Source of the DNA: Halegenticoccus soli
Lineage (GTDB): Archaea > Halobacteriota > Halobacteria > Halobacteriales > Haloferacaceae
Direction: 5' to 3'
NCBI RefSeq assembly: GCF_002844195.1
Contig: NZ_PEND01000001.1
Location: 744,001 to 808,000 of the forward strand
DNA: 64,000 nucleotides
Positions 1 to 64,000 of the stretch are shown piece after piece (the first letter of the stretch is position 1; every line of letters begins with the position of its first letter). The notes beneath the pieces were generated by a model, which worked only from the letters and a program-made list of their open reading frames with translations, was not told the DNA's origin and did not search any database. The translations under genes were made by a program, and so were the position numbers.

Positions 1-169
1 CGCCGACGACGCCGAGCGTCTCGCCGCGGCGGACGTCGAAGCTCACGCCGTCGACCGCCTTGACGCTCCGGGACCCCCGACCGAGGAGCCTGTCGAGCAG
101 CGAGTCGCCCTCGACGTAGTACTTCCGGAGGTCGCGGACGCGGACCAGCGGGTCGCCCGCGTCAGTCAT
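1..169 (-). CDS. dppF: Peptide ABC transporter ATPase, DppF/OppF type (partial, N-terminus only)
   Basis: Only the first 56 codons are inside the window; the gene runs off the left edge. The visible part starts at ATG 169-167 and reads as the N-terminus of the second ATPase of a dipeptide/oligopeptide importer: a first strand ([11 protein letters not shown]), the linker typical of OppF proteins, then [18 protein letters not shown] just before the Walker A loop, which is not reached. It overlaps the end of the preceding ATPase gene by 8 bp, so it is the last visible gene of the operon. It would energise peptide uptake at the cytoplasmic face of the membrane. Substrate specificity cannot be read from this fragment. 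Confidence 0.9.
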
Positions 170-1490
170 CCGCGTTCACCTCCGGTTCCCGCCGTCGCTC
201 CGGATCCGCGGACCGCGGCGGACCCGCCGACTCGGGGTCGAAGTAGCCGTCGGGGAGCGCCCTCTCGGGATCGTACTCCCGCTCCGCGAGCACGCAGCGC
301 GCCCTGTGCTCCGTCCCGTCGTCCCCGCGTTCAGCGCCGCCGTTCCCGCCCCCCGCGGCGTCGTCGACGCCGTCGAGGTCGCTCCCGACGCCGCCCTGCG
401 GTTCGCCGGCCGACACCGCGAACTCCGGGATCCGGGTCAGGCAGTCCTCCATCGCCATCGGGCACCGGTCGGCGAAGTAACACCGGTCGCCCATCTCCGA
501 GTCGAGCAGGCTCGGGACGTTCCCCTCGATGGGTTGCAGGCGCGGGGCGGGGTCTTCGAGGTCCGGGATCGACCCGAGGAGCCCCCGCGTGTACGGGTGC
601 ACGGGGTTCTCGAACACGTCCGCGAGCGTTCCGCTCTCGACGATCTCGCCCGCGTACATCACCCCGACGCGGTCGCACATCCGGGCGATGACGCCGAGGT
701 CGTGGGTGATCATGACGACGCTCATCCCCTCGCGCTCCTGGAGGTCGCGCAGGAGGGTCAGGATCTGCGCCTGGATCGTCACGTCGAGCGCGGTCGTCGG
801 CTCGTCCGCGACGAGCACGTCCGGCTCGCCCGCGAGCGCCTGGGCGATCATCGCCCGCTGGAGCATCCCACCGGAGAACTGGTGGGGGTACTCCTCCGCC
901 CGCTCGGCCGGGTCCGGAATGCCTACCTGTTCGAGCAGTTCGACCGCCCGCTCGCTGCTCTCCTCGGAGACGTAGGACCGCGAGGGGAGCACGCTGTCGA
1001 CGATGAGGTTGCTCAGACCGTACCCCTGCGTCCGCGACCGCGTCCGCCGGGGGTTCGCCCGGGCGCGCCGCTGCACCTCGACGGCCTCGGCGATCTGTTC
1101 GCCGACGGTCAGCGAGGGGTTCAGGCTGCTCATCGGATCCTGGAACACCGTGCTGAACGCCGGCCCGCGGAGCGATCGGCGGACGCCCTCGGGGAGCCGA
1201 CGCACGTCGACGAACTCGCCGTCGACCGCCTCGGGGCGCGTTTCGCGGAACTCCCCGGCGAGGTCGGCGTTCCGGTACCACACCTCGCCGGCCGTGATCC
1301 GCCCCGGCGAGTCGACGAGGTCGATGAGCGAGAGGGCGGTGACGCTCTTTCCGGATCCGCTCTCGCCGACGATGCCGTAGATCTCGCCGTTGCGGACGTC
1401 GAAGCTGACGTCCTCGACGGCGTTGACCTGCCCCTCCTCCGTGAAAAAGCGGGTCGAAAGGCCCCGGACCCGCAGGATCTCGTCGGTCAT
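162..1490 (-). CDS. dppD: Peptide ABC transporter ATPase, DppD/OppD type
   Basis: A 442-residue ATPase of the nickel/dipeptide/oligopeptide family. Visible motifs are Walker A (GESGSGKS), Q-loop ([10 protein letters not shown]), ABC signature ([15 protein letters not shown]), Walker B ([13 protein letters not shown]) and the H-loop (ITHDLG). The C-terminal oligopeptide-transporter extension carries several Cys residues ([16 protein letters not shown]), which in this family is a possible Fe-S or metal site. It is longer than usual (about 330) because of an insertion of roughly 40 residues before the signature ([16 protein letters not shown] region) and an acidic, Gly-rich tail. Its start overlaps the upstream permease stop by 4 bp (ATGA), so translation is probably coupled. 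Confidence 0.95.
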
Positions 1491-2500
1491 ACGCCCCCCT
1501 CCCCCTCGATGCCGGGGTCGAGCGCGTCCCTGAGCCAGTCACCGACGAGGTTGATGCCGACGACCGCGAGGACGATGGCGAGCCCGGGCAGCGACGCGAT
1601 CCACCAGGAGGTCGAGAGGTACTGCCGCCCCTGCGCGATGTCGAAGCCCCACGAGAGGTTCGCGCCCGAGAAGCCGAGGTACGCGAGGGAGCTTTCGAGC
1701 AGGATTATCGCGGCGATCTGGATCGTCGCCAGCACGAGGATCGGCGTGAGGCTGTTCGGCAGGACGTGCCGGAGGATGATGGACGCGTCGCTCGCGCCCA
1801 GCGCGCGGGCCGCCTTGACGTACTCCTCGCTCCGGACGGACAGCGCCTCGCCCCTGGCGACGCGGGCGAACCAGACCCAGTTCACGAGCGCGACGACGAC
1901 GATCACCGTCCCCGGAAGGACGATGTTCGGCGGCATCCCCGGTTCGACGCCGGCGGCGACGATCGGATCGGGGATGCGCAACGACGCGCCGCCGAGCAGC
2001 CCGATGAGCGCGATGGCGAGCACCAGCGACGGGAACGCGAGCATGACGTCCGAGACGCGCATCAGCCCGTCGTCGACCTTTCCGCCGTAGTAGCCGGCCG
2101 TCAGCCCGACGGTGACGCCGATGAGGACCGCGAGCGTCGTTCCCAGGAGGCCGACGAGCAGCGAGGTGCGCGCGCCGTAGATGATCCGCGAGAGCATGTC
2201 GCGGCCGAGCGAGTCGGTTCCGAGCGGGTGCGACAGCGAGGCGTCGACCTGCCGCTCGCGCTGGACGACCTCGATGCTCCCGTTGACCATCTCGGATGTC
2301 GTCTCGTTCGTCACCGCGCTGAACCCCAGCGGCGGAAGCTGCGACTCGCCGAGGTTCTGTTTCAGCGGGTGGTGCGGCGCGAGCACCGGCGCGAGCACCG
2401 CCACGAGCAGGACGGCGACGACGAGCGCGATGCCGACCTTGGCGAGCGCGCTCCGGCCGAGTTCGCGCTTCAGGTTCCGAACGGTTCGCGGCGAGACCAT
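1487..2500 (-). CDS. dppC: Peptide ABC transporter permease, DppC type
   Basis: A 337-residue integral membrane protein. I place the start at ATG 2500-2498 (MVSPRTVRNLKREL) because it directly follows the dppB stop (TGATG, 1-bp overlap); the open frame further upstream lies inside dppB in another frame. One N-terminal membrane segment (about 21-45) is followed by a long external loop, then five further segments. The inner-membrane permease signature that docks on the ATPase is visible as EEYVKAARALGASDASII around residues 225-245. The family takes peptides or nickel across the membrane as a DppB-DppC heterodimer. Substrate is unknown. Confidence 0.95.
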   Translation of the reverse strand: MVSPRTVRNLKRELGRSALAKVGIALVVAVLLVAVLAPVLAPHHPLKQNLGESQLPPLGFSAVTNETTSEMVNGSIEVVQRERQVDASLSHPLGTDSLGRDMLSRIIYGARTSLLVGLLGTTLAVLIGVTVGLTAGYYGGKVDDGLMRVSDVMLAFPSLVLAIALIGLLGGASLRIPDPIVAAGVEPGMPPNIVLPGTVIVVVALVNWVWFARVARGEALSVRSEEYVKAARALGASDASIILRHVLPNSLTPILVLATIQIAAIILLESSLAYLGFSGANLSWGFDIAQGRQYLSTSWWIASLPGLAIVLAVVGINLVGDWLRDALDPGIEGEGGV

Positions 2501-3486
2501 CAGTCGTACACCACCCGCGGGTTGACGTACGCGTACAGCGCGTCGACGGCGATGTTCACCACGACGAAGCTCGTCCCGATGACGATCAGACAGCCCTGGA
2601 TGAGCGGCCAGTCGCGCGCATTGATGCTGTTGATGACGAGCGTCCCGAGTCCGGGCCACGCGAAGACGGCCTCGGTGATCACCGCGCCGCCGATCAGCGA
2701 CCCGAGCTGGAGCCCGAGCACCGTGATGACCGGGATGAGCGTGTTGCGCAGCGCGTGCTTGTACCGCACGAGCGACTCGGGGAGCCCCTTCGCCCTGGTC
2801 GCTCTGACGTAGCTCTTGCCGAGTTCGTCGAGCATCCCGCTCCGGGTGAGCCGCGTGATGAGCGCGGTGAAGTACGTCCCGAGGGTGATCGCCGGCAGCG
2901 TGATGTACTTCGCCCAGACGATCAGCCCGTTCGGGTTCCCCTGCGCGAGGTAGCCGAGCGCGTCGACGAATCCGAGCGCCCGCCTGCTCGTCGGGAACAG
3001 GTCGAACTGCACCGACAGCACGAGCACCAGCATGATGCCGAGCCAGAAGTTCGGCGTGCTGATACCGGCCAGGGAGAAGGTCGTGGCGGCGTAGTCGGCC
3101 GGCTCGTGCCGCCGGGTCGCGCTGACGACGCCGAGCGGGATCGAGAGCGCGACGGCGACGAGCGTGGCGACGACCGCCAGCTCGACCGTCGCCGGGAGCC
3201 GCGCGAAGATGCGCGCGCTGGCCTCGGTTCCCGAGATGTAGGAGTAGCCCATGTCCCCCCGAACGAGCTCCGCGAGGTAGTCGAAGTACTGTACGTAAAG
3301 CGGTTTGTTGAGCCCCAACTCCGCCGCGATCCGTTGCCGGAGCGCCGGACTGGCGTCGAGGGGCGCGATGAAGGTGATCGGGTCGCCCGGAGTCACGAAT
3401 CTCAGGAGAAAGACGACCGTCACTACGCCCCAGATGACGAAGACGCCCTGCAGGGCCCGCTTGAGGATAAATCGGCCTAGTGACAT
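2500..3486 (-). CDS. dppB: Peptide ABC transporter permease, DppB type
   Basis: A 328-residue permease with the standard DppB layout: an N-terminal membrane segment (ALQGVFVIWGVVTVVFLLRF), a conserved loop (PGDP...ELGLNKPLYVQYFDYL), and five more membrane segments. The EAA-type loop that contacts the ATPase is SYVRATRAKGLPESLV near residues 224-240. It lies 81 bp after the binding-protein gene and is translationally coupled to dppC by a 1-bp overlap. It pairs with DppC to form the channel. Length and motifs match the family well. Confidence 0.95.
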   Translation of the reverse strand: MSLGRFILKRALQGVFVIWGVVTVVFLLRFVTPGDPITFIAPLDASPALRQRIAAELGLNKPLYVQYFDYLAELVRGDMGYSYISGTEASARIFARLPATVELAVVATLVAVALSIPLGVVSATRRHEPADYAATTFSLAGISTPNFWLGIMLVLVLSVQFDLFPTSRRALGFVDALGYLAQGNPNGLIVWAKYITLPAITLGTYFTALITRLTRSGMLDELGKSYVRATRAKGLPESLVRYKHALRNTLIPVITVLGLQLGSLIGGAVITEAVFAWPGLGTLVINSINARDWPLIQGCLIVIGTSFVVVNIAVDALYAYVNPRVVYD

Positions 3487-3567
3487 GCGTGGTTCGAGTG
3501 TCGGTGTATCGATGAAGGTCGTTCGGTCATCGGTGCGTTCCGCGGTACGCGGCCCGGTCGCGTCGGA

Positions 3568-5178
3568 TCACTTCGGCGAGATCGAGTACGCCTTGATGGA
3601 CTCGTCCCGCCGCGGGGTCCACTCGATGCGCCCGCTCGCGCCGTAGACGCTGTACTGGCGGTTCAGGAAGATCCACGGCGCCTCGTCGTGGGCGACCTGG
3701 TTGGCCTGCCGAAGCAGTTGCTCGCGCGCGTTCTCGTCGGTCTCCGCGTTCGACTGCGCGACGAGGTCGTCGAACTCCTCGTTGCTCCAGCTCGTCAGCA
3801 CCCCCTCGGACGTGAGCAGCGGGATGAGCGTCTGGCTCGCGTCGAACGTCTCGTTGCCCCACCCGATGAGGTAGAAGTGCGGCTTGTCCTCGATGCTGCC
3901 GGTCGTCAGCTCGCCCGCGAGCGTCCCGAAGTCGCGCTGGTTGACGGTCGCGTCGACGTTCGGAAGTTCGTTGATGTAGCCGACGACCGCCTGAGCGATC
4001 TCCAGGTCCTTCAGGTAGCGCCCGACCGGCGTGTGCAGCTCGATCGAGGCCCCGGCGTGGCCGCTCTCCTCGACGAGCCGCTCCGCCTCGTCGGGGTCGT
4101 ACGGGTAGATGTCGGTGTCGGGGTTGTACCCCACGAACCCTTCGAGGGTCGGCTGGCTCGTCGCGTCGGCGAAGTCCGACAGCACCTCCTTGACGATCGT
4201 CTCCAGGTCGATGGCGTAGTTCATCGCCCGCCGGAACTCCCGGCTGGAGAACGGCTCCACGTCGTACCGCATCGCGTTGTAGATGATGCGCGTGCTCGGA
4301 ACCGCTTCGACGCGGGCGTTGCCCTGGTTGTTGATGCGGCCCACCTCCTGCGGCGGGACGTTCACCACGATGTCCGTCTCGCCGCTCACGAGCTGGTTGA
4401 CGCGCGTGCTCGACTCCGCCGCCGCGTTGAGGGTGACGCGGTCGACCGCGGCCGGGTCGCGCCAGTACTCTTCGAACTTGGTGTAGACGACCTCCTCGTC
4501 CTCGGTGTACCGCTCCAGCTTGAACGGGCCGGTCCCGTTGACCTCCGAGTTGATCTGGTTCTTCTGTCTGCCTTCGACCCAGGACTTCTGCATGACGTCG
4601 CCGTAGCTCGCGAGGAGGCTCACCAGCACCGGATTGACGCCGTCGGAGACGACGTCGACCGCGCGCTCGCCGTCGACGACCGTCGCCTCCGTCACGCCCG
4701 CGAGCTGGTCCTTCTGCGGGCTCGCGAGCCCGCCGACGTCGTTGTTCACGATGCGGTTGATGCTGAACGCCACGTCCTCCGGGGTGAGCTCGTCGCCGCT
4801 GTGGAATTTGACTCCGTCGCGGACGAACAGCCGGAGCGTGGTGTCGTCGACCTGCTCGTACTCTTCGGCGAGGCTCGGGACGACCTTCCCCTCCGCGTCG
4901 CGGTCGAGCGTCCCCTCGTACGCCTGCATGAGGACGATGTCGGTGGTCGTCTCGCGGTGGTCGTGCGGGTCGAGCCCGGAGTCCAACTGCCCCTGCGTGA
5001 TGGTGACGGCGAACTCGCCGCCGTTTCCGGAACCGTTTCCGCCTCCGTTCCCGTCACCGCTGGGGGTCTGAATCTCGTCGCCGCCGGCGCACCCCGCGAC
5101 GGACGCCGCCGCAGCCGCGCTCCCCACCAGCGACAGATACCTCCGCCTACTAATCCGTGACTGCCTATCGTCAGCCAT
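3568..5178 (-). CDS. dppA: Peptide ABC transporter substrate-binding lipoprotein (Tat-exported)
   Basis: A 536-residue SBP family 5 protein (extracytoplasmic solute receptor for peptides or similar ligands). I choose ATG 5178-5176 rather than an upstream in-frame ATG, because a TATA-like box lies at about 5201-5208, 25 nt before it, which predicts a leaderless transcript. Residues 1-31 form a Tat lipoprotein signal: twin arginine SRRRYL and lipobox SVAGC, then a Gly/Asn-rich linker. The SBP_bac_5 body follows (VPSLAEEYEQVDDTTLRLFVRDGVKF region, and the C-terminal YSVYGASGRIEW). It heads the operon and would deliver ligand to DppBC on the cell surface. Confidence 0.94.
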   Translation of the reverse strand: MADDRQSRISRRRYLSLVGSAAAAASVAGCAGGDEIQTPSGDGNGGGNGSGNGGEFAVTITQGQLDSGLDPHDHRETTTDIVLMQAYEGTLDRDAEGKVVPSLAEEYEQVDDTTLRLFVRDGVKFHSGDELTPEDVAFSINRIVNNDVGGLASPQKDQLAGVTEATVVDGERAVDVVSDGVNPVLVSLLASYGDVMQKSWVEGRQKNQINSEVNGTGPFKLERYTEDEEVVYTKFEEYWRDPAAVDRVTLNAAAESSTRVNQLVSGETDIVVNVPPQEVGRINNQGNARVEAVPSTRIIYNAMRYDVEPFSSREFRRAMNYAIDLETIVKEVLSDFADATSQPTLEGFVGYNPDTDIYPYDPDEAERLVEESGHAGASIELHTPVGRYLKDLEIAQAVVGYINELPNVDATVNQRDFGTLAGELTTGSIEDKPHFYLIGWGNETFDASQTLIPLLTSEGVLTSWSNEEFDDLVAQSNAETDENAREQLLRQANQVAHDEAPWIFLNRQYSVYGASGRIEWTPRRDESIKAYSISPK

Positions 5179-5198
5179 GCCCCGTAATTGTTCGACCC

Positions 5199-5210
5199 TG
5201 TTATATATGC
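5199..5210 (-). promoter_or_regulatory. TATA-like box of the dppA operon
   Basis: On the minus strand the sequence reads GCATATATAA, centred about 27 nt before the chosen dppA start codon. That is the spacing expected for a haloarchaeal leaderless transcript. It is the main reason for preferring the start at 5178. Confidence 0.6.
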
Positions 5211-5289
5211 TATGGAAAACCACGGCTGGGAGTCACTTTCGAATAAGTCCGACGCGCCGTCGGGACATTGACGGCTTGCCTCAGCCGGC

Positions 5290-5301
5290 ACATACTTAAG
5301 T
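5290..5301 (+). promoter_or_regulatory. TATA-like box of the RNase HI gene
   Basis: ATACTTAAG lies about 25-30 nt upstream of ATG 5324 and fits the haloarchaeal TTTAWA-type core promoter. A GTG at 5300 falls inside this box and is therefore an unlikely start. Confidence 0.55.
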
Positions 5302-5323
5302 GAACGCCCGACCAAGCGAACGT

Positions 5324-5962
5324 ATGGCCGTTCACGGCCGGTCAACGCTTCGGGACCTGTTCGACGAGTCGCCCACGCCCCACATCGCGCACCCGCCGCG
5401 CACCCATCACCGCCACTTCTACGTCGCCACCGACGGCTCCTACCGACCCGACGGCGGCGGCCTCGGGGCCGTGATCGAGACCCGCGACGGCGAGCGCGTC
5501 GCCCGGATCGCGATGCCGGACGCCGCGCCGGACAACAACGTCGCCGAGTACCGGGCGCTCCACCTCGGGCTCGACGTGCTCGCCGCGCGCGCCCCGCGGA
5601 GCGCGCGCGTCGGCGTTCTCGTCGACCACGACGCCCTCGCCACGAACGTCAACGCCGCGGTTCTCGCCGCCGACCACCCCGACCGGGAGCCGCCGCGGCC
5701 GATCAAGGTACCCGCGGACAGCGAACACCACTGGCGGGGGATCCTCGCCCGCATCGCCGGGTTCGAGGAGCTTCGGGCCGCCAGGATCGACGGCCGCATC
5801 AACCCCGCTCACCCGCTCGCGAACCGGCCGGAGGAGTACGCGCACGTTAACCGGCGATCGCCCCGCTGCGTGCTCCCGGAGCCGCTCGACTCGGCGGACG
5901 CGAACGCCGCCGACCCGCGGTTCCCCCCGCCGTCGCGGTTCGAAAGACGGGCCGGGGATTGA
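5324..5962 (+). CDS. rnhA: Ribonuclease HI family protein
   Basis: A 212-residue RNase H-fold protein starting at MAVHGRSTLRDLFD. The acidic catalytic set of the family is visible in order: Asp in TDGSYRPDGGG, Glu in NNVAEYRAL, Asp in VLVDHDAL, with a late NPAHPLAN segment. RNase HI degrades the RNA strand of RNA-DNA hybrids (R-loops, primers). Compared with bacterial RNase HI (about 155 residues) it has an N-terminal extension of about 35 residues and a basic/proline-rich tail. A TATA-like box about 25 nt upstream supports a leaderless transcript. It ends exactly where the inverted element 5963-6299 begins and is convergent with the malic enzyme gene. Confidence 0.85.
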   Translation: MAVHGRSTLRDLFDESPTPHIAHPPRTHHRHFYVATDGSYRPDGGGLGAVIETRDGERVARIAMPDAAPDNNVAEYRALHLGLDVLAARAPRSARVGVLVDHDALATNVNAAVLAADHPDREPPRPIKVPADSEHHWRGILARIAGFEELRAARIDGRINPAHPLANRPEEYAHVNRRSPRCVLPEPLDSADANAADPRFPPPSRFERRAGD

Positions 5963-6299
5963 CCACCACCTTTTGCGCTGCGCGAACCCGCCCCGCGGGT
6001 TCGCTCGGCAAAAGCTGGACCAAAACCCTCGTCACTCACTTCAGCACAGCTTCGCTGTGCTTCCGTTCGTTCCTCGGTCCGCTCGCTCACTCGCTACGCT
6101 CGTTCGCTCCCGGTACAACCGCTGCCCGATCGTGACAATCCCAGATCGCCGCCGAGCGGTTGTACCGCAAGCGCCATTGGCGCTTGCGGGCCGCCGACTG
6201 AACGGAGGTGCACGAAGTGCACCGAAGTGAAGGAGGAGGCTTTTGGTCCAGCTTTTGCCGAGGGCCACCGCAGATGGCCCGCAGCGCAAAAGGTGGTGG
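5963..6299. repeat. Large inverted-repeat element with nested hairpins between convergent genes
   Basis: Two copies of one unit face each other. Left core 5963-5982 (CCACCACCTTTTGCGCTGCG) is repeated inverted at 6280-6299, and left core 6004-6025 is repeated inverted at 6241-6262. Between these cores each copy has a hairpin whose stem differs between copies but stays complementary: 5983-5989/5997-6003 on the left, 6262-6267/6275-6280 on the right. A second hairpin follows: 6043-6050/6054-6061 on the left, 6207-6213/6217-6223 on the right. The centre holds another inverted pair (6111-6123 with 6155-6167) and an almost perfect 21-bp palindrome (6167-6187). No protein is convincingly encoded. 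It could be a MITE- or REP-like mobile element or a bidirectional terminator. Confidence 0.85.
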
Positions 6300-6302
6300 G
6301 TC

Positions 6303-8552
6303 TCACTCCTCCTGCGCGTCCACGACCGCCACGCCCGCGAGGTTGACGATGTCCTTCACCTCGTCGCCGCGCTGGAGGACGTGGACCGGCTTGTCCATGC
6401 CGACGAGCATCGGCCCGATGGCCTCCGCGCCGCCGAGCCGCTGCAGGAGCTTGTAGCCGATGTTGCCGGCCTCCAGGTTCGGGAAGATGAGGACGTTCGC
6501 GGGCTCGTCGAGTTCGGAGAACTCGTAGGTGCCGTTCAGGATCTCCTCGACGACGGCCGTGTCGGCCTGCATCTCGCCGTCGACGGGGAAGTCGACTTCG
6601 GGGTCGTCGTGGAGGAGGCGGACCGCGTCGCGCGGCTTGCGGGTCCCCTCGTTCGTGACGCTGCCGAAGTTCGAGTACGACAGCATCGCCGCGCGCGGCT
6701 CGACGTTGAACCGCCGGGCGAGCTTCGCGGTGTGTTTCGTCACCTCGGCGAGCACCTCCTCGTCGGGCGCGAGGTTCACCGTCGTGTCGGCGGCGAAGAT
6801 GACCCGGTTCTTGAACGTGAGGAGGTACACCCCGGCGGCGTAGTCGGCGTCCTCCGCGGTCCCGATCACCTGCAGCGGCGGGCGCAGCGCGGAGGGGTAG
6901 TGGTGGGTCAGCCCCGTGAGGAGGGCGTCCGCGTCGCCTCGCTCGACCATCACGCTCCCGAAGTAGTTGGTGTCGCGGCGGATGAGCTCGCCGGCCTCGC
7001 TCCGCGTGAGCCCCTTGCGCTTGCGCAGTTCGTACAGCCGGTCGGCGTACGCCTCGTACCCGTCGTCGCGCGGGTCGACCACCGTCGGCTCGAACTCCAG
7101 GCCGAGGTTCCCCGCGGTGCGGCGGATGGTCTCTTCGCTCCCGATGAGGATCGGCTCCGCGATCCCCTGTTCTTCCATCTGGTAGGCCGCCCGGATCATC
7201 TTCTCGTCCGTCCCCTCGGCGAGCGCGACGCGCTTCGGGTCCGACTTCGCCTTGTTGAGGACGACGCGCATCATCTCGCGGGACTTGCCCAGGCGCGCTT
7301 CGAGCTGCTCCGTGTAGTCGGTCACGTCGATCTCCTTGCGCGCCGCGCCGCTTCGCATCGCCGCCTGCGCGACGGCGGGGGCGACCTCGAACAGCACCCG
7401 CGGGTCCAGCGGCTTGGGGATGATGTACTCCGGGCCGAACTGCAGCGGCTGGTCGCCGTACGCCTTGACGACGGCGTCCGGCACGTCCTGCCGGGCGAGG
7501 TCCGCGAGGGCCTCCGCGGCGGCGACCTTCATCTCCTCGTTGATCTCGGTCGCGCGCACGTCGAGCGCGCCGCGGAAGATGAACGGGAACCCGAGGACGT
7601 TGTTCACCTGGTTGGGGTAGTCGGACCGCCCGGTCGCCATGATGACGGTGTCGTCGCGGGCCTCCTTCGCGTCCTCGTAGGTGATCTCGGGGTCCGGGTT
7701 CGCCATCGCGAAGATGATCGGGTTCTCCGCCATCGAGCGCACCATCTCCGGCGAGACGATGCCGCCGACCGACAGGCCGACGAACACGTCAGCGCCCTCC
7801 ATCGCGTCGGCGAGGTCGCCATCGGGGACGTCGCGGGCGAACTCGCGCTTGTACTCGTTGAGGTCGCCGGCGCGCGCCTCGGTGATGACGCCGGAGGAGT
7901 CGCACATCGTGATGTTCTCGCGCTCCGCGCCGAGCGAGACGTAGAAGCGCGCGGTGGCGATGGCGCTCGCCCCCGCGCCGGAGAAGACGATGTTCAGGTC
8001 CCCGATGTCCTTCTCGACGAGTTCGACCGCGTTGAGCAGCGCCGCGCCGCTGATGATGGCGGTCCCGTGCTGGTCGTCGTGGAACACCGGGATGGACATC
8101 TCCCGGCGGAGGCTCTCTTCGATCTCGAAGCACTCCGGGGCCTTGATGTCCTCTAAGTTGATCCCGCCGAAGGTCGGCTCCATCGCGCGGACCGACCTGA
8201 CGATGTCGGCGGGGTCGTCGAGGTCGAGTTCGACGTCGAACACGTCGATGTCCGCGAAGCGCTTGAACAGGACGCCCTTGCCCTCCATGACGGGCTTGGA
8301 CGCCTGCGCGCCGATGTCGCCGAGCCCGAGCACCGCGGAGCCGTTCGAGACGACGCCGACGAGGTTCGCCTTGGCGGTGTAGTTGTACGCCTGATCGGGG
8401 TCGTCGGCGATGTCGAGGCAGGGGGCGGCCACGCCCGGCGAGTACGCGAGGCTCAGGTCGCGCTGCGTGTTCGTCGGCTTGGTCGTCGAGATCTCCAGCT
8501 TCCCCGGCGGATTCCGCCGGTGGTATTCCCTGGCGTCGTCGTCCAGTCCCAT
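6303..8552 (-). CDS. maeB: NADP-dependent malic enzyme with C-terminal phosphotransacetylase-like domain
   Basis: A 749-residue MaeB-type protein. Residues 1 to about 130 are the malic enzyme N-domain ([14 protein letters not shown], then [17 protein letters not shown]). About 160-400 form the NAD(P)-binding domain ([21 protein letters not shown]; nucleotide loop [13 protein letters not shown]). About 430-745 resemble phosphate acetyltransferase ([16 protein letters not shown]). It oxidatively decarboxylates malate to pyruvate; in this architecture the PTA part is usually regulatory and not catalytic. The open frame extends far upstream, but I start at ATG 8552-8550 ([15 protein letters not shown]), which has a TATA-like CTTTTTGG about 25-30 nt upstream. 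The 749-residue length is normal for MaeB. Confidence 0.95.
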
Positions 8553-8626
8553 GAGTGCGCCCTCTTCGGGCGACGCCAAAAAGGTATTCCTGTCCGTCGA
8601 GTTTGCCGTTCGACAGCTGCCGTGAC

Positions 8627-9691
8627 TCAGGCGGTTTTTGCGCCGCCGGTCGCCGCCGAGCCGAGCGGCGGGAGCAGCGCGAACCGAGCGTTCGCCGATC
8701 CGAGCACCCGCAGCTCGTAGGTCGTGAAGTACGTCCGGACCAGGATCTGAATCGGCAGGGAGACGGCCAGCAGCGCGAGGAGCGCGACGGCCGCGATCAG
8801 CGCGTAGAGCCCGATCCCGATCGGGGTGGCGACCGCCGCCGAGAAGCCGCCGAGGGCCGCCGTGACGACGAGGGCGGCGACGAACCCGGCGACGGCGATG
8901 ATCGCGCCGAGGAGGGCGACGAGCAGGCCGACTGCGATGCCGACGCCGATCCCCAGCAGGAACCGCACGACGACGAACGCGAGAAACTGCGCCGGCTCCG
9001 CTCGGAGCGTCGGCCAGAACCGCCGCCACGAGGCCAGGACGCCGCCGTCGGTCGCGATCATCACCGGCGCGACGAACTGCACCGTGAACTGAAGGAACAG
9101 GGCGACGAGCAGCCCGACGACGAGGGCGACCGGGGCCAAGAGGACGGCCCCCGCCGCGCCGATCCCCGCCGCCAGCGACGCCGGATCGACGACTCCCGCG
9201 AGGACGAGCACCCCGACGAGGATGAACGGTAGCGCGGCCAGGAACGCGACGAACGCTTGGAAGGCGAACAGCCGGATGCCCTTCCCGAACCGGCGGCGGA
9301 ACGGGTCGCGGACGCGGACCTCCCCGGTCCGAAGGGCGTCGAGGAGGACGAACCGCATGACCGACGAGAGCACCGCGAAGAGGAGCCCGACGGCGACGAC
9401 GATCCCGACGACGGCCAGAACCAGGCCGAGGTCGATCGGCGGAACGCCCGGCGGCAACGGTTCCCCGGGCGACAGCGGCGGGATCGGTTCGCCGGGTCCC
9501 GGCGACGGTCCCGGTCCCGGCGTCGACGGCGGTACGTTGACGACGCCGTTCAGACCGCCGCCGCTGCCCCCGCCGCCGAGGAAGAACACGATGACGGCGA
9601 GCCGCAGCCAGCGGCCGAAGCGGAACGGGAACAGGAACTGCCGGGTCGACTCCAGGGCGTCGTCGACCGCGTCGAGCGCGTACCAGGGCAT
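8627..9691 (-). CDS. Conserved haloarchaeal polytopic membrane protein
   Basis: A 354-residue membrane protein I do not recognise functionally; it resembles a haloarchaeal family of uncharacterised membrane proteins (DUF7544-like, from memory). The N-terminus is [33 protein letters not shown] Gly-rich then Pro/Gly-rich loop (about 38-82) is followed by about six long hydrophobic segments rich in Ala, Val and Leu. A conserved basic loop ([14 protein letters not shown]) sits between segments. It lies upstream of the malic enzyme gene on the same strand with a 74-bp gap but is probably a separate transcript. No transport or catalytic motif is visible. Confidence 0.8.
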
Positions 9692-9778
9692 ACCGGTCGT
9701 TTCTCTCGGACGACATATAAGGTTGCCCTGGGGACGGACCGGCGAACGCGAGTCCGCTTCTCCGTCGCCCCCTCGGCG

Positions 9779-10900
9779 TCAGTCGATCCGCAGCACGGTC
9801 GGTCGCTCGACCGCGGCCGGGTAATCGATCGCCGCCACGCGCCGCGTCGGCCACTCGCCGGTGCTCGTGAGCACCTCGAAGCCGTCCTCCGTGACGAGCA
9901 CCGTGTCCTCGCTCTTCGCGCCCTGCACCGTGGGGTTCCACGCGTAGGCCATCGGGGTCTCGACCGGCGCGTCGAGGTCGGGCGTGGCGATCCACTCGCG
10001 GCCGGCGAACCCCGCCGCGCCGCCCTGGTGGTGCTTGCGCCACTCGCCCCGGTAGCCGACGTGCTCGTACGCGGCCTGAATACCGTGGAAGACGCTCGCG
10101 GCGGGGCCGTCGAGGCGGGCGACCTCCCGGGTCGCACCCAGGGCCGTCGCCTCGACCTGCATCGCTTTCGTGTGTCGCTCGCCGAGCCACTCCGGCGGGT
10201 CGAAGGCGACCGTCCGCGTCATGCTGGCGTGGAGCCCGCCGCGCTCGGCCGTCACCGACAGGAGCGCGTACCCGCCGAGTTCGGCGTCTGTCGGCGTGTA
10301 GTGGCGGTACTTCTGTGCCCGCTCCGCCCCGCCGACGAGCACGACGGGCGCGTTGATCCCCCGGGCGGCGAGCGCGATGCGGAGCCCCGCCGCGACCTCG
10401 CGCTCCGCGTCGTCGGGTTCGAGTTCGCGCGCGACCGCCTCGACCGCTTCGGCCACCTCCGCGCCGAGGGTTCGGTACGCGTCGATGTCGTGCTCCGAGA
10501 GGGGCTGTCGGAGCGGCGAGGCGTCGACGCGGTCGAACCCCGGGACGTCGAAGTCGGCGGCCGCGGGCGTCGGGGAGGTCGCGGCGACCGCCTCCGCGAG
10601 CGACGACTCGTACCACGGCGCGGACTCGACCGCGACGTCGGCCGGCAGTTCCTCGTCCGCGAGCCGCCCCGCCTCGATGTTGTTCGTCACGACCCGGAGC
10701 CCCGCCGTCCCGTCTTCGGCGCGGACGTACCCCGCGGCCGCGACGCCGACGTCGCCCGCGCGGTCGACGACGTTGTCGCCGCCGGTCAGCCACGCGAAGG
10801 AGTTCGGGCGGGCGAACCACACCGCCTCCAGGCCGTTCGCGTCGAGGTAGTCGTCGAGCCGGTCGGTCCGATCGAGTGCCGCGTCCGCTGCCTCCGTCAT
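9779..10900 (-). CDS. M24 (creatinase/aminopeptidase P fold) family protein lacking most metal ligands
   Basis: A 373-residue protein with a creatinase-like N-domain (about 1-140) and a pita-bread M24 C-domain. In the family five residues (D, D, H, E, E) bind two metals. Here the first two Asp positions are Ser ([18 protein letters not shown], where peptidases have D and D). The E of the EPG motif is Asn (AYAWNPTV). The last Glu is kept ([12 protein letters not shown]), and a His lies in KHHQGG. So the fold is clear, but metal-dependent peptidase activity is doubtful. Many archaeal genomes annotate such proteins as Xaa-Pro peptidase. It is divergent from heme A synthase with a 240-bp gap. Confidence 0.85.
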
Positions 10901-11140
10901 GTTCTACCGGAGGCTTCACGCCGGGGCACTTGAATGCGGGTGAAGGGGGCCGCGCTACGAATCGGGGTCGGCGGTCGTCGGCGCGGGCCGGATCGACGAC
11001 GCGGACCGACCCGCGGACGCTGATCGAACACTTGCGTCCGCGGATCGACCCACCGACGGACCGAGCCCGTTCGAGAACCGGTACGTCGGACGCGCGTTCG
11101 GACAAGCCTAAGTGCACACGCTCCCGAGTAGAGAGGTAGC

Positions 11141-12019
11141 ATGGCCACCGCACGCTTCCGCCCCGCGTGGCTCACCTTCCGGCGCTTCGCCGCCTTCACC
11201 GCGGGGTTGACGGTCTTTCTCATCATGCTCGGCGTCTACACCGCCGCCACGGGATCGGGGCTCGCCTGCTCGGCCCAGTGGCCCCTCTGTGACAACGGAC
11301 TGCTCCCGCAGACGGTTCCCAGCTTCGTCGAGTGGTTCCACCGGCTCGTCGCGATGATCGCGGGCTTTTTCATCCTCGGGACGGCCCTGTGGGCCTGGCG
11401 CACCCCCGACCCGCGGACGAGGACGGCGGCGACCCTCGCGGTCGTGCTGCTCCCGCTGCAGATCAGCATCGGCGCGGTGACGGTGACGCTCAACGGGATG
11501 CTGCCCTCGGGATACTCGCCGCCGACCCAGGCCGCGCACCTGCTCGTCGCGCTCGCGATCTTCACGCTGCTCGTGTTCGCCGTGCTGTTCGCCTACGAGG
11601 GGCGGTACCGCGCCGACGCGCTCAGCCGCGTCCGCGGCGGGCTGCTCGTGTCGCTCGCCCTCCTGCCGCTGTCGGCGCTTTTCAGCCGCGTCACGTCGGC
11701 GGTCCTGCCGTACTCGCCGGCCGCGCAGGCGGCGTTCATCGGGTCGTCGCTCGTGCTGTTCGCCGCGCTGGTCGCGGTGACCCACTGGGTCGGGGGATCG
11801 AACCTGGCGACGCTCCGGGCCGCGACGCTCCCGGCGCTCGGGCTGGTGTTCGTCCACCTGCTCCTCGGCCGGGACCTCGTGTTCTACACGCCGACGATGC
11901 GTCTCCTGAACGTCGGCCTGCTCGTCGCGACGGGCGCGCTGCTCGTCGGGGCTGCGTGGCTGGCCTACCGCCGGAGCGACGTCGGCCCCGGTCGGGCGTC
12001 GTACGCCAGCGGCGACTGA
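11141..12019 (+). CDS. ctaA: Heme A synthase (COX15/CtaA family)
   Basis: A 292-residue integral membrane protein with about eight hydrophobic segments. The first external loop has the paired Cys of the bacterial/archaeal type ([11 protein letters not shown], Cys43 and Cys50), and the following segment carries the conserved E-x-x-H-R motif (EWFHRLVA, Glu64 and His67), a heme ligand region. Another His sits in TQAAHLLVA. The enzyme oxidises the methyl group of heme O to make heme A for terminal aa3-type oxidases. No oxidase subunit or protoheme farnesyltransferase lies next to it here. A matching ATG with haloarchaeal coding bias makes the start secure. Confidence 0.93.
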
Positions 12020-12153
12020 GCCGGAAGCGGGTTCGCGGCTCGGTCGTACCCGACCGACCGCCGGCCGCCGTCGCCCTCGCCCGAAACGGCGTCAGGCGGC
12101 GGAGTCCCGTGAAGAAGAAAGGTTGAAACGTCTTCTCGACCTGTCCAATTTAT

Positions 12154-13095
12154 ATGGACGACAGGCACGAGGCTCGCCAACGCGGCGTAAGCCGTCGGAC
12201 GTACGTGAAGATGGCCGGCGCGGGCGGCGCCGTCGGAATCGCCGGCCTGGCCGGCTGCACCGTCGACACCGGCGGAGACGGTGGCGGCGATGGCGGCGGC
12301 GGAGACGGCGGCGGAGACGGCGGCGGCGAGAAGACGATCGTCGCCGGGACCGCGCCGGGGTTCCCGCCGTTCGAGATGAAACAGAACAACGAGCTGGTCG
12401 GCTTCGACATCGACCTGCTGGAGGCCGTGGTCTCCGAGACGGACTACACGCTCTCGGAGTGGCGGACGTTCGAGTTCAACTCGCTCATCCCCGCCCTGCA
12501 GAACGACCGGATCGACGTCATCGCGGCCGCGATGACGATCAACGAGGAGCGCAAGCGGACGATCTCCTTTTCGAACCCGTACTACAATGCGGACCAGGCG
12601 ATCCTCGTGCGCGAGGGCGGCGACTTCCAGCCGCAGTCGCTGGACGACCTGTCCGGGCGCAAGGTCGGCGCCCAGGAGGGGACGACGGGCGCGGGGCTCG
12701 TCGAGAGCCGCCTCATCGAGGAAGGGAAGCTCGAACAGGCCAACTACAACGCCTACGGGAACTACGTCCTCGCGGTCGAGGACCTGGAGAACGGCAACAT
12801 CGACGCCGTCGTGCTCGACGTGCCGGTGGCCCAGACGTTCGCCGAGGAGCGGAACGTCGAGGTGGCGACCGTCGTCGAGACGGGCGAGCGCTACGGGTTC
12901 GGCGTCCGGCAGAACGACGACGACCTCCGGTCGGCGCTGAACAGCGGCCTCCAGGCCGTCCGCGACAGCGGGAAGTACGAGGAGATCCGGAACAAGTGGT
13001 TCGGATCGGAGTCGGAGGCGGGCACCGAAACGGCGGGGAACGAGACCGCCGGCAACGAGACGGCGTCGGGGAACGAAACCACGACCCAGTCGTGA
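12154..13095 (+). CDS. Amino acid ABC transporter substrate-binding lipoprotein
   Basis: A 313-residue SBP family 3 protein (polar amino acid binding). Residues 1-30 form a Tat lipoprotein signal: SRRTYVK twin arginine, hydrophobic stretch, lipobox GLAGC. A Gly/Asp linker (about 33-50) is encoded by a run of GGCGG repeats. The binding domain follows (IVAGTAPGFPPFEMKQNNELVGFDIDL; GAQEGTTGAGLVESRL). The C-terminus has an N-E-T-A repeat tail (AGNETAGNETASGNETT), with possible N-glycosylation sequons. It is the first gene of a four-gene operon. A TATA-like TTTATAT ends on the start codon itself, so the true promoter may lie further upstream. Confidence 0.93.
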   Translation: MDDRHEARQRGVSRRTYVKMAGAGGAVGIAGLAGCTVDTGGDGGGDGGGGDGGGDGGGEKTIVAGTAPGFPPFEMKQNNELVGFDIDLLEAVVSETDYTLSEWRTFEFNSLIPALQNDRIDVIAAAMTINEERKRTISFSNPYYNADQAILVREGGDFQPQSLDDLSGRKVGAQEGTTGAGLVESRLIEEGKLEQANYNAYGNYVLAVEDLENGNIDAVVLDVPVAQTFAEERNVEVATVVETGERYGFGVRQNDDDLRSALNSGLQAVRDSGKYEEIRNKWFGSESEAGTETAGNETAGNETASGNETTTQS

Positions 13096-13096
13096 C

Positions 13097-13834
13097 ATGA
13101 CCGGCGTCGAACTCCCCCCGATCGCCCTCCAGCAGGCGAGCGACTGGGCGTTCGTCTGGGAGAACAGCGGGTACCTCTTCGCCGGCACGGCGCTGACGAT
13201 CGCGCTCACGGTCGCCAGCGTCCTCCTCGGCTTTTTCGTCGGCTTCCCGGCGGGCGTCGTCGAGGTGTACGGCGGCCGCGCGAGCAGGGGGCTCGTCGAG
13301 ACGGTCGGCGTCGTCCTGCGCGGGACGCCGATCGTCGTGATCCTCATCTTCATGTACTTCGTGTTTCCGACGCCCGACCTCACGATCGGGGTCCTCGGCG
13401 TCACGGCGTCGCTCTCGGGGGCGTTCCTCGCCGGCGTGCTCGGCCTCGGCCTCCGGAGCGCGGCGTACCAGTCGCAGATCTTCCGCGGGGCGCTCCAGAG
13501 CGTCGACGAGGGCCAGATGGAGGCCGCCCGGTCGATCGGGATGGACAAGCTCGCGTCGATCAGGCACGTCGTCGTCCCGCAGGCGCTGCGCCGAAGCGTC
13601 CCCGGCTTCCAGAACGAGGTCACCATCGTGCTGAAGGACACGAGCGTCGTCTTCGCCATCGGGCTCGCGGAGCTGCTCACGCGCAGCTACGACCTGTTCG
13701 TCGTCCGGACGACCGCCGTGCTGGAGATCCTGCTCTTCGCCAGCGCCATCTACTTCGTGCTGACGTTCACGACGAACCGGGCGCTCGACCTCGTGAGCGC
13801 GCGCTACGCTATCCCCGGGGGTGAGTCGGCGTGA
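13097..13834 (+). CDS. Amino acid ABC transporter permease (first)
   Basis: A 245-residue His/Glu/Gln/Arg-type permease (HisMQ family). Five hydrophobic segments are visible, with the family motifs VLRGTPIVVILIFMYF and the ATPase-contact loop MEAARSIGMDKLASIRHVVVPQALR (about 148-172). The start ATG lies one base after the binding-protein stop, and the end overlaps the ATPase start by 4 bp. It forms the translocation channel with the second permease at 14574-15497. Confidence 0.93.
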   Translation: MTGVELPPIALQQASDWAFVWENSGYLFAGTALTIALTVASVLLGFFVGFPAGVVEVYGGRASRGLVETVGVVLRGTPIVVILIFMYFVFPTPDLTIGVLGVTASLSGAFLAGVLGLGLRSAAYQSQIFRGALQSVDEGQMEAARSIGMDKLASIRHVVVPQALRRSVPGFQNEVTIVLKDTSVVFAIGLAELLTRSYDLFVVRTTAVLEILLFASAIYFVLTFTTNRALDLVSARYAIPGGESA

Positions 13835-14577
13835 GCGATCCGCTGCTCCGCGTCGAGCGCGTCTCGAAGAGCTACGGCGACGAGCAGGTGCTTCGCGAGA
13901 TCAGCTTCGAGATGGACCGCGGCGACGTCACCGTGCTCATCGGCCCCAGCGGCAGCGGCAAGTCGACGATGCTCAGGTGCGTCAACCGGCTCACCGAGGT
14001 CGACAGCGGCGAGATCTACCTCGACGGCGAGCGCGTGACCGGCCCGGACGTCGACGTGAACGAGCTCCGCCGGCAGGTCGGGATGGTGTTCCAGGACTTC
14101 AACCTCTTCGCGCACCTCACGGCCCGGGGGAACGTGATGCTCGGGCCGCGGCAGGTGCTCGGCCTGAGTAAGGAGGAGGCCCGCCGACGCGCCGACGAGC
14201 AGCTGGCGCTCGTCGGCCTCGCCGATCAGGCGGACTCGTACCCTGCGGAGCTCTCCGGCGGCCAAAAGCAGCGCGTCGGCATCGCCCGCGCGCTGGCGAT
14301 GGAACCGAAGCTCATGCTCTTCGACGAGCCGACGAGCGCGCTCGACCCCGAACTCATCGGGGAGGTGCTCGAAGTGATGCGCGACCTCGTCGAGCGCGGG
14401 ATGACGATGCTCGTCGTCACTCACGAGATGAGCTTCGCGCGCTCCGTCGCCTCGGAGATCATGTTCCTCGACGGCGGCCGGATCGTCGAGCGCGGGCCGC
14501 CCGAGCAGCTGTTCGAGCGGCCGGAGCACGACCGCACCGCGACGTTCCTCCGTCGCATCACCCAGCTCCACTCATGA
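13831..14577 (+). CDS. Amino acid ABC transporter ATPase
   Basis: A 248-residue ATPase of the GlnQ/HisP class beginning with GTG inside a GTGA overlap. Motifs: Walker A GPSGSGKST, Q-loop VFQDFNLFAHLT, signature LSGGQKQRVGIARAL, Walker B LMLFDEPTSALDPE, H-loop VVTHEMSFA. All catalytic motifs are intact. It powers the uptake system formed with the two flanking permease genes; the gene order (binding protein, permease, ATPase, permease) keeps all four parts in one transcript with overlapping starts. Confidence 0.95.
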   Translation: MSDPLLRVERVSKSYGDEQVLREISFEMDRGDVTVLIGPSGSGKSTMLRCVNRLTEVDSGEIYLDGERVTGPDVDVNELRRQVGMVFQDFNLFAHLTARGNVMLGPRQVLGLSKEEARRRADEQLALVGLADQADSYPAELSGGQKQRVGIARALAMEPKLMLFDEPTSALDPELIGEVLEVMRDLVERGMTMLVVTHEMSFARSVASEIMFLDGGRIVERGPPEQLFERPEHDRTATFLRRITQLHS

Positions 14578-15497
14578 GCGAGCCGGTCGCGGACGCCGTC
14601 CGGGAGGGCGAAACGGCGACGCGAACGATCCCCGCGGGGCGTCCGCTCGTCGTCCTCGCCGGGGGGCTCTTCTGGGGGTGGCTGCTCCTGCGCTGGCTCA
14701 ACGACTGGCTCGGCGGGCTGTTCGTCCCGCGCGGGGAGCCGTTCGTGTCGCCGGAGGCCGTCGAGGCGCTCGGGGCGGCGGTGCCGGCGCTCCGCGGCCT
14801 CTTCGACTCGACCGCCTTCGCCGTCACGTACCTCCCCGCGCTGTCGGCGGGCGTGTGGCTCACGATCGTGCTGACGGCGACGAGCATCGCGCTCGGGTTC
14901 GTGCTCGCGGTGCCGCTCTCCGTCGCGCGCGTCTACGGCCGGTGGACGAGCTACCTGTCCCTCGCGTACACCGAACTCCTGCGCGGGACGCCGCTTCTCG
15001 CGCAGCTTTTCGTCATCTACTACGGGCTGAACTTCGTCCAGTACGTCCCGCCGTTGCTGGACGGCGTGTTCGCGAACAACGCCGTCTGGGCGGCCATCGT
15101 CGGCTTCACGCTCAACAGCGCCGCGTACCAGGCCGAGTACATCCGGTCGGCGCTCCTGAGCGTCGAATCGGGACAGCTCACCGCCGGCCGCGCGATCGGG
15201 CTGACGAAGCTCCAGGCCATCCGGTACGTCGTGCTCCCGCAGGGGCTCCGCTTTGCGATCCCCGGCTGGACCAACGAGCTCATCTACCTCATCAAGTACT
15301 CCTCGCTCGCGGCGTTCATCACCGTCCCCGAGCTGTTCCAGCGGACGAACGCCATCGCCTCGGACAACTTCCGCTACACGGCGATGTTCTCGCTCGCGGC
15401 GCTGCTCTACCTCGCGCTGGTCATCTCCGCGTCGAGGCTCATGAACGCCGTCGAAGACCGGGTGGCGATCCCGGGGCTCGGCGCTCGGGGCCGGTGA
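14574..15497 (+). CDS. Amino acid ABC transporter permease (second)
   Basis: A 307-residue HisMQ-family permease, larger than its partner because of an N-terminal membrane segment (about 20-45) and loop before the core. The core shows LLRGTPLLAQLFVIYYGLNF and the ATPase-contact loop LTAGRAIGLTKLQAIRYVVLPQGLR (about 201-226). Its start overlaps the ATPase stop by 4 bp (ATGA). It ends the operon; the next gene is convergent after 13 bp. Confidence 0.93.
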   Translation: MSEPVADAVREGETATRTIPAGRPLVVLAGGLFWGWLLLRWLNDWLGGLFVPRGEPFVSPEAVEALGAAVPALRGLFDSTAFAVTYLPALSAGVWLTIVLTATSIALGFVLAVPLSVARVYGRWTSYLSLAYTELLRGTPLLAQLFVIYYGLNFVQYVPPLLDGVFANNAVWAAIVGFTLNSAAYQAEYIRSALLSVESGQLTAGRAIGLTKLQAIRYVVLPQGLRFAIPGWTNELIYLIKYSSLAAFITVPELFQRTNAIASDNFRYTAMFSLAALLYLALVISASRLMNAVEDRVAIPGLGARGR

Positions 15498-15510
15498 TCC
15501 GCGGCGCCCG

Positions 15511-16152
15511 TTAGCTCTCTTCTGCGAATCCGACCGCGAGTTCGAAGCCCCACGCGAACTGGGCGAGCGCGTCACCTCCGAAATCGCTCCCCGCCTCGGC
15601 GACGGACACGCGCGTTTCGAAGCGGTACCTCCCGGGCGTCATGTACCCCTTCGATCGGTAATCGTCCCACACGTCGTACTCGACGGCGACCGACTCGCCC
15701 TCGTCGTACGTGCGGGGCGAACACCCGTAGGCGGCGTACGCTCGCGGTCGGTCGGCGGGAACGTCCGGCGTCCACGTGTCGCCCTTTCGATCGATGCTCT
15801 CCGCCGCTTTCGGATCCTTGAGCACGAGGCCGCCGCCGACGCTGACCCCGCGATCCCGATTGAAGAGGCTACACCCCCCTTCGCCGGCGGAGAGAGCGCG
15901 CCGCGGCCCCTCGTTGGTCGTTTCGACGCGGATTCTGGCGGTGCGATCCGCCGTCACGGTCGGTTCGAGGAGGGTTACCTCGATGCAGACGTCCAGGTTC
16001 GGTGGCGAGTCGTCGACCGCCGCGAGCGAAACCGTGCGCCGGTTCGTCTCGCCGCTTCGACTCTCTCCCGTTCGATTCGCTCCTCGTCGCACACACCCGG
16101 CGAGCGTCGCGCCGCCTCCGGCGGCGCAGCGGAGAACCGCGCGTCGTTTCAT
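15511..16152 (-). CDS. Predicted secreted lipoprotein of unknown function
   Basis: A 213-residue protein I do not recognise. The N-terminus MKRRAVLRCAAGGGATLAGC looks like a short Tat/Sec lipoprotein signal with lipobox TLAGC at residue 20. The body is predicted beta-rich, with a Cys in DVCIEVTLLEP, a pair of Cys further on (GGCSLF; YGCSPRTY), and a C-terminal FETRVSV...WGFELAVGF segment. This pattern suggests an Ig-like surface domain, but no function follows. It is convergent with the amino acid transporter operon and divergent from bioB. Confidence 0.75.
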   Translation of the reverse strand: MKRRAVLRCAAGGGATLAGCVRRGANRTGESRSGETNRRTVSLAAVDDSPPNLDVCIEVTLLEPTVTADRTARIRVETTNEGPRRALSAGEGGCSLFNRDRGVSVGGGLVLKDPKAAESIDRKGDTWTPDVPADRPRAYAAYGCSPRTYDEGESVAVEYDVWDDYRSKGYMTPGRYRFETRVSVAEAGSDFGGDALAQFAWGFELAVGFAEES

Positions 16153-16321
16153 ACCCGTGAGTGCGCCCGCGGGGTCAAATCACTCCGGGAGGGTCAAACG
16201 ACCGCTGTAGTTATCCCACTACCGCTCGCTCGGACCTCCGTCCCGCTCCCGTCCTCCTCCGCGCCGCAGTAAGGCGTCGCTTCCGACCGAAACAGTCAGC
16301 TCGGACGAACGTCCCCCAACG

Positions 16322-16330
16322 ATTATATTC
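16322..16330 (+). promoter_or_regulatory. TATA-like box of the biotin operon
   Basis: ATTATATTC is centred about 26 nt upstream of the GTG start of bioB at 16352, in an otherwise GC-rich region. The spacing fits a leaderless transcript and supports the GTG start. Confidence 0.6.
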
Positions 16331-16351
16331 TCGTCAACCGAGCAACCACGT

Positions 16352-17491
16352 GTGGTTTACGAGCCTACCGGAAACCGGACCGTCGACGGCGCCGTCGAGC
16401 GGGTGCTCGGCGGCGGACGGCTCGACCGGACCGACGGACTCGCGCTTCTGGCTCAGCCGGTCGAGGCACTCTCGGCCGCGGCGGACGCCGTCCGCGCGGC
16501 GTTCGGCGACGGCACCGTCGACGCGTGCAGCATCGTCAACGCGAAGGCGGGGAACTGCGCCGAGGACTGCGGCTTCTGCGCGCAGTCGGCCCACTTCGAC
16601 GCCGGCATCGACACCTACGACTTTCTCGACCCGGAGGAGATCCTCGCCGCCGCGAAGCGCGCCGAGCGGGACGGGGCACAGCGGTTCGGCGTCGTCGTGG
16701 CCGAGAAGGGCGTCAGCAAGCGGCGTCGGCCCGACGAGTGGGCCGACGTCATCGAGGCGATCCGCCTCGTCCGCGACGAGACCGCCGTCGAGGTGGACGC
16801 CAGCCTCGGCATCCTGACGGAGGAGGAGGCGCGGATCCTCGCCGACGAGGGCGTGAACCACTACAACCACAACATCGAAACGTCGCCCCGCTACTTCCCG
16901 GAGGTCGTCGGCACCCACAGCTTCGAGGATCGGGTGGAGACGCTGGAGGTGGCGAAGGAGGCCGGGATGGATCTCTGCGCGGGCGTCATCCTCGGAATGG
17001 GCGAGACGCCGGCGGACCGCGTGGACGCGGCGATCGCGCTGCAGGGGATCGGCGTCTCGTCGCTCCCGGTCAACGTCCTCAACCCCATAGCGGGGACCCC
17101 GATGGGTGATCGGGAGTCGGCCGCCATCACGACCGAGGAGATCGTCAAAACCGTCGCGGTGTACCGGCTGCTCCACCCGCGCGCCCGGATCCGGCTGACC
17201 GGCGGCCGCGAGGTCAACCTCGCGCCCGACGAACAGCACCTCCCCTTCGAGGCGGGCGCGGACGGCATCCTCACCGGGGATTATCTCACGACCGAGGGGC
17301 AGTCCCCCGGCGACGACATCCGGGCGATCGAGCGGGCGGGCCTGCGCCCGAACGCGACCGTCAACGAGTTCGATCCCGCGGCGGTCAAAGCCCGCGACGC
17401 GGCGGATCCGCCGGTCGAGACGGCGGCCGGCACGGCGACCTCGGCGGACGAGACGGGGACGAACGACGAGACGATCACGGACGACGACTGA
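16352..17491 (+). CDS. bioB: Biotin synthase, atypical auxiliary-cluster type
   Basis: A 379-residue radical SAM enzyme that inserts sulfur into dethiobiotin. The SAM-cluster motif C-x3-C-x2-C is at Cys69, Cys73 and Cys76 (NCAEDCGFC). The E. coli auxiliary-cluster ligands Cys97 and Cys128 align here with Gly113 (RFGVVV) and Asp149 (EVDASLG); Cys209 (DLCAG) and Arg281 (RIRLTGGRE) match Cys188 and Arg260. An extra Cys59 precedes the motif (DACSIVNAKAG), as in the clostridial-type enzymes. The last 35 or so residues form an acidic, disordered tail. The start is GTG 16352, 25 nt after a TATA-like box. First gene of the operon bioB-bioU-bioF-bioD. Confidence 0.93.
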   Translation: MVYEPTGNRTVDGAVERVLGGGRLDRTDGLALLAQPVEALSAAADAVRAAFGDGTVDACSIVNAKAGNCAEDCGFCAQSAHFDAGIDTYDFLDPEEILAAAKRAERDGAQRFGVVVAEKGVSKRRRPDEWADVIEAIRLVRDETAVEVDASLGILTEEEARILADEGVNHYNHNIETSPRYFPEVVGTHSFEDRVETLEVAKEAGMDLCAGVILGMGETPADRVDAAIALQGIGVSSLPVNVLNPIAGTPMGDRESAAITTEEIVKTVAVYRLLHPRARIRLTGGREVNLAPDEQHLPFEAGADGILTGDYLTTEGQSPGDDIRAIERAGLRPNATVNEFDPAAVKARDAADPPVETAAGTATSADETGTNDETITDDD

Positions 17492-17494
17492 TCC

Positions 17495-18529
17495 ATGGAC
17501 GACATCAGCTTCGCGGTTCTCGGCACCGGCGGCATCGGACGACGAACGCTCGACATCTCGCGTCACAAGGAGGGACTCACTCCCGTCGCCGCGTGCGACC
17601 GTCGCGGCGTCGCGATCGACCCCGAGGGGCTCGACGTCGACGAGCTCCTCGCGGCGACGGGAGGCGACGCGGCGGGCGACGACGCCCCGGCGACGGCGGA
17701 CGGGGGAACGGCGGTCGAGCGGCGCGGCCTCGCCGCGTCGGCGCAGGCGGAATCGACGGACGCGCCGATCGACGACGTGATCGCCGCGTCGGACGAGATC
17801 GACGCCGTGCTTCTCGCCCTGCCGAACCTCGAACACGACTTCATCCCGCGCGTGGCTGACCGCTTCGTCGACGCGGGCTACGAGGGGGTCGTCGTGGACG
17901 TGCTGAAGCGTTCGCGCGTGATCGGCATGCTCGACGAGCGCGCGGACGCCTTCGAGGGGTCGGGGATCACGTTCGTCTGCGGCGCGGGCGCGACGCCCGG
18001 GTTCCTGACCGGCGCGGCGGCGCTCGCCGCCCAGTCGTTCATCGAGGTCGAGTCGGTGGAGATCTGGTGGGGGGTGGGCCTGAAGTCCGGGTACGAGGAC
18101 AACCGCGGCACCGTCCGCGAGGACGTCGCCCACCTCGATGGGTACGACCTCGACGCCGTCCGCGATCTCACCGACGAGGAGATCGAGGAGATAATCGACG
18201 CCCGCGGCGGCGTCCTGGAGTTCCGCGACATGGAGCACGCCGACGACGTGCTGCTCGAACGGGCGGGCATCTGCGACGCGGCGGACGTCACCGTCGGCGG
18301 GGTCCTCGACGTTCGAAGCGACGAGAAGCCGACGACGACGACGGTCAGGGTGACGGGGCGGACGTTCGACGGCGAGACGGGGACGAACACCTTCGAACTG
18401 GACGACGCCACGAGCATGGCCGCGAACGTCAACGGGCCGGCGCTCGGCTACCTGAAGGCCGCGGTCCGCCGCAACCGCGCCGGCGAGTACGGCGTGTTCG
18501 GCCCGGCGGAGCTCATGCCCGGATTCTGA
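17495..18529 (+). CDS. bioU: Probable BioU: (S)-8-amino-7-oxononanoate-to-DAPA suicide enzyme
   Basis: A 344-residue NAD(P)-binding Rossmann protein (VLGTGGIGRRTLDI at 8-21) of the saccharopine dehydrogenase-like type. It sits between bioB and bioF where BioA or another amino donor step is needed, and no bioA is in the cluster. Known BioU (first described in cyanobacteria) uses its own lysine as amino donor for 7-keto-8-aminopelargonate and works once. Here VVVDVLKRSRVIGML contains Lys138, the natural candidate; an insertion at about 54-85 accounts for the shift from the cyanobacterial Lys124. It starts 3 bp after bioB. Without the context one would call it a dehydrogenase-like protein. Assignment rests on fold, lysine and operon logic. 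Confidence 0.75.
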   Translation: MDDISFAVLGTGGIGRRTLDISRHKEGLTPVAACDRRGVAIDPEGLDVDELLAATGGDAAGDDAPATADGGTAVERRGLAASAQAESTDAPIDDVIAASDEIDAVLLALPNLEHDFIPRVADRFVDAGYEGVVVDVLKRSRVIGMLDERADAFEGSGITFVCGAGATPGFLTGAAALAAQSFIEVESVEIWWGVGLKSGYEDNRGTVREDVAHLDGYDLDAVRDLTDEEIEEIIDARGGVLEFRDMEHADDVLLERAGICDAADVTVGGVLDVRSDEKPTTTTVRVTGRTFDGETGTNTFELDDATSMAANVNGPALGYLKAAVRRNRAGEYGVFGPAELMPGF

Positions 18530-18530
18530 G

Positions 18531-19745
18531 ATGGGTGGGCGACGCCCGACCGACGCGACGGGGCGCGGCTTCGGCCTCGCCGGCCGGCTCGCGGCGCGCG
18601 AGTCGCAGGGCCTCAGGCGCGACCTCGCGCCGGCAGACCGCGTCGCGGAGCGGGCCCGGCTCGCGCCGGATCCGCGCGGCGACCCGCCGTCGTTCGGCGA
18701 CGAGGAACTCGTCTTCGCGTCGAACAACTACCTCGGTCTCGCGGACGACGAGCGGGTCCGCCGGGCGGCGGTCGCCGCGGTCAGGGAGGTCGGCACCGGT
18801 GCGGGCGCGAGTCGGCTCGTCACCGGCGACACCGCCGTCCACCGCGCGCTGGAGCGCGACCTCGCGGACGCGAAGGGGACCGAGCGCGCGCTCGTGTTCC
18901 CGTCGGGCTACGCGGCGAACGTCGGCACGATCGCCGCGCTCGACCCGGCAGCCGTCTTCTCGGACGAGCTGAACCACGCGAGCATCGTCGACGGCTGTCG
19001 TCTCTCGAACGCGGAGACGGTCGTCTACGACCACGCGGATCCCGACGACCTCGCGCGGCGGCTCGACGCCGATCCGACGGACGGCCCGCGGCTCGTCGTG
19101 ACGGACTCGGTCTTCAGCATGGACGGCGACGTCGCCCCCCTCGGCGCGCTCTGCGACGTCGCCGAGGCGCACGACGCGTGGGTGATGGTCGACGAGGCGC
19201 ACGCGACCGGCCTGTACCGGGACGCCGGCGGCGTCGTCCAGCGAGAGGGACTCGAAGACAGAGTGCAGGTGCAGGTCGGGACGCTCTCGAAGGCGCTCGC
19301 CGGCCAGGGCGGGTTCGTCGCCGGGAGCGAGACGCTGATCGAGCACCTGCTCAACGCCGCCCGCCCGTTCGTCTTCTCGACCGGCCTCGCGCCGCCGGCC
19401 GCGGCGGCGGCCCGCGAGGCGCTCCGGATCGCGCGCGAAGGGGACCGCCGGGAGCGCCTCTGGGAAAACGTCGCGCGGCTCCGGGACGGGTTGACCGACG
19501 CGAGCTACGACGTGTGGGGCGAGACGCAGATCCTCCCCGTCGTCGTCGCGGACCGTCGGCGGGCGATCGCGCTGGCCGAATCGCTCCGCGAGCGGGGCGT
19601 CGTCGCGCCCGCGATCCGCCCGCCAACCGTTCCCGAGGGAACGAGCCGGCTGCGCGTCGCGCCGACGGCGGCCCACGCCGAGGCCGACGTCGACCGCTGT
19701 CTGGAGGCGTTCCGCGAGGCGGGGCGGGAGGTCGGCGTCCGGTGA
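18531..19745 (+). CDS. bioF: 8-amino-7-oxononanoate synthase
   Basis: A 404-residue alpha-oxoamine synthase (PLP, fold type I). Visible motifs: FASNNYLGLADD near 60, VGTGAGASRLVTGDTAVHRALE, the aspartate of VMVDEAHATG, and the PLP-lysine in GTLSKALAGQGG (about residue 250). It condenses pimeloyl-CoA (or -ACP) with alanine to give KAPA, the substrate of the upstream gene product. The start is one base after the bioU stop, and its stop overlaps the bioD GTG start. Related synthases (Kbl, HemA) are possible by sequence alone, but the operon settles it. Confidence 0.92.
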   Translation: MGGRRPTDATGRGFGLAGRLAARESQGLRRDLAPADRVAERARLAPDPRGDPPSFGDEELVFASNNYLGLADDERVRRAAVAAVREVGTGAGASRLVTGDTAVHRALERDLADAKGTERALVFPSGYAANVGTIAALDPAAVFSDELNHASIVDGCRLSNAETVVYDHADPDDLARRLDADPTDGPRLVVTDSVFSMDGDVAPLGALCDVAEAHDAWVMVDEAHATGLYRDAGGVVQREGLEDRVQVQVGTLSKALAGQGGFVAGSETLIEHLLNAARPFVFSTGLAPPAAAAAREALRIAREGDRRERLWENVARLRDGLTDASYDVWGETQILPVVVADRRRAIALAESLRERGVVAPAIRPPTVPEGTSRLRVAPTAAHAEADVDRCLEAFREAGREVGVR

Positions 19746-20416
19746 CCGGGGTTTTCGTCGTCGGGACCGACACGGGCGTCGGAAAGACCGTCGTGACGGC
19801 GGGGCTGACCGCGCGGCTGCGGGACGCCGGCCTGGCGGCGCGGGCGATCAAGCCGGCGCAGACGGGGTACCCGCCCGACGACGACGCGGCGTTCGTCGCC
19901 GACGCCTGCGGAACGCCCGAGGCGGCGACGGCGCTCCGACGGCTGGAACCGCCGCTCGCGCCGCGGGTGGCCGCGGAGCGCGCCGACGACCCGCTCGACT
20001 ACGACGCCCTCCTCGCGGGCTGCCGCCGGGCTCTGGACCGCGCGGAGGTCGGAATCGTCGAGGGGATCGGCGGCGTGCGGGTCCCCCTCGCCGGCGACGC
20101 GGAGGTTATCGACCTCGTCGCCGACCTCGACCTGCCGGCGGTGGTCGTCGCCCGCTCGGGGCTTGGAACGCTGAACCACACCGCGCTGACGGTCGACGCG
20201 CTCGCCCGTCGGGGGGTTCGGGTCCACGCCGTCGTGCTGAACCGGTACCGGGCCGCGACGGTCGCGGAGCGGACGAACGTCGCCGAACTCGAACGCATGA
20301 CGGGGCGGCCGGCGTTCACCGTCCCGCCCTCGGCCGGCGGCGATCCGGCGGCGCTGGCGGCCGACGTTCGCGAGGCGCTTCCCCCGGCGGCGCTTCCGGA
20401 CTCCGTTCGCCCCTAA
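19742..20416 (+). CDS. bioD: Dethiobiotin synthetase
   Basis: A 224-residue P-loop ligase that closes the ureido ring of dethiobiotin from DAPA, CO2 and ATP. It starts with GTG 19742, overlapping the bioF stop by 4 bp; a longer reading in the same frame lies inside bioF and is not used. Walker A is GTDTGVGKTVV at residues 6-16. Other BioD features are AIKPAQTG, the VEGIGGVRVPL segment and ARSGLGTLNHTALT. BioU is reported to release a carbamylated DAPA, which BioD can use directly, so the adjacency makes chemical sense. Last gene of the biotin operon. Confidence 0.92.
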   Translation: MTGVFVVGTDTGVGKTVVTAGLTARLRDAGLAARAIKPAQTGYPPDDDAAFVADACGTPEAATALRRLEPPLAPRVAAERADDPLDYDALLAGCRRALDRAEVGIVEGIGGVRVPLAGDAEVIDLVADLDLPAVVVARSGLGTLNHTALTVDALARRGVRVHAVVLNRYRAATVAERTNVAELERMTGRPAFTVPPSAGGDPAALAADVREALPPAALPDSVRP

Positions 20417-20580
20417 CCGACCGCTCGGCGCGATCCGATCGAGTTCGACCCCGGGTCGGCCCGATAGACGTTCGACTCGCCTCGGTCGCGGCGGTCCGAT
20501 CCGATCGTGTAACCCGATCCGGTCGTGCGATTCTATCGTTCGACGGCGGCGGGCGAACCGGACGCGCGGCGACGCCGGGC

Positions 20581-21540
20581 TCACTCCAACTCGGGGAGCA
20601 CCTGCTCCTCGTAAAAGTCGAAGAAGTCCTCCTGGTTCGGGCCGATCTGGTGGACGTACGCGTAGTCGAACCCCGCGTCGAAGCACTGCCGGATCGTGTC
20701 GACGTGCGTCTGCGGATCGGGGTCGGTGATGATCGTGCCCTCGCGGATATCCTCTTCCGTCACCATCTGCGTCGCCTGCTCGAAGTGCTTCGGCGTCGGC
20801 AGGAGCTGCGCGAGTTCGCCCGGCAGCGCCGAGTTCGGCCAGTGTTCGAGCGCCGTCTGCACGGCCTCCTCCTCGGATTCGGCGTAGCAGACTGACAGCT
20901 GCGTGATGTTCGTCCCGCCCCCGCCGCCGCCCTCCTCGAACTTCTCGACGAGGCTGTCCTGCGGTCCGAGCGTCCAGAGCCCGTCCGCCCACGAGCCGAC
21001 CGCCTTCGCCGTCTTCGGACCGAAGGCGGAGGCGATGATCGGCGGGGTCTCCTCGGGGAGCGTGTAGAGGCGCGCGTTCTCCACGTCGTAGTGCTTCCCG
21101 TGGTGACTCACGTTGTCGCCCTCCCAGAGCTTCCGGATCACCTCGACCGCCTCCTCGAGCATCTCCAGGCGGACGGCGTGTTCGGGCCAGTGCTCGCCGA
21201 CGACGTGCTCGTTCAGGTTCTCGCCCGTCCCGACGCCGAAGTAGAACCGCCGGGGCATCATCGTCGCCGCCGTCGCGGCCGCCTGCGCGTAGATCGCCGG
21301 GTGCATGCGCACGATCGGGGCCGAGACGCCGACGCCGACGTCGACGTCGTCGACCGCCTGCGCGACGCCGCCGAGCGTCCCCCAGACGAACGGCGAATGG
21401 CCCTGCCGGCTGATCCACGGGTGGTAGTGGTCGGAGACGGAGAGGAAGTCGAACCCGACCTCCTCGGCGCGGGCGGCGTACTGGACGAGGTCGTTCGGAC
21501 CGTGCTCCTCGCTCGATAGTGTGTAGCCCAGGTTGGTCAT
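20581..21540 (-). CDS. LLM-class (F420-dependent) oxidoreductase
   Basis: A 319-residue luciferase-like monooxygenase family protein, of the group containing F420-dependent glucose-6-phosphate dehydrogenase. Visible family features: GFDFLSVSDHYHPW near residues 29-42, GTLGGVAQAVDDVDVGVGV, FYFGVGTGENLNEHVVG, and the C-terminal FDYAYVHQIGPNQEDFFDFYEEQVLPEL. Residues SDHYHPW match the cofactor/substrate region of F420 enzymes. Length is normal (about 320). The real substrate is unknown. It converges on bioD with a 164-bp gap in which I see nothing. Confidence 0.88.
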   Translation of the reverse strand: MTNLGYTLSSEEHGPNDLVQYAARAEEVGFDFLSVSDHYHPWISRQGHSPFVWGTLGGVAQAVDDVDVGVGVSAPIVRMHPAIYAQAAATAATMMPRRFYFGVGTGENLNEHVVGEHWPEHAVRLEMLEEAVEVIRKLWEGDNVSHHGKHYDVENARLYTLPEETPPIIASAFGPKTAKAVGSWADGLWTLGPQDSLVEKFEEGGGGGGTNITQLSVCYAESEEEAVQTALEHWPNSALPGELAQLLPTPKHFEQATQMVTEEDIREGTIITDPDPQTHVDTIRQCFDAGFDYAYVHQIGPNQEDFFDFYEEQVLPELE

Positions 21541-21942
21541 GGTTGTCGGTAGGCAGCGGTGGTCGCTGTGCGACCGCGGTTCACTGTTCGGCCATATCCT
21601 CGATAAGGTTACTTGCCGATCGAGCGGAAACGGTTCGGTCGCGGAATCGTTCCGCAGAGCCGGACAGACGGGACGAGCGTTCGTTCCGGCGGGCCGGGCT
21701 AAAAGTCCGAAGCGAAACCGTCCCCGGGCCTGGCTTTCGAAAAGCGGGCGGCCGCTCGCGCGCCGGACGTCGGGCCGTCGGCCGCCGCGACGGACGGATC
21801 GGACGCGCGGCGGTTCGAAATCCGACGATCGACCGCGGAGCCGGCGCGGTTCGGTCGCCTTCGCCGCGTCCGAACCGCGCGCTCGACCCTTGGAATCTTA
21901 GCCGGAACCGACGAAAAGCTGCCCGTCGACGTTTTGCATGCG
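21541..21942. other. Intergenic region without a recognisable gene
   Basis: About 400 bp between the divergent LLM oxidoreductase gene and the Cys-rich protein gene. Open frames exist on both strands, but their translations are Arg/Ser/Pro-rich, the usual signature of off-frame GC-rich DNA. Promoters for both genes must lie here; a short AT-rich stretch around 21895-21901 is the best candidate for the plus strand. Nothing else is supported. Confidence 0.5.
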
Positions 21943-22293
21943 ATGGCGCTCCAACAGATATCCCACCTGACCGACGAGATGGCGAACTGCATCGACAACT
22001 GCTTCGAGGCCGCCCAGGCGTGCGAGTGGTGCGCCGACGAGTGCATCGGCCAGGGCGAAGAGATGGCCCGGTGCGCGCGCCTCTGCCGCGACGTGGCGGA
22101 TCTCACGACGAAGCACGCCCGGTTCATGGCGCGGAACTCGAACTACAGCCCCGTTCTCGCGGAGGCCTGCGCGGGGGCCTGCGAGGAGTGCGCCGACGAG
22201 TGCGAACAGCACGACGACGAGCACTGTCAGGTCTGTGCGGACGTGCTCCGCGACTGCGCGGAGAGCTGCCGCACGATGATGCAGGAGGCGTAG
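21943..22293 (+). CDS. Cys-rich four-helix copper-storage-like protein (Csp3/DUF326 type)
   Basis: A 116-residue cytosolic protein with 15 Cys, many as CxxxC within predicted helices (CEWCADEC, CARLC, CAGACEECADEC, CQVCADVLRDCAESC). There is no signal peptide, as expected for Csp3-type storage proteins that line the inside of a four-helix bundle with Cys and hold many Cu(I) ions. I start at ATG 21943 (MALQQISHLTDEM) rather than an in-frame TTG three codons earlier. Function is inferred from the family pattern; the same fold is found in proteins annotated as four-helix bundle copper-binding protein. It stands alone, 230 bp before an M14 peptidase. Confidence 0.85.
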   Translation: MALQQISHLTDEMANCIDNCFEAAQACEWCADECIGQGEEMARCARLCRDVADLTTKHARFMARNSNYSPVLAEACAGACEECADECEQHDDEHCQVCADVLRDCAESCRTMMQEA

Positions 22294-22523
22294 AGCGATC
22301 GGCGGGGAAGCGGTTCCCGTCCGACGGATGCGATTCGATTCGATCCGACCTCCCCGTTTTCGGCCGAGCGCGCTCGTGCGAATGCCGCTCGAACGCGTCG
22401 CCCGAGGCGACGTTCCGGAGCGGCGATTTGTTTCGGTCTAGTGAAAAGTGTTAGTACCGACGGCGGCCTGAGGGCAGGTGCGCCGAAGAACACGCGATCG
22501 GAGTTTTAACAGCACATCGACAC

Positions 22524-23855
22524 ATGGACCGAAGACAGTTCCTTCGGACGGTCGGCGGCGCGGCGGCGACCGCGGCGGCCGTTCCGAGCTTTTCGACCCC
22601 GATTCGGGCGGCCGAGTCGGAGGGCGTCCCCGACACGAGCGCGTACCTCACGAACGACCAGCTGACGCGGCGACTCGAACTGCTCGACCGCGAGAGCGAC
22701 CTCGTCTCCCGCCGGCGGAGCGGCCGCTCCGCCGGGCGGGGCGACCCCATCTGGGAGGTGACGGTCGGCGAGGGCGCGACGAGCGTCCACCTCGTCACGC
22801 AGATCCACGGCGACGAGCCGGCGGGGACCGAGGCCGCACTGATTGTGCTCCGACAGCTCACCGCCGACCCGGACGAGTTCGCGGACGTGCTCGACAACGT
22901 CACGCTGACCGTCGTGCCGCGGGCGAACCCCGACGGGGCGATGTTCGCCCGGGACGCGGACGGCGACCGGGATCCCGAGCGGCTCACGCGCCGGGAGAAC
23001 ACCCAGCCGTGGCGACCGGGCGACTCGCGCCACAGGCCGGATTACTACGACGATCCGGCGGGCGCGCCGGGCGGCTACGATCTGAACCGCGACTTCAACG
23101 TCCGAACCGAGTTCGACGCGACGCCCGGCGCGGCCGACGATCCCGACTGGTGGTCGCAGACGGAAGACGACGGCGAGACGGTCTGGCAACTCGACGTGCC
23201 GCACGGCGGGCACACCCTTCCCGCGAGCGGACTGCGGCTGACGCCGGAGACCGAGGCGATCACGCGGTCGTTCCTGCGGGCCGATCCGGACTTCGCCATC
23301 ACGCACCACCACCAGGCCACCGCCGCGGATCCGACCGCGGGGAGAGACAGGCCTTCGATCATGAGCGTCATGGCCCCGTTCGGCCCGGCCTACGCCGAGC
23401 GGGCGGTCGAGTACGATCCGGAAGCGCCGGTCGCCGAGTACGTCAATCCCTTCCTGAACCGGGCGACGAGCGACCGGTCGCTCCGGTTCAGCGCGCTCGT
23501 CGCGCGGCGGCTGTCGGCGGTCGGCCCGTGGGACGTGTTCGACACCGTGACCCGGTACGGCTACGTGTCGCTGTGGGGGTCGTACCTGGACACGCTCTGT
23601 CCGAAGACGGACGCCGCCGGGATGCTGTACGAGGTCGCCGGGCAGTCCGACGAGGTCGGATCGCAGGCGTACGGGCTGAAGGTCGAGGCGTCCCGGATCG
23701 GGTTTCTGGAGTCGCTCCGGGCGATCGCCGCCGATCCGAAGGTACGCGGGATCGACGAGTCCGCGTACTTCGACATCCCGCTGCGGGGCGAGGAGATCGG
23801 GGCCGGGACGGGAGGGATGGAGCGCGGGACGGGCGGAGCGCGAGACAGGCCCTGA
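22524..23855 (+). CDS. Tat-exported M14 family zinc carboxypeptidase
   Basis: A 443-residue protein with Tat signal MDRRQFLRTVGG and a cleavage-like site IRAAES near 29; no lipobox Cys, so probably released or retained by other means. The M14 zinc motif H-x-x-E is HGDE (His95, Glu98), followed by PRANPDGAMFARD and the substrate-arginine-type motif GYDLNRDFN. A His-rich ITHHHQAT supplies the third zinc ligand region, and a late Glu sits in VAGQSDEVGS. It would trim peptides outside the cell. C-terminal 20 residues are Gly/Arg-rich. Specificity is not evident. Confidence 0.88.
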   Translation: MDRRQFLRTVGGAAATAAAVPSFSTPIRAAESEGVPDTSAYLTNDQLTRRLELLDRESDLVSRRRSGRSAGRGDPIWEVTVGEGATSVHLVTQIHGDEPAGTEAALIVLRQLTADPDEFADVLDNVTLTVVPRANPDGAMFARDADGDRDPERLTRRENTQPWRPGDSRHRPDYYDDPAGAPGGYDLNRDFNVRTEFDATPGAADDPDWWSQTEDDGETVWQLDVPHGGHTLPASGLRLTPETEAITRSFLRADPDFAITHHHQATAADPTAGRDRPSIMSVMAPFGPAYAERAVEYDPEAPVAEYVNPFLNRATSDRSLRFSALVARRLSAVGPWDVFDTVTRYGYVSLWGSYLDTLCPKTDAAGMLYEVAGQSDEVGSQAYGLKVEASRIGFLESLRAIAADPKVRGIDESAYFDIPLRGEEIGAGTGGMERGTGGARDRP

Positions 23856-23877
23856 GGTACCGCCGCTATCGCGGCGG

Positions 23878-25389
23878 TCAGAAGAAGTCGTTGAGGCCGG
23901 ACTGGCCGTCGTCTCCGTCGTCGCCGCCGTTCGCCTCGGCGGGCTCGTCGCCCTCGCCCGTCTCGCCGGTCTCGCTCCGCCCGTCGTCGACCGCGGTTCC
24001 GTCGGCGGTACCGGGGTCGCCCGTTTCCGCAGACTCGTCCGGCTCTCCCTCGTCGCCGGCGCTCGCCGCGCCCGCGAACGCGCCGCCCGAGTGCTCCTCC
24101 ATCGCCCGCTCGCGGAGTTCGGTCGCCTCCTCGACGATCGACTGCACCTTCTTCGTCGACTCGCCGCTGCCCGTGACGTAGGACACCTCGGCGGCGTCCA
24201 TCTCGTAGGCGGCGGCCATCGCCACGGTCAGTTCGCGGTTCTTGCAGTGGTGCGTCATGGCCGCGAGGTACGGCAGCACCTCCCGGCGGGCGATGGCGAC
24301 GCTCACTCCCGCGGACTCGCCGACCTTTCGGGCGATCTCGTCGCCGGTCTTGTCGGACTTCGGCCAGAACTGCGGACGGCCGAAGCGCGTCCACCCGCCC
24401 TTCGTGCCGTCGCGGGCGGCCGCGACGCCGGCGGCGAGGTTGTCGCCCGCGTAACGCCAGTAGCGGTAGTTCTGCGTCGCCCGCACGCGGCCGAGCCAGC
24501 GGTCGGCGTTCGAGAGGAACTCGTAGGCGCGTGCGAGTTCCTCCCCCTCGTACACCTTCGGCGCGTTCTCCTCGACCCACTTCGTCAGGTCGTCGGGCGT
24601 CTCGTCCACGGCGTACGAGGAGCGCAGCGCCTCCCGGGGGTGCTGTTCTTTGAGAACCGCGTCGAGAAACTGGAAGATCCCCATGGTCCGGTCCCGGCTG
24701 CCCGTGACGACGTCCTCGACGGTCAGGCGGTCCTTCCCCTCCGCTGCGGCCTGGAGGTCGTTGACCGCGCCGCGGAGGTCGCCGCTGTTCTCGTCGGCGA
24801 TGCGCTGGAGCGCGTCGGCGTCGTACTCCATCCCCTCCCGCCGGCAGATGTCGCGCAGCACGGGGACGATGGAGCGGGCGGAGACGTCCCGGAACTCGAT
24901 GTCCTCGCAGGCGTTCCGCAGCCCGCGGCTCATCTCGTAGAACTCGTTGGCGATGAGCACCATCGGCTGGCCCGCCTCCTTCACCAGTCGCGTGATCGCG
25001 CTCGTCCCGCCGCGGTCGTAGTTGCCGTGGATGTTGTCCGCCTCGTCGAGGATGATGAGCTGTCGGCCGCCGCCGGCCTCGCCCGGTGCGCCGTCGGAGC
25101 CGACGCTCCCGCCGAGCGTGGCGTTCTTCGCCGCCCGCCCGGCGAACCGCTCGATGACGCTCGCCGTCCGCTGGTCCGAGGCGTTGAGCTCGACGGTCTC
25201 CCAGCCCATGTCGTTCGCGAGCGCGTGGGCCGCGGAGGTCTTGCCGATCCCGGGGCTCCCGTGGACGATCACGGCCTCCCGGTGGTCGTCCCACGACTCG
25301 GCCCACTCCCTGAGCCGGTCGCGGGCCTTGTCGTTGCCGCGGATCGCGGAGAGGGTTCGAGGGCGGTACTTCTCCGTCCAGTCGGTCAT
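23878..25389 (-). CDS. rfcL: Replication factor C large subunit
   Basis: A 503-residue AAA+ clamp-loader subunit. Walker A is GSPGIGKTS (residues 44-52), Walker B/DEAD is LIILDEADN (112-120). The middle and C-terminal domains carry LGRVRATQNYRYWRYAGDNLAAG. An acidic low-complexity tail (about 425-495) ends in QSGLNDFF, a canonical PIP box for binding the PCNA clamp. RfcL works with RfcS to load PCNA at primer-template junctions. The length is normal for haloarchaeal RfcL without an intein. It converges on the M14 gene with a 22-bp gap. Confidence 0.96.
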   Translation of the reverse strand: MTDWTEKYRPRTLSAIRGNDKARDRLREWAESWDDHREAVIVHGSPGIGKTSAAHALANDMGWETVELNASDQRTASVIERFAGRAAKNATLGGSVGSDGAPGEAGGGRQLIILDEADNIHGNYDRGGTSAITRLVKEAGQPMVLIANEFYEMSRGLRNACEDIEFRDVSARSIVPVLRDICRREGMEYDADALQRIADENSGDLRGAVNDLQAAAEGKDRLTVEDVVTGSRDRTMGIFQFLDAVLKEQHPREALRSSYAVDETPDDLTKWVEENAPKVYEGEELARAYEFLSNADRWLGRVRATQNYRYWRYAGDNLAAGVAAARDGTKGGWTRFGRPQFWPKSDKTGDEIARKVGESAGVSVAIARREVLPYLAAMTHHCKNRELTVAMAAAYEMDAAEVSYVTGSGESTKKVQSIVEEATELRERAMEEHSGGAFAGAASAGDEGEPDESAETGDPGTADGTAVDDGRSETGETGEGDEPAEANGGDDGDDGQSGLNDFF

Positions 25390-25444
25390 TACCGGAGCAA
25401 GGCGCGTAGCGCGTTTAGTGGTTGCGGAGCGTCGCTCCTCGCTC

Positions 25445-26092
25445 TCACGCGACGCGCGTCGCCACCATCTGCGAATCGAACTGCGTGAACTGGTCGATGG
25501 TTGCCCCCTGGAGCCGTATCGCGGTCTCGCTCTCGGTGGCCGCCCCGACCAGTTGCGTCCCCTCGCCCATCGCCTTCGGGAGCGTGTTCACGCCGAGCTG
25601 CGGTCGCCCGGGAATCAACGGCGTTTCGACGTTGATGAGGTTGGCGGCGATGGCCTCCTGATTGTGCGGGTCGGTGAGCGTTCCGGCGAACGCGCCGTTT
25701 TCCCGCGGCTGTATCTCCCAGAACTGGAAGACGCTTCCCCCTACCACAACCGCCGAGTGAACTTCGAGGTGGCCCGGTTGCCCGGTTTCGTTCGGGTCGG
25801 CGGGGCCGATGAAGAGACCGAACGGGTTCGTCTCGGTCAGCCCACCCCGTTTCGGCGGTCCGAACACGACGACGACGTTCCGCTGGTACGCGTGTTCCGT
25901 AACCGAAATGCCGTCTCCCGCGAAGATAACCGTGTTCGCCACCCCGCGGTAGACGGCCTCCCCACTCTGCGCGACGCTCGGTGACGTCCCAACGCGTAAT
26001 CCGGCGACGCTCGCGGCCGCCGCCCCGGCGATCTTCAAGCACCCTCTCCGGGAGACGCCGGCTTCCGGCGAATCCGTCACACTGTAGTTCAT
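25445..26092 (-). CDS. Tat-exported protein of unknown function
   Basis: A 215-residue protein not recognised. A Tat signal (SRRGCLKIAGAAAASVAGLRVG, about 14-35, then SVAQSGEA) suggests export and cleavage near VAQ. The body is mostly beta-like: VANTVIFAGDGISVTEHAYQRNVVVVFGPP, then two short conserved-looking stretches (PGHLEVHSAVVVGGSVFQFWEI; FDSQMVATRVA). There are no Cys residues in the mature part and no catalytic motif. It lies 55 bp upstream of rfcL on the same strand but is probably independent. An AT-rich stretch at about 26130-26160 may hold its promoter. Confidence 0.75.
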   Translation of the reverse strand: MNYSVTDSPEAGVSRRGCLKIAGAAAASVAGLRVGTSPSVAQSGEAVYRGVANTVIFAGDGISVTEHAYQRNVVVVFGPPKRGGLTETNPFGLFIGPADPNETGQPGHLEVHSAVVVGGSVFQFWEIQPRENGAFAGTLTDPHNQEAIAANLINVETPLIPGRPQLGVNTLPKAMGEGTQLVGAATESETAIRLQGATIDQFTQFDSQMVATRVA

Positions 26093-26230
26093 TGCTGCGT
26101 TTGCCCTCCCGAGTGGAGTCCCATCCGGAAAAGTAATTCGTTTTACATTACGATAAAGACAGTTCGTGGACGTTCGGAATCTCTCTCCGTCGCTAGCGTC
26201 TTCGGCTTCGTAGGATCGGACTCACGGGGA

Positions 26231-26644
26231 TCAGAACGTCAGGTGCGAGGACGATCCCGGCGTTCGGTCGTCGTCGATCCCGCCCTCGTGCAGCAACTCG
26301 CAGTTCGGATCGGTCAGGTAGACGACGCCGTCCTCGACGGTCACGTCGACGGCGACGAGCGTCGATCCGGCGGCCTTCCCGTTGTCGCAGTACCCCGTGC
26401 GGGCGTCGAACATCGACCCGTGCTTCGGACAGACGATCTCCCCGCTCCGCACCGCCGCGCCGCGCCCCCTGTCGAGCCGCTGGTCGGTCTCGTGCTGGCA
26501 GAAGTTCTTCCACCCGGCGACGCCGTCGGAAGCCCTGACGACGATCACCTCCTCCTTCGAGCCGTCCGGCTCGCGAACCGTGAAGAGCAGCGAACCGTTT
26601 TCGGGGACGTCCTTGACCGCGGCGAGCCGCGTCGCGTCTTCCAT
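26231..26644 (-). CDS. Rieske [2Fe-2S] domain protein
   Basis: A 137-residue soluble Rieske-type ferredoxin. Ligands are C-x-H at Cys49/His51 (NFCQHET) and C-x2-H at Cys72/His75 (VCPKHGSMFD), with the usual 15-20-residue spacing plus the third-loop GYCDNGKA region. The start MEDATRLAAVKDVPENG is chosen because the open frame upstream is Arg/Pro-rich and unlike a protein. Proteins of this size serve as small electron carriers or as ferredoxin components of oxygenases or nitrite reductases; no partner is adjacent, so the role is open. Confidence 0.88.
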   Translation of the reverse strand: MEDATRLAAVKDVPENGSLLFTVREPDGSKEEVIVVRASDGVAGWKNFCQHETDQRLDRGRGAAVRSGEIVCPKHGSMFDARTGYCDNGKAAGSTLVAVDVTVEDGVVYLTDPNCELLHEGGIDDDRTPGSSSHLTF

Positions 26645-26790
26645 GGTCCCGATTGGCTTCCGGACAGTATCAATCTTCGACCGGTTCGCGGCCGGCGGCG
26701 TCCGCGATCGAATTCGACCCGCACCGCCGTCCCCGTGACGCGGTCGCACGCCCGGGATAGCCTTTTTCACTCGCCCCGAGAGCTACGGCT

Positions 26791-27108
26791 ATGTTCCCCG
26801 AGACGATCGAAACCGACCGCCTCCGGTTGCGGCGGTTGAGTCGGGAGACGGTCGATCCCCTCGACGCGTACGCACACGACGGAAAGAGCGATACGATCGA
26901 GGAGGAGACGCGGTACCTGTCGTGGAGTCCCCACGGGACGCCGAAGGAGACGCGGGACGCGCTCCGGCGGTTCGAGGAGCGGTGGGACGACGCCGAGGAC
27001 GCGGTGTACGCGATCGTCCCGCGCGACTGCCACCGCTACACCGCCTCGCGAGCGGAGTGGCGCGAGGCGATCGGCGACGAGCGCGAGGCGAGGTTCGTCG
27101 ATGAGTGA
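26791..27108 (+). CDS. Internally deleted GNAT acetyltransferase paralogue
   Basis: A 105-residue protein related to the next gene. Residues 1-77 (IETDRLRLRRLSRE, TRYLSWSPHGTPKETRD) match the N-terminal part of the neighbour. Then residues 79-92 (DCHRYTASRAEWRE) match its extreme C-terminus (VDRYTVTREQWRE), so about 100 residues are missing in frame, including the acetyl-CoA pyrophosphate-binding loop. Acetyltransferase activity is therefore unlikely. It overlaps the next start by 8 bp. It may be a decaying tandem duplicate or a retained small protein; coding bias is still intact. Confidence 0.6.
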   Translation: MFPETIETDRLRLRRLSRETVDPLDAYAHDGKSDTIEEETRYLSWSPHGTPKETRDALRRFEERWDDAEDAVYAIVPRDCHRYTASRAEWREAIGDEREARFVDE

Positions 27109-27709
27109 CGACGGCCTCTTCCCCGAGCGGATCGAGACGGAGCGCCTGCGGCTCGAACGGCTCTGCCGCGAGAACCTGCCGCCGCTGGAGCTGTACGAGC
27201 ACGCGAACGCCGACGCGCCGTCGATCGACGAGGTCACGCGGTACGTCACGTGGGACCCCCACCGGACGCCGAAGGAGTCGCGGGACTTCCTCGTCCGGAT
27301 GGAGGAGGCGTGGGACGACGGCGAGGCCGCCGCCTACGTCATCCGGTCGAAGGAGGACGACGCGGCGGGCGAGTTCGTCGGGACCGGCGGCCTCACCCTC
27401 GACTGGGACCGACGGAGCGCCGAACTCGGCGTGTGGCTCCGGAAGGAGTTCTGGGGTCGCGGGTACTCCGGCGAGCGCGCCGGCGCGCTGATGGAAGTCG
27501 CCTTCGACCGGCTCGACCTCGAACTGGTCGCCGTCTCTCACCACGTCGAGAATCGGAAGTCGCGGCGGGCGATCGAACGATACGTCGAGGCGCACGGCGG
27601 GCGGCTCGACGGCACGTTTCGGAACTTCCTCGCCTTCGCCGACGGCGAGGTCGCCGACGTCGACCGCTACACAGTCACGCGGGAGCAGTGGCGCGAGAAG
27701 ACGCGGTGA
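27101..27709 (+). CDS. GNAT family N-acetyltransferase (RimJ/RimL-like)
   Basis: A 202-residue acetyltransferase. Features of RimJ-type GNAT proteins: N-terminal IETERLRLERL, the central GTGGLTLDWDRRSAELGVWL, the acetyl-CoA loop FWGRGYSGERAGALMEVAF (about 118-136) and the late HHVENRKSRRAIER helix. Substrate is unknown; relatives acetylate ribosomal protein N-termini, antibiotics or small amines. It begins inside the end of a shortened paralogue and is probably co-transcribed with it. Confidence 0.88.
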   Translation: MSDDGLFPERIETERLRLERLCRENLPPLELYEHANADAPSIDEVTRYVTWDPHRTPKESRDFLVRMEEAWDDGEAAAYVIRSKEDDAAGEFVGTGGLTLDWDRRSAELGVWLRKEFWGRGYSGERAGALMEVAFDRLDLELVAVSHHVENRKSRRAIERYVEAHGGRLDGTFRNFLAFADGEVADVDRYTVTREQWREKTR

Positions 27710-27747
27710 ACGGGGCGAGAGAGGAGACGCAGAAAGGCGACCGGGGA

Positions 27748-28923
27748 CTACTCGCGGTCAGGAAGCGCCCCCGCGACGACCTCTCCGCCCTTGATCACGG
27801 CCGCGGGATCGTTGAGCCGCGTGAGGTCCTCGGCCGGGTCGCCGTCGATCACGAGCAGGTCGGCGTGGGTCCCCGGTTCGAGCGTGCCCGACCCCTCCAG
27901 ACCGACGGCGGCCGCGGCGGTTTCGGTCATCGCCCGGATCGCCGAAAGCGGGGTCATGCCGTACTCCGCCATGAACGCCACCTCCGCGGCGTTCGCCCCG
28001 TGGGCGTTGAACGGCGTCCCCGCGTCCGTCCCGCCCGCGACGCGGACGCCCGCCTCGACCGCGGCGCGGAACGACTCAATGTGGCGCTCGTACACGCTTC
28101 GGGTCTTCCGCGCGCTCTCCTCGGTCGCGGCGTCGAGGTTGCGGACGATGTGGTACGGCGCCGACAGCGTCGGCACGAGCGTCACGTCGCGTTCGAGCAG
28201 CAGGTCGATGGCCTCGTCGTCGAGGAACGTCCCGTGCTCGACGGTGTCGACGCCGGCCCGCGCGGCCGCCTTCGCCCCCTCGGCCCCGTGGGCGTGCGTC
28301 GCCGCGTGGACGCCCCGGCGGTGGGCCTCGTCGACGATCGCCTCCAGTTCCTCGTCGGTCACGGCCACCGCGTCCGGCTCGGTTCCCGGCGTCGTCACCC
28401 CGCCGGTCGTCATGAATTTGACGAAGTCAGCCCCCCGCTTGAGCTGTTCTCGGACCGCGCGGCGGGCGTCCCACGGGCCGTCGATCTCGCGGCCGAGGTG
28501 GTGACCGTGCCCGCCCGTGACGGTGACGGACCGGCAGTTCGCGACCATCCGCGGGCCGGGGACGTCCCCGCGCTCGACCGCGCGCTTGAGCTCCGGATCG
28601 ACGTCGCGCGCGCCCATGGCCCGGACGCCGGTCACGCCGGCTTCGAGCGTCCGCCGCGCGTTCCGCGCCTCGACGAGCGCGAGTTCGGCGTCGCTCATGC
28701 CGACGACGTCCTCGACGCTCGCCTCGCCGGAGAGCGAAAAGTGCACGTGGGCGTCGACGAGACCCGGCATGACCGTCCGACCCGGCAGAGAGACGACCGG
28801 TTCGTCCTCCGCGTCCCGCGAGGGGTCGCCCACGTCGGTGATCGACCCCGTCTCGGGGTCGTACTGGATCGCCCCCCGCCACTTCTCGTCGCCGTCGATG
28901 AGCGTCACGTCCCGCAGAATCAT
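27748..28923 (-). CDS. Amidohydrolase family protein (imidazolonepropionase/prolidase-like)
   Basis: A 391-residue metal-dependent hydrolase. The amidohydrolase ligand set is present in order: H-x-H at His59/His61 (DAHVHF), Lys in FVKFMTTGG (candidate carboxylated lysine), His in ATHAHG, His in VEHGT and Asp in GGTDAGTP. N- and C-terminal parts form the composite beta domain (MILRDVTLIDG; ADLLVIDGDP). Relatives hydrolyse Xaa-Pro dipeptides, organophosphates or cyclic amides; the exact substrate is not readable. It is convergent with the GNAT gene upstream. Confidence 0.88.
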   Translation of the reverse strand: MILRDVTLIDGDEKWRGAIQYDPETGSITDVGDPSRDAEDEPVVSLPGRTVMPGLVDAHVHFSLSGEASVEDVVGMSDAELALVEARNARRTLEAGVTGVRAMGARDVDPELKRAVERGDVPGPRMVANCRSVTVTGGHGHHLGREIDGPWDARRAVREQLKRGADFVKFMTTGGVTTPGTEPDAVAVTDEELEAIVDEAHRRGVHAATHAHGAEGAKAAARAGVDTVEHGTFLDDEAIDLLLERDVTLVPTLSAPYHIVRNLDAATEESARKTRSVYERHIESFRAAVEAGVRVAGGTDAGTPFNAHGANAAEVAFMAEYGMTPLSAIRAMTETAAAAVGLEGSGTLEPGTHADLLVIDGDPAEDLTRLNDPAAVIKGGEVVAGALPDRE

Positions 28924-28987
28924 TCGCCGGAACTACCGGCTCCGGCGGCTTGAACCTGTCCGATTCGGGCGGAGAGTGTGAAATCTC

Positions 28988-29473
28988 CTACAGTTCCCGG
29001 GCGACCATCTCTCCCCAGTGGCCGAACCCGTGGCGGCGGTAGAACGCCTTCGCGCGCTCGTTCGCCGCGTCCACGTCGAGGACCATCCGGTCGAGCGGGA
29101 GGTCCTGCTCGCGCGCGAGATCCAGCGCGGCGGCCATGAGGTCGTCGGCGACGCCCGTCCCCCGGCGCTCGGGCGCGACGTAGATCTCGTTCAGCACGGC
29201 GGCGTCCCAGACGAACGCCATCGACTCGGGCAGGACGAACGCGTACCCGACGAGCCCGTCGCCCGCGTCGGCGACGGTCACGCAGCGCTCGTCGGACTCG
29301 ACGCAGCGTCCGACCCACGCGAGGTACCGCTCCCGGTACTCGTCGGTGAGCTTCGCCTCGTACGCCGTCAGCTTGTCGTCCCCGCCGGTCTCGGAGCCGA
29401 GCCCGAGTTCGAACGCCCGCTTGAGCTCCCAGAGCCCGTCTGCGTCCGCCGGCTCGTACGGTCGGATCTCCAT
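28988..29473 (-). CDS. GNAT family N-acetyltransferase
   Basis: A 161-residue acetyltransferase beginning MEIRPYEPADADGLWEL; an ATG nine codons further upstream (29500) is possible but adds only Arg-rich residues. The acetyl-CoA site is LNEIYVAPERRGTGVADDLMAAAL (about 97-120), and the C-terminal helix motif is NERAKAFYRRHGFGHWGEM. This is a typical complete single-domain GNAT. Substrate unknown. It is divergent from the HTH regulator at 29633. Confidence 0.87.
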   Translation of the reverse strand: MEIRPYEPADADGLWELKRAFELGLGSETGGDDKLTAYEAKLTDEYRERYLAWVGRCVESDERCVTVADAGDGLVGYAFVLPESMAFVWDAAVLNEIYVAPERRGTGVADDLMAAALDLAREQDLPLDRMVLDVDAANERAKAFYRRHGFGHWGEMVAREL

Positions 29474-29619
29474 GCGCCGCCGTTCGTCCCTCCGCGCCAT
29501 GAGTCGTTTCGTTCGCGCCGGGCGATTCGTTCGTCACCTGTCGAACCCGGTTTTCGATACGCTTTTGCGCGGGAGCGACGGACGTGCGCCCATGGATCGA
29601 ACGCCGGAGCCGCGCCGCC

Positions 29620-29626
29620 GAGGTGA
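29620..29626 (+). promoter_or_regulatory. Shine-Dalgarno sequence that fixes a GTG start
   Basis: GAGGTGA, complementary to the 3' end of 16S rRNA, ends 6 nt before the GTG at 29633. It decides the start of the HTH regulator. The 10-bp unit AGGTGAGCCG is immediately repeated with one change (29621-29630 and 29631-29640), so the second copy supplies the start codon. Confidence 0.6.
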
Positions 29627-29632
29627 GCCGAG

Positions 29633-30340
29633 GTGAGCCCGACGCCGCGGGACGACCTCGCACAGCGCATCGCGGGCGAGATCACGCTGAGCGACGATCC
29701 GGGTGCGACGCTCAGGAAGTGGCGCACCGACTTCGACGTGTCCCAGACGGCGCTCGCAGATCAGCTCGGCGTCTCCTCGTCGGTGGTCTCCGACTACGAG
29801 AGCGGCCGGCGCGAGAGCCCGGGCATCGGCGTCGTCAGGCGGATGGTCACCGCGCTGCTCGACATCGACGAGGCCCGCGGCGGCGGCCGCATCCGTCAGT
29901 ACGCCCGGGTGCTGTCGGCGGGGTTCGAAAGCGACATCGTCTACGACCTCCGGGAGTATCCGACGAATCTGCCGATCGACCGGCTCTACGAGGCGATGGA
30001 CGCGACCGAGCTGGTCCGCGGCGACCAGGGCAGCGTCAGCGGCCACACCGTCATCAACAGCATCCAGGCGATCACCCGGCTCTCCAGCGACGAGTTCTAC
30101 CGCCTGTACGGCCAGAGCACCAACCGCGCGCTCGTGTTCACCGGGGTGACGCGCGGGGAGTCGCCGCTCGTGGCGATGCGCGTCGTCGACCCGACGCCGA
30201 ACGCCGTCGTCCTCCACGGTCTCGACGAGGCGGACCTCTGGGAGCACGCGACGACGCTCGCCACCATCGACGGATTCTCGCTCGCCGTGTCGAACCGGGA
30301 TCTCGAAGCGATGCTCGACGACCTCAGAGAGCTCCCGTGA
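29633..30340 (+). CDS. XRE-type HTH transcriptional regulator (COG1709-like)
   Basis: A 235-residue regulator. A Cro/C1-type helix-turn-helix lies at about 27-80 (LRKWRTDFDVSQTALADQLGVSSSVVSDYESGRR), followed by VVRRMVTALLDIDEARGGGRI. The C-terminal domain (about 100-235) includes STNRALVFTGVTRGESPLVAMRVVDPTPNAVVLHG, the ligand-binding-like part seen in archaeal COG1709 proteins. The gene is convergent with HMG-CoA synthase, 59 bp apart; such adjacency suggests, but does not show, control of the mevalonate pathway. Start GTG is supported by a strong Shine-Dalgarno. Confidence 0.87.
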   Translation: MSPTPRDDLAQRIAGEITLSDDPGATLRKWRTDFDVSQTALADQLGVSSSVVSDYESGRRESPGIGVVRRMVTALLDIDEARGGGRIRQYARVLSAGFESDIVYDLREYPTNLPIDRLYEAMDATELVRGDQGSVSGHTVINSIQAITRLSSDEFYRLYGQSTNRALVFTGVTRGESPLVAMRVVDPTPNAVVLHGLDEADLWEHATTLATIDGFSLAVSNRDLEAMLDDLRELP

Positions 30341-30399
30341 GACGCCCGTGAGCCTCGGTGAGTTCCCCGGGATTCGAATCCGAAAATCGGCCGCGTCGG

Positions 30400-31737
30400 C
30401 TATTCGACGTACTCGTACTTGCGCTCGTTCATCCGGCCCCAGCCGGTGAATACGAACTCCCCGGACGGCTGCGTGAACTCCTCGACCTCGGTCTCCTTGT
30501 CGTGGTTGTGCGCGTCGTGGATCTTCTCGTACTCGCCGAAGTCGAGGTCGTAGCGGCGCGCGAGCTGCTCGTCGAGGTTGAGCGCCCCGATCTCGTCCCT
30601 CCAGCCCTCCCGGACGGTTTCGGCGTGGATCTCGGCCTGCGCGCCGGACCCGTACGACCCGACCAGCAGCCGTTCGCCGGTGAGTTTCTGCCCGGTCTCA
30701 GCGGCGTTCTTCAGGGCGCTGGTCCGGGCGAGGTGAACGGAGCCGGTGTACCAGTTACCGACCTGCCGGGAGATCGTGAGGGTGGGGTCGATCGCGCTCG
30801 CGTACCAGTCCCGGTACGTCTCGGTGCGCTTCAGCGCGTCCATGTACTCGCGGATCGCCTCCTCGTACGCCTCCCGGGAGTCGAACTCGCCCTCGCGGGG
30901 CTGGCGACCGATCTCCGCCGCGAGGTCGTCCTCGATCCCGGTGTCGCGGATCATGTGGCGGAAGCCGAGGAGGCCCGCCTTCCGGACCATGCCCGGGAAC
31001 GGCGTGTGGAACGGGATGTACGCGAAGTCGTCGGGGTGGGTGTCGCCGGCGACGCTCTCGTAGTCCTCGAGCGCCTCCCGCATGCGCGCGAGGTACACCT
31101 GCACCGACCGCTTGCCGTCGACGCTCGGGAACTGCTGGTTCGGCTTCAGGAAGTCCGTCTCGTCCGCGCTGCCGTACCCCTGCTCCGTCGACAGCTCGAC
31201 GACGTCGGGGTCCTCAGAGATGAGCATCGCGACCGCGCCCGCGCCCTGGGTCGCCTCGCCGGGGTCGCCGCGGGCGTACAGCGCCGTGTCGGTCGCGACG
31301 ACGAGCGCCGACCGGCCGCGGTTTCGACCCGCCTTGATCCAGTTGTACGCGTCGTCGATGCTCTGGGTGCCGGCGACGCAGGCGAACTTCCGCTCGCCCT
31401 TGTTCGCGTGGTGGAAGTCGCCGTCGAACACCTTCTCCAGGCAGCCCGCGATGTACGTCGAGACGGGCTTGGAGTTGTCGAACGCGCTCTCGGTGGCGAC
31501 GTCGATCCGGCCGACGTCGTCGGGCGTCAGGCCGCGGCGGTCCATCAGCCGCTTCGCGGCGTTCGCGCCCATCGTGACGATGTCCTCGTACACGTCGGGG
31601 AACGAGGAGGCCTCCAGCCCGAGCCCCTTCGTGTACTTCTCGGGCTCTTCTCCCTTCGCGGGGGCGAACGTCTCCGGGAGGTCGAGTTTGAGTTTTCCCG
31701 TCCAGATTTCGATCGCGTCGATGCCGACGGCTGTCAT
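30400..31737 (-). CDS. hmgB: Hydroxymethylglutaryl-CoA synthase
   Basis: A 445-residue thiolase-fold enzyme that condenses acetyl-CoA and acetoacetyl-CoA to HMG-CoA, the entry to isoprenoid (archaeal lipid) synthesis. The catalytic triad is visible: Glu83 (ATESAFDNSKP), Cys120 (FACVAGTQ) and a His in IPFHTPFPGM. It is of the bacterial/eukaryotic-like long type. I start at MTAVGIDAIEIW (ATG 31737-31735) because a TATA-like CATATATC lies about 24 nt upstream; an in-frame start 22 codons earlier is upstream of that box. Confidence 0.95.
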   Translation of the reverse strand: MTAVGIDAIEIWTGKLKLDLPETFAPAKGEEPEKYTKGLGLEASSFPDVYEDIVTMGANAAKRLMDRRGLTPDDVGRIDVATESAFDNSKPVSTYIAGCLEKVFDGDFHHANKGERKFACVAGTQSIDDAYNWIKAGRNRGRSALVVATDTALYARGDPGEATQGAGAVAMLISEDPDVVELSTEQGYGSADETDFLKPNQQFPSVDGKRSVQVYLARMREALEDYESVAGDTHPDDFAYIPFHTPFPGMVRKAGLLGFRHMIRDTGIEDDLAAEIGRQPREGEFDSREAYEEAIREYMDALKRTETYRDWYASAIDPTLTISRQVGNWYTGSVHLARTSALKNAAETGQKLTGERLLVGSYGSGAQAEIHAETVREGWRDEIGALNLDEQLARRYDLDFGEYEKIHDAHNHDKETEVEEFTQPSGEFVFTGWGRMNERKYEYVE

Positions 31738-31756
31738 GACTGTGGGTTCCCGAAGC

Positions 31757-31766
31757 GGATATATGG
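31757..31766 (-). promoter_or_regulatory. TATA-like box of the HMG-CoA synthase gene
   Basis: On the minus strand CCATATATCC is centred about 24-25 nt before ATG 31737. It indicates a leaderless transcript and fixes the start codon. Confidence 0.6.
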
Positions 31767-31838
31767 GTTTGTCGATGAGTGATTCGACGAACGTCGAATC
31801 CACGCGCGATCGGGGCGCCTCCGTTCGATTCCGGCGCT

Positions 31839-32363
31839 TCAGGACGAGTGCGACACGAAGTAGGTGTGCGCGTCCCCGTTGTTCAGCCGTATCGAGACGA
31901 CGTAGAAGTCCTCCGCGTACACCCGCTGCTCGAACGCGAGATCGAGGCGCGTGAGCTCGGACGGATCGTCGGGCCCGGGATCGAGCGGGATCTCGGTGGA
32001 AAGCTCGACGAACCCGTCGCCGACATCCAACCGGGTTCCGTCCTCGGGCGACACGCCCTGGCCGGCGGCGTACAGCGTCGCGCGCGTCGGCGGTTCGCCG
32101 CGGACGCCGAAGAAGTCGAAGCCGCGGAAGTAAAAGCCGATGCGCGCGTGCGTGATTCGCAGTCGCTTTTCGGCGTTCGTGCCGTTCCTGAGCGTGACGG
32201 ACGCGAGATCGGATCCGGGGCCGACGGCGCTCTGCGAGTGCAGGGTTACCGTTCCGGGACCCGACGGGTTCACCGAGCCGCCCTCCGCCGGTCCGCCTTC
32301 GACGGCGAGGTCGAACGCGACCCGCCGCTCGGGGGTCGAACCGCCGAGGACGCTCACGTTCAC
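31839..32363 (-). CDS. C-terminal part of a frameshifted pilin-like surface protein
   Basis: A 174-residue reading frame opening with GTG (MNVSVLGGSTPERRV). It has no signal peptide, and its first residues look like the continuation of an Ig-like beta strand. It ends with a beta-rich domain (LDLAFEQRVYAEDFYVVSIRLNNGDAHTYFVSHSS). The previous frame stops 4 bp into it (GTGA overlap). Reading one base over in the GC-rich run 32371-32390 would join the two frames as ...EYTAP-AGGGSASVNVSV..., a natural Ig-like sequence. So this is most likely the 3' part of one gene split by a 1-base indel; two translationally coupled genes are less likely. Confidence 0.65.
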   Translation of the reverse strand: MNVSVLGGSTPERRVAFDLAVEGGPAEGGSVNPSGPGTVTLHSQSAVGPGSDLASVTLRNGTNAEKRLRITHARIGFYFRGFDFFGVRGEPPTRATLYAAGQGVSPEDGTRLDVGDGFVELSTEIPLDPGPDDPSELTRLDLAFEQRVYAEDFYVVSIRLNNGDAHTYFVSHSS

Positions 32364-33454
32364 CGACGCCGAGCCCCCGCCCGCGGGGCGGTGTACTCGA
32401 ACGTCGCCCGCCCGTCGGCGCCCGTCACGGCGGACGCGTTTGCGTAGTCGCCGGCCGTCGCGTCCGCCGTGACCCGAACCCCGCTGACCGGGTTGTTGAA
32501 CCGGTCTCTCGCTTCCACGGTCACGCGGTGGGTGCTCCCGGGAGCGACGGGGCCGTCTTGACGGTCGACGAGCGCGAGGTACCGGGGCTCCGCGGGCGCG
32601 ACTCCGCGCCCGACGCCGACCCTCGCCAGCCGGAGCCGGTAGGTCTCGTTCGGAACCAGGGTCAGCGTCAGGCGGTTGTACGGGGAGCCGGCGGCGTAGT
32701 CGATCCCGCGGACGTACCCCCCCTCGGTTTCGAGTTCGGGGTCGAGCAGTTCCCGCCAGGCGTCCTCGGGCAGTCGAGTCGCCACGGTGATCGTGACCGG
32801 GTCGCCGTCGTCCGTCACGGCGACGGTTCTCGCGGCCGGGCTCGCCGGGCGGAAGTCGATCTCCGTCGCGCCCGCGCGGGCGTCGGACAGCGCGCCGTCG
32901 AGCGTCACGAGGGAGATCCGCCGCCCCTCGACGAGCCGCTGATCGGTCCGCGCGATCGTCGTCCCCTCGCCGAAGCGGTCGTACAACACGGAGTGTTCGT
33001 ACGCGGTGACCGGCGCGCCGTCGTACTCGTTGTAGCCGGGTCGGTACCCGAGGCCCGTCGTTTCGTAGCTCCGCGGCGCGCCCGTCCAGTAGTCGCGCGT
33101 CTCCGGGTCGAGCGCGCGGGCGTTTTCGACGACGACGCCGTCGGTCGCGGCGCCGGTCGTCGAGATCCTTCCGGTCGCGGGCGGGGGGTTGACGAAGAGC
33201 AACCGGTTCGGATACCGCGTCCCGAGGGACACCGACGCCGGCTGCGTCGTCCCCGACGAGGCGCTCCGGAGCACGGCGTTTCGAACCTCCAGCATGTCCT
33301 CTTGCACCCGCTGGCTGTGGTCGAATTCGACCTCCCTGTTCTCCGCCGGGACCGCGGTCGCCTGGTAGAGCGACATCGACACGATGAGAATCCCGAACAG
33401 GAGCACGGCGCCGATCTGCACCGTGACCGCGCGCTCGTCGTCCCGGAAGGGCAT
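32360..33454 (-). CDS. N-terminal part of a pilin-like (class III signal) surface protein
   Basis: A 364-residue frame. The N-terminus MPFRDDERAVTVQIGAVLLFG is a short basic/acidic leader followed by one hydrophobic segment (about 13-35), the form of haloarchaeal type IV pilin-like and related envelope proteins. A large beta-rich ectodomain follows (FVNPPPATGRISTTGAATDGVV; TGLGYRPGYNEYDGAP). The last 60 residues begin a big_1/Ig-like domain (GSTHRVTVEARDRFNNPVSGVRVTADATAG) that breaks off abruptly in a basic tail (RAGARRR). The rest of the domain is in the next frame, so a frameshift at about 32371-32390 is probable. Together they would give a protein of about 538 residues. Confidence 0.75.
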   Translation of the reverse strand: MPFRDDERAVTVQIGAVLLFGILIVSMSLYQATAVPAENREVEFDHSQRVQEDMLEVRNAVLRSASSGTTQPASVSLGTRYPNRLLFVNPPPATGRISTTGAATDGVVVENARALDPETRDYWTGAPRSYETTGLGYRPGYNEYDGAPVTAYEHSVLYDRFGEGTTIARTDQRLVEGRRISLVTLDGALSDARAGATEIDFRPASPAARTVAVTDDGDPVTITVATRLPEDAWRELLDPELETEGGYVRGIDYAAGSPYNRLTLTLVPNETYRLRLARVGVGRGVAPAEPRYLALVDRQDGPVAPGSTHRVTVEARDRFNNPVSGVRVTADATAGDYANASAVTGADGRATFEYTAPRAGARRR

Positions 33455-33539
33455 ACCGTCGAGAGCGCGACGGACCGTTAAAAGGTTGGCGTCCCGATCT
33501 GTCTCCCGCGAGAGAACAACGCAGCCGACGAACCGCCCG

Positions 33540-34118
33540 TTACTCGTCCTCCTCGACGACCTCGGGGTCGCTCATGGCGCTCTGGAGGCTGTCGAGCCCG
33601 TTGACCCACTCCGAGACCAGCCCGTATTCGAGGTCCTCGACGAGCGACATGTCGAGTTCCTCGCCGTCGATGACGCGCGTCCCCGCCTGGACGAGGTACC
33701 CGAGCGCGGCGTCGAGGTCGTCCTCCGCCTCGGCGCTGGCGGCCGCGCGGACGAAGTCCTCGACGGTCCCGTCCTCGGCGGTCCCGGCGACGATGTACTC
33801 CTCGGCGGCGTAGAACACGCAGACGAGGCTCGTCTGGACGCCGTCGATGAGCATTCGCTTTTCCTCGTCTTCGAACTGCGTCTCGCTGAGGACGATCTCC
33901 CGCACGCGCGCGAGTTCGTCGATGGCCTCCTCCTCGTCGAGGCGGTCCTCGTCGTACGCGGAGACGATCTTCGCGACGGCGATGGCCGCGTCGTCCTGGA
34001 GGTTCAAGAGCAGGCGCGCCGAATCCTCGTTCTCGGGGTCCAGCTCCTCCTCTTCGACTCGCGTGAGCCAGTTTTGCCAGCGTTCTTGCGTGTAGAACGT
34101 TTCATCGGGCTCGGTCAT
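33540..34118 (-). CDS. DUF2150 family protein
   Basis: A 192-residue acidic, helical protein of an archaeal family without known function. The start MTEPDETFYTQERWQNWL is chosen because FYT-x-ERWQNWL is the conserved N-terminus of the family; an upstream ATG nine codons earlier is possible. Conserved-looking segments are DSARLLLNLQDDAAIAVAKIVSAY and the DELARVREIVLSE helix. No catalytic motif or signal peptide. A TATA-like GGCATTTGAG lies about 25-30 nt upstream of the chosen start. Confidence 0.85.
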   Translation of the reverse strand: MTEPDETFYTQERWQNWLTRVEEEELDPENEDSARLLLNLQDDAAIAVAKIVSAYDEDRLDEEEAIDELARVREIVLSETQFEDEEKRMLIDGVQTSLVCVFYAAEEYIVAGTAEDGTVEDFVRAAASAEAEDDLDAALGYLVQAGTRVIDGEELDMSLVEDLEYGLVSEWVNGLDSLQSAMSDPEVVEEDE

Positions 34119-34169
34119 ATCTGGTTCGTCATCTCGTGCACTCAAATGCCTTTCCTATCGCTCAGCGAC

Positions 34170-35027
34170 TCACGCGCGCTGACCGGTCAGCGTGCCGACG
34201 GTGTCGATCCCGTACACCCGCTTCGGCGTCTCCACGTGGCCGTTCCGGACGGCGTCCTCGCGCCCTTCCTCCAGCAACCAGCCGACGCGACGGGGAACCG
34301 TCTTCGGGCCGAGGACGGCTCCCGGCCGGTCGGGGTCGTCGATGAAGTCCGTCTCCATGAGGAACGGCTCGCCCCGCTCCGCGGCCCGTTCGAGCTCCTC
34401 CCGCCGGCTTATCACGCTCGGCGTCGGACCGCGCAGGCGGCCGCCCGCGTAGTGCTTTACGACTTTTTCCCGGGGGAGCCCCCGCTCTTCGGCCCACTCG
34501 GCGATCTCCGTGAGGTCCTCGCTCGCCTCCGTGTGGAGCTGGACCGGGCAGTCGAGGTCGGCGCCGAGCGCGAGCGCGTGTTTGAGCGCGTCGTTCGAGG
34601 CGGCCCACACCGCGTCGTCCACCTCGTAGTGCGGCCGCCCGGACTTGAGCGCGAGCGCGCGCCCCTCGCGCACGTACTCGGCCGCCGTGTCGAGCCCCGC
34701 CCGCATCAGGTCGCGAGCCTCGGTCGGGTCCATCCCGCGCTCGCCGGTCAGCCGCGAGATCAGGCCGGGGTGGACGCCGAGGACGGCCCAGGCGCGCCCC
34801 GGCAGGAGATCGCTCGCCTCCTCGACGGCGGCGATCGTCTCCTCGAAGACCGCGCGGAAGTCCCCGCCCGCCTCCGCCTCGACGCCGAGGTGCCACGACG
34901 GTTTGTTGACGACGAGCAGGTGCGTCCCGCCGACGCGCGCGAAGTCCTTCACCGCCTCCATCCCCCGTCCGTGCCGCGGGTCGAGGTGGAGGTGGTTGTC
35001 CAGCACCGGGGTGTCGAGTTCGTCCAT
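34170..35027 (-). CDS. TatD-like metal-dependent hydrolase (COG1831)
   Basis: A 285-residue TIM-barrel hydrolase. The metal motif H-x-H is at His12/His14 (DNHLHL); later ligands are likely in LGVHPG, QLHTEAS, VKHYAGG and METDFIDD. This archaeal branch of the TatD/PHP-like amidohydrolases is usually annotated as predicted hydrolase; DNase activity known for bacterial TatD is not proven here. I start at MDELDTPVLDNHLHL; an ATG nine codons upstream adds MTETHRHAC. Length is normal for COG1831. Confidence 0.87.
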   Translation of the reverse strand: MDELDTPVLDNHLHLDPRHGRGMEAVKDFARVGGTHLLVVNKPSWHLGVEAEAGGDFRAVFEETIAAVEEASDLLPGRAWAVLGVHPGLISRLTGERGMDPTEARDLMRAGLDTAAEYVREGRALALKSGRPHYEVDDAVWAASNDALKHALALGADLDCPVQLHTEASEDLTEIAEWAEERGLPREKVVKHYAGGRLRGPTPSVISRREELERAAERGEPFLMETDFIDDPDRPGAVLGPKTVPRRVGWLLEEGREDAVRNGHVETPKRVYGIDTVGTLTGQRA

Positions 35028-35123
35028 GCACGCGTGTCGGTGCGTCTCGGTCAAAAGTCGGACGGGTGCGGTCGCGTCGGGACGGGCCCGGGCGCTACCT
35101 CGCCGTTTGCGGCGAAGCGGACG

Positions 35124-35576
35124 TCACTCGCCCAGCGTGACGCTCTCCGTCGCCGCGTTCCGCAGCGCGTCGGATCGCCCGTGCGCCCCCGGCGCGATGG
35201 CGAACGTCCGGAGCCCGTACTCGTTTGCGAGTTCCAGCGCCGGCTTGAAGTCCGTGTCGCGGGAGGCGATGGCCACCGTCCCGGCCCGCCGCTCGACCGC
35301 GAACCGGGCGACGTCCACCGCGAGCTTCACGTCCACGTCGCCGCTGGTGACGACGACCTCGAACCCGCGCGCCTCCGCCGCCTGGATCAGTCCGGGCGTC
35401 GCGTGCTCGTCGAGGTAGAGCCGCGACGCGACGAGCCGCCCCCGCGTCTTCGCCGCCTCGCGCACGTCGTCGAGGTCGACGTCGAACTCCTCTCTGAGAA
35501 CGTTCGGCCCGTCGACGAACAGCGCCACCCCCTCGCCGGGGCCGCGCGAGTCCGTGAGCCGTCCCAGCAGGTCCAT
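35124..35576 (-). CDS. NYN domain (PIN-like) nuclease-fold protein
   Basis: A 150-residue protein of the TIGR00288/LabA-like NYN group. Acidic metal-binding residues are in FVDGPNVLREE (Asp22), SGDVDVKLAVD and ASRDTDFKPAL, as in PIN/NYN RNases. It begins MDLLGRLTDSRGPGEG; a longer frame upstream is Arg-rich and not used. Function in archaea is unknown, probably RNA processing or decay. It shares its strand with the TatD gene, 96 bp upstream of it. Confidence 0.88.
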   Translation of the reverse strand: MDLLGRLTDSRGPGEGVALFVDGPNVLREEFDVDLDDVREAAKTRGRLVASRLYLDEHATPGLIQAAEARGFEVVVTSGDVDVKLAVDVARFAVERRAGTVAIASRDTDFKPALELANEYGLRTFAIAPGAHGRSDALRNAATESVTLGE

Positions 35577-35771
35577 ACCGCGGCTATCCGACCGGCGGCC
35601 AAAGCGCTGCTGGTTTCCCGTCCGCGCGCCGGATCCGATCGGATCCGATCGACGGTGCCGGGAGCCCACGGCGCGTTCGGCCGCCGCGGCCGCCGCCGTA
35701 CGTTTATATCCGAAGCCGGGACCAGTTCGCCCCGACCGACCGCGGACACACACCAGTCGGTCCGATACCCC

Positions 35772-35966
35772 ATGCGCTGTCGAAACTGCGGTCACGCCGA
35801 TCGGTTCGTACTGCTCGTCGAGCTCGCGGCGCTCGTCGCCGAGGACGCCTCCGGCCCCGCCGACGCCGAGTGGTCGCTCTCGGTCGAGTGCCCCGCCTGC
35901 GCCAGCACCGACGTGACGGGCGACGCGGGCGACCTCCTCGGGCGGGCACTCGGCCGCGGTCCGTGA
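35772..35966 (+). CDS. Small zinc-ribbon protein (CPxCG-like)
   Basis: A 64-residue protein with two zinc knuckles: CRNCGH at residues 3-8 and CPACAST at about 41-47, spaced by a hydrophobic, helical middle (FVLLVELAALVAED). This is the pattern of the haloarchaeal single-domain zinc finger proteins (CPxCG-related). The start is ATG 35772; a TATA-like TTTATATCC at about 35704-35712 would give a leader of roughly 40 nt. No upstream in-frame start. Function unknown; relatives affect motility, biofilm or metabolism in Haloferax. Confidence 0.75.
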   Translation: MRCRNCGHADRFVLLVELAALVAEDASGPADAEWSLSVECPACASTDVTGDAGDLLGRALGRGP

Positions 35967-36123
35967 GCGGCGACGCCGACGACGGGGAAAGCGTCCGACG
36001 GGGGAGCGCAGTCGCCGTCGAGGGCGCGACTGCCGGTCGCGGGTCCGATCGGCGGGCGAGGACCCCGTCACCGGCCGACGATCCGATCACCGGCGTCGGC
36101 TCGGTCGCCCGTCGAAGACGCTC

Positions 36124-36534
36124 TCACCGATCGACGACGCGGTCGTACCCCTCGGTCGGGCCGTCGTCGCCGCCCGCGCCGGTCCACGCGACGAAGACCG
36201 TCCCGGTCTCGGTCGCGGCCGACTGACACGCCCGCTCCAGCCGTCGGACGGCTGAGTCGGGCCACGACGAGCGGAGCCACTGTCGCTCGCGGAGCCAGAT
36301 GCCCGCAGGGACGGTCCGGCGCACCTCCCGCTCCAGGACGCGGCCCGCGCGGTCGACGCCGGTTCGGTCGAACCGGTACCACAGGTCGGGGCCCGCCAGC
36401 GTCACCGAGTGCCGCCAGCGGTCGCCGTCGAACGACGAGACCAGGTCGGGACTCAGGATCAGGTGGTCCGCCGGCCGCCGGGTCGGGGCCGCCCCGCGGA
36501 CGAGCACGGTCGTCGACGTTCCTTCCCGAATCAT
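36124..36534 (-). CDS. Uncharacterised haloarchaeal protein
   Basis: A 136-residue protein not recognised. N-terminus MIREGTSTTVLVRGAAPTRRPADHLILSPDLVSSFDG; the middle has many Trp and Arg (DRWRHSVTLAGPDLWYRFDRTG; GIWLRERQWLRSSWPDS) and the end is Gly/Asp-rich. No signal, membrane or metal motif. Codon bias is that of a real gene, and a TATA-like CTTTTAGC sits about 33-40 nt before the start in a short AT-rich divergent promoter shared with the AbrB-type gene. Confidence 0.65.
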   Translation of the reverse strand: MIREGTSTTVLVRGAAPTRRPADHLILSPDLVSSFDGDRWRHSVTLAGPDLWYRFDRTGVDRAGRVLEREVRRTVPAGIWLRERQWLRSSWPDSAVRRLERACQSAATETGTVFVAWTGAGGDDGPTEGYDRVVDR

Positions 36535-36605
36535 CGTACCACTATTGACTATTTCGTCGGAATAGCTAAAAGTGCATAACAGTGTCGGTGTCGTCGTCCC
36601 CGCTG

Positions 36606-36782
36606 ATGGCCGACAACCGAGACGAGGAGATCCTGGGGACGACGAAAGTGACGGACCGCTGGCGGATCAGCCTCATCAAGGCGGTGCGGGAAGAACTCGC
36701 CGAGGCCGACGACGACGTCGAGATCGGCGACCGGATCGTGTTCAAGCGACGCGGCGACGACATCGTCCTCGAACGCGCGTAA
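36606..36782 (+). CDS. AbrB/SpoVT-type small DNA-binding protein
   Basis: A 58-residue single swapped-hairpin domain: ILGTTKVTDRWRISLIKAVREELAE, then the VEIGDRIVFKRRGDDIVLERA hairpin. Such proteins act as dimeric transcription factors or antitoxins (MazE-like); no toxin gene is adjacent, so a regulator role is likelier. ATG 36606 is preferred to the GTG at 36582, which adds MSVSSSPL only. It lies 66 bp upstream of the XPB helicase gene and may be co-transcribed. Divergent from 36534 with a shared AT-rich region. Confidence 0.8.
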   Translation: MADNRDEEILGTTKVTDRWRISLIKAVREELAEADDDVEIGDRIVFKRRGDDIVLERA

Positions 36783-36848
36783 GCCGGCGCGACAGTCCGG
36801 CGATCCGGACGAGGACACGTTCATGCCCGCTGGATCCCTAAAATCGCC

Positions 36849-38303
36849 ATGCGGCTTCGGTTCGAATGGGGTTCCATCGAGGCTGAGAAACCGACCGAAC
36901 CCCCCGTGAACGGAGAGCGCTGCTCCACCCCGGACGGGACCGTCCCGGGGCTGTACTACCGGGACGTTCGGGACGCCCTCCGGGCCGCGGGCGTCGAGTA
37001 CCGGGACGCGGTCCTCGACCCGATTCCGTCGCCCGGGCTGTCCTGCGATCTCGACCTCCGCCCGTACCAGCGCGAGGCCCTGGACCGGTGGACCGCGACG
37101 AAGCGGGGGGCCGTCGTACTCCCGACGGGAGCGGGAAAGACGTACGTCGGGATGGCCGCGATCGACGCGACGGACGCGCCGACGCTCGTCGTCGTGCCGA
37201 CGCTCGACCTGGTCGACCAGTGGCGCCGCGAGCTGCGCGTCTTCGGCGTTCCTGTCGGCGAGTACACCGGCCGGCGAAAGGACCTCCGGGCGCTGACCGT
37301 CACCACGTACGACTCCGCCTACGCGCGGGCCGGAACGCTCGGGAACCGGTTCGAGCTCGTCGTCTTCGACGAGGTCCACCACCTCGCGGCCGAGCGGTAC
37401 GGGCGCATCGCCGAGCGGTTCGCCTCCCCGTACAGACTCGGGCTGACCGCGACGTACGAGCGGGAGGACGACGGGCACGTGCGGCTCGGGCCGCTGCTCG
37501 GCGGTCGCGTGTACGAGATCGACACGGACGACCTCGTCGGCACGTACCTCTCCGAGTACACGGTCGAGCGGATCACCGTCGACCTGACCCCCGACGAGCG
37601 GGAGGCGTACGAGGAACACGCCGAGGCGTTCCGGAACTACCTCCGGTTCAGCAACGTGACGCTCCGGGGGCCGAACGACTTCAAGAAGATCGTCCTGCGG
37701 AGCGGGAACGACCCGCGGGCCTGGCGGGCCGTCCGCGGTCGCAACGAGGCCCGGAAGATCGCGTACAACGCCGAATCGAAGCTCGACGAGCTCGCCGTCC
37801 TGCTCGCCGATTGTCGGGGCGAACGGGGTGGACCGGACGAGCGGAGCGCGCGGGGCGATCGGAACGAGCGAGACGGGCGGGGTGACGGAAACGAGCGGGA
37901 CGGGCAAAGTGATCGGGACGAACTCGCCGGTCGCACGCCGGCGTCGAGCGCGACCGATCGGGTGATCATCTTCACCCGGTACAACGACCTGGTCCACCGG
38001 GTCTCAGATCGGTTCCTGATCCCGGCGATCACCCACAGGACGGACCGCGCCGAGCGGCGGGAGATCCTCGACCGCTTCCGGGACGGCACCTACTCGGCGG
38101 TCGTGAGCTCCCAGGTGCTCGACGAGGGCGTCGACGTGCCGGACGCGAACGTCGGGATCGTCCTCAGCGGCACCGGCAGCAGCCGCGAGTACCGCCAGCG
38201 GCTCGGGCGCATCCTCCGGCCCTCCGAGCGACCGGCGCGGCTCTACGAACTCGTCTCGAACGACACCAGCGAGGTCCAGACGGCGGCGCGCCGCCGGAGC
38301 TGA
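36849..38303 (+). CDS. xpb: XPB/Rad25-family DNA helicase
   Basis: A 484-residue SF2 helicase. N-terminal part about 1-70, then motif Q/I LRPYQREAL...LPTGAGKTYVG (Walker A), motif II VFDEVHHLA, motif III GLTATYERED, in which RED is the XPB-specific motif, and motif VI YRQRLGRILRPS. An Arg/Asp/Glu-rich, repeat-like insertion (about 325-365; NERDGRGDGNERDG) lies between the two helicase lobes and looks disordered. XPB unwinds DNA in nucleotide-excision repair. In archaea it works with the nuclease Bax1, encoded 19 bp downstream. Intact motifs suggest an active enzyme. Confidence 0.93.
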   Translation: MRLRFEWGSIEAEKPTEPPVNGERCSTPDGTVPGLYYRDVRDALRAAGVEYRDAVLDPIPSPGLSCDLDLRPYQREALDRWTATKRGAVVLPTGAGKTYVGMAAIDATDAPTLVVVPTLDLVDQWRRELRVFGVPVGEYTGRRKDLRALTVTTYDSAYARAGTLGNRFELVVFDEVHHLAAERYGRIAERFASPYRLGLTATYEREDDGHVRLGPLLGGRVYEIDTDDLVGTYLSEYTVERITVDLTPDEREAYEEHAEAFRNYLRFSNVTLRGPNDFKKIVLRSGNDPRAWRAVRGRNEARKIAYNAESKLDELAVLLADCRGERGGPDERSARGDRNERDGRGDGNERDGQSDRDELAGRTPASSATDRVIIFTRYNDLVHRVSDRFLIPAITHRTDRAERREILDRFRDGTYSAVVSSQVLDEGVDVPDANVGIVLSGTGSSREYRQRLGRILRPSERPARLYELVSNDTSEVQTAARRRS

Positions 38304-38322
38304 ACTCCCCGCCTTCCGTCCC

Positions 38323-39858
38323 ATGCTCACGAAGAAACTCCTCGAAACCAGGAGACGCAAACCGACCATCGAACCGATCTACAGGGAACCGGCCGAGTAC
38401 CGCCGGCTGGCCGAGCGGGTGCTCGACGCCTACGAGCCCGGCCGGCGCCGCGGCGACGTGGACGCCGACCTGCGCGCGCTTGAGACCCACGGGACCTACA
38501 AGCTCGTCCGGTCGCTGGCGAAGCTCCTCGACCGCGACGCCGAGTTCGAGCGGCGCGCGCCCGCCGACCCGGCGGCGCTGCGGGCCGCCGTCTTCGAGCG
38601 GGGGTACGTCACGTCCGAGGCCGAGAGGCGGCGCGCGCTGGCGGCGGTCGGCGACGCGTTCGGCGTCCCGCCGGCCGCCGTCGAGGCGGGAATGCGGGCG
38701 GACCGGCCGGAGGAGGAAGTGTTGATCGCCGCGGAGCGACCGACGCCCGAGGCGCTCCTCAGGCGGTACAACCTCGCGCTGATCCAGACGCTCCTCTACG
38801 ACGCGCGGGAGATCCGGATCCGGATCGGGGCCGACGGCGACGACCTCCTTCGGCGACTGGCCGGTACCGGCGTGATGTACCGCCTCGACGACGCGGACCG
38901 GTCGAGCCGGACGGTCCGCGCGCGGATCGTCGGCCCCGCCGGGGTTTCGAAGCGCTCGCGGGCCTACCGGCGGCGCGTCGCCGATCTGCTCGCCGCCGTC
39001 GTCGGCGCGGGCGAGTGGCGAATCGAGGCCGACGTCGACGTCGAGGTCGCAGGCGAGACGATCCCCTACGAGTTCGCGCTCGACTCCGACCGCGCCGACC
39101 TCGTCCCGCGGGAACCGCCGGCGGTCGCCGCGGAGCCCGACCACGTCGCGTTCGCCGAGCGGTTGGCCGCGGCGGCCGACGGCTGGCGGGTCGCGGTCGG
39201 ACCGACCCCCCTTCGCGGCCCCGACGGCGCGCTCGCCGCGCCCGCGGTGCTCGTCGAGCGACGGACGAGCGGCCGCCGCTGTTTCGTCGACTTCGCCGGG
39301 TTCTGGACGCCCGAGTACCTCGCGGAGCGGCTCGCCCGTCTCCGCGCCGCCGCGGCCGACGCGGCGGCGCTCCTGCTCGTCGACGACGCGGGCCGCTGTG
39401 CCGAGGGGTCGATCCCCGCCGAAGGGGCAGGCGAAGGGGTGATGCGCTACTCGGGCACGCCGCCCGTCGACGCCGCGGTCGAGTGGCTCCACGGCGTCGA
39501 AAAGCGGGCGATCGCCAGCGACGCCGCCATGCTCGCCCGGCAGGGGCTCGGCGTCGACGGCGAGGCCCCGACGGACATCGACGCGCTCGCCGCCGAGTAC
39601 TGGATCGAGCCGACCGCCGTCGAGGAGCACCTCCGGGAGACGCGCTCGGGCGTCGTCTCGAACGGGACGTTCCTTCCGGAGCCGGTCGCAGAGCGCATTC
39701 GACGCGACATCGACGACCTGTCGGAGCCGACGCTCGCCGAGGTAAACCCGATCCTCGCGGCGTACGGCGTCGGCCAGGACGCGCTCTCGGCGCTGGGGTA
39801 CGCGGTCAGCTACGGCACGCTGGATCAGACCGAGGTCGAGGTCCGAAAGGCCACGTGA
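38323..39858 (+). CDS. bax1: Bax1 nuclease, XPB partner (DUF790)
   Basis: A 511-residue DUF790 protein. The N-domain contains YREPAEYRRLAERVLDAYEPG and a long helical part (YNLALIQTLLYDAREIRIRI) typical of DUF790. The likely nuclease core includes VLVERRTSGRRCFVDFAGFWTPEYLAERLARL near 325-345. The C-terminal segment (DLSEPTLAEVNPILAAYGVGQDALSALGYAV) closes it. In archaea Bax1 binds XPB and cuts bubble/fork DNA; adjacency to xpb (19-bp gap) is the usual arrangement, so the pair forms one repair complex. Exact catalytic residues were not assigned. Confidence 0.9.
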   Translation: MLTKKLLETRRRKPTIEPIYREPAEYRRLAERVLDAYEPGRRRGDVDADLRALETHGTYKLVRSLAKLLDRDAEFERRAPADPAALRAAVFERGYVTSEAERRRALAAVGDAFGVPPAAVEAGMRADRPEEEVLIAAERPTPEALLRRYNLALIQTLLYDAREIRIRIGADGDDLLRRLAGTGVMYRLDDADRSSRTVRARIVGPAGVSKRSRAYRRRVADLLAAVVGAGEWRIEADVDVEVAGETIPYEFALDSDRADLVPREPPAVAAEPDHVAFAERLAAAADGWRVAVGPTPLRGPDGALAAPAVLVERRTSGRRCFVDFAGFWTPEYLAERLARLRAAAADAAALLLVDDAGRCAEGSIPAEGAGEGVMRYSGTPPVDAAVEWLHGVEKRAIASDAAMLARQGLGVDGEAPTDIDALAAEYWIEPTAVEEHLRETRSGVVSNGTFLPEPVAERIRRDIDDLSEPTLAEVNPILAAYGVGQDALSALGYAVSYGTLDQTEVEVRKAT

Positions 39859-40000
39859 CGCGCGGGACGATCGGCGGGAACGCGCCGCTGCGAGGCAGCG
39901 ACCGGCTCGCGTCCCGGTTCGGTCCTCCGCCTCCGGCGGTTCGTCCCGGTCGGCCTGTGGATACAAACCCGTTCGACCCGAATCGCTCGTACGTATCGCC

Positions 40001-40519
40001 ATGACGGATCGATCGCCTCCTCGCTCGGCCGACTCGACCTCGGGGGAGCTTCGGAAGGCCCTGCTCGCTTCGGGCGTGTTCGGCTTCGGATTCAGCGGGC
40101 TGATAGACGTGCTCGTCCTCCACCACGTGCTGCAGCTGCACCACCTCCTGTCCGACGTGTACGACCCGACGACGCTGTCCGGCCTCCGCGCCAACCTCGT
40201 CGCGGACGGGCTGTTCTCCGTCGGGATGGTGCTCGTCGCGGGGGTCGGCGCCGGTCTCCTGTGGCGGGCGGAGCGGCGGGCGGCCGCGCCGCTGCCGGTG
40301 CGACCGCTCGCCGGGGCGGCCGTCGTTGGGCTGGGGGCGTTCGATCTGTTCGACGTGATCGTCAACCACACGCTCCTCGGGCTCCACAGCGCGACCGACG
40401 GGCCGGGGTACTACGACCCGCACTGGGCCGCCGTCAGTCTGCTCATCATCGCGGCCGGCGCGTACGTGTACAGAACGGGGATCGCCCGAGCGCGAGGGGA
40501 CTCCGCCGGGGAGGCGTGA
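40001..40519 (+). CDS. DUF2243 family membrane protein
   Basis: A 172-residue protein with four hydrophobic segments. The family signature is the His-rich first region GFSGLIDVLVLHHVLQLHHLLS, and a second His region is FDLFDVIVNHTLLGLH; such His could bind metal or heme, but function is unknown. It starts at ATG 40001 and is followed after 9 bp by a small membrane protein gene that is probably co-transcribed. Confidence 0.87.
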   Translation: MTDRSPPRSADSTSGELRKALLASGVFGFGFSGLIDVLVLHHVLQLHHLLSDVYDPTTLSGLRANLVADGLFSVGMVLVAGVGAGLLWRAERRAAAPLPVRPLAGAAVVGLGAFDLFDVIVNHTLLGLHSATDGPGYYDPHWAAVSLLIIAAGAYVYRTGIARARGDSAGEA

Positions 40520-40528
40520 CGAACGTCG

Positions 40529-40729
40529 ATGCTCCGACCGGACCGTGCCGCGCAGCTGGCGATCGCACCGCTCGGGGCGGCTGGTTTCGTCGTAGCGCAC
40601 GCCGGAACGTCCGCGCTCTCCGTCCCTCACTGGGCCCTCCTGATCGTCACGGTCGCGGCGCTGTGGGCTGCCATCGGCGTCGGCGTCGCCGCGGCGGACG
40701 CGCTTCTCTCGGGGCTCTTCGACGGGTAG
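40529..40729 (+). CDS. Small two-segment membrane protein
   Basis: A 66-residue hydrophobic protein (MLRPDRAAQLAIAPLGAAGFVVAHAG; HWALLIVTVAALWAAIGVGVAAADALL) with two predicted membrane helices. It is not recognised. Its position 9 bp after the DUF2243 gene, good codon bias and hydrophobicity argue for a real gene of the same transcript. No motif is visible. Confidence 0.6.
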   Translation: MLRPDRAAQLAIAPLGAAGFVVAHAGTSALSVPHWALLIVTVAALWAAIGVGVAAADALLSGLFDG

Positions 40730-40775
40730 CGCGCCTCCTCCGCCGTAGGTGGACGAAGCCGGCTGACGAGACGGC

Positions 40776-40855
40776 GATGAAACGGTGGTGAGACGGCGAC
40801 GAGGCGGCCGGACGGGACGGTGATGAAACGGTGACGAACCGGCCGGATGAAACGG
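40776..40855. repeat. Short degenerate repeats, GATGAAACGG x3
   Basis: GATGAAACGG occurs at 40776-40785, 40822-40831 and 40846-40855, with related units (GACGGGACGG, GAGACGGCGA) between. The block lies in the 174-bp gap between two convergent genes and has no coding sense. Its role is unknown. Confidence 0.5.
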
Positions 40856-40903
40856 CACGGAGGCGACCGCGGTGCGGAACAATCGAAAATCGATCGTCGG
40901 CCG

Positions 40904-42169
40904 CTACTTCTCGTTTACTTCGAGCACCTTGCCGGCCGCGATGGTCTGGCCCATGTCGCGGATGGCGAAGCTGCCCAGCTCGGGGATCTCGCCCGACGGC
41001 TCGATGCTCAGCGGCTTCTGCGGGCGCAGCGTGACGACGGCGGCGTCGCCGGCCTTGATGAAGTCCGGGCCCTCCTCTGCGACCTCGCCCGTCTTGGGGT
41101 CGAGCTTCTGGTCGAGGGACTCGAACGTGCAGGCGACCTGCGCGGTGTGGGCGTGGATCACCGGCGTGTAGCCGGCGGTGATGACCGAGGGGTGCTGCAT
41201 GACGACGATCTGGGCCTTGAACGTCTCCGCCACCTTCGGCGGGTCGTCGGCCGGCCCCGCCACGTCGCCGCGGCGGATGTCGTTCTTGCCGACGCCGCGG
41301 ACGTTGAACCCGACGTTGTCGCCCGGCTCCGCGCGGTCGACCTCCTCGTGGTGCATCTCGATCGTCTTCACCTCGCCGGAGACGTTCGACGGCTGGAAGG
41401 AGACGGACATCCCCCGCTCCAGCACGCCCGTCTCGACGCGGCCGACGGGGACGGTGCCGATGCCGGAGATGGTGTAGACGTCCTGGATCGGCAGGCGCAG
41501 CGGCGCGTCCGTCGGCGGCTGCGGCTCCGGCAGGTTGTTCAGCGCTTCGAGGACCGTCGGGCCGTCGAACCAGGACATGTTGTCCGAGTGACCGGAGACG
41601 TTGTCCCCCTCGAAGGCGGAGATGGGGATGAACCGCGCGTCGTCCGTGTCGAAGCGCACCTGCTTCAGGAGCTTCTTCACGTCGTCGCGGACCTCCTCGT
41701 ACCGGCTCTGGTCGTAGTCGACGACGTCCATCTTGTTGACCGCGACGATGAGCGTCTCGATGCCGAGGGTGCGGGCGAGGAACACGTGCTCGCGGGTCTG
41801 CGGGGCGACGCCGTCGTCGGCCGCGACGACGAGCACGGCGTGGTCCGCCTGGCTCGCGCCCGTGATCATGTTCTTCACGAAGTCGCGGTGGCCGGGCGTG
41901 TCCACGATCGTGAAGTAGTACTTGTCCGTGTCGAACCGCTGGTGGGCGATGTCGATGGTGACGCCGCGCTCGCGCTCCTCGGCGAGGTTGTCCATCACGT
42001 AGGCGAACTCGAAGCCGCCCTTACCCTTCTCTTCGGCTTCCTCGCGGTACTGCTCGATTACGTGCTCGGGGACGCTCCCCGTCTCGAAGAGGAGTCGGCC
42101 CACGAGCGTACTCTTGCCGTGGTCGACGTGGCCGATGATGGCCAGGTTCTGGTGTGGTTTATCAGCCAT
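40904..42169 (-). CDS. tuf: Translation elongation factor 1-alpha (EF-1A)
   Basis: A 421-residue GTPase that delivers aminoacyl-tRNA to the ribosome. G1 is GHVDHGKS (13-20), G3 DTPGH, G4 NKMD; switch region and domains II-III are complete ([20 protein letters not shown]-like end). Length and motifs are those of haloarchaeal EF-1A. In many archaea rps10 follows this gene, but here the next gene downstream is on the other strand. A hairpin (42180-42193) lies 10 nt before the start codon. Confidence 0.97.
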
Positions 42170-42179
42170 TGTGAATCAC

Positions 42180-42193
42180 GGCGGTGAACCGCC
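42180..42193. repeat. Perfect inverted repeat in the EF-1A leader
   Basis: GGCGGTGAACCGCC is a 6-bp stem with a 2-nt centre, ending 10 nt before the EF-1A start codon. On the transcript it would form a hairpin or a protein-binding site if transcription starts upstream of it. Confidence 0.5.
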
Positions 42194-42338
42194 TGACGGG
42201 GGTGATAGGCGCCGCGAAAACAAAACGGTTCCTCGCGACAGCGCGGAAAACTGTCGGGACGACTCACACGTCCGGCCGTCCCGATTCCCGACGATCGGGA
42301 CAGCGGTCGAGCCCCCGACCGTCGGAACGCGCGCCCGT

Positions 42339-42452
42339 TCAGCGGGCGTCCCGCATCGCCCGCGCCATCTCCGCGAACGTCGCGGTCCGCCGCTGGACGG
42401 CGATCCCCCTCGCCGTCGACCCGTCCGATCCAGAATTAGTTACTACAATCAT
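42339..42452 (-). CDS. Candidate 37-residue leaderless small protein
   Basis: A short frame starting MIVVTNSGSDGSTARG and continuing AVQRRTATFAEMARAMRDAR. From codon 9 onward every third base is G or C, as in true genes of this genome, whereas the surrounding DNA is less GC-rich. A TATA-like CTATATACG (42471-42480) lies 24 nt before the ATG, the exact leaderless spacing. It sits between the EF-1A gene and the copper oxidase. I do not recognise it; it could also be a remnant of a longer gene. Confidence 0.4.
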   Translation of the reverse strand: MIVVTNSGSDGSTARGIAVQRRTATFAEMARAMRDAR

Positions 42453-42470
42453 AGTCAAAAAACGTGCCGA

Positions 42471-42480
42471 ACGTATATAG
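42471..42480 (-). promoter_or_regulatory. TATA-like box upstream of the candidate small gene
   Basis: CTATATACGT on the minus strand, centred about 24 nt before ATG 42452. This is one of the best core-promoter matches in the window. Confidence 0.5.
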
Positions 42481-42883
42481 TCGTTTCGCGTCTTCTCGCG
42501 GCGCGATAGCCGACGCCAACGCCGAGCCGCGGACGAAGGCGGGGGAGCGTTTCGTCACAAAAACGTGACTTTCTCCCGATACTGACGCTCGCCCGTCACG
42601 ATCGATTATAGTTACGCTACTACCGAGAAGGAATTCAATAACTCAACACGGCAGTAAGGAATAAGGACGGGTTCGACTGATAGTAATTCGGATCGTACGG
42701 TACCGGTGTTTTTTCCCCGTCATTTCATTAAGCACTAATTCGACTGTACCCGCGACGCATACTGTCAATAACAATTTACCATCTCGGGTAACGGAAGTCC
42801 GTCGATGCGTAACAGAAGGACCAGCAAAAGCCGACCGCGGATCGGTTGTAGAGCCGCTTTCTCATCACACCGTTCGTACGCAC
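42481..42883. other. Less GC-rich intergenic region before the giant copper oxidase
   Basis: About 400 bp, clearly poorer in GC than the rest of the window (for example 42541-42780 has many A/T runs). No protein-coding frame of this genome's style is seen. It probably holds the promoter and control sites of the oxidase gene. Its base composition may point to past insertion of neighbouring DNA. Confidence 0.5.
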
Positions 42884-45800
42884 ATGAGTAGCGAAGACAA
42901 ACCCCAGCCGACGGGAGAGCCAAGCCGGCGCGACGTCCTGAAAGGGGGCGGCGCTCTCGGCGCGGGCGCGCTTCTCGCGAACGCCGGGATCAACCCGAAC
43001 GAACCGTTCACCGAGCACGGGGAGGTGCCGGACGAACCCGACGAGGGCGGACGGGTCCGTCACTTCACCGTCCACGCGATCGAAGTCGACCTCGTCTTCA
43101 ACCGCTACGGGCTCCACCAACCGAACGCCGCGGTGTACGTCCTCGAGGAGAATCTCGACGAGGCGCGCGCGGCGTCGGGCGTGGTCCCGTGCGGGAACAG
43201 GCTCGTCGACGACGGGCCGTTTTGCGACGACCGTCCGAAACGCCGCGACGACCACGAGCACGCCAACGACGAGGCCCACCACCACGACGGCCGTCACGAC
43301 CACGGCGGCGACGACCACGAGCACGATCACAAACACGACCACGATCACCCGTCCGTGGACGAGGTGTGTCGCCTCGACAACGGCCTCAAGCGCGACGACG
43401 ACGTGGACACCCGCGTCCTCCAGCCGCTGGTTCTCCGCGCCAACCAGGGCGACGTCTTCGAGATCGAGTTCGTCAACCACCTCGACCGCCACGCCTCCAT
43501 CCACCAGACGTCGCTCCCCTACGAGGTCGAAGAGAGCGACGGGATGGACGTCGGGTTCAACCCGGACACCACCGCCGCGCCGGGCGAAACCGTCACCTAC
43601 CGGTGGTTCGCCGACGAGTTAGGCACCCACTTCTTCCTCGACGGCGCCAACCAGGCGGTCGACAGCGCCGACGAGCCGCCCCAGGTGGCGAACCTCCTCT
43701 CGCGCGGCCTGTTCGGTTCCGCGTGCGTGTACCCCCAGGGAACCACGACCACGGATCCGTTCACGGGTGAGCCGGATCCCTCCGGCGTCCAGGCTGACGT
43801 TCACGTGCCGGAGGATCTCACGGAGCAAGCCACCCTGGAGGGCTTCGTCCCCGGCGTCGACTACCGGGAGGTTCTCATCCACTACCACACTCCGGAGGGC
43901 ATCGTGACCGCCGAAGGCGATCAGCTCACCTTCCCGGAGAGCGACGTGCCGCAGACGGTCCACGCGATCAACTACCGCGCGGATCCGACCGGCAACCGAA
44001 TCGATCCGGACCGGTGTCCGGCCTGCGACTCCTCGGAGTTCTACAGCTCGTGGATCCACGGCGACCCCGGCGGCGGCGACAACGTCTACCCGGCGTACCT
44101 CGGCGACCCAATCAAGGTCACCGCCATCGGCGCATCCTTCGAGGAGAATCACGTCCACCACCTCCACGGCCACCGCTGGAAGAAGGAACCGACGAACCGC
44201 AATTCGGACACGGTCGACTCGCAGACCGTCGGACTGGGCGCCGTGTACGAGGCGCCATTCGTCGCCGCGTTCGGCTCGCCGCGCGGCGGGATCCAGGACT
44301 TCCAGACGGTCCGGCCGAACATGACGTTCGAGGAGGCGTTCCAGGTCGGTGCCGGCGGCGCACACGGCAGCGCGGGGGACTACCTCTTCCACTGCCACCT
44401 CTTCCCGCACTACGGCGAGGGGATGTGGGGAATGATGCGCGTCTTCGACAAGGAGCGGAAGGGGCTGAAGAAGCTGCGGACCAACGAGCCGCCGATCCCC
44501 GCGGATTCGGACATTCCGGGCTTCCCGGAGTTCATCCCCGGCGAGTTCGAGCTCGGCCCGCCGTTCCCGCCCTACGGGGCCGCCGGGCTCGAAGGCTTCC
44601 GCGATCCCACCCCGGAGGAGGAAGCGGCGCTGACCCGCAAGGGACCGATCCTCCCCGGCGCGCCGTACACCGACCCGTGCGACCCCGACATCGACGTTCC
44701 GGGGTTCGACACGCCGGATGTCGAGATCGAGGGCGAAAAGCGCGAGTACACGATCGTCGCGCTGCGCGCCGACGTCGTCTACAACGACGCAGGCCACCAC
44801 GACCCGGAGGGCCGAGTGTTTGTCCTCGAAGAGGACGCCGAGGCCGTCAGGTGCGGCGACATGAACCCCGAGCCGCTGGTGATCCGGGCGAACGTCGGCG
44901 ACTGCGTCGAGATCACGCTCAAAAACGAGATCGAAGAGGACGTGATTCCCGTCCCGACCGTCGGCGGACCGGACCAGTCGGGCGGGAAGTCGAACCACAT
45001 CCACTTCGTCTCCTACGACGTGCTCGGGTCGGACTCGCTCGCGACCGGCTTCAACTACAACCAGCAGTCGCTGCCCGACCAGCCGATAACGTTCAGGTGG
45101 TTCCCGGACGAGGAAGGGACGATCTTCTTCCACGACCACATCACCGGCGTGGAAAACGTGATGAACGGGACGTTCTGTTCGCTCATCGTCGAACCGCCGA
45201 ACTCCGAGTGGCTCGACCCCCACACGGGCGAGCCGATCCGCAGCGGGACGCAGGCGATCATCAGCCAGCCGGAGGGCGAGGACTTCCGCGAGTTCGCGCT
45301 CGCCTACCACGACTTCGCGCAGTTGGTCGACCGCGACGGCGAGTTCGTCAACCCCGACGAGGAGCACAACGAGAACGCGGGGGTGATGGCGATCAACTAC
45401 CGCAACACACCCATGTACATCCGCGAGGGGGCCGATCCGGCGTACGTCCACTCGTCGTTCGTCCACGGCGACCCGTCGACGCCCATCCTCGAAGCGTACG
45501 AGAACGATCCCGTCCGATTCCGGGTGTGGCAGGGCGCCTACGAGGAGCAGCACAACTTCCACCTCCACGGTCGACGGTTCGATCCCGAGGGGTTAGACCC
45601 AGAGGAAGCGGTCACGCAGGTCATCGGTACTTCCGAGGCGTTCACTTTCGACATCCAACCCGAGCACGCGGCCTTCGAACAGCCGCCAGGCGAGCAACCG
45701 CTGAACGAGAATCCGGCGGGGCTTCCGATCCGCGACTACATGTACGGCTCGACGATCATCGACGACCTCTGGGACGGTATGTGGGGGATATACCGCGTCT

Positions 45801-47611
45801 ACGGCGCGCGGGTGGACCACCTGAAACCCCTGCCGGACCGCGGCGCGCCCGACGGGAGGATCCCGAAGAAGAAGCTCCGCGAGGCGGGCGTCTCGACCGC
45901 CTTCCTCGACCTCGAAAAGAAGGGCCACAAGGCGAAGTTGCTGTACGACGAGGACGACAACCGGGCGTTCCCGCCGGACAAGGACGCCCGCCAGAACGAG
46001 AACATTCCGGGGAGTCCGCCGCCGCGCGCCCCGTCGCCCGGCCAACCGTGTCCCCAGGAAGCGCCGGACCGCGTGTTCGACGTCACCGCGTTCCAGACGA
46101 CCATCGAGTACAACGAGTACGGCGATCAGGATCAGTTCGGGATCGTCTTCGCGATGGACGACCACGTCGAAGACATCAAAGCGGGACGGCGCGAGCTCAC
46201 GCCGCTCACGCTCTGGGTGAACGAGGGCGACTGCATCGAGATCAATCTCACGAACGGCCTCGATCCGGACGAGCTCGACGACGACCACGCCCACCCCCAG
46301 ATGCGGACGAAAGAGGAGAACCTGGGGATCGAGCCGGAACGGTCGAACCGCATTTCGTTGCACGCGACACGCATCGGCTATAACGTCCTCGGTTCGGACG
46401 GGACGACGGTCGGGTTCAACTGGGATCAGACGATCCCGCCCGGTGAGACGATCACCTACCGGTACCTCGCCGACGAACCGATCGGTACGGTCACCATGTG
46501 GGACGAAGCCGACATCCGCAACAACCGTCACCACGGTGCGTACGGTCGACTCCTCGTCCAGGAGGACGGCGTCGAGTTCGTCGACGGCAGCACCGGCGAA
46601 CCGATCGTCCAGGGGTTAGAAGAGGCGTGCATGATCAAGAACCCCGACGGCGCCGACCGGCGGGAGTTCGCGCTCGCGTTCGCGGATGCGCAGTTCATCC
46701 TCAACGCCGACGATCCGGACGACTGCGTCGTGCCGCCCGGGTTCGACGAAGACGAGGTCGACCCCGACGCGCCGTGCAACCAGATCCCGGACGATCCGGA
46801 GGATCAGGGGTACGTCGGTATCAACTACCGGGCCGAGCCGTTCATCCGCCGGTTCGAGAACGACCCGGACCAGTGGCAGGTGTACTCCTCGGAGATACAC
46901 GGCGATCCCGCCACGCCGGTCTTGAACGCGCTCCTCGACGATCCGGTGACGTTCCACGTCCACAAGCTGGCGGACAAGGCCAGGGGGTTGTCGTTCCACC
47001 TCGCGGCGCACCAGTGGCCCCGGACGCGACTCGTGCCGCAGTCGGAGGAAGTCGGCGTCGACGATCAGTTCACCGTCGGACGGGGCGATCAGATCATCCC
47101 GCGCGGCGGCGCGGGCGGACTGGCGGACAGCACCGGCGACCACATCTACCAGGAGCTGAAACAGCGCCGGCGGCTGGAGGCCGGCTTCTGGGGCATCTTC
47201 CGGGTCCACGAGCGGCCGGACGAGTTCCCGGAGCCCGTCCAGCCGCTCCCGGAGAAGGCCGGGAAGATGCCGCTGAGGGATCGCCCCGGCTGGAACGTCG
47301 CGTACGGGGACGTGACCGGCGACGGCACGCGCGACGTGCTGATCGGGGTTCCCGACAGCGACATCGCCGGTACGAACGCGGGGGCAGCCTACCTGTTCAA
47401 GGGGCCGAACCGGGGGCCGATCACGGACCTCCTCGACGCGGACGTGCAGATTCTCGGCGCGTCTTACGGCGATCGAACCGGAACGGGCGTCCGCATCGAA
47501 ACGCGCGACGACGGACGCAAGCACGCCGTCATCGAGACCGAGAGCCGAACGCACTGCCTCTGTAAGGAAGACCTCAGTCGGAAGGTGATACACCTGAGCG
47601 AGATGGACTGA
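42884..47611 (+). CDS. Giant Tat-exported multicopper oxidase, MnxG/ceruloplasmin-like
   Basis: A 1575-residue protein. A Tat signal (PSRRDVLKGGG, Arg15/16) starts it; a His-rich insertion lies at 124-155. Three repeated modules (about 57-525, 735-1000 and 1060-1455) each look like a pair of cupredoxin domains and share segments such as NYRxxP and HGDP. Copper motifs: H-x-H-H-x-H-x-H at 423-430 (VHHLHGH), HCH at 503-505 with His509 and Met514, HIH at 705-707, HDH at 750-752, HNFHLH at 890-895. Together these give one complete type 1 plus trinuclear set formed between modules 1 and 2; module 3 lacks most ligands. The tail (about 1467-1510; GDVTGDGTRDVLIG) resembles an FG-GAP repeat. The likely role is oxidation of a metal such as Mn(II), Fe(II) or Cu(I) at the cell surface; the substrate is inference. 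Confidence 0.85.
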   Translation: MSSEDKPQPTGEPSRRDVLKGGGALGAGALLANAGINPNEPFTEHGEVPDEPDEGGRVRHFTVHAIEVDLVFNRYGLHQPNAAVYVLEENLDEARAASGVVPCGNRLVDDGPFCDDRPKRRDDHEHANDEAHHHDGRHDHGGDDHEHDHKHDHDHPSVDEVCRLDNGLKRDDDVDTRVLQPLVLRANQGDVFEIEFVNHLDRHASIHQTSLPYEVEESDGMDVGFNPDTTAAPGETVTYRWFADELGTHFFLDGANQAVDSADEPPQVANLLSRGLFGSACVYPQGTTTTDPFTGEPDPSGVQADVHVPEDLTEQATLEGFVPGVDYREVLIHYHTPEGIVTAEGDQLTFPESDVPQTVHAINYRADPTGNRIDPDRCPACDSSEFYSSWIHGDPGGGDNVYPAYLGDPIKVTAIGASFEENHVHHLHGHRWKKEPTNRNSDTVDSQTVGLGAVYEAPFVAAFGSPRGGIQDFQTVRPNMTFEEAFQVGAGGAHGSAGDYLFHCHLFPHYGEGMWGMMRVFDKERKGLKKLRTNEPPIPADSDIPGFPEFIPGEFELGPPFPPYGAAGLEGFRDPTPEEEAALTRKGPILPGAPYTDPCDPDIDVPGFDTPDVEIEGEKREYTIVALRADVVYNDAGHHDPEGRVFVLEEDAEAVRCGDMNPEPLVIRANVGDCVEITLKNEIEEDVIPVPTVGGPDQSGGKSNHIHFVSYDVLGSDSLATGFNYNQQSLPDQPITFRWFPDEEGTIFFHDHITGVENVMNGTFCSLIVEPPNSEWLDPHTGEPIRSGTQAIISQPEGEDFREFALAYHDFAQLVDRDGEFVNPDEEHNENAGVMAINYRNTPMYIREGADPAYVHSSFVHGDPSTPILEAYENDPVRFRVWQGAYEEQHNFHLHGRRFDPEGLDPEEAVTQVIGTSEAFTFDIQPEHAAFEQPPGEQPLNENPAGLPIRDYMYGSTIIDDLWDGMWGIYRVYGARVDHLKPLPDRGAPDGRIPKKKLREAGVSTAFLDLEKKGHKAKLLYDEDDNRAFPPDKDARQNENIPGSPPPRAPSPGQPCPQEAPDRVFDVTAFQTTIEYNEYGDQDQFGIVFAMDDHVEDIKAGRRELTPLTLWVNEGDCIEINLTNGLDPDELDDDHAHPQMRTKEENLGIEPERSNRISLHATRIGYNVLGSDGTTVGFNWDQTIPPGETITYRYLADEPIGTVTMWDEADIRNNRHHGAYGRLLVQEDGVEFVDGSTGEPIVQGLEEACMIKNPDGADRREFALAFADAQFILNADDPDDCVVPPGFDEDEVDPDAPCNQIPDDPEDQGYVGINYRAEPFIRRFENDPDQWQVYSSEIHGDPATPVLNALLDDPVTFHVHKLADKARGLSFHLAAHQWPRTRLVPQSEEVGVDDQFTVGRGDQIIPRGGAGGLADSTGDHIYQELKQRRRLEAGFWGIFRVHERPDEFPEPVQPLPEKAGKMPLRDRPGWNVAYGDVTGDGTRDVLIGVPDSDIAGTNAGAAYLFKGPNRGPITDLLDADVQILGASYGDRTGTGVRIETRDDGRKHAVIETESRTHCLCKEDLSRKVIHLSEMD

Positions 47612-47722
47612 GACCGAACCCCCACCCGAGGCCACCGACGCCGGTTGCGACGATCGGCGACGGGAGCGCTCGCCGCCGCGAGCGCCGATCTGGCTTTTGT
47701 TCGTCGCCGCCCTTGAGACACT

Positions 47723-48754
47723 ATGGCGAACGCGTTCGAGTGCGACGGCCGCACGGTTCCGCCCGGCTCCCGGGAGTATCTGAAGCACGAGATCACCGAG
47801 ACGTACCTGAGCGATCCCGTCTCGCTTCCCGTGACGATCGTAAACGGCGACCGACCCGGTCCGCGGATGTTCCTCAGCGCCGCCATCCACGGCGACGAAC
47901 TCAACGGCGTCGAGGCGGTCCGACGGATCGCCGACGACCTGGACCACGCGCTTCTCCGGGGGACGATCGTCTGCCTCCACGTGGTGAACGTGCCGGGGTT
48001 CAACTCGCAGAAGCGGTACCTGCCTGTGGACGACAGCGACCTCAACCGGTCGTTTCCGGGTCACCCGGCGGGGACGCGCGCACAGCGGATCGCCGACCGG
48101 GTGTACCGGACGTTCGTCGAGCCCTGCGACTTCGGGATCGACTTCCACACGTCGACCCGCGGACGGACCAACCTGGTCCACGTCCGCGGGGATCTCTCCG
48201 TCGGGCGCGTCGACCGCCTGGCCCGCGCGTTCGCGTCGAACGTCGTCATCGACGGGCCGGGACCCGAGGGGTCGCTCCGGCGCGCCGCGACGGAGGGCGG
48301 TATCCCGACGATCACCGTCGAGATGGGCGAGGCGAACCGCTTCCAGCGCGAACAGATCGACGCCGCCGTCGAGGGAGTCAAAAGCGTCCTCGCGGAGTTC
48401 GGCATGCACCCGCAACGGAAGGTTCACTGGCCCGGCTGGCGGACGATCGTCTCCGGCGAGCGCGAGAAGACGTGGCTCCGGTCGGACGCCGGCGGCATCG
48501 TCGACATGCGCGTCTCCGGCGGCGCGCTCGTCCACGAGGGCGACCGGATCTGCACGATCACCAACCCGTTCAACAAGGAGCTGACGGGCGTCGAGGCCCC
48601 CTTCACGGGCCTCGTGCTCGGAGTGCTGGAGAACCCGGTCGTCTACCCCGGCAATCCGCTCTGTCACTTCGTCCGGGTGTCGGAGCAGACGCGTCGGGTG
48701 CTGGAGGCGCGGGCGGCCGAGGGCGAAGCCGCGCCGAACGACCAGGCGGAGTGA
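47723..48754 (+). CDS. Succinylglutamate desuccinylase/aspartoacylase family protein
   Basis: A 343-residue M14-like zinc hydrolase. Zinc ligands: H-x-x-E at His56/Glu59 (AAIHGDELNG) and His in GIDFHTST; the general-base Glu is in TVEMGEANRF. DSDLNRSFPG supplies the substrate Arg/Asn. The C-terminal beta domain (GGIVDMRVSGGALVHEGDRICTITNPF) resembles a biotinyl/lipoyl-like barrel often found in these proteins. It should deacylate a small N-acyl or acyl substrate. Not obviously linked to the copper oxidase 111 bp upstream. Confidence 0.88.
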   Translation: MANAFECDGRTVPPGSREYLKHEITETYLSDPVSLPVTIVNGDRPGPRMFLSAAIHGDELNGVEAVRRIADDLDHALLRGTIVCLHVVNVPGFNSQKRYLPVDDSDLNRSFPGHPAGTRAQRIADRVYRTFVEPCDFGIDFHTSTRGRTNLVHVRGDLSVGRVDRLARAFASNVVIDGPGPEGSLRRAATEGGIPTITVEMGEANRFQREQIDAAVEGVKSVLAEFGMHPQRKVHWPGWRTIVSGEREKTWLRSDAGGIVDMRVSGGALVHEGDRICTITNPFNKELTGVEAPFTGLVLGVLENPVVYPGNPLCHFVRVSEQTRRVLEARAAEGEAAPNDQAE

Positions 48755-48860
48755 CGCGCTCCGGACCCGCGACCGCGAACGACGGCGGATTGTGGCGGAT
48801 TGTCCCTCCGTCGGCCAATCGGCCCGACTCGCTTTCCGTGCCGAGCCCGTAGCCCGAACC

Positions 48861-49028
48861 GTGCCCGAAGACGCGCCGCGAATCACTTCCGACGACATCG
48901 GACTGCCGGTCGTCGATCCGGCTTCCGGGGAGCAGATCGGCGTCGTCGCTGACGTCGGCGACGGCGCGGACCAGTTCCTCGTCGAACGGGTGCGGCGGCA
49001 CGTGCGGAGTCGCCTCGACCGAACGTAG
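48861..49028 (+). CDS. Small PRC-barrel-like protein
   Basis: A 55-residue frame that I start at GTG 48861 (MPEDAPRITSDDIGLPVVD), because the upstream extension in the same frame is unlike a protein. The stretch ITSDDIGLPVVDPASGEQIGVVADVGDG is the beginning of a PRC-barrel-type domain of small haloarchaeal proteins; the rest is shorter than usual and ends RRHVRSRLDRT. It may be truncated. Role unknown. Confidence 0.55.
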   Translation: MPEDAPRITSDDIGLPVVDPASGEQIGVVADVGDGADQFLVERVRRHVRSRLDRT

Positions 49029-49074
49029 CGTCCGCGTCGACAGAGATCTGACGGCCGAGAGCGTCTCGGACCGT

Positions 49075-49794
49075 TTACGCCCGCCTCAGCATCGCCCAGT
49101 ACGCGTCGCCGAAGGGATCCGCGTAGTCGATGCCGAGCGCGCGGTACACGGCGGCCGGGACGCTGATGTCAGCCAGGTACAGCGAACCGGGCGCGTCGAC
49201 GAGCCCGGTTTTCGGCAGTGCGAGCGTGACGGTCCGATCGGGAACGACCGCCGGACCGTCTGTCGCGCCCGTCGTCGCGTCCCTCCCGGACGGTACGTCC
49301 AGCGACACCACGGGCGCGTCGGACGCGTTGCAGGCGTCGATCAGGTCGGCCGCCCGCCCCCGCGCCGCGCCGCGGAGCCCATATCCGACGAGCGCGTCCA
49401 CGATCGCGTCAGCCGCGGCGAGCGCGTCCGACGGGTCGCCCGCCGTCGCGGGAACGCCCATCGCGTCGAGCACGCGGTACTGCCGCTCGGCGACGCCGCC
49501 CAGCTCGCCCGCTTCCCGATCGAGGACGACCCGGACGGAGACGCCGCGGTTCGAGAGGTGGCGGGCGCACGCGAGGCCGCCGCCCCCGTTTCCGCCGTTG
49601 CCGGCGAGGACCGCGACGCCGCCTCCGCCGACCGCTCGGACGTGGTGGGCGAGCGTCCGCCCCGCGTTCTCCATCATCTGGAGGATGTCGAGGCCGACGT
49701 CCTCGACGACCGCGCGGTCCACCTCGCGCATCTCGTCGGCCGTCACGGCCGCGACCGGCACACCGTCGGCCGTTCTGAACGCGTTCTCGTTCAT
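49075..49794 (-). CDS. nnrE: NAD(P)H-hydrate epimerase domain protein
   Basis: A 239-residue stand-alone YjeF_N domain protein. The core is TADEMREVDRAVVEDVGLDILQMMENAG (19-46) and the glycine loop GNGGNGGGGLACARHL (65-80). The family normally has NNGGDG there; Asn and Asp are replaced by Gly (68 and 72). The epimerase interconverts R and S forms of hydrated NAD(P)H for repair. In most archaea it is fused to the dehydratase NnrD, which is absent here. Activity is likely but the loop change leaves some doubt. Confidence 0.82.
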   Translation of the reverse strand: MNENAFRTADGVPVAAVTADEMREVDRAVVEDVGLDILQMMENAGRTLAHHVRAVGGGGVAVLAGNGGNGGGGLACARHLSNRGVSVRVVLDREAGELGGVAERQYRVLDAMGVPATAGDPSDALAAADAIVDALVGYGLRGAARGRAADLIDACNASDAPVVSLDVPSGRDATTGATDGPAVVPDRTVTLALPKTGLVDAPGSLYLADISVPAAVYRALGIDYADPFGDAYWAMLRRA

Positions 49795-49946
49795 GCCCGT
49801 CCCTTCGACGCGGGTCGGGGTACGTGATTCGGTGGTGTTGTGCGCTCGGCTCGCGGCGGTCCGCAGCGAACGATCGCGGCGGGTGTGCGCGGTCGGCGCG
49901 CACCCGGGAGACTGTTTTGATCCGGGGGACCCCTACACGAGCGTAG

Positions 49947-50207
49947 ATGCCCGAGTCGATCGAAAGCAGGGTTCGGGACCTCCCCCCGAGCTCCAAACTC
50001 GTTTTCAAGGTGATAGAGCGGAACGGACGGCTCACCCAGGGCCAGATCGCGGCCGAGTCGATGCTCTCGGCCCGCACCGTGCGCTACGCCCTCGATCGGC
50101 TCAAGGGAGTCGACGCCGTCCGCGAAACCGTGTACCTGCCGGACGCGCGGAAGTCGGTCTACGCGCTCGCCGACGGCGACGACGAAGAGCTCGCCCCGGC
50201 GTGGTAG
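49947..50207 (+). CDS. Small winged-helix HTH protein (MarR/TrmB-like)
   Basis: An 86-residue DNA-binding protein with a single winged helix: PPSSKLVFKVIERNGRLTQGQIAAESMLSARTVRYALDRL (12-52) followed by the wing VRETVYLPDARKSVYAL. It is common in haloarchaea as a small regulator. No target can be read from the sequence. It diverges from the nnrE gene and converges on the hydrolase gene at 50248. Confidence 0.85.
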   Translation: MPESIESRVRDLPPSSKLVFKVIERNGRLTQGQIAAESMLSARTVRYALDRLKGVDAVRETVYLPDARKSVYALADGDDEELAPAW

Positions 50208-50247
50208 ACGACCCGTTCCTCGGAGTCGACGAGCGCTCCCGTCGGAT

Positions 50248-51057
50248 CTACGCCCCGCCGCACGCCTCGGCAACGAGCGAGCTGATCCGCCCCCGGAGAT
50301 CCTCGGCGCGGTCGGAGTCGAACAGCCCCTGGCCGTGCGCGCTCCCCTCGTAGGTCACGAGTTCCTTCGGCTCGGGGGCGTTCTCGTGCAGCTCGCGCGC
50401 GACGCGGACGAACCGGTCGCTGTCGCCCTCGCTGACGACGAAAAGCAGCCGCCCGTGCAAGTCGGCGGCGCGGTCGGCCCCACCTCCCGCCGACAGCGCG
50501 ACCGTCCCGTCGACCGCGCCGTCCTCGGCCTCGGCGTTGGCGACGACGACCGCTTCGCCGCCGGAGCTCGCGCCGATCAGCACGAGTCCGGAGACGCCGC
50601 GTTCCCGCCGGAGGTGCGCGATCGCCCCCCGGACCGACGCGGGTCGGTCGTCGGGGTCCTCGTCGATCGCGAGGACGAGGTTCCCTTCCCCGGCGAGCGC
50701 CTCCGCCTGCGGCCTCCAGCTCTCGCGGTCCATGTTGATCTGCGGCACTAGGACGACTCCGCAGTCCCCGGAGCCGTACAGCGTTCCCTCGATCGTCGCG
50801 CCGTGCGGCGCCTCGAACGACACCGTCCGGGGCTCCGAGGCGTCGTCGGCTCCCTCGGTCGTTCCGTCGGCCGTCGCCTCCGAAGTCGTCCGCTCGCCGT
50901 CGGTTCCGGCGTTCCCGTTCGAACCGTCCGAGCCGGCCGACTCGTCGAGGCAGCCGGCGAGGCCGCCGCCGACGAACAGCGCGCCCGAGGCGGCGAGGAA
51001 CCGCCGTCGGTCGGATCTTCCGTCTACCGTGCGCGGTGAATCAGCGTTTTCGTTCAT
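50248..51057 (-). CDS. Tat-exported lipoprotein with alpha/beta-hydrolase fold
   Basis: A 269-residue protein. Tat lipoprotein signal: SDRRRFLAASGALFVGGGLAGC (lipobox LAGC, Cys36), followed by a Ser/Thr/Glu linker (about 38-75). The hydrolase body has nucleophile elbow GASSGG, an Asp in VVSEGDSDRFV and a His in YEGSAHGQGLF, the catalytic triad. Dienelactone hydrolase-like. It is anchored outside the cell by its lipid. Substrate unknown. Confidence 0.82.
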   Translation of the reverse strand: MNENADSPRTVDGRSDRRRFLAASGALFVGGGLAGCLDESAGSDGSNGNAGTDGERTTSEATADGTTEGADDASEPRTVSFEAPHGATIEGTLYGSGDCGVVLVPQINMDRESWRPQAEALAGEGNLVLAIDEDPDDRPASVRGAIAHLRRERGVSGLVLIGASSGGEAVVVANAEAEDGAVDGTVALSAGGGADRAADLHGRLLFVVSEGDSDRFVRVARELHENAPEPKELVTYEGSAHGQGLFDSDRAEDLRGRISSLVAEACGGA

Positions 51058-51110
51058 CCGTTTGTGGTGTAGGTTACGTTTCTGGTGTGGGTATTGTTCA
51101 GTCGCGATTA

Positions 51111-51761
51111 TTATCGGTGTCGCCCTCGCGCCCCGTCGGAGCCGCCGTCGAACTCGATCGGACAGCCGGCGACCTCCCCGCCGCGCATCCCGTCGGCGAG
51201 CCAGTAGGTCGAAAGGAGGAGGGCGACGAGCGCCGCGACGGCGAACTCGGCACCTTCGAGCGGGAGCGCTGTGAGGATCCCCGCGGCCCCGAAGAGCGAG
51301 AGCACGCCGGACAGAATCGCCGATCCGCAGGCGGCACAGCCCGCGCCGAGCGTCCCCAGGAGCACGCCCGCGGCGCTGCCGGACCCGTCCCTGACGGCGA
51401 CCCGCTCCCGGCGGAGGTGGGAGGCGAGCATCGCGACGTTGACCCCGAGGAGCGCGGCCGTCGCGAGGAGCAGCGCCTCCGCGAGCGGGCCGAACGCCGT
51501 CCCGACTATCGGGTAGAGGTTGACGAGCAGTTCGAGTCGTGCCCCGAGGGGGACGCTCCCGTTCAGCACGACGTTGAAGAGCAGTCCCGCGTTCTGCGCC
51601 AGCACGAACAGCGACAGCCCGAGAACGCCGAATCCGAGCGCCGACAGGGCGTAGGCGGGAATCGAGAGCACCAGACGGGTGGTCCGGAGGACCAGCCGCA
51701 GGTCGCGGAACCCGGTCGGCAGGTTGAGGCGGTCGGCGAGAGGCGGGGATCGGCGGCTCAT
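51111..51761 (-). CDS. Polytopic membrane protein with CxxC, linked to DsbA-like gene
   Basis: A 216-residue protein with about five membrane segments. A characteristic C-A-A-C motif lies in the segment GTLGAGCAACGSAILSGVLSLFG (about 140-162). I do not recognise the family. It overlaps the upstream DsbA-like gene by 4 bp (ATGA), so both are made together. The CxxC inside a membrane protein next to a DsbA-like thiol oxidase suggests electron transfer between them, as for DsbB/CcdA, but that is inference. Start ATG 51761; a longer frame upstream is not protein-like. Confidence 0.75.
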   Translation of the reverse strand: MSRRSPPLADRLNLPTGFRDLRLVLRTTRLVLSIPAYALSALGFGVLGLSLFVLAQNAGLLFNVVLNGSVPLGARLELLVNLYPIVGTAFGPLAEALLLATAALLGVNVAMLASHLRRERVAVRDGSGSAAGVLLGTLGAGCAACGSAILSGVLSLFGAAGILTALPLEGAEFAVAALVALLLSTYWLADGMRGGEVAGCPIEFDGGSDGARGRHR

Positions 51762-52429
51762 TCGAGTGCGTTCTCGAAGACTCGGTAGTTCTCGCTCCCC
51801 GTGATCGTCGTCACGAACTCGCCGCCTTCGAAGAGGAAGAACGTGGGCGTCCCGCCGACGCTCGCCCCCTCGACGGCGTCGAGGTCCTCGCGGACCGCGC
51901 GTTCGTGGACCCGCTCTCGGGCGTCGGAGACGACTCCCTCCGCGTCGATCGACGACTCCGACTCCAGGAACGAGCGGACCTCGTCGAACACGTTGTCCGT
52001 CGTGATCGCGTCCTGCCGCTCGTAAAATCGCGAGTTCAGCCCCCAGAACGCCGCTTCCGATCGCGCGGCCGTCGAGGCGAGCGCGTGAGCCGCCGCGGTC
52101 GCCCACTCCCGCACGTGCGGGAACGACCGGTGGACGAAGGCGGCCCGGCCCTCTTCGACGAGATTCGATTCGATCTTCGGGAACGCGTTCGACGCGAACC
52201 GCCGACAGGACGGACACGACGGGTCCTCGAAGGCGACGATGACCGCCTCCGCCTCCGCCGGATCGGGTCCGAGCGTCGGGTTGTCGTCGATGTTCGCCGC
52301 GGCGGGGTTCGAAGCGAGCGGCTCGGTCGAGTGCGACTCGCCCCCGCCGAGCGGGTTGGCGCTCCCGGCGCAGCCGGCGAGCGGCAGCGCGCTCGCCGTC
52401 GCGGCCGACAGAAACGTCCGTCGTTTCAT
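51758..52429 (-). CDS. DsbA-like thiol-disulfide oxidoreductase lipoprotein
   Basis: A 223-residue protein. Tat lipoprotein signal: MKRRTFLSAATASALPLAGC (Cys20), then a linker with Ser/Pro. The thioredoxin-fold part has the active site CPSC (Cys72/Cys75) in FEDPSCPSCRRFA, and the cis-proline motif GTPTFFLFEGG near 190-205. This is the pattern of exported DsbA-type oxidoreductases that form or isomerise disulfides in surface proteins. Coupled to the membrane protein downstream. Confidence 0.88.
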   Translation of the reverse strand: MKRRTFLSAATASALPLAGCAGSANPLGGGESHSTEPLASNPAAANIDDNPTLGPDPAEAEAVIVAFEDPSCPSCRRFASNAFPKIESNLVEEGRAAFVHRSFPHVREWATAAAHALASTAARSEAAFWGLNSRFYERQDAITTDNVFDEVRSFLESESSIDAEGVVSDARERVHERAVREDLDAVEGASVGGTPTFFLFEGGEFVTTITGSENYRVFENALE

Positions 52430-52849
52430 CGTCCGCGAGGTTCCGGCCTCGTCGACATAATCGTTCGTCGGCTATGCGCCGGCGACGGCCAACCCCGCGC
52501 GGTATCGAGACGCGCTCACGTCGGCCGACTGAACCACGTTGCGAGCCCGGCGCCCGTGATCATCTCGACGAGCCCGAACACGATCGCGTGGAGCGTCGCC
52601 GCGGTCGGGAACCCCGCGCCGACGAAGAGGGCCGCGTCGAGGTCCTGTCGCCTCGCTTCCGCGGCTGATGGCCGACGCACCGAGGATCTCTTTCCGGTAG
52701 TTCCGGCTCCGAGCGCTATCGTCCGAGCGATGAGGCGTTCGCTCCGGCCGAGTTCGACGCGGAGCCCCGCAGGCGCGCAGTTTCGTCCCGCGCGTTCCGG
52801 AGAACCGGCTCACGGACGTGGCCGCTCGCGCGTCCGACGGCCCTCCCGC
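52430..52849. other. Intergenic region holding a possible gene remnant
   Basis: About 420 bp between the DsbA-like gene and a small gene at 52850. Most of it is featureless, but the minus-strand frame 52516-52680 codes for a plausible membrane segment (see separate entry). Other open frames are Arg/Ser-rich shadows. Confidence 0.5.
52516..52680 (-). pseudogene. Possible fragment of a membrane protein (54 codons)
   Basis: From a GTG at 52680 the frame reads 54 codons, including FVGAGFPTAATLHAIVFGL and EMITGAGLATWF, which look like membrane helices with the genome's G/C third-base bias. It has no obvious promoter or full domain, so it may be the 3' end of a decayed gene. Family unknown. Confidence 0.35.
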
Positions 52850-53032
52850 TCAACGCCAGGCCGACAGATCAGGGGCTTCGTTCGCGGCGACCGCGATCCA
52901 CGCGTCGTCCCGCGTGAGGTCCGCGATGATCGCCTGCGATTCCGTTTCGCCGTCTCCCTCGTCTATCGCGAAAACGACTTCGGTGTCGTCGGTTCCGATC
53001 TCGTCGTTTACGCCGGTCTGTGAGGTCTTCAT
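52850..53032 (-). CDS. Small haloarchaeal protein (DUF7556-like)
   Basis: A 60-residue acidic protein (MKTSQTGVNDEIGTDDTEVVFAIDEGDG, then SQAIIADLTRDDAWIAVAANEAPDLSAWR). The pattern VVFAIDE...IADLTRDDAW...SAWR resembles a family of short haloarchaeal proteins without known function (recognised from memory, DUF7556-like). No metal site or signal peptide. It stands alone before the glycine cleavage operon. Confidence 0.7.
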   Translation of the reverse strand: MKTSQTGVNDEIGTDDTEVVFAIDEGDGETESQAIIADLTRDDAWIAVAANEAPDLSAWR

Positions 53033-53286
53033 TGTGGATTATCTGTCCGGTGCGCTGCCGCGCTCAGGGCGCGTGCGGAGCCGCGGCCCCGCGCCGGGTC
53101 GTCTCGCGAATGGTTGCACCCCTGTCCTTCCCTCCTTGGTGACCGTCTTCTAGGTACGTCGTGACGCGCTCTCCAGATAGGGGTGGTGCTTGTGTGCGAA
53201 AGGGTTGGTCGGTGGGCCGGTCGAATTCGCCGGCGAGCGGGTGTGTATCTCGCATCTTCGAAATTTGGGCAGGTGACACTCGAACG

Positions 53287-53394
53287 TCATTCCGCGTACT
53301 CCGGAACTACGACTCGAAGACCCAATCCGATGAGAAATCCGAAAAACGCGGAGACGATGGCTTCTTCGAGGGGAATGCGGGCCGGTGCGGACAA
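53287..53394 (-). pseudogene. Possible membrane-protein fragment (35 codons)
   Basis: A minus-strand frame encodes PARIPLEEAIVSAFFGFL and then IGLGLRVVVPEYAE followed by TGA, a convincing single membrane helix with a typical C-terminus. Only a TTG (53394) is available as start, with an in-frame stop further upstream. A GAAAAGAT box lies about 30 nt before it, so a small leaderless gene is possible; a decayed 3' end is likelier. Confidence 0.3.
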
Positions 53395-53739
53395 CGGATC
53401 GAGAGAGAGAGAGGCCGGCTATCTTTTCGGGGTATCACCCGATCTCCGGACTCGTGGATGACCGCGCGACGCGATTTGATATCTCAATATCCAGTTTATT
53501 AACCCGGTGAGCGCGGAGACGCGCGCCCGACCTCCGTTATCGCTCGCCAAGTAGCGCGGCCCGGAACTGTTGGCGCGTCGACCGTTGATCGCCGGTGCGC
53601 GCCGATCCGCTCCCGTTCGCCTCTCTCGTCCGCTCCGCGACGATCCGCGGAACGATCACCGCGCCCGCGCGGCGGTTCTCGTCCGTCAGGTGTCACGCGA
53701 GACGACCCTCGATCTCGGTACCCTCGACCGACATACCAA

Positions 53740-53749
53740 AACATTACTT
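53740..53749 (+). promoter_or_regulatory. TATA-like box of the glycine cleavage operon
   Basis: AACATTACTTA is centred about 26 nt upstream of the gcvT ATG at 53771, in a short AT-rich stretch. This supports a leaderless transcript and the chosen start. Confidence 0.5.
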
Positions 53750-53770
53750 ACCCCAAACCAAGCAATCTGT

Positions 53771-54868
53771 ATGGCCCTTCGGAAGCCGCCGTTGCGAGAG
53801 GTACACGCCGGTCGCGGGGCGAAGTTCACGGAGTTCGGCGGGTGGGACATGCCGGTGGAGTTCGACTCCATCCGACAGGAGCACGCCGCGGTCCGCGAGG
53901 CGGTCGGCATCTTCGACGTCTCCCACATGGGCGAGATCGAAGTCGTCGGCCCCGACGCGACCGCGCTGATGCAGCGGCTGACCACCAACGACGTGACCGT
54001 GCTCGACCCCGGCGACTCGCAGTACTCGATGATCACGGACGACGAGGGGACCATCCTCGACGACACGGTCGTCTACCGACTGCCGGACGACGAGGCGGGC
54101 GAGAGCTACCTCTTCATCCCGAACGCCGGCCACGACGAGGAGATGTTCGAGCGGTGGGTCGACCGCCGCGACGAGTGGGGGCTCGACGCCGAGGTCCGCA
54201 ACGTCACCGACGAGCGCGCGATGTTCGCGGTGCAGGGTCCGGACGCGGCGGATCTCGTCGCCGACGCGGCGGGAAGCGGCGTCCGCGGCCTCTCGAAGTT
54301 CGAGGCGTCGTACGCGGAGATCGAAGGCGAGCGCTGCTGGGTCGCCCGAACCGGCTACACCGGCGAGGACGGGTTCGAGGTGCTCTGTCCGTGGGACGGG
54401 GCCGAGGCCGTCTGGTCCGCCTTCGACTGCCAGCCGTGCGGGCTCGGCGCCCGCGACACCCTGCGCATCGAGATGGGCTTTCTCCTCTCGGGGCAGGACT
54501 TCGACCCCGAGGCGGAGCCGCGGAACCCCTACGAGGCCGGCGTCGGCTTCACGGTCAAACTCGACACGGAGTTCGTCGGCCGCGACGCGCTCGAACGCGT
54601 TCAGGCCGAGGGGGTCGAGGAGAAGTTCGTCGGCCTGAAGCTGCTGGACCGCGGGGTTCCCCGCCACGGCTACGACGTCACTGACGAGGACGACCGCGTG
54701 ATCGGACGCGTCACGAGCGGGACGATGAGCCCGACGCTCGGCGAGCCGGTGGCGCTAGGGTACCTCCCGGTCGAGTACGCCGACCCCGGCACCCGGGTTC
54801 GCGTCGTCGTCCGCGGTCGGAACAAGCGCGCAAAGGTCACGACCACACCCTTCCTGGAGGACAAGTAA
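53771..54868 (+). CDS. gcvT: Glycine cleavage system T-protein (aminomethyltransferase)
   Basis: A 365-residue folate-dependent enzyme that transfers the one-carbon unit from the aminomethyl-lipoyl H-protein to tetrahydrofolate (or the archaeal analogue). Features: [38 protein letters not shown] near the N-terminus, the [12 protein letters not shown] signature, and the C-terminal barrel [12 protein letters not shown] start at [14 protein letters not shown] because the frame further upstream is Arg-rich and a TATA-like box is 25 nt before this ATG. First gene of gcvT-gcvH-gcvPA-gcvPB. Confidence 0.95.
54856..54860 (+). promoter_or_regulatory. Shine-Dalgarno for gcvH inside gcvT
   Basis: GGAGG near the end of gcvT is 7 nt before the gcvH ATG at 54868, so the second gene of the operon is translated by ribosome binding, unlike the leaderless first gene. 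Confidence 0.55.
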
Positions 54869-55248
54869 TGTTCGACACACCCGACGACCGACGGTACATG
54901 GAATCGCACGAATGGACGACGACGGGCGACGGCCCCGTCCGGATCGGCATCACGGACTTCGCCCAGGACGAACTCGGCGACGTGGTGTTCGTCGAACTCC
55001 CCGACGAGGGCGACGAACTCGCGAAGGGCGAGGAGTTCGGCGTCGTCGAGAGCATCAAGGCCGTCTCGGACCTCTACGCGCCCGTCTCGGGGACGGTCAC
55101 GGACGTGAACGAGGACCTGTTCGACCAGCCGGAGCTGGTGAACGACGATCCGTACGGCGACGGCTGGATGATCGAAGTCGATCCGAGCGACGCGGACGAG
55201 TTCGACGACCTCCTGACGCCCGAGGAGTACGAAGAACAGATCGAATGA
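54868..55248 (+). CDS. gcvH: Glycine cleavage system H-protein
   Basis: A 126-residue lipoyl-carrier protein. The lipoylation lysine is in [17 protein letters not shown] (around residue 64), with [37 protein letters not shown] before it. It shuttles the aminomethyl group between P- and T-proteins. The start overlaps the gcvT stop by one base (TAATG), and its end overlaps gcvPA by 4 bp (ATGA). Complete and typical. Confidence 0.96.
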
Positions 55249-56633
55249 CGCGGGAGAGAGGCAGGGGCAGCCCGTTCGCCCCGCACACGGCGGCGGAGAC
55301 CGCGGCGATGCTCGACGCGGTCGGCGTCGACGACGAGGAGGCGCTGTTCGACATCCCCGACGAGGTCGCCTTCGACGGCGAATTCGGCATCGAGCCGCGG
55401 GGGGAGGCCGAGATCAGGGCGGAGCTCGCGCGGACCTTTGCGAAGAACGACGACCTCACCGAGTTCCTCGGGCGGGGACACTACGCCCACTACGTCCCGT
55501 CGCTCGTGGATCACCTGTCGCTGCGGTCGGAGTTCCTGACGAGCTACACGCAGTACCAGCCGGAGATCACCCAGGGGTTCCTCCAGGCGCTGTTCGAGTA
55601 CCAGTCGCTCCTGGTCGAACTCACCGGGCTCCCGGTCGCCAACTGCTCGATGTACGACGCCGCGACGGCGCTCGCCGAGGCCGCCCGGCTGGCCGGGCGC
55701 GTCAGGGCGACGACCGGCGCGCGCGTGCTCGTCCCCGAACCGGCGTTCCTGCGGGCGGGCAAGCGCGGCGTCCTCGACAACTACGTCGACGGGACCGATC
55801 TCTCGGTCGAGACGTACCCGATGGACGACGGCAACGTCGACGTCGAGGCGCTGTCGGAGCTGGTCGACGATGACGCGGTCATGGTGTACGCCGAGAACCC
55901 GACCGTCCGCGGGACGATCGAGGAGCGGATCGACGAGGTGGCCGAGCTCGCCCACGAGCACGACGCGCTGTTCTGCCTCGGCTCTGACGTGGTGGCGCTC
56001 TCGCTCCTGCGGGAGCCGGCGAGCGTCGGCACGGACGTCGTCGTCGGCGAGGCCGGGGTGCTCGGACTGCCGACGAGCTACGGCATGGGTCTCGGCATCT
56101 TCGCCACGCGCGAGGAGTTCCTGCGGCAGGTGCCCGGCAGGCTCGTCGGCGCGAGCGAGGAGCGCGTCGCGCCGGGGGCGGAGCGAAACGGAGACGGGAG
56201 CGCCGCGGAGGCGAGCGGCCGGCGGGTGTACACGCTGACGCTTCAGACCCGCGAGCAGCACATCCGTAAGGAGCGGGCGACGAGCAACATCTGCACGAAC
56301 CAGGCGTGGGTCGCGCTCCGGACCGCGATGCACGCGATGTACCTCGGACCGTCCGGGCTGGTCGAGCTCGCCGAGGACTGCGTCCGGCGGGCCGCCGATC
56401 TCGCCGGACGCATCGACGACATCGTCGGCTACCAGGCGCCGGTCCACGACCGCCACCACTTCAGGGAGTTCGCCGTCCGCTGCGACCAGCCGGCGGCGGC
56501 TATCGCCGAGGACCTCGAAGGAAAGGGCTTCGCGGTCCACGTCGTCGACGAGCACCTGCTGCAGGTGTGCGTCACGGACGCGAACGCGGCCCACGCCGAC
56601 GCGCTCGTCGCGGCGTTCGAGGAGGTGGCCTGA
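55245..56633 (+). CDS. gcvPA: Glycine dehydrogenase (decarboxylating) subunit 1
   Basis: A 462-residue subunit of the two-part P-protein. Features: [18 protein letters not shown], the aromatic [43 protein letters not shown], and the later [22 protein letters not shown]. It starts in an ATGA overlap with gcvH. With subunit 2 it decarboxylates glycine using PLP. A short linker (about residues 305-325: [15 protein letters not shown]) is an acidic/Gly insertion typical of halophiles. Confidence 0.95.
56621..56627 (+). promoter_or_regulatory. Shine-Dalgarno for gcvPB
   Basis: GGAGGTG lies 7 nt before the gcvPB ATG at 56635, inside the end of gcvPA. It supports that start. Confidence 0.55.
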
Positions 56634-56634
56634 G

Positions 56635-58122
56635 ATGTACTACGATCAAGCCCGGTACGGACAGAACGGCGAGTACGAACCGCTCCTCTCCGAGAAGGAC
56701 AGCACGACCGTCGAAGTGGGCGGCGCGGCGTCCTCGGCGGGCGGAGACGAAAACGCCGCCGACGGCGACGGATCGCCGCTCCCCGACCACCTCACGCGCG
56801 ATTCGCTCACGCTCCCGGAGCTGTCGGAGCCGGAGCTCGCGCGCCACTACACGCGCCTCTCGCAGATGAACTGGGGCGTCGAGAGCGGCCCGTACCCGCT
56901 CGGCTCCTGCACGATGAAGTACAACCCCAAGTTCACCGAGGACGCGGCGGGGGATCCGAACGCCGCGGTCCACCCGGACCGGTCGGAACAGAGCGTGCAG
57001 GGGACGCTCGAAGTGCTCCACGGGCTGCAGGAGTACCTCGGGCGCGTCGGCGGGATGGACGCGGTGTCGCTCCAGCCGCCGGCGGGCGCGGCCGGGGAGT
57101 TCGCGGGGATCCTCGTGGCGAAAGCGTACCACGAAACCCGCGGCGACGACCGCACCGAGGTCATCATCCCGTCGAGCGCGCACGGGACGAACTTCGCCAG
57201 CGCGGCGATGGCGGGCTACGACGTGGTCGAACTCCCCTCCGACGAGGACGGCCGGGTCGACCTCGAAGCGCTCCGCGCCGCCGTGAGCGACGACACCGCC
57301 GCGCTGATGCTCACCAACCCGAACACGGTCGGGCTGTTCGAGCGCGACATCGTCGAGATCGCGGAGATCGTCCACGACGCCGGCGGCCTCCTCTACTACG
57401 ACGGGGCGAACCTCAACGCGCTGCTCGGGCGGGCCCGGCCGGGCGACATGGGGTTCGACATCATGCACTACAACGTCCACAAGACGTTCGCCACGCCGCA
57501 CGGCGGGGGCGGTCCGGGCGCCGGGCCGGTGGGCGTGGTCGAAGAGCTCGCGGAGTTCCTCCCGAGCCCGCGCGTGCGCGAGACGGAGACCGACTCGCTG
57601 ACCGAGCCCGGGTACGAGCTGTTCGAGCCCGAGCGGTCGATCGGCAAGGTCCACGGGTTCCAGGGCAACTGGCTCGTGCTGATCAAGGCGTACGCGTACA
57701 TCGCCCGCCTCGGCGACGAGGGGCTGGCGGACGCGAGCGCCAAGGCCGTGCTGAACGCGAACTACCTCGGTTCGCGGATCGACTACGAGATCCCGTACGC
57801 CCCGTTCCACCACGAGTTCGCGGCGACGGCGGGCGAGCAGGACGCCGCGGACGTGGCGAAGCGGATGCTCGACTACGGCGTCCACCCGCCGACGACGAAG
57901 TGGCCGGAGTTCGTCCCGGAGGCGATGCTCACCGAGCCGACGGAGATCGAAAACCGCGAGACGCTCGACGATCTCGCCGCCGCGTTCAACGCGGCCGCGT
58001 CGGAGGACGACGAGACGCTGGCGACCGCGCCGAACCGGACGACCGCCCGCCGCATCGACCAGGCGAGCGCCGCGCGCGACCCGCGGCTCTCCTGGCACGC
58101 GCTGGAGTCGGACGGCGAGTAG
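56635..58122 (+). CDS. gcvPB: Glycine dehydrogenase (decarboxylating) subunit 2
   Basis: A 495-residue PLP subunit of the P-protein. The N-terminal PYPLGSCTMKYNPK and QPPAGAAGEFAG motifs and the PLP-lysine in YNVHKTFATPHGGGGPGAG (about residue 283) are intact. An acidic insertion of about 30 residues near the N-terminus (about 30-55) is unusual in length but normal in composition for a halophile. It ends the operon. Complete and typical. Confidence 0.95.
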   Translation: MYYDQARYGQNGEYEPLLSEKDSTTVEVGGAASSAGGDENAADGDGSPLPDHLTRDSLTLPELSEPELARHYTRLSQMNWGVESGPYPLGSCTMKYNPKFTEDAAGDPNAAVHPDRSEQSVQGTLEVLHGLQEYLGRVGGMDAVSLQPPAGAAGEFAGILVAKAYHETRGDDRTEVIIPSSAHGTNFASAAMAGYDVVELPSDEDGRVDLEALRAAVSDDTAALMLTNPNTVGLFERDIVEIAEIVHDAGGLLYYDGANLNALLGRARPGDMGFDIMHYNVHKTFATPHGGGGPGAGPVGVVEELAEFLPSPRVRETETDSLTEPGYELFEPERSIGKVHGFQGNWLVLIKAYAYIARLGDEGLADASAKAVLNANYLGSRIDYEIPYAPFHHEFAATAGEQDAADVAKRMLDYGVHPPTTKWPEFVPEAMLTEPTEIENRETLDDLAAAFNAAASEDDETLATAPNRTTARRIDQASAARDPRLSWHALESDGE

Positions 58123-58249
58123 CGCCGACAACCGGCCGGCGGAGACCGCCGGTGAGCGCGCGTGTCCGACGACTTCGGGGGCACGGAGCCGACGACTTCC
58201 GGGAGGGCGAGGCTGCCGACCCGTCGGACGCGCCCACGATCGGCGAGAC

Positions 58250-58336
58250 GGACGGAACTGGCACGTAACGGGGACGGGCGCGCTGGAAGAAGTCGCCGGC
58301 ACCGCCGCCGACTGGTTCGAAGCGCACCTCGCCTGA
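58250..58336 (+). pseudogene. Possible C-terminal remnant of an alpha/beta hydrolase
   Basis: The plus-strand frame ending at TGA 58334-58336 reads ALEEVAGTAADWFEAHLA, which looks like the last helix of a dienelactone-hydrolase-like protein. No start or other conserved motif is found in the 280-bp gap between gcvPB and coaD. It is likely a decayed gene end. Confidence 0.3.
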
Positions 58337-58402
58337 AGCCGCCGCGCTCCGGAGCGACCGCCGTCGGGTAGAGTAAAGGGCGCCCGAAACGAACACCCGG
58401 CC

Positions 58403-58876
58403 ATGCGAGTCGTCGTCGCCGGAACCTTCGGTCCGCTCCACGACGGGCACCGCGCGCTGTTCGAGCGGGCGCTGGAGCGCGGAGACGAGGGCGTCGTCGT
58501 CGGACTCACGAGCGACGAGCTGGCGGTGGAGACGCGGCACGAACCGCGCCCGATCCCCCGGTTCGAGGAGCGGCGCCGGCGCGTCGAGGAGGCGCTCGAC
58601 GCGCTCGACGAGTGGGGCCGCGAGGTCGAGATCCGCCAGATCGACGACGAGTACGGGTTCGCGGACGACGACCCCTCGCTCGACGCGATCGTCGTGTCAC
58701 CGGAGACCGACGACGAGGTCGAGGAGATCAACGACCGCAGAACCGAGCGCGGGATGGAACCGCTCTCGGCCGTCGTCGTCCCGTACGTGCTCGCGGCGGA
58801 CGGGGAGCGGATCTCCTCGACGCGGATCGTGAAGGGCGAGATCGACGAGCACGGGAACGTGCTGAAAGACGACTGA
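58403..58876 (+). CDS. coaD: Phosphopantetheine adenylyltransferase (archaeal type)
   Basis: A 157-residue nucleotidyltransferase of coenzyme A synthesis (4'-phosphopantetheine + ATP to dephospho-CoA). The H-x-G-H-type motif is GTFGPLHDGHRAL (His13, His16), and the second conserved motif is ISSTRIVKG near the C-terminus. It belongs to the archaeal/eukaryotic-like group, distinct from bacterial CoaD. Separate transcript; a hairpin plus T-run downstream is a plausible terminator. Confidence 0.93.
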   Translation: MRVVVAGTFGPLHDGHRALFERALERGDEGVVVGLTSDELAVETRHEPRPIPRFEERRRRVEEALDALDEWGREVEIRQIDDEYGFADDDPSLDAIVVSPETDDEVEEINDRRTERGMEPLSAVVVPYVLAADGERISSTRIVKGEIDEHGNVLKDD

Positions 58877-58938
58877 ACGATCGAGCCAGCGGCCCCGCAT
58901 CTCGTGTCGATCGCCGACCGACTTGCCGACCGACGTAC

Positions 58939-58982
58939 CGGCGGACGGCCGCCGTTTCGCTGCCGGAGTTACTTTTTCTTTG
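58939..58982 (+). terminator. Hairpin followed by T-rich tract after coaD
   Basis: CGGCGG-ACGG-CCGCCG (58939-58954) is a perfect 6-bp stem; a T-rich stretch (CTTTTTCTTT) follows at 58972-58981. Archaeal terminators mainly need the T-run, so this is plausible for coaD. Confidence 0.4.
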
Positions 58983-59074
58983 ATTCGTCCGGAAGGTCCG
59001 AAATCGGGGGTGTACCGCTCATTTGGACCGGAGATTCTCTCAGCTTCGAGAATTACTGTCTGTCAGCTGAGATA

Positions 59075-59109
59075 CGTTTATGCGCGCGAAGCACTTTACT
59101 AGCACTTTG
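59075..59109 (+). promoter_or_regulatory. TATA-like box and tandem AGCACTTT repeat before the binding-protein gene
   Basis: CGTTTATG (59075-59082) lies about 33 nt before ATG 59112. Between it and the ATG, AGCACTTTAC (59090-59099) is repeated as AGCACTTTGC (59101-59110). The repeats overlap the expected transcription start and could be an operator. Confidence 0.4.
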
Positions 59110-59111
59110 CT

Positions 59112-60353
59112 ATGACACGTGTAACCAAGCGTCGTGATTTCCTGATCGGTGCCGGAACGGCGGGGGTCGTCGGGCTCGCCGGGTTCACCGGCAGCGTCGG
59201 CGGACAGCAGCGAGGCGGCCAGATCAGGGTCGGCGTGCTCCAGCCCGTGACGGGCGACCTCGCGTCGGTCGGCGTACCGATCCGCGACGCCGCGCTGCTG
59301 CCCGCGACCCAGCTGAACAACGCCGGAACCGACTTTCAGATCGTCACCCAGGCCGAGGACACGCAGACCGATCCCCAGGCCGGGATCAGCGCGGCACAGG
59401 CGCTCGTCGACGCCGGCTTCCCGGCGATCACCGGCGCCGCGGGGTCGGAGGTGACGATCCAGGTCGCCCAGAACGTCCTGATTCCGAACCAGGTCGTCGG
59501 CTGCTCCCCATCGAGCACGTCGCCGGACATCACCGGGCTCCGGGACGACGGATTCGTCTGGCGGACGTGCCCGAGCGACGTCGTCCAGGGACAGGTGCTG
59601 GCGCAGGTCGCCACCGACCGGGCGAACGCCTCGTCGGTGTCGATCATGTTCGTCAACAACTCCTACGGACAGGCGCTCGCGAACAGCTTCGCGGAGTCGT
59701 TCGGCGGCGAGATCCCGGCCCGGGTCGCCTTCGAACAGGTCCAGTCGTCCTACGCCGCGCAGCTTCAGGAGGCCATGGCGAGTCAGCCCGACGCGCTGCT
59801 CATCATCTCCTACCCCGAGAGCGGCAACCAGCTGTTCCGAGACTTTTACTCCAGCTACAGCCGCGACACGCAGATCCTCGTGACGGACGGGCTTCGGGAC
59901 CCCGCACTGCCCGGCAACGTCGGCCAGCCCCTGACGAACGTCATCGGGACGGCCCCGTCCGCCGCCGGGCCGGCCCAGCAGTTCTTCACGCGGCTGTACA
60001 GGAGAGAGTACGGCAGCGACCCGGGCGTGTTCACCGCGCAGGCGTACGACGCGACCGCGCTCCTGATCCTCGCGAACGTCGCCGGCGGCGCCCGGAACGA
60101 CGGTCCGGCCGTCCGCGACAACATGCAGGCGGTCGCGAACCCGCCCGGGCAGGCGGTCACCCCCGGGAATCTCCCCGACGCGCTGTCGCGCGTCGCGACC
60201 GGCGAGCAGGTCAACTACCAGGGCGCGTCGAGCAGCGTCACGTTCGACGACAACGGCGACGTCACCACGGCCGCGTACGAGATCTTCACGTACACGCAGG
60301 GTGGACAGCTCGAACAGCTAGACGTGGTGGAGTTCCAGGCCAACCAGGGGTGA
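59112..60353 (+). CDS. Branched-chain amino acid-type ABC transporter binding protein
   Basis: A 413-residue periplasmic-binding protein type 1 (LivK-like). Tat signal: TKRRDFLIGAGTAGVVGLAGF, without a lipobox Cys, so not a typical lipoprotein. The body begins IRVGVLQPVTGDLASVGVPIRDAALLPA and continues with ITGAAGSEVTIQVAQNVL, typical of LivK/urea/amide-binding proteins. It is encoded on the plus strand, facing the livFGMH operon on the minus strand across a 24-bp gap. Ligand: branched-chain amino acid, amide or urea; unknown. Confidence 0.9.
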   Translation: MTRVTKRRDFLIGAGTAGVVGLAGFTGSVGGQQRGGQIRVGVLQPVTGDLASVGVPIRDAALLPATQLNNAGTDFQIVTQAEDTQTDPQAGISAAQALVDAGFPAITGAAGSEVTIQVAQNVLIPNQVVGCSPSSTSPDITGLRDDGFVWRTCPSDVVQGQVLAQVATDRANASSVSIMFVNNSYGQALANSFAESFGGEIPARVAFEQVQSSYAAQLQEAMASQPDALLIISYPESGNQLFRDFYSSYSRDTQILVTDGLRDPALPGNVGQPLTNVIGTAPSAAGPAQQFFTRLYRREYGSDPGVFTAQAYDATALLILANVAGGARNDGPAVRDNMQAVANPPGQAVTPGNLPDALSRVATGEQVNYQGASSSVTFDDNGDVTTAAYEIFTYTQGGQLEQLDVVEFQANQG

Positions 60354-60377
60354 GTCGGCGTCGAAGAGGGAGATTTT

Positions 60378-61142
60378 TCACCCGCCGAGGAACTCGCGTC
60401 GGACTTCGTCGTCGGCGAGCAGCGCCTCGCCGGCGTCGGCGAAGCGGTTCTGCCCCTGGACGAGAACGTACCCGCGGTCGCACCGTCGGAGCGCCTCCTT
60501 GGCGTTCTGTTCGACGATCAGCACCGCCGTCCCCGCGCGGTTGATCTCGTCGACGCGGTCGAACATCTCGTCGACGAGGTCCGGCGCCAGTCCCGCGCTC
60601 GGCTCGTCGAGCAGCAGGAGCTTGGGATCGAGCATGAGCGCCCGCCCCATCGCCAGCATCTGCTGCTGGCCGCCGGAGAGGGTACCCGCGCGCTGGGACT
60701 GGCGCTCTTGGAGGATCGGGAAGCGGTCGAAGACCGCCCGGAGCGCGTCCTCGGGGACCGAATCGAGGATGTACGTCCCCATTTCGAGGTTCTCTCTGAC
60801 CGAAAGCGACGGGAAGACGTTCTCCGTCTGCGGGACGTAACTGATCCCGCGGCGGATCACGGCTTCGGGGGGGAGGCCGCCTATGTCCTCGCCGCCGAAG
60901 GTGATCCGTCCCCCCATGTACGTGGTCAGCCCGAAGATCGACTTCAGAACCGTCGACTTTCCGGCCCCGTTCGGACCGATGACGGCGACGTACTCGCCGT
61001 CGCCCACGTCGAGGTCGACGCCGTCGAGGATCTGGAGGTCCCCGTAGCCCGCGTCGAGTCCCTCGATGACGAGCAGGCCGTCCCGTTCGGAGCGCGGCTC
61101 GGATCGGCCGCGACCGACGCTGCGAGTCCCGTCCGCGCTCAT
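60378..61142 (-). CDS. livF: Branched-chain amino acid ABC transporter ATPase LivF
   Basis: A 254-residue ATPase. Walker A GPNGAGKST, Q-loop VPQTENVFPSLS, signature LSGGQQQMLAMGRALM, Walker B LLLLDEPSAGLAPD and H-loop IVEQNAKEAL. GLDAGYGDLQILDGV is the LivF-type N-terminus. Start ATG 61142, which overlaps the livG stop by 4 bp. Complete. Confidence 0.95.
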   Translation of the reverse strand: MSADGTRSVGRGRSEPRSERDGLLVIEGLDAGYGDLQILDGVDLDVGDGEYVAVIGPNGAGKSTVLKSIFGLTTYMGGRITFGGEDIGGLPPEAVIRRGISYVPQTENVFPSLSVRENLEMGTYILDSVPEDALRAVFDRFPILQERQSQRAGTLSGGQQQMLAMGRALMLDPKLLLLDEPSAGLAPDLVDEMFDRVDEINRAGTAVLIVEQNAKEALRRCDRGYVLVQGQNRFADAGEALLADDEVRREFLGG

Positions 61143-61987
61143 ACGTTCGCCCCCAGGTACGCGTCGATCACGCGCTCGTCCTCCATGATCGCCGCGGGCG
61201 CGTCGTCCGCGATCACGCGGCCCTGGTGCATCACGATCACGCGCTCGCAGTTGTTCATGATCACGTCCATGTCGTGTTCGACGAGCAGGAAGGTGTACCC
61301 CTCCGCGCGGAGGTCGTGTATCCGACCGAGCAGCTTCTCCTCCAGGACGGGGTTGACGCCCGCGAGCGGCTCGTCCAACAGCAGCACGTGCGGGTCGGTC
61401 AAGAGCGCCCGCGCCAGTTCGAGGAGCTTGCGCTGCCCGCCCGAGAGGTTCCCCGCGTACTCCTCCGCGAGGTGATCGATCTCGAAGAACTCCAGGGTCT
61501 CCCACGCCCGTTCGCGGAGCTCGCGCTCCTGCTCGATCACCGCCCGGCGGGGTCCGGGCAGCACCGACCGCCAGAGCCGTTCGCCCCGCTGGTCCTTCGG
61601 CGCGAGCATCACGTTCTCGATGACCGTCATCTCCTTGAGCTCGCGGGCGATCTGGAACGTCCGGACCAGCCCGCGTTCCGCGACCGCGTACGGCGGCAGG
61701 CCCGTGATCTCCTCGCCGTAGAGGTGAACCGAGCCGCCGTCGGGGCGGCGCACGCCGGTGATGCAGTCGAACGTCGTCGATTTCCCCGCGCCGTTCGGCC
61801 CGATCAGTCCCGTCAGCGAACCCTCCTCGACGTCGAAGCTCGCGCCGTCGACGGCCGTCAGCCCGCCGAACCGCTTCGTCAGGTTCCGAACGCGGAGCGG
61901 GCGCGCCGCCGGCGGTCCCGCCTCGGTCCCCGTCTCCGTCTCCTCGGCGGCGCGTTCGACGGCCGCGGTCCCTCCCGCCCGGCTCAT
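61139..61987 (-). CDS. livG: Branched-chain amino acid ABC transporter ATPase LivG
   Basis: A 282-residue ATPase with an acidic N-terminal extension (about 25 residues). Walker A GPNGAGKST, signature LSGGQRKLLELARALL, Walker B LLLDEPLAGVNP. NLTKRFGGLTAVDGASFDV and the long FQIARELKEMTVIENVML stretch are LivG-specific. It overlaps livM (4 bp) and livF (4 bp), so the operon is tightly coupled. Confidence 0.95.
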   Translation of the reverse strand: MSRAGGTAAVERAAEETETGTEAGPPAARPLRVRNLTKRFGGLTAVDGASFDVEEGSLTGLIGPNGAGKSTTFDCITGVRRPDGGSVHLYGEEITGLPPYAVAERGLVRTFQIARELKEMTVIENVMLAPKDQRGERLWRSVLPGPRRAVIEQERELRERAWETLEFFEIDHLAEEYAGNLSGGQRKLLELARALLTDPHVLLLDEPLAGVNPVLEEKLLGRIHDLRAEGYTFLLVEHDMDVIMNNCERVIVMHQGRVIADDAPAAIMEDERVIDAYLGANV

Positions 61988-63303
61988 CGTCTCTCACCCC
62001 CGTCCGCGCGCGCCGGTCGATTTGGCCGCTCGGAGAGGTCGACGCTCGCCGCGATCTCCTTTCGGTGCCCGAGAAGCCCTTTCGGCCGGGTTTGTACGAA
62101 GTAGACGAGCACGACCCCCGCGAGAACGAAGCGGAGGGACGCGAGGTTCCCGAGCGCGTACGCGAGAAGCGGTGTGACGTCGAGCGAGGCGAGCGGTTCG
62201 ACGGCGGCGACGAAGGTGTCCGGTGCGTCGCCCAGCGGGATCTGCTGTGCGACGAGCCGCCGGACGAACGTCGGCCCTTCGAACAGGAGTCCGACGAAGA
62301 GCGCGCCGCCGATCACGCTGCCAGTGTTGGACCCCGAGCCGCCGATGATGAGCGCGATGAAGATGTAGAACGTCAAGATCGGGAGGAAGTTGTTCGGGCT
62401 GACGTACGACTGGCTGCCCTGCCAGAGGATGCCGCCGAGGCCCATGAGCGCACAGCCGAGCATGAACGTCTTGATCTTGAACCGACCGGTGTCCTTTCCG
62501 AGCGAGCGCGCGACGAGTTCGTCCTCGCGGATCGCCTTCAACACCCGGCCGAACGGCGAGTTGCCGACGCGGGACAGGAGCCGGTAGAACAGCCAGACGA
62601 AGACGACGAGCACCAGCGTGTACGTCCAGTCGACGACGGTGGTGTGCTGGACGCCCGCCGCGCCGAAGAGACCGAACGCGGCCTCGCCGAGGGCGGTCGG
62701 CGGCGACGCCGGGCTGCGGGCGTCGCTGTAGAACAGCGCGTTGATCGGATTCGTCGGCAGCGCCAGCCCCTGTGATCCGCCGGTGCCGAGGTCGACGCCG
62801 GCGATCGAGAACGTCCGGAGGCTCGTGGAGTTGTACACGATCCGAATGATCTCCGACAGCGCCAGGGTGACGATCGCGAGGTAGTCCGCCTTCAACCGGA
62901 GCGCGGGCAGCGCGGCGAGCGCGCCGACGAGCGCGGCGGCGAGCATCCCGCCGACGATTCCCACGGGGAGTGGCAGGCCGAGGCCGGGGAGCCCGCCGGT
63001 TCCGGGGTCCGTCGGCGCGGTGAGCATCGCCATCGTGTAGACGCCGACCGCCATGAAGCCGGCGACGCCGATGTTGAAGAGCCCCGCGTACCCCCACTGG
63101 AGGTTGAGCGCGAGCGCGAGGAGCGCGTAGACGGCCGCGAAGAAGGTGATCCGCTGGAGGGTGCTCGCCAGCCCGTTGGCGTCCAGTCCGAGGAGCACTC
63201 CGAGCAGCCCGAATCCGGCGTACAGCGCGAGGAACACGGCGAGGATCAGCGCGCCGTCGCCGCCGGGCAGGCGGGCCGAGAGTCGGTCGGCGCTCACGCC
63301 CAT
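61984..63303 (-). CDS. livM: Branched-chain amino acid ABC transporter permease LivM
   Basis: A 439-residue permease with about ten membrane segments. LNLQWGYAGLFNIGVAGFMAVGVY and the ATPase-contact loop GRVLKAIREDELVARSLGKDT match LivM. It is longer than E. coli LivM because of a larger central loop (about 175-215). A C-terminal cytoplasmic tail (about 415-439) is Arg/Asp-rich. Third gene of the operon counting from livH. Confidence 0.94.
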   Translation of the reverse strand: MGVSADRLSARLPGGDGALILAVFLALYAGFGLLGVLLGLDANGLASTLQRITFFAAVYALLALALNLQWGYAGLFNIGVAGFMAVGVYTMAMLTAPTDPGTGGLPGLGLPLPVGIVGGMLAAALVGALAALPALRLKADYLAIVTLALSEIIRIVYNSTSLRTFSIAGVDLGTGGSQGLALPTNPINALFYSDARSPASPPTALGEAAFGLFGAAGVQHTTVVDWTYTLVLVVFVWLFYRLLSRVGNSPFGRVLKAIREDELVARSLGKDTGRFKIKTFMLGCALMGLGGILWQGSQSYVSPNNFLPILTFYIFIALIIGGSGSNTGSVIGGALFVGLLFEGPTFVRRLVAQQIPLGDAPDTFVAAVEPLASLDVTPLLAYALGNLASLRFVLAGVVLVYFVQTRPKGLLGHRKEIAASVDLSERPNRPARADGGERR

Positions 63304-63349
63304 CCGCCGTCACCTCCCCTCGCGCGGGCGTTCCGGGCGTGGATCGGGA

Positions 63350-64000
63350 TCACGCCGTCGTCACCCCGCTGAACAGCCCCGACGGTCTCGTGAGGAGGAT
63401 GAGTATCATCACGGCGAAGGCCGCCGCGTGCGTGAAGTCGGAGGGGATCCAGATCAGCGACAGCGTGCTGGCGATCCCGATGGTGAGCCCGCCGAGCATC
63501 GCGCCGTAGATCGAGCCGATCCCGCCGAGGATGACCGCCGCGAAGATCAAAAGGAGCAGCGTCCACCCGTAGTCGAACGAGATCGTTCCGGTCTCGAGCA
63601 CGACGAGGTACCCGGCCGCGCCCGTCAGTCCCCCGCCGATGATCCACGTCGCCCGGACGACCCGCTCGGTCGGAATGCCGGTCACGCGGGCGAGGTCGGG
63701 GTTGTCGGCCATGGCGCGCATCGCCTTGCCGAGTTTCGTCCGCCGGAGCAGCAGGTGTACCCCGCCCATCATCGCGAGCGCGGCGGCGACCAGCGCCAGT
63801 TCGTGGGCGTTGAAGATGAGGTCGATCACCGGCACCGTGTACGTCGGCAGCGTGCCGCCGGTGATCCCCGTCCGGCTCGTTCCGAAGACGAACGCCAGCA
63901 GGTATCGGAGCGCGAGCGCGACGCCGATGCTGGCAATCAGAAGCGAGATGGCTCCCTGGCCGCGCATGGGACGGTAGACGAGCCGGTCGAGCGCGAGCGC
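63350..64000 (-). CDS. livH: Branched-chain amino acid ABC transporter permease LivH (partial)
   Basis: The C-terminal 216 residues are present; the N-terminus is beyond the right edge. LLIASIGVALALRYLLAFVFG, GKAMRAMADNPDLARVTGIP (ATPase-contact loop) and the final LLTRPSGLFSG are LivH/LivM features. With LivM it forms the channel. A stretch of 46 bp separates it from livM. Confidence 0.93.
   Translation of the reverse strand, partial: ALALDRLVYRPMRGQGAISLLIASIGVALALRYLLAFVFGTSRTGITGGTLPTYTVPVIDLIFNAHELALVAAALAMMGGVHLLLRRTKLGKAMRAMADNPDLARVTGIPTERVVRATWIIGGGLTGAAGYLVVLETGTISFDYGWTLLLLIFAAVILGGIGSIYGAMLGGLTIGIASTLSLIWIPSDFTHAAAFAVMILILLTRPSGLFSGVTTA

Follow-up and report, generated by a model that had tools for sequence, protein, structure and literature searches.

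A six-domain multicopper oxidase of the MnxG family in Halegenticoccus soli, a candidate for archaeal manganese oxidation

The Mnx complex of Bacillus oxidizes both Mn(II) and Mn(III), and its activity requires mnxEFG, MnxG itself being dependent on MnxE and MnxF (PMC5622069). In Pseudomonas putida GB-1, by comparison, MnxG by itself suffices, in the absence of McoA, to oxidize the whole of the Mn(II) provided (PMC11930936). The MnxG of Bacillus sp. PL-12, encoded in the mnxEFG operon, shares with the haloarchaeal protein described here the six domains, the 12 ligand positions (the deposited chain carries a mutation at H340), the placement of the trinuclear centre in domains 2 and 3 and collinear homology. 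The haloarchaeal gene differs from it in standing alone without detectable MnxE and in possessing a Tat signal, an FG-GAP tail and a His-rich loop. The P. putida MnxG, a characterised Mn oxidase, is homologous over several stretches, but the Pseudomonas proteins reach about 1900 aa against 1575 aa.

Six-domain oxidases also occur in eukaryotes. Ceruloplasmin and hephaestin have six cupredoxin domains as well, but their trinuclear centre is located between domains 1 and 6 and they contain three type 1 sites. The Chlamydomonas Fox1, according to its published description, combines six domains with a trinuclear centre at domains 2/3, like the present protein, and differs in being a eukaryotic ferroxidase (PMC3600357). 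That 2013 study placed the trinuclear centre at domains 2/3 in all the bacterial six-domain oxidases it analysed and in green-algal ferroxidases, extended this placement to archaea when discussing its results, and named Halorubrum lacusprofundi Hlac_1576 and Haloterrigena turkmenica Htur_3146 (1525 and 1476 aa) as MnxG homologues (PMC3600357). Going by the published tree listing, these two belong to the same halobacterial six-domain MnxG-like type, with a similar size class and site position. The original prediction, made from the DNA letters, had regarded such an oxidase in halophiles as new or little described. This holds for the biochemistry only: the sequences were already listed in 2013, and public records annotate such genes as multicopper oxidases. 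By title and abstract, no biochemical study of a haloarchaeal MnxG-type protein was found in the open-licence literature.

Domain order and copper sites

The window, which is the whole stretch of 64,000 nucleotides of Halegenticoccus soli DNA that was analysed, contains an open reading frame running from ATG to stop with a coding-type composition (GC3 0.90, GC2 0.42); its features are collected in Table 1. Pfam assigns three Cu-oxidase_3 and three Cu-oxidase_2 domains to the product, the families being above cutoff, and modules 1-3 are about 29-31% identical in pairwise comparison (E 1e-28 to 1e-49). The six cupredoxin domains in three repeats that had been predicted are thus confirmed, and so is the predicted Tat signal, which scores above the Pfam cutoff. 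Outside the His-rich loop, the protein has 10 HxH pairs where 1.8 are expected, a number reached in 0 of 2000 shuffles.

Table 1. Position of the oxidase gene and of its domains and copper-binding motifs in the window.
Feature	Position	Strand	Evidence and remarks
MnxG-type six-domain multicopper oxidase gene	42884..47611	+	1575 aa
Tat signal region SRRDVLK..., residues about 13-35	42920..42988	+	Pfam TAT_signal 27.1 bits, cutoff 22.7, residues 13-32
Cupredoxin domain 1, residues about 58-310, bounds approximate	43055..43813	+	Cu-oxidase_3 residues 184-252; alignment; without complete copper site
His/Asp-rich loop within domain 1, residues 124-155, 13 His	43253..43348	+	Sequence comparison
Cupredoxin domain 2, residues about 311-540, bounds approximate	43814..44503	+	Cu-oxidase_2 residues 398-521; type 1 copper and half of trinuclear centre
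HVHHLHGH: H423 type 1; H426, H428 trinuclear	44150..44173	+	Invariant, 46 aligned members
HCHLFPHYGEGM: H503, H505 trinuclear; C504, H509, M514 type 1	44390..44425	+	Alignment; H509 = MnxG residue 340
Cupredoxin domain 3, residues about 605-795, bounds approximate	44696..45268	+	Pfam and alignment to MnxG chain 9bxa_A; second trinuclear half
HIH: H705, H707 trinuclear	44996..45004	+	Invariant, 46 aligned members
HDH: H750, H752 trinuclear	45131..45139	+	Invariant, 46 aligned members
Cupredoxin domain 4, bounds approximate	45269..45838	+	Alignment: DLW in place of HCH; without complete copper site
Cupredoxin domains 5 and 6 (module 3), bounds approximate	46076..47233	+	Alignment; without complete copper site
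C-terminal tail with one FG-GAP repeat	47276..47608	+	Pfam FG-GAP 24.7 bits, cutoff 22.1

On the basis of the alignment with MnxG and of the motifs standard in multicopper oxidases, the type 1 site is assigned to domain 2 and the trinuclear histidines to domains 2 and 3 (Table 1). The complete set of eight histidines with a type 1 site that had been predicted is present, although the eight histidines amount to four HxH pairs only when HCH is taken as such a pair. None of the 12 ligands varies among the 46 aligned family members, the window protein included, which come from haloarchaea, Priestia, Sorangium, Nonomuraea, Hymenobacter and Microvirga; since these rows were chosen for carrying HCH and at least three HxH, the invariance, that of HCH above all, arises partly by selection, but the positions of the other ligands do not. 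The residues E421, D445, D499 and D751 are likewise invariant in the 46 members, Priestia MnxG among them. A conserved CxxC (C378, C381) was considered as a family feature and discarded, being present in just 16 of the 46 rows.

In the alignment, domains 4 and 6 retain traces of a site, e.g., EQHNF and DDLWDGMW, with the complete site absent, and similar traces have been described in prokaryotic six-domain oxidases (PMC3600357). Domains 1 and 6 are devoid of the His set, so the protein has no trinuclear site of the ceruloplasmin type between these domains. The trinuclear histidines are split between modules 1 and 2, unlike in ceruloplasmin, just as the original prediction had stated; what does not stand is its view of this arrangement as unusual, for it is the standard one in MnxG and in algal Fox1, as published in 2013 (PMC3600357). 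The eight histidines are predicted to cluster in space, on the basis of the alignment with the solved MnxG and of the fold match given below.

Relationship to MnxG and occurrence in haloarchaea

The protein aligns with Bacillus sp. PL-12 MnxG (PDB 9bxa_A) over its full length and collinearly across the six domains (E 2.8e-198), and its C-terminal part alone, mainly module 3, still matches this chain with E 4.6e-122. The window residue H509 aligns with residue 340 of the 9bxa chain, counted along the alignment, which is printed as Ala. The title of that entry is Mnx H340A, and Priestia MnxG has His at the equivalent position; the sole apparent ligand difference is therefore the deposited mutation and not a difference between family members. 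As judged by comparison of the sequences, the protein is truly homologous to MnxG and does not resemble it in architecture alone, so that the earlier naming of MnxG-type oxidases as the closest relatives by architecture was right about the family and understated the relationship.

Structure prediction, one of the checks proposed with the original prediction, covered residues 56-1000, i.e., four of the six domains, and used 35 sequences, with two plasmid-record rows left out. The model (pLDDT 73.9, pTM 0.79) has 9bxa_A as its top fold match in the PDB, with E 6.4e-69, a TM of 0.72 by query length and 30% identity. The next matches, venom prothrombinase, ceruloplasmin and factors V and VIII, lie far behind with a TM of about 0.45 (ceruloplasmin about 0.44). 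A second proposed check, an HMM search against MnxG, had a divided outcome: NCBIfam NF041487, the model of Pseudomonas-type MnxG, matches the protein in several separate stretches, but the score of 215.6 bits is far under the cutoff of 3100 and the protein is not assigned to that equivalog. That the window protein is an MnxG family member with its copper sites placed as described is, both parts taken jointly, practically certain.

Multicopper oxidases are generally promiscuous, and a general laccase-like activity on phenols or humic matter would be in keeping with this. Bacillus CotA, a spore-coat multicopper oxidase, is reported to oxidize Mn as well (PMC3618234). Such a role is nevertheless highly improbable for the present protein in view of its six-domain size and close homology to MnxG, and no laccase-type family model scored above its cutoff.

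Among Halobacteria, the MnxG-type family (E 1e-30 or better) was detected in 25 of 391 sampled genomes, representing 16 of 87 genera, while a sample of 393 genomes of the phylum yielded 5 matches, all of them in the order to which the host belongs. The family is also present in five haloarchaeal plasmid records, and the host genome contains a second copy on contig C14 that is 66% identical to the window protein. The haloarchaeal rows occupy one side of a fully supported branch and thus form one clade, in which the window protein is sister to that of Halomarina sp. BND7 (73% identical) and the host paralogue is positioned elsewhere. Placing this clade beside one particular bacterial branch was rejected, as the deep nodes are poorly supported (44) and long branches come together. 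In one haloarchaeal homologue (G411:C1:879416-883792), a TGA falls within the C-terminal stretch, and this is possibly a decayed copy.

Some parts of the protein are not shared across the family. A stretch of domain 1 around residues 97-176 varies freely among haloarchaeal members; the window protein has 13 His there within 32 residues, Halomarina BND7 has 39, and the other 15 haloarchaeal rows have 0-3. The His-rich loop, seen in only 2 of 17 haloarchaeal rows, was consequently rejected as a family trait. The model confidence at the loop is very low (pLDDT about 30-45), as for disorder. A single C-terminal FG-GAP repeat is found in most haloarchaeal members and is absent from Priestia and Sorangium. 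The loop and the FG-GAP tail may serve in metal capture or attachment; both features, together with the second gene copy, had been overlooked at first reading.

Partner genes, neighbourhood and substrate

In Priestia megaterium, the homologue is located directly behind two small genes matching MnxE (E 6.7e-28) and MnxF (E 9.5e-18) of 9bxa, which anchors the family comparison on a real mnxEFG locus. The genes mnxE and mnxF of the Mnx complex (MnxE3F3G) normally lie just upstream; no such pair was found for the window gene. A one-sequence search detected no MnxE in the host genome or in ten further haloarchaeal carriers of the family (a positive control matched at 7e-63), and a one-sequence search for MnxF in the host genome, run with no control, likewise gave no match; with such single-sequence queries diverged MnxE or MnxF could be missed.

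The neighbourhood shows no conserved operon, a possibility that was rejected because no neighbour is widely common to the window and the other loci, and no metal-transport gene was recognised directly beside the window oxidase. A CHRD-domain gene is situated near the MnxG-type gene in five haloarchaeal relatives (loci L038, L039, L040, L005 and L042); the two CHRD genes of the host are on contigs other than that of the window oxidase. Both host oxidase copies have, at a distance of up to about 4 kb, a member of one family of small membrane proteins, at 51111-51788 (-) of the window and 17638-18228 (-) of the paralogue locus L043; the window copy is without a Pfam match, and neither copy has an NCBIfam match. 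The gene adjoining the oxidase (40904-42169, -) encodes EF-1 alpha, and a second EF-1 alpha at G000:C2:355131-356396 is 88% identical, so that the genome has two diverged copies. Elsewhere in the window (21943-22293, +) there is a Cys-rich DUF326 protein, presumably of a kind related to copper storage proteins.

As a six-domain multicopper oxidase of the MnxG family exported via Tat, the protein would bind a reduced metal ion near the type 1 copper of domain 2, and this ion would give up its electrons. By analogy with the family, the electrons would travel via the HCH motif to the trinuclear centre between domains 2 and 3; there, with copper loading likewise assumed from the family, O2 would be reduced to water. 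A structural role is probable for domain 1 and domains 4-6, none of which has a complete copper site. Mn(II) would be the most likely physiological substrate, its oxidation taking place extracellularly; Fe(II) and Cu(I) are the alternatives. Taken as a whole, an exported MnxG-family oxidase acting most likely on Mn(II) is the best explanation and a somewhat probable one; for Mn(II) as the main substrate, considered by itself, the case is about evenly balanced, and the oxidase is a candidate in this respect. The position at the cell surface given in the original prediction is likewise putative.

To our knowledge, the eukaryotic six-domain oxidases characterised so far are all ferroxidases, and the protein could accordingly oxidize extracellular Fe(II) for iron detoxification or uptake, like Chlamydomonas Fox1 and ceruloplasmin. 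Fox1 has an equal domain 2/3 trinuclear centre (PMC3600357), so the position of the site cannot distinguish Mn from Fe, and the identity to Priestia MnxG of only about 37-41% leaves room for a change of substrate. A role as ferroxidase is unlikely even so, given that the nearest solved protein by both sequence and fold is MnxG and not ceruloplasmin and that no iron gene was recognised beside the window oxidase.

The gene context in bacteria brings in a third metal. A CopC/CopD gene adjoins the mnx locus of Priestia, the Hymenobacter and Microvirga relatives are near heavy-metal pumps, and the protein matches the CopA model TIGR01480 weakly (20.7 bits), as might be the case for a copper-tolerance oxidase acting on Cu(I) like CueO/CopA. 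We consider this very unlikely, because the cutoff of TIGR01480 (478.95) is far above the score obtained and a copper pump is not recurrent beside the haloarchaeal genes. The oxidation of Mn(II) is the preferred reading, and what counts against it is that MnxE and MnxF, on which Bacillus MnxG depends, were not found in the genomes searched for them, that the identity to Priestia MnxG is as low as stated above, that no metal-transport gene was recognised next to the gene and that Fox1 provides a ferroxidase precedent.

Possible implications for manganese oxidation in brines

The protein is ordinary as a family member and not a new kind of protein, and it is a good candidate for archaeal Mn oxidation. 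A broader proposal, which we regard as tentative and rather doubtful, is that the haloarchaeal stand-alone branch of MnxG oxidizes Mn(II) without MnxE/MnxF and adds an FG-GAP tail and, in the lineage of the window protein, a His-rich metal-gathering loop; this would possibly make it the first enzyme of an archaeon with demonstrated Mn(II) oxidation. The patchy distribution of the family, which is carried partly on plasmids, allows carriers to be compared with close relatives lacking the gene. A partner-free relative of MnxG, if this is true, would allow the oxidation of Mn from +2 to +4 by one multicopper oxidase to be studied in a system made up of a single protein. If haloarchaeal members do oxidize Mn(II), the formation of manganese minerals in brines would have an archaeal enzyme.
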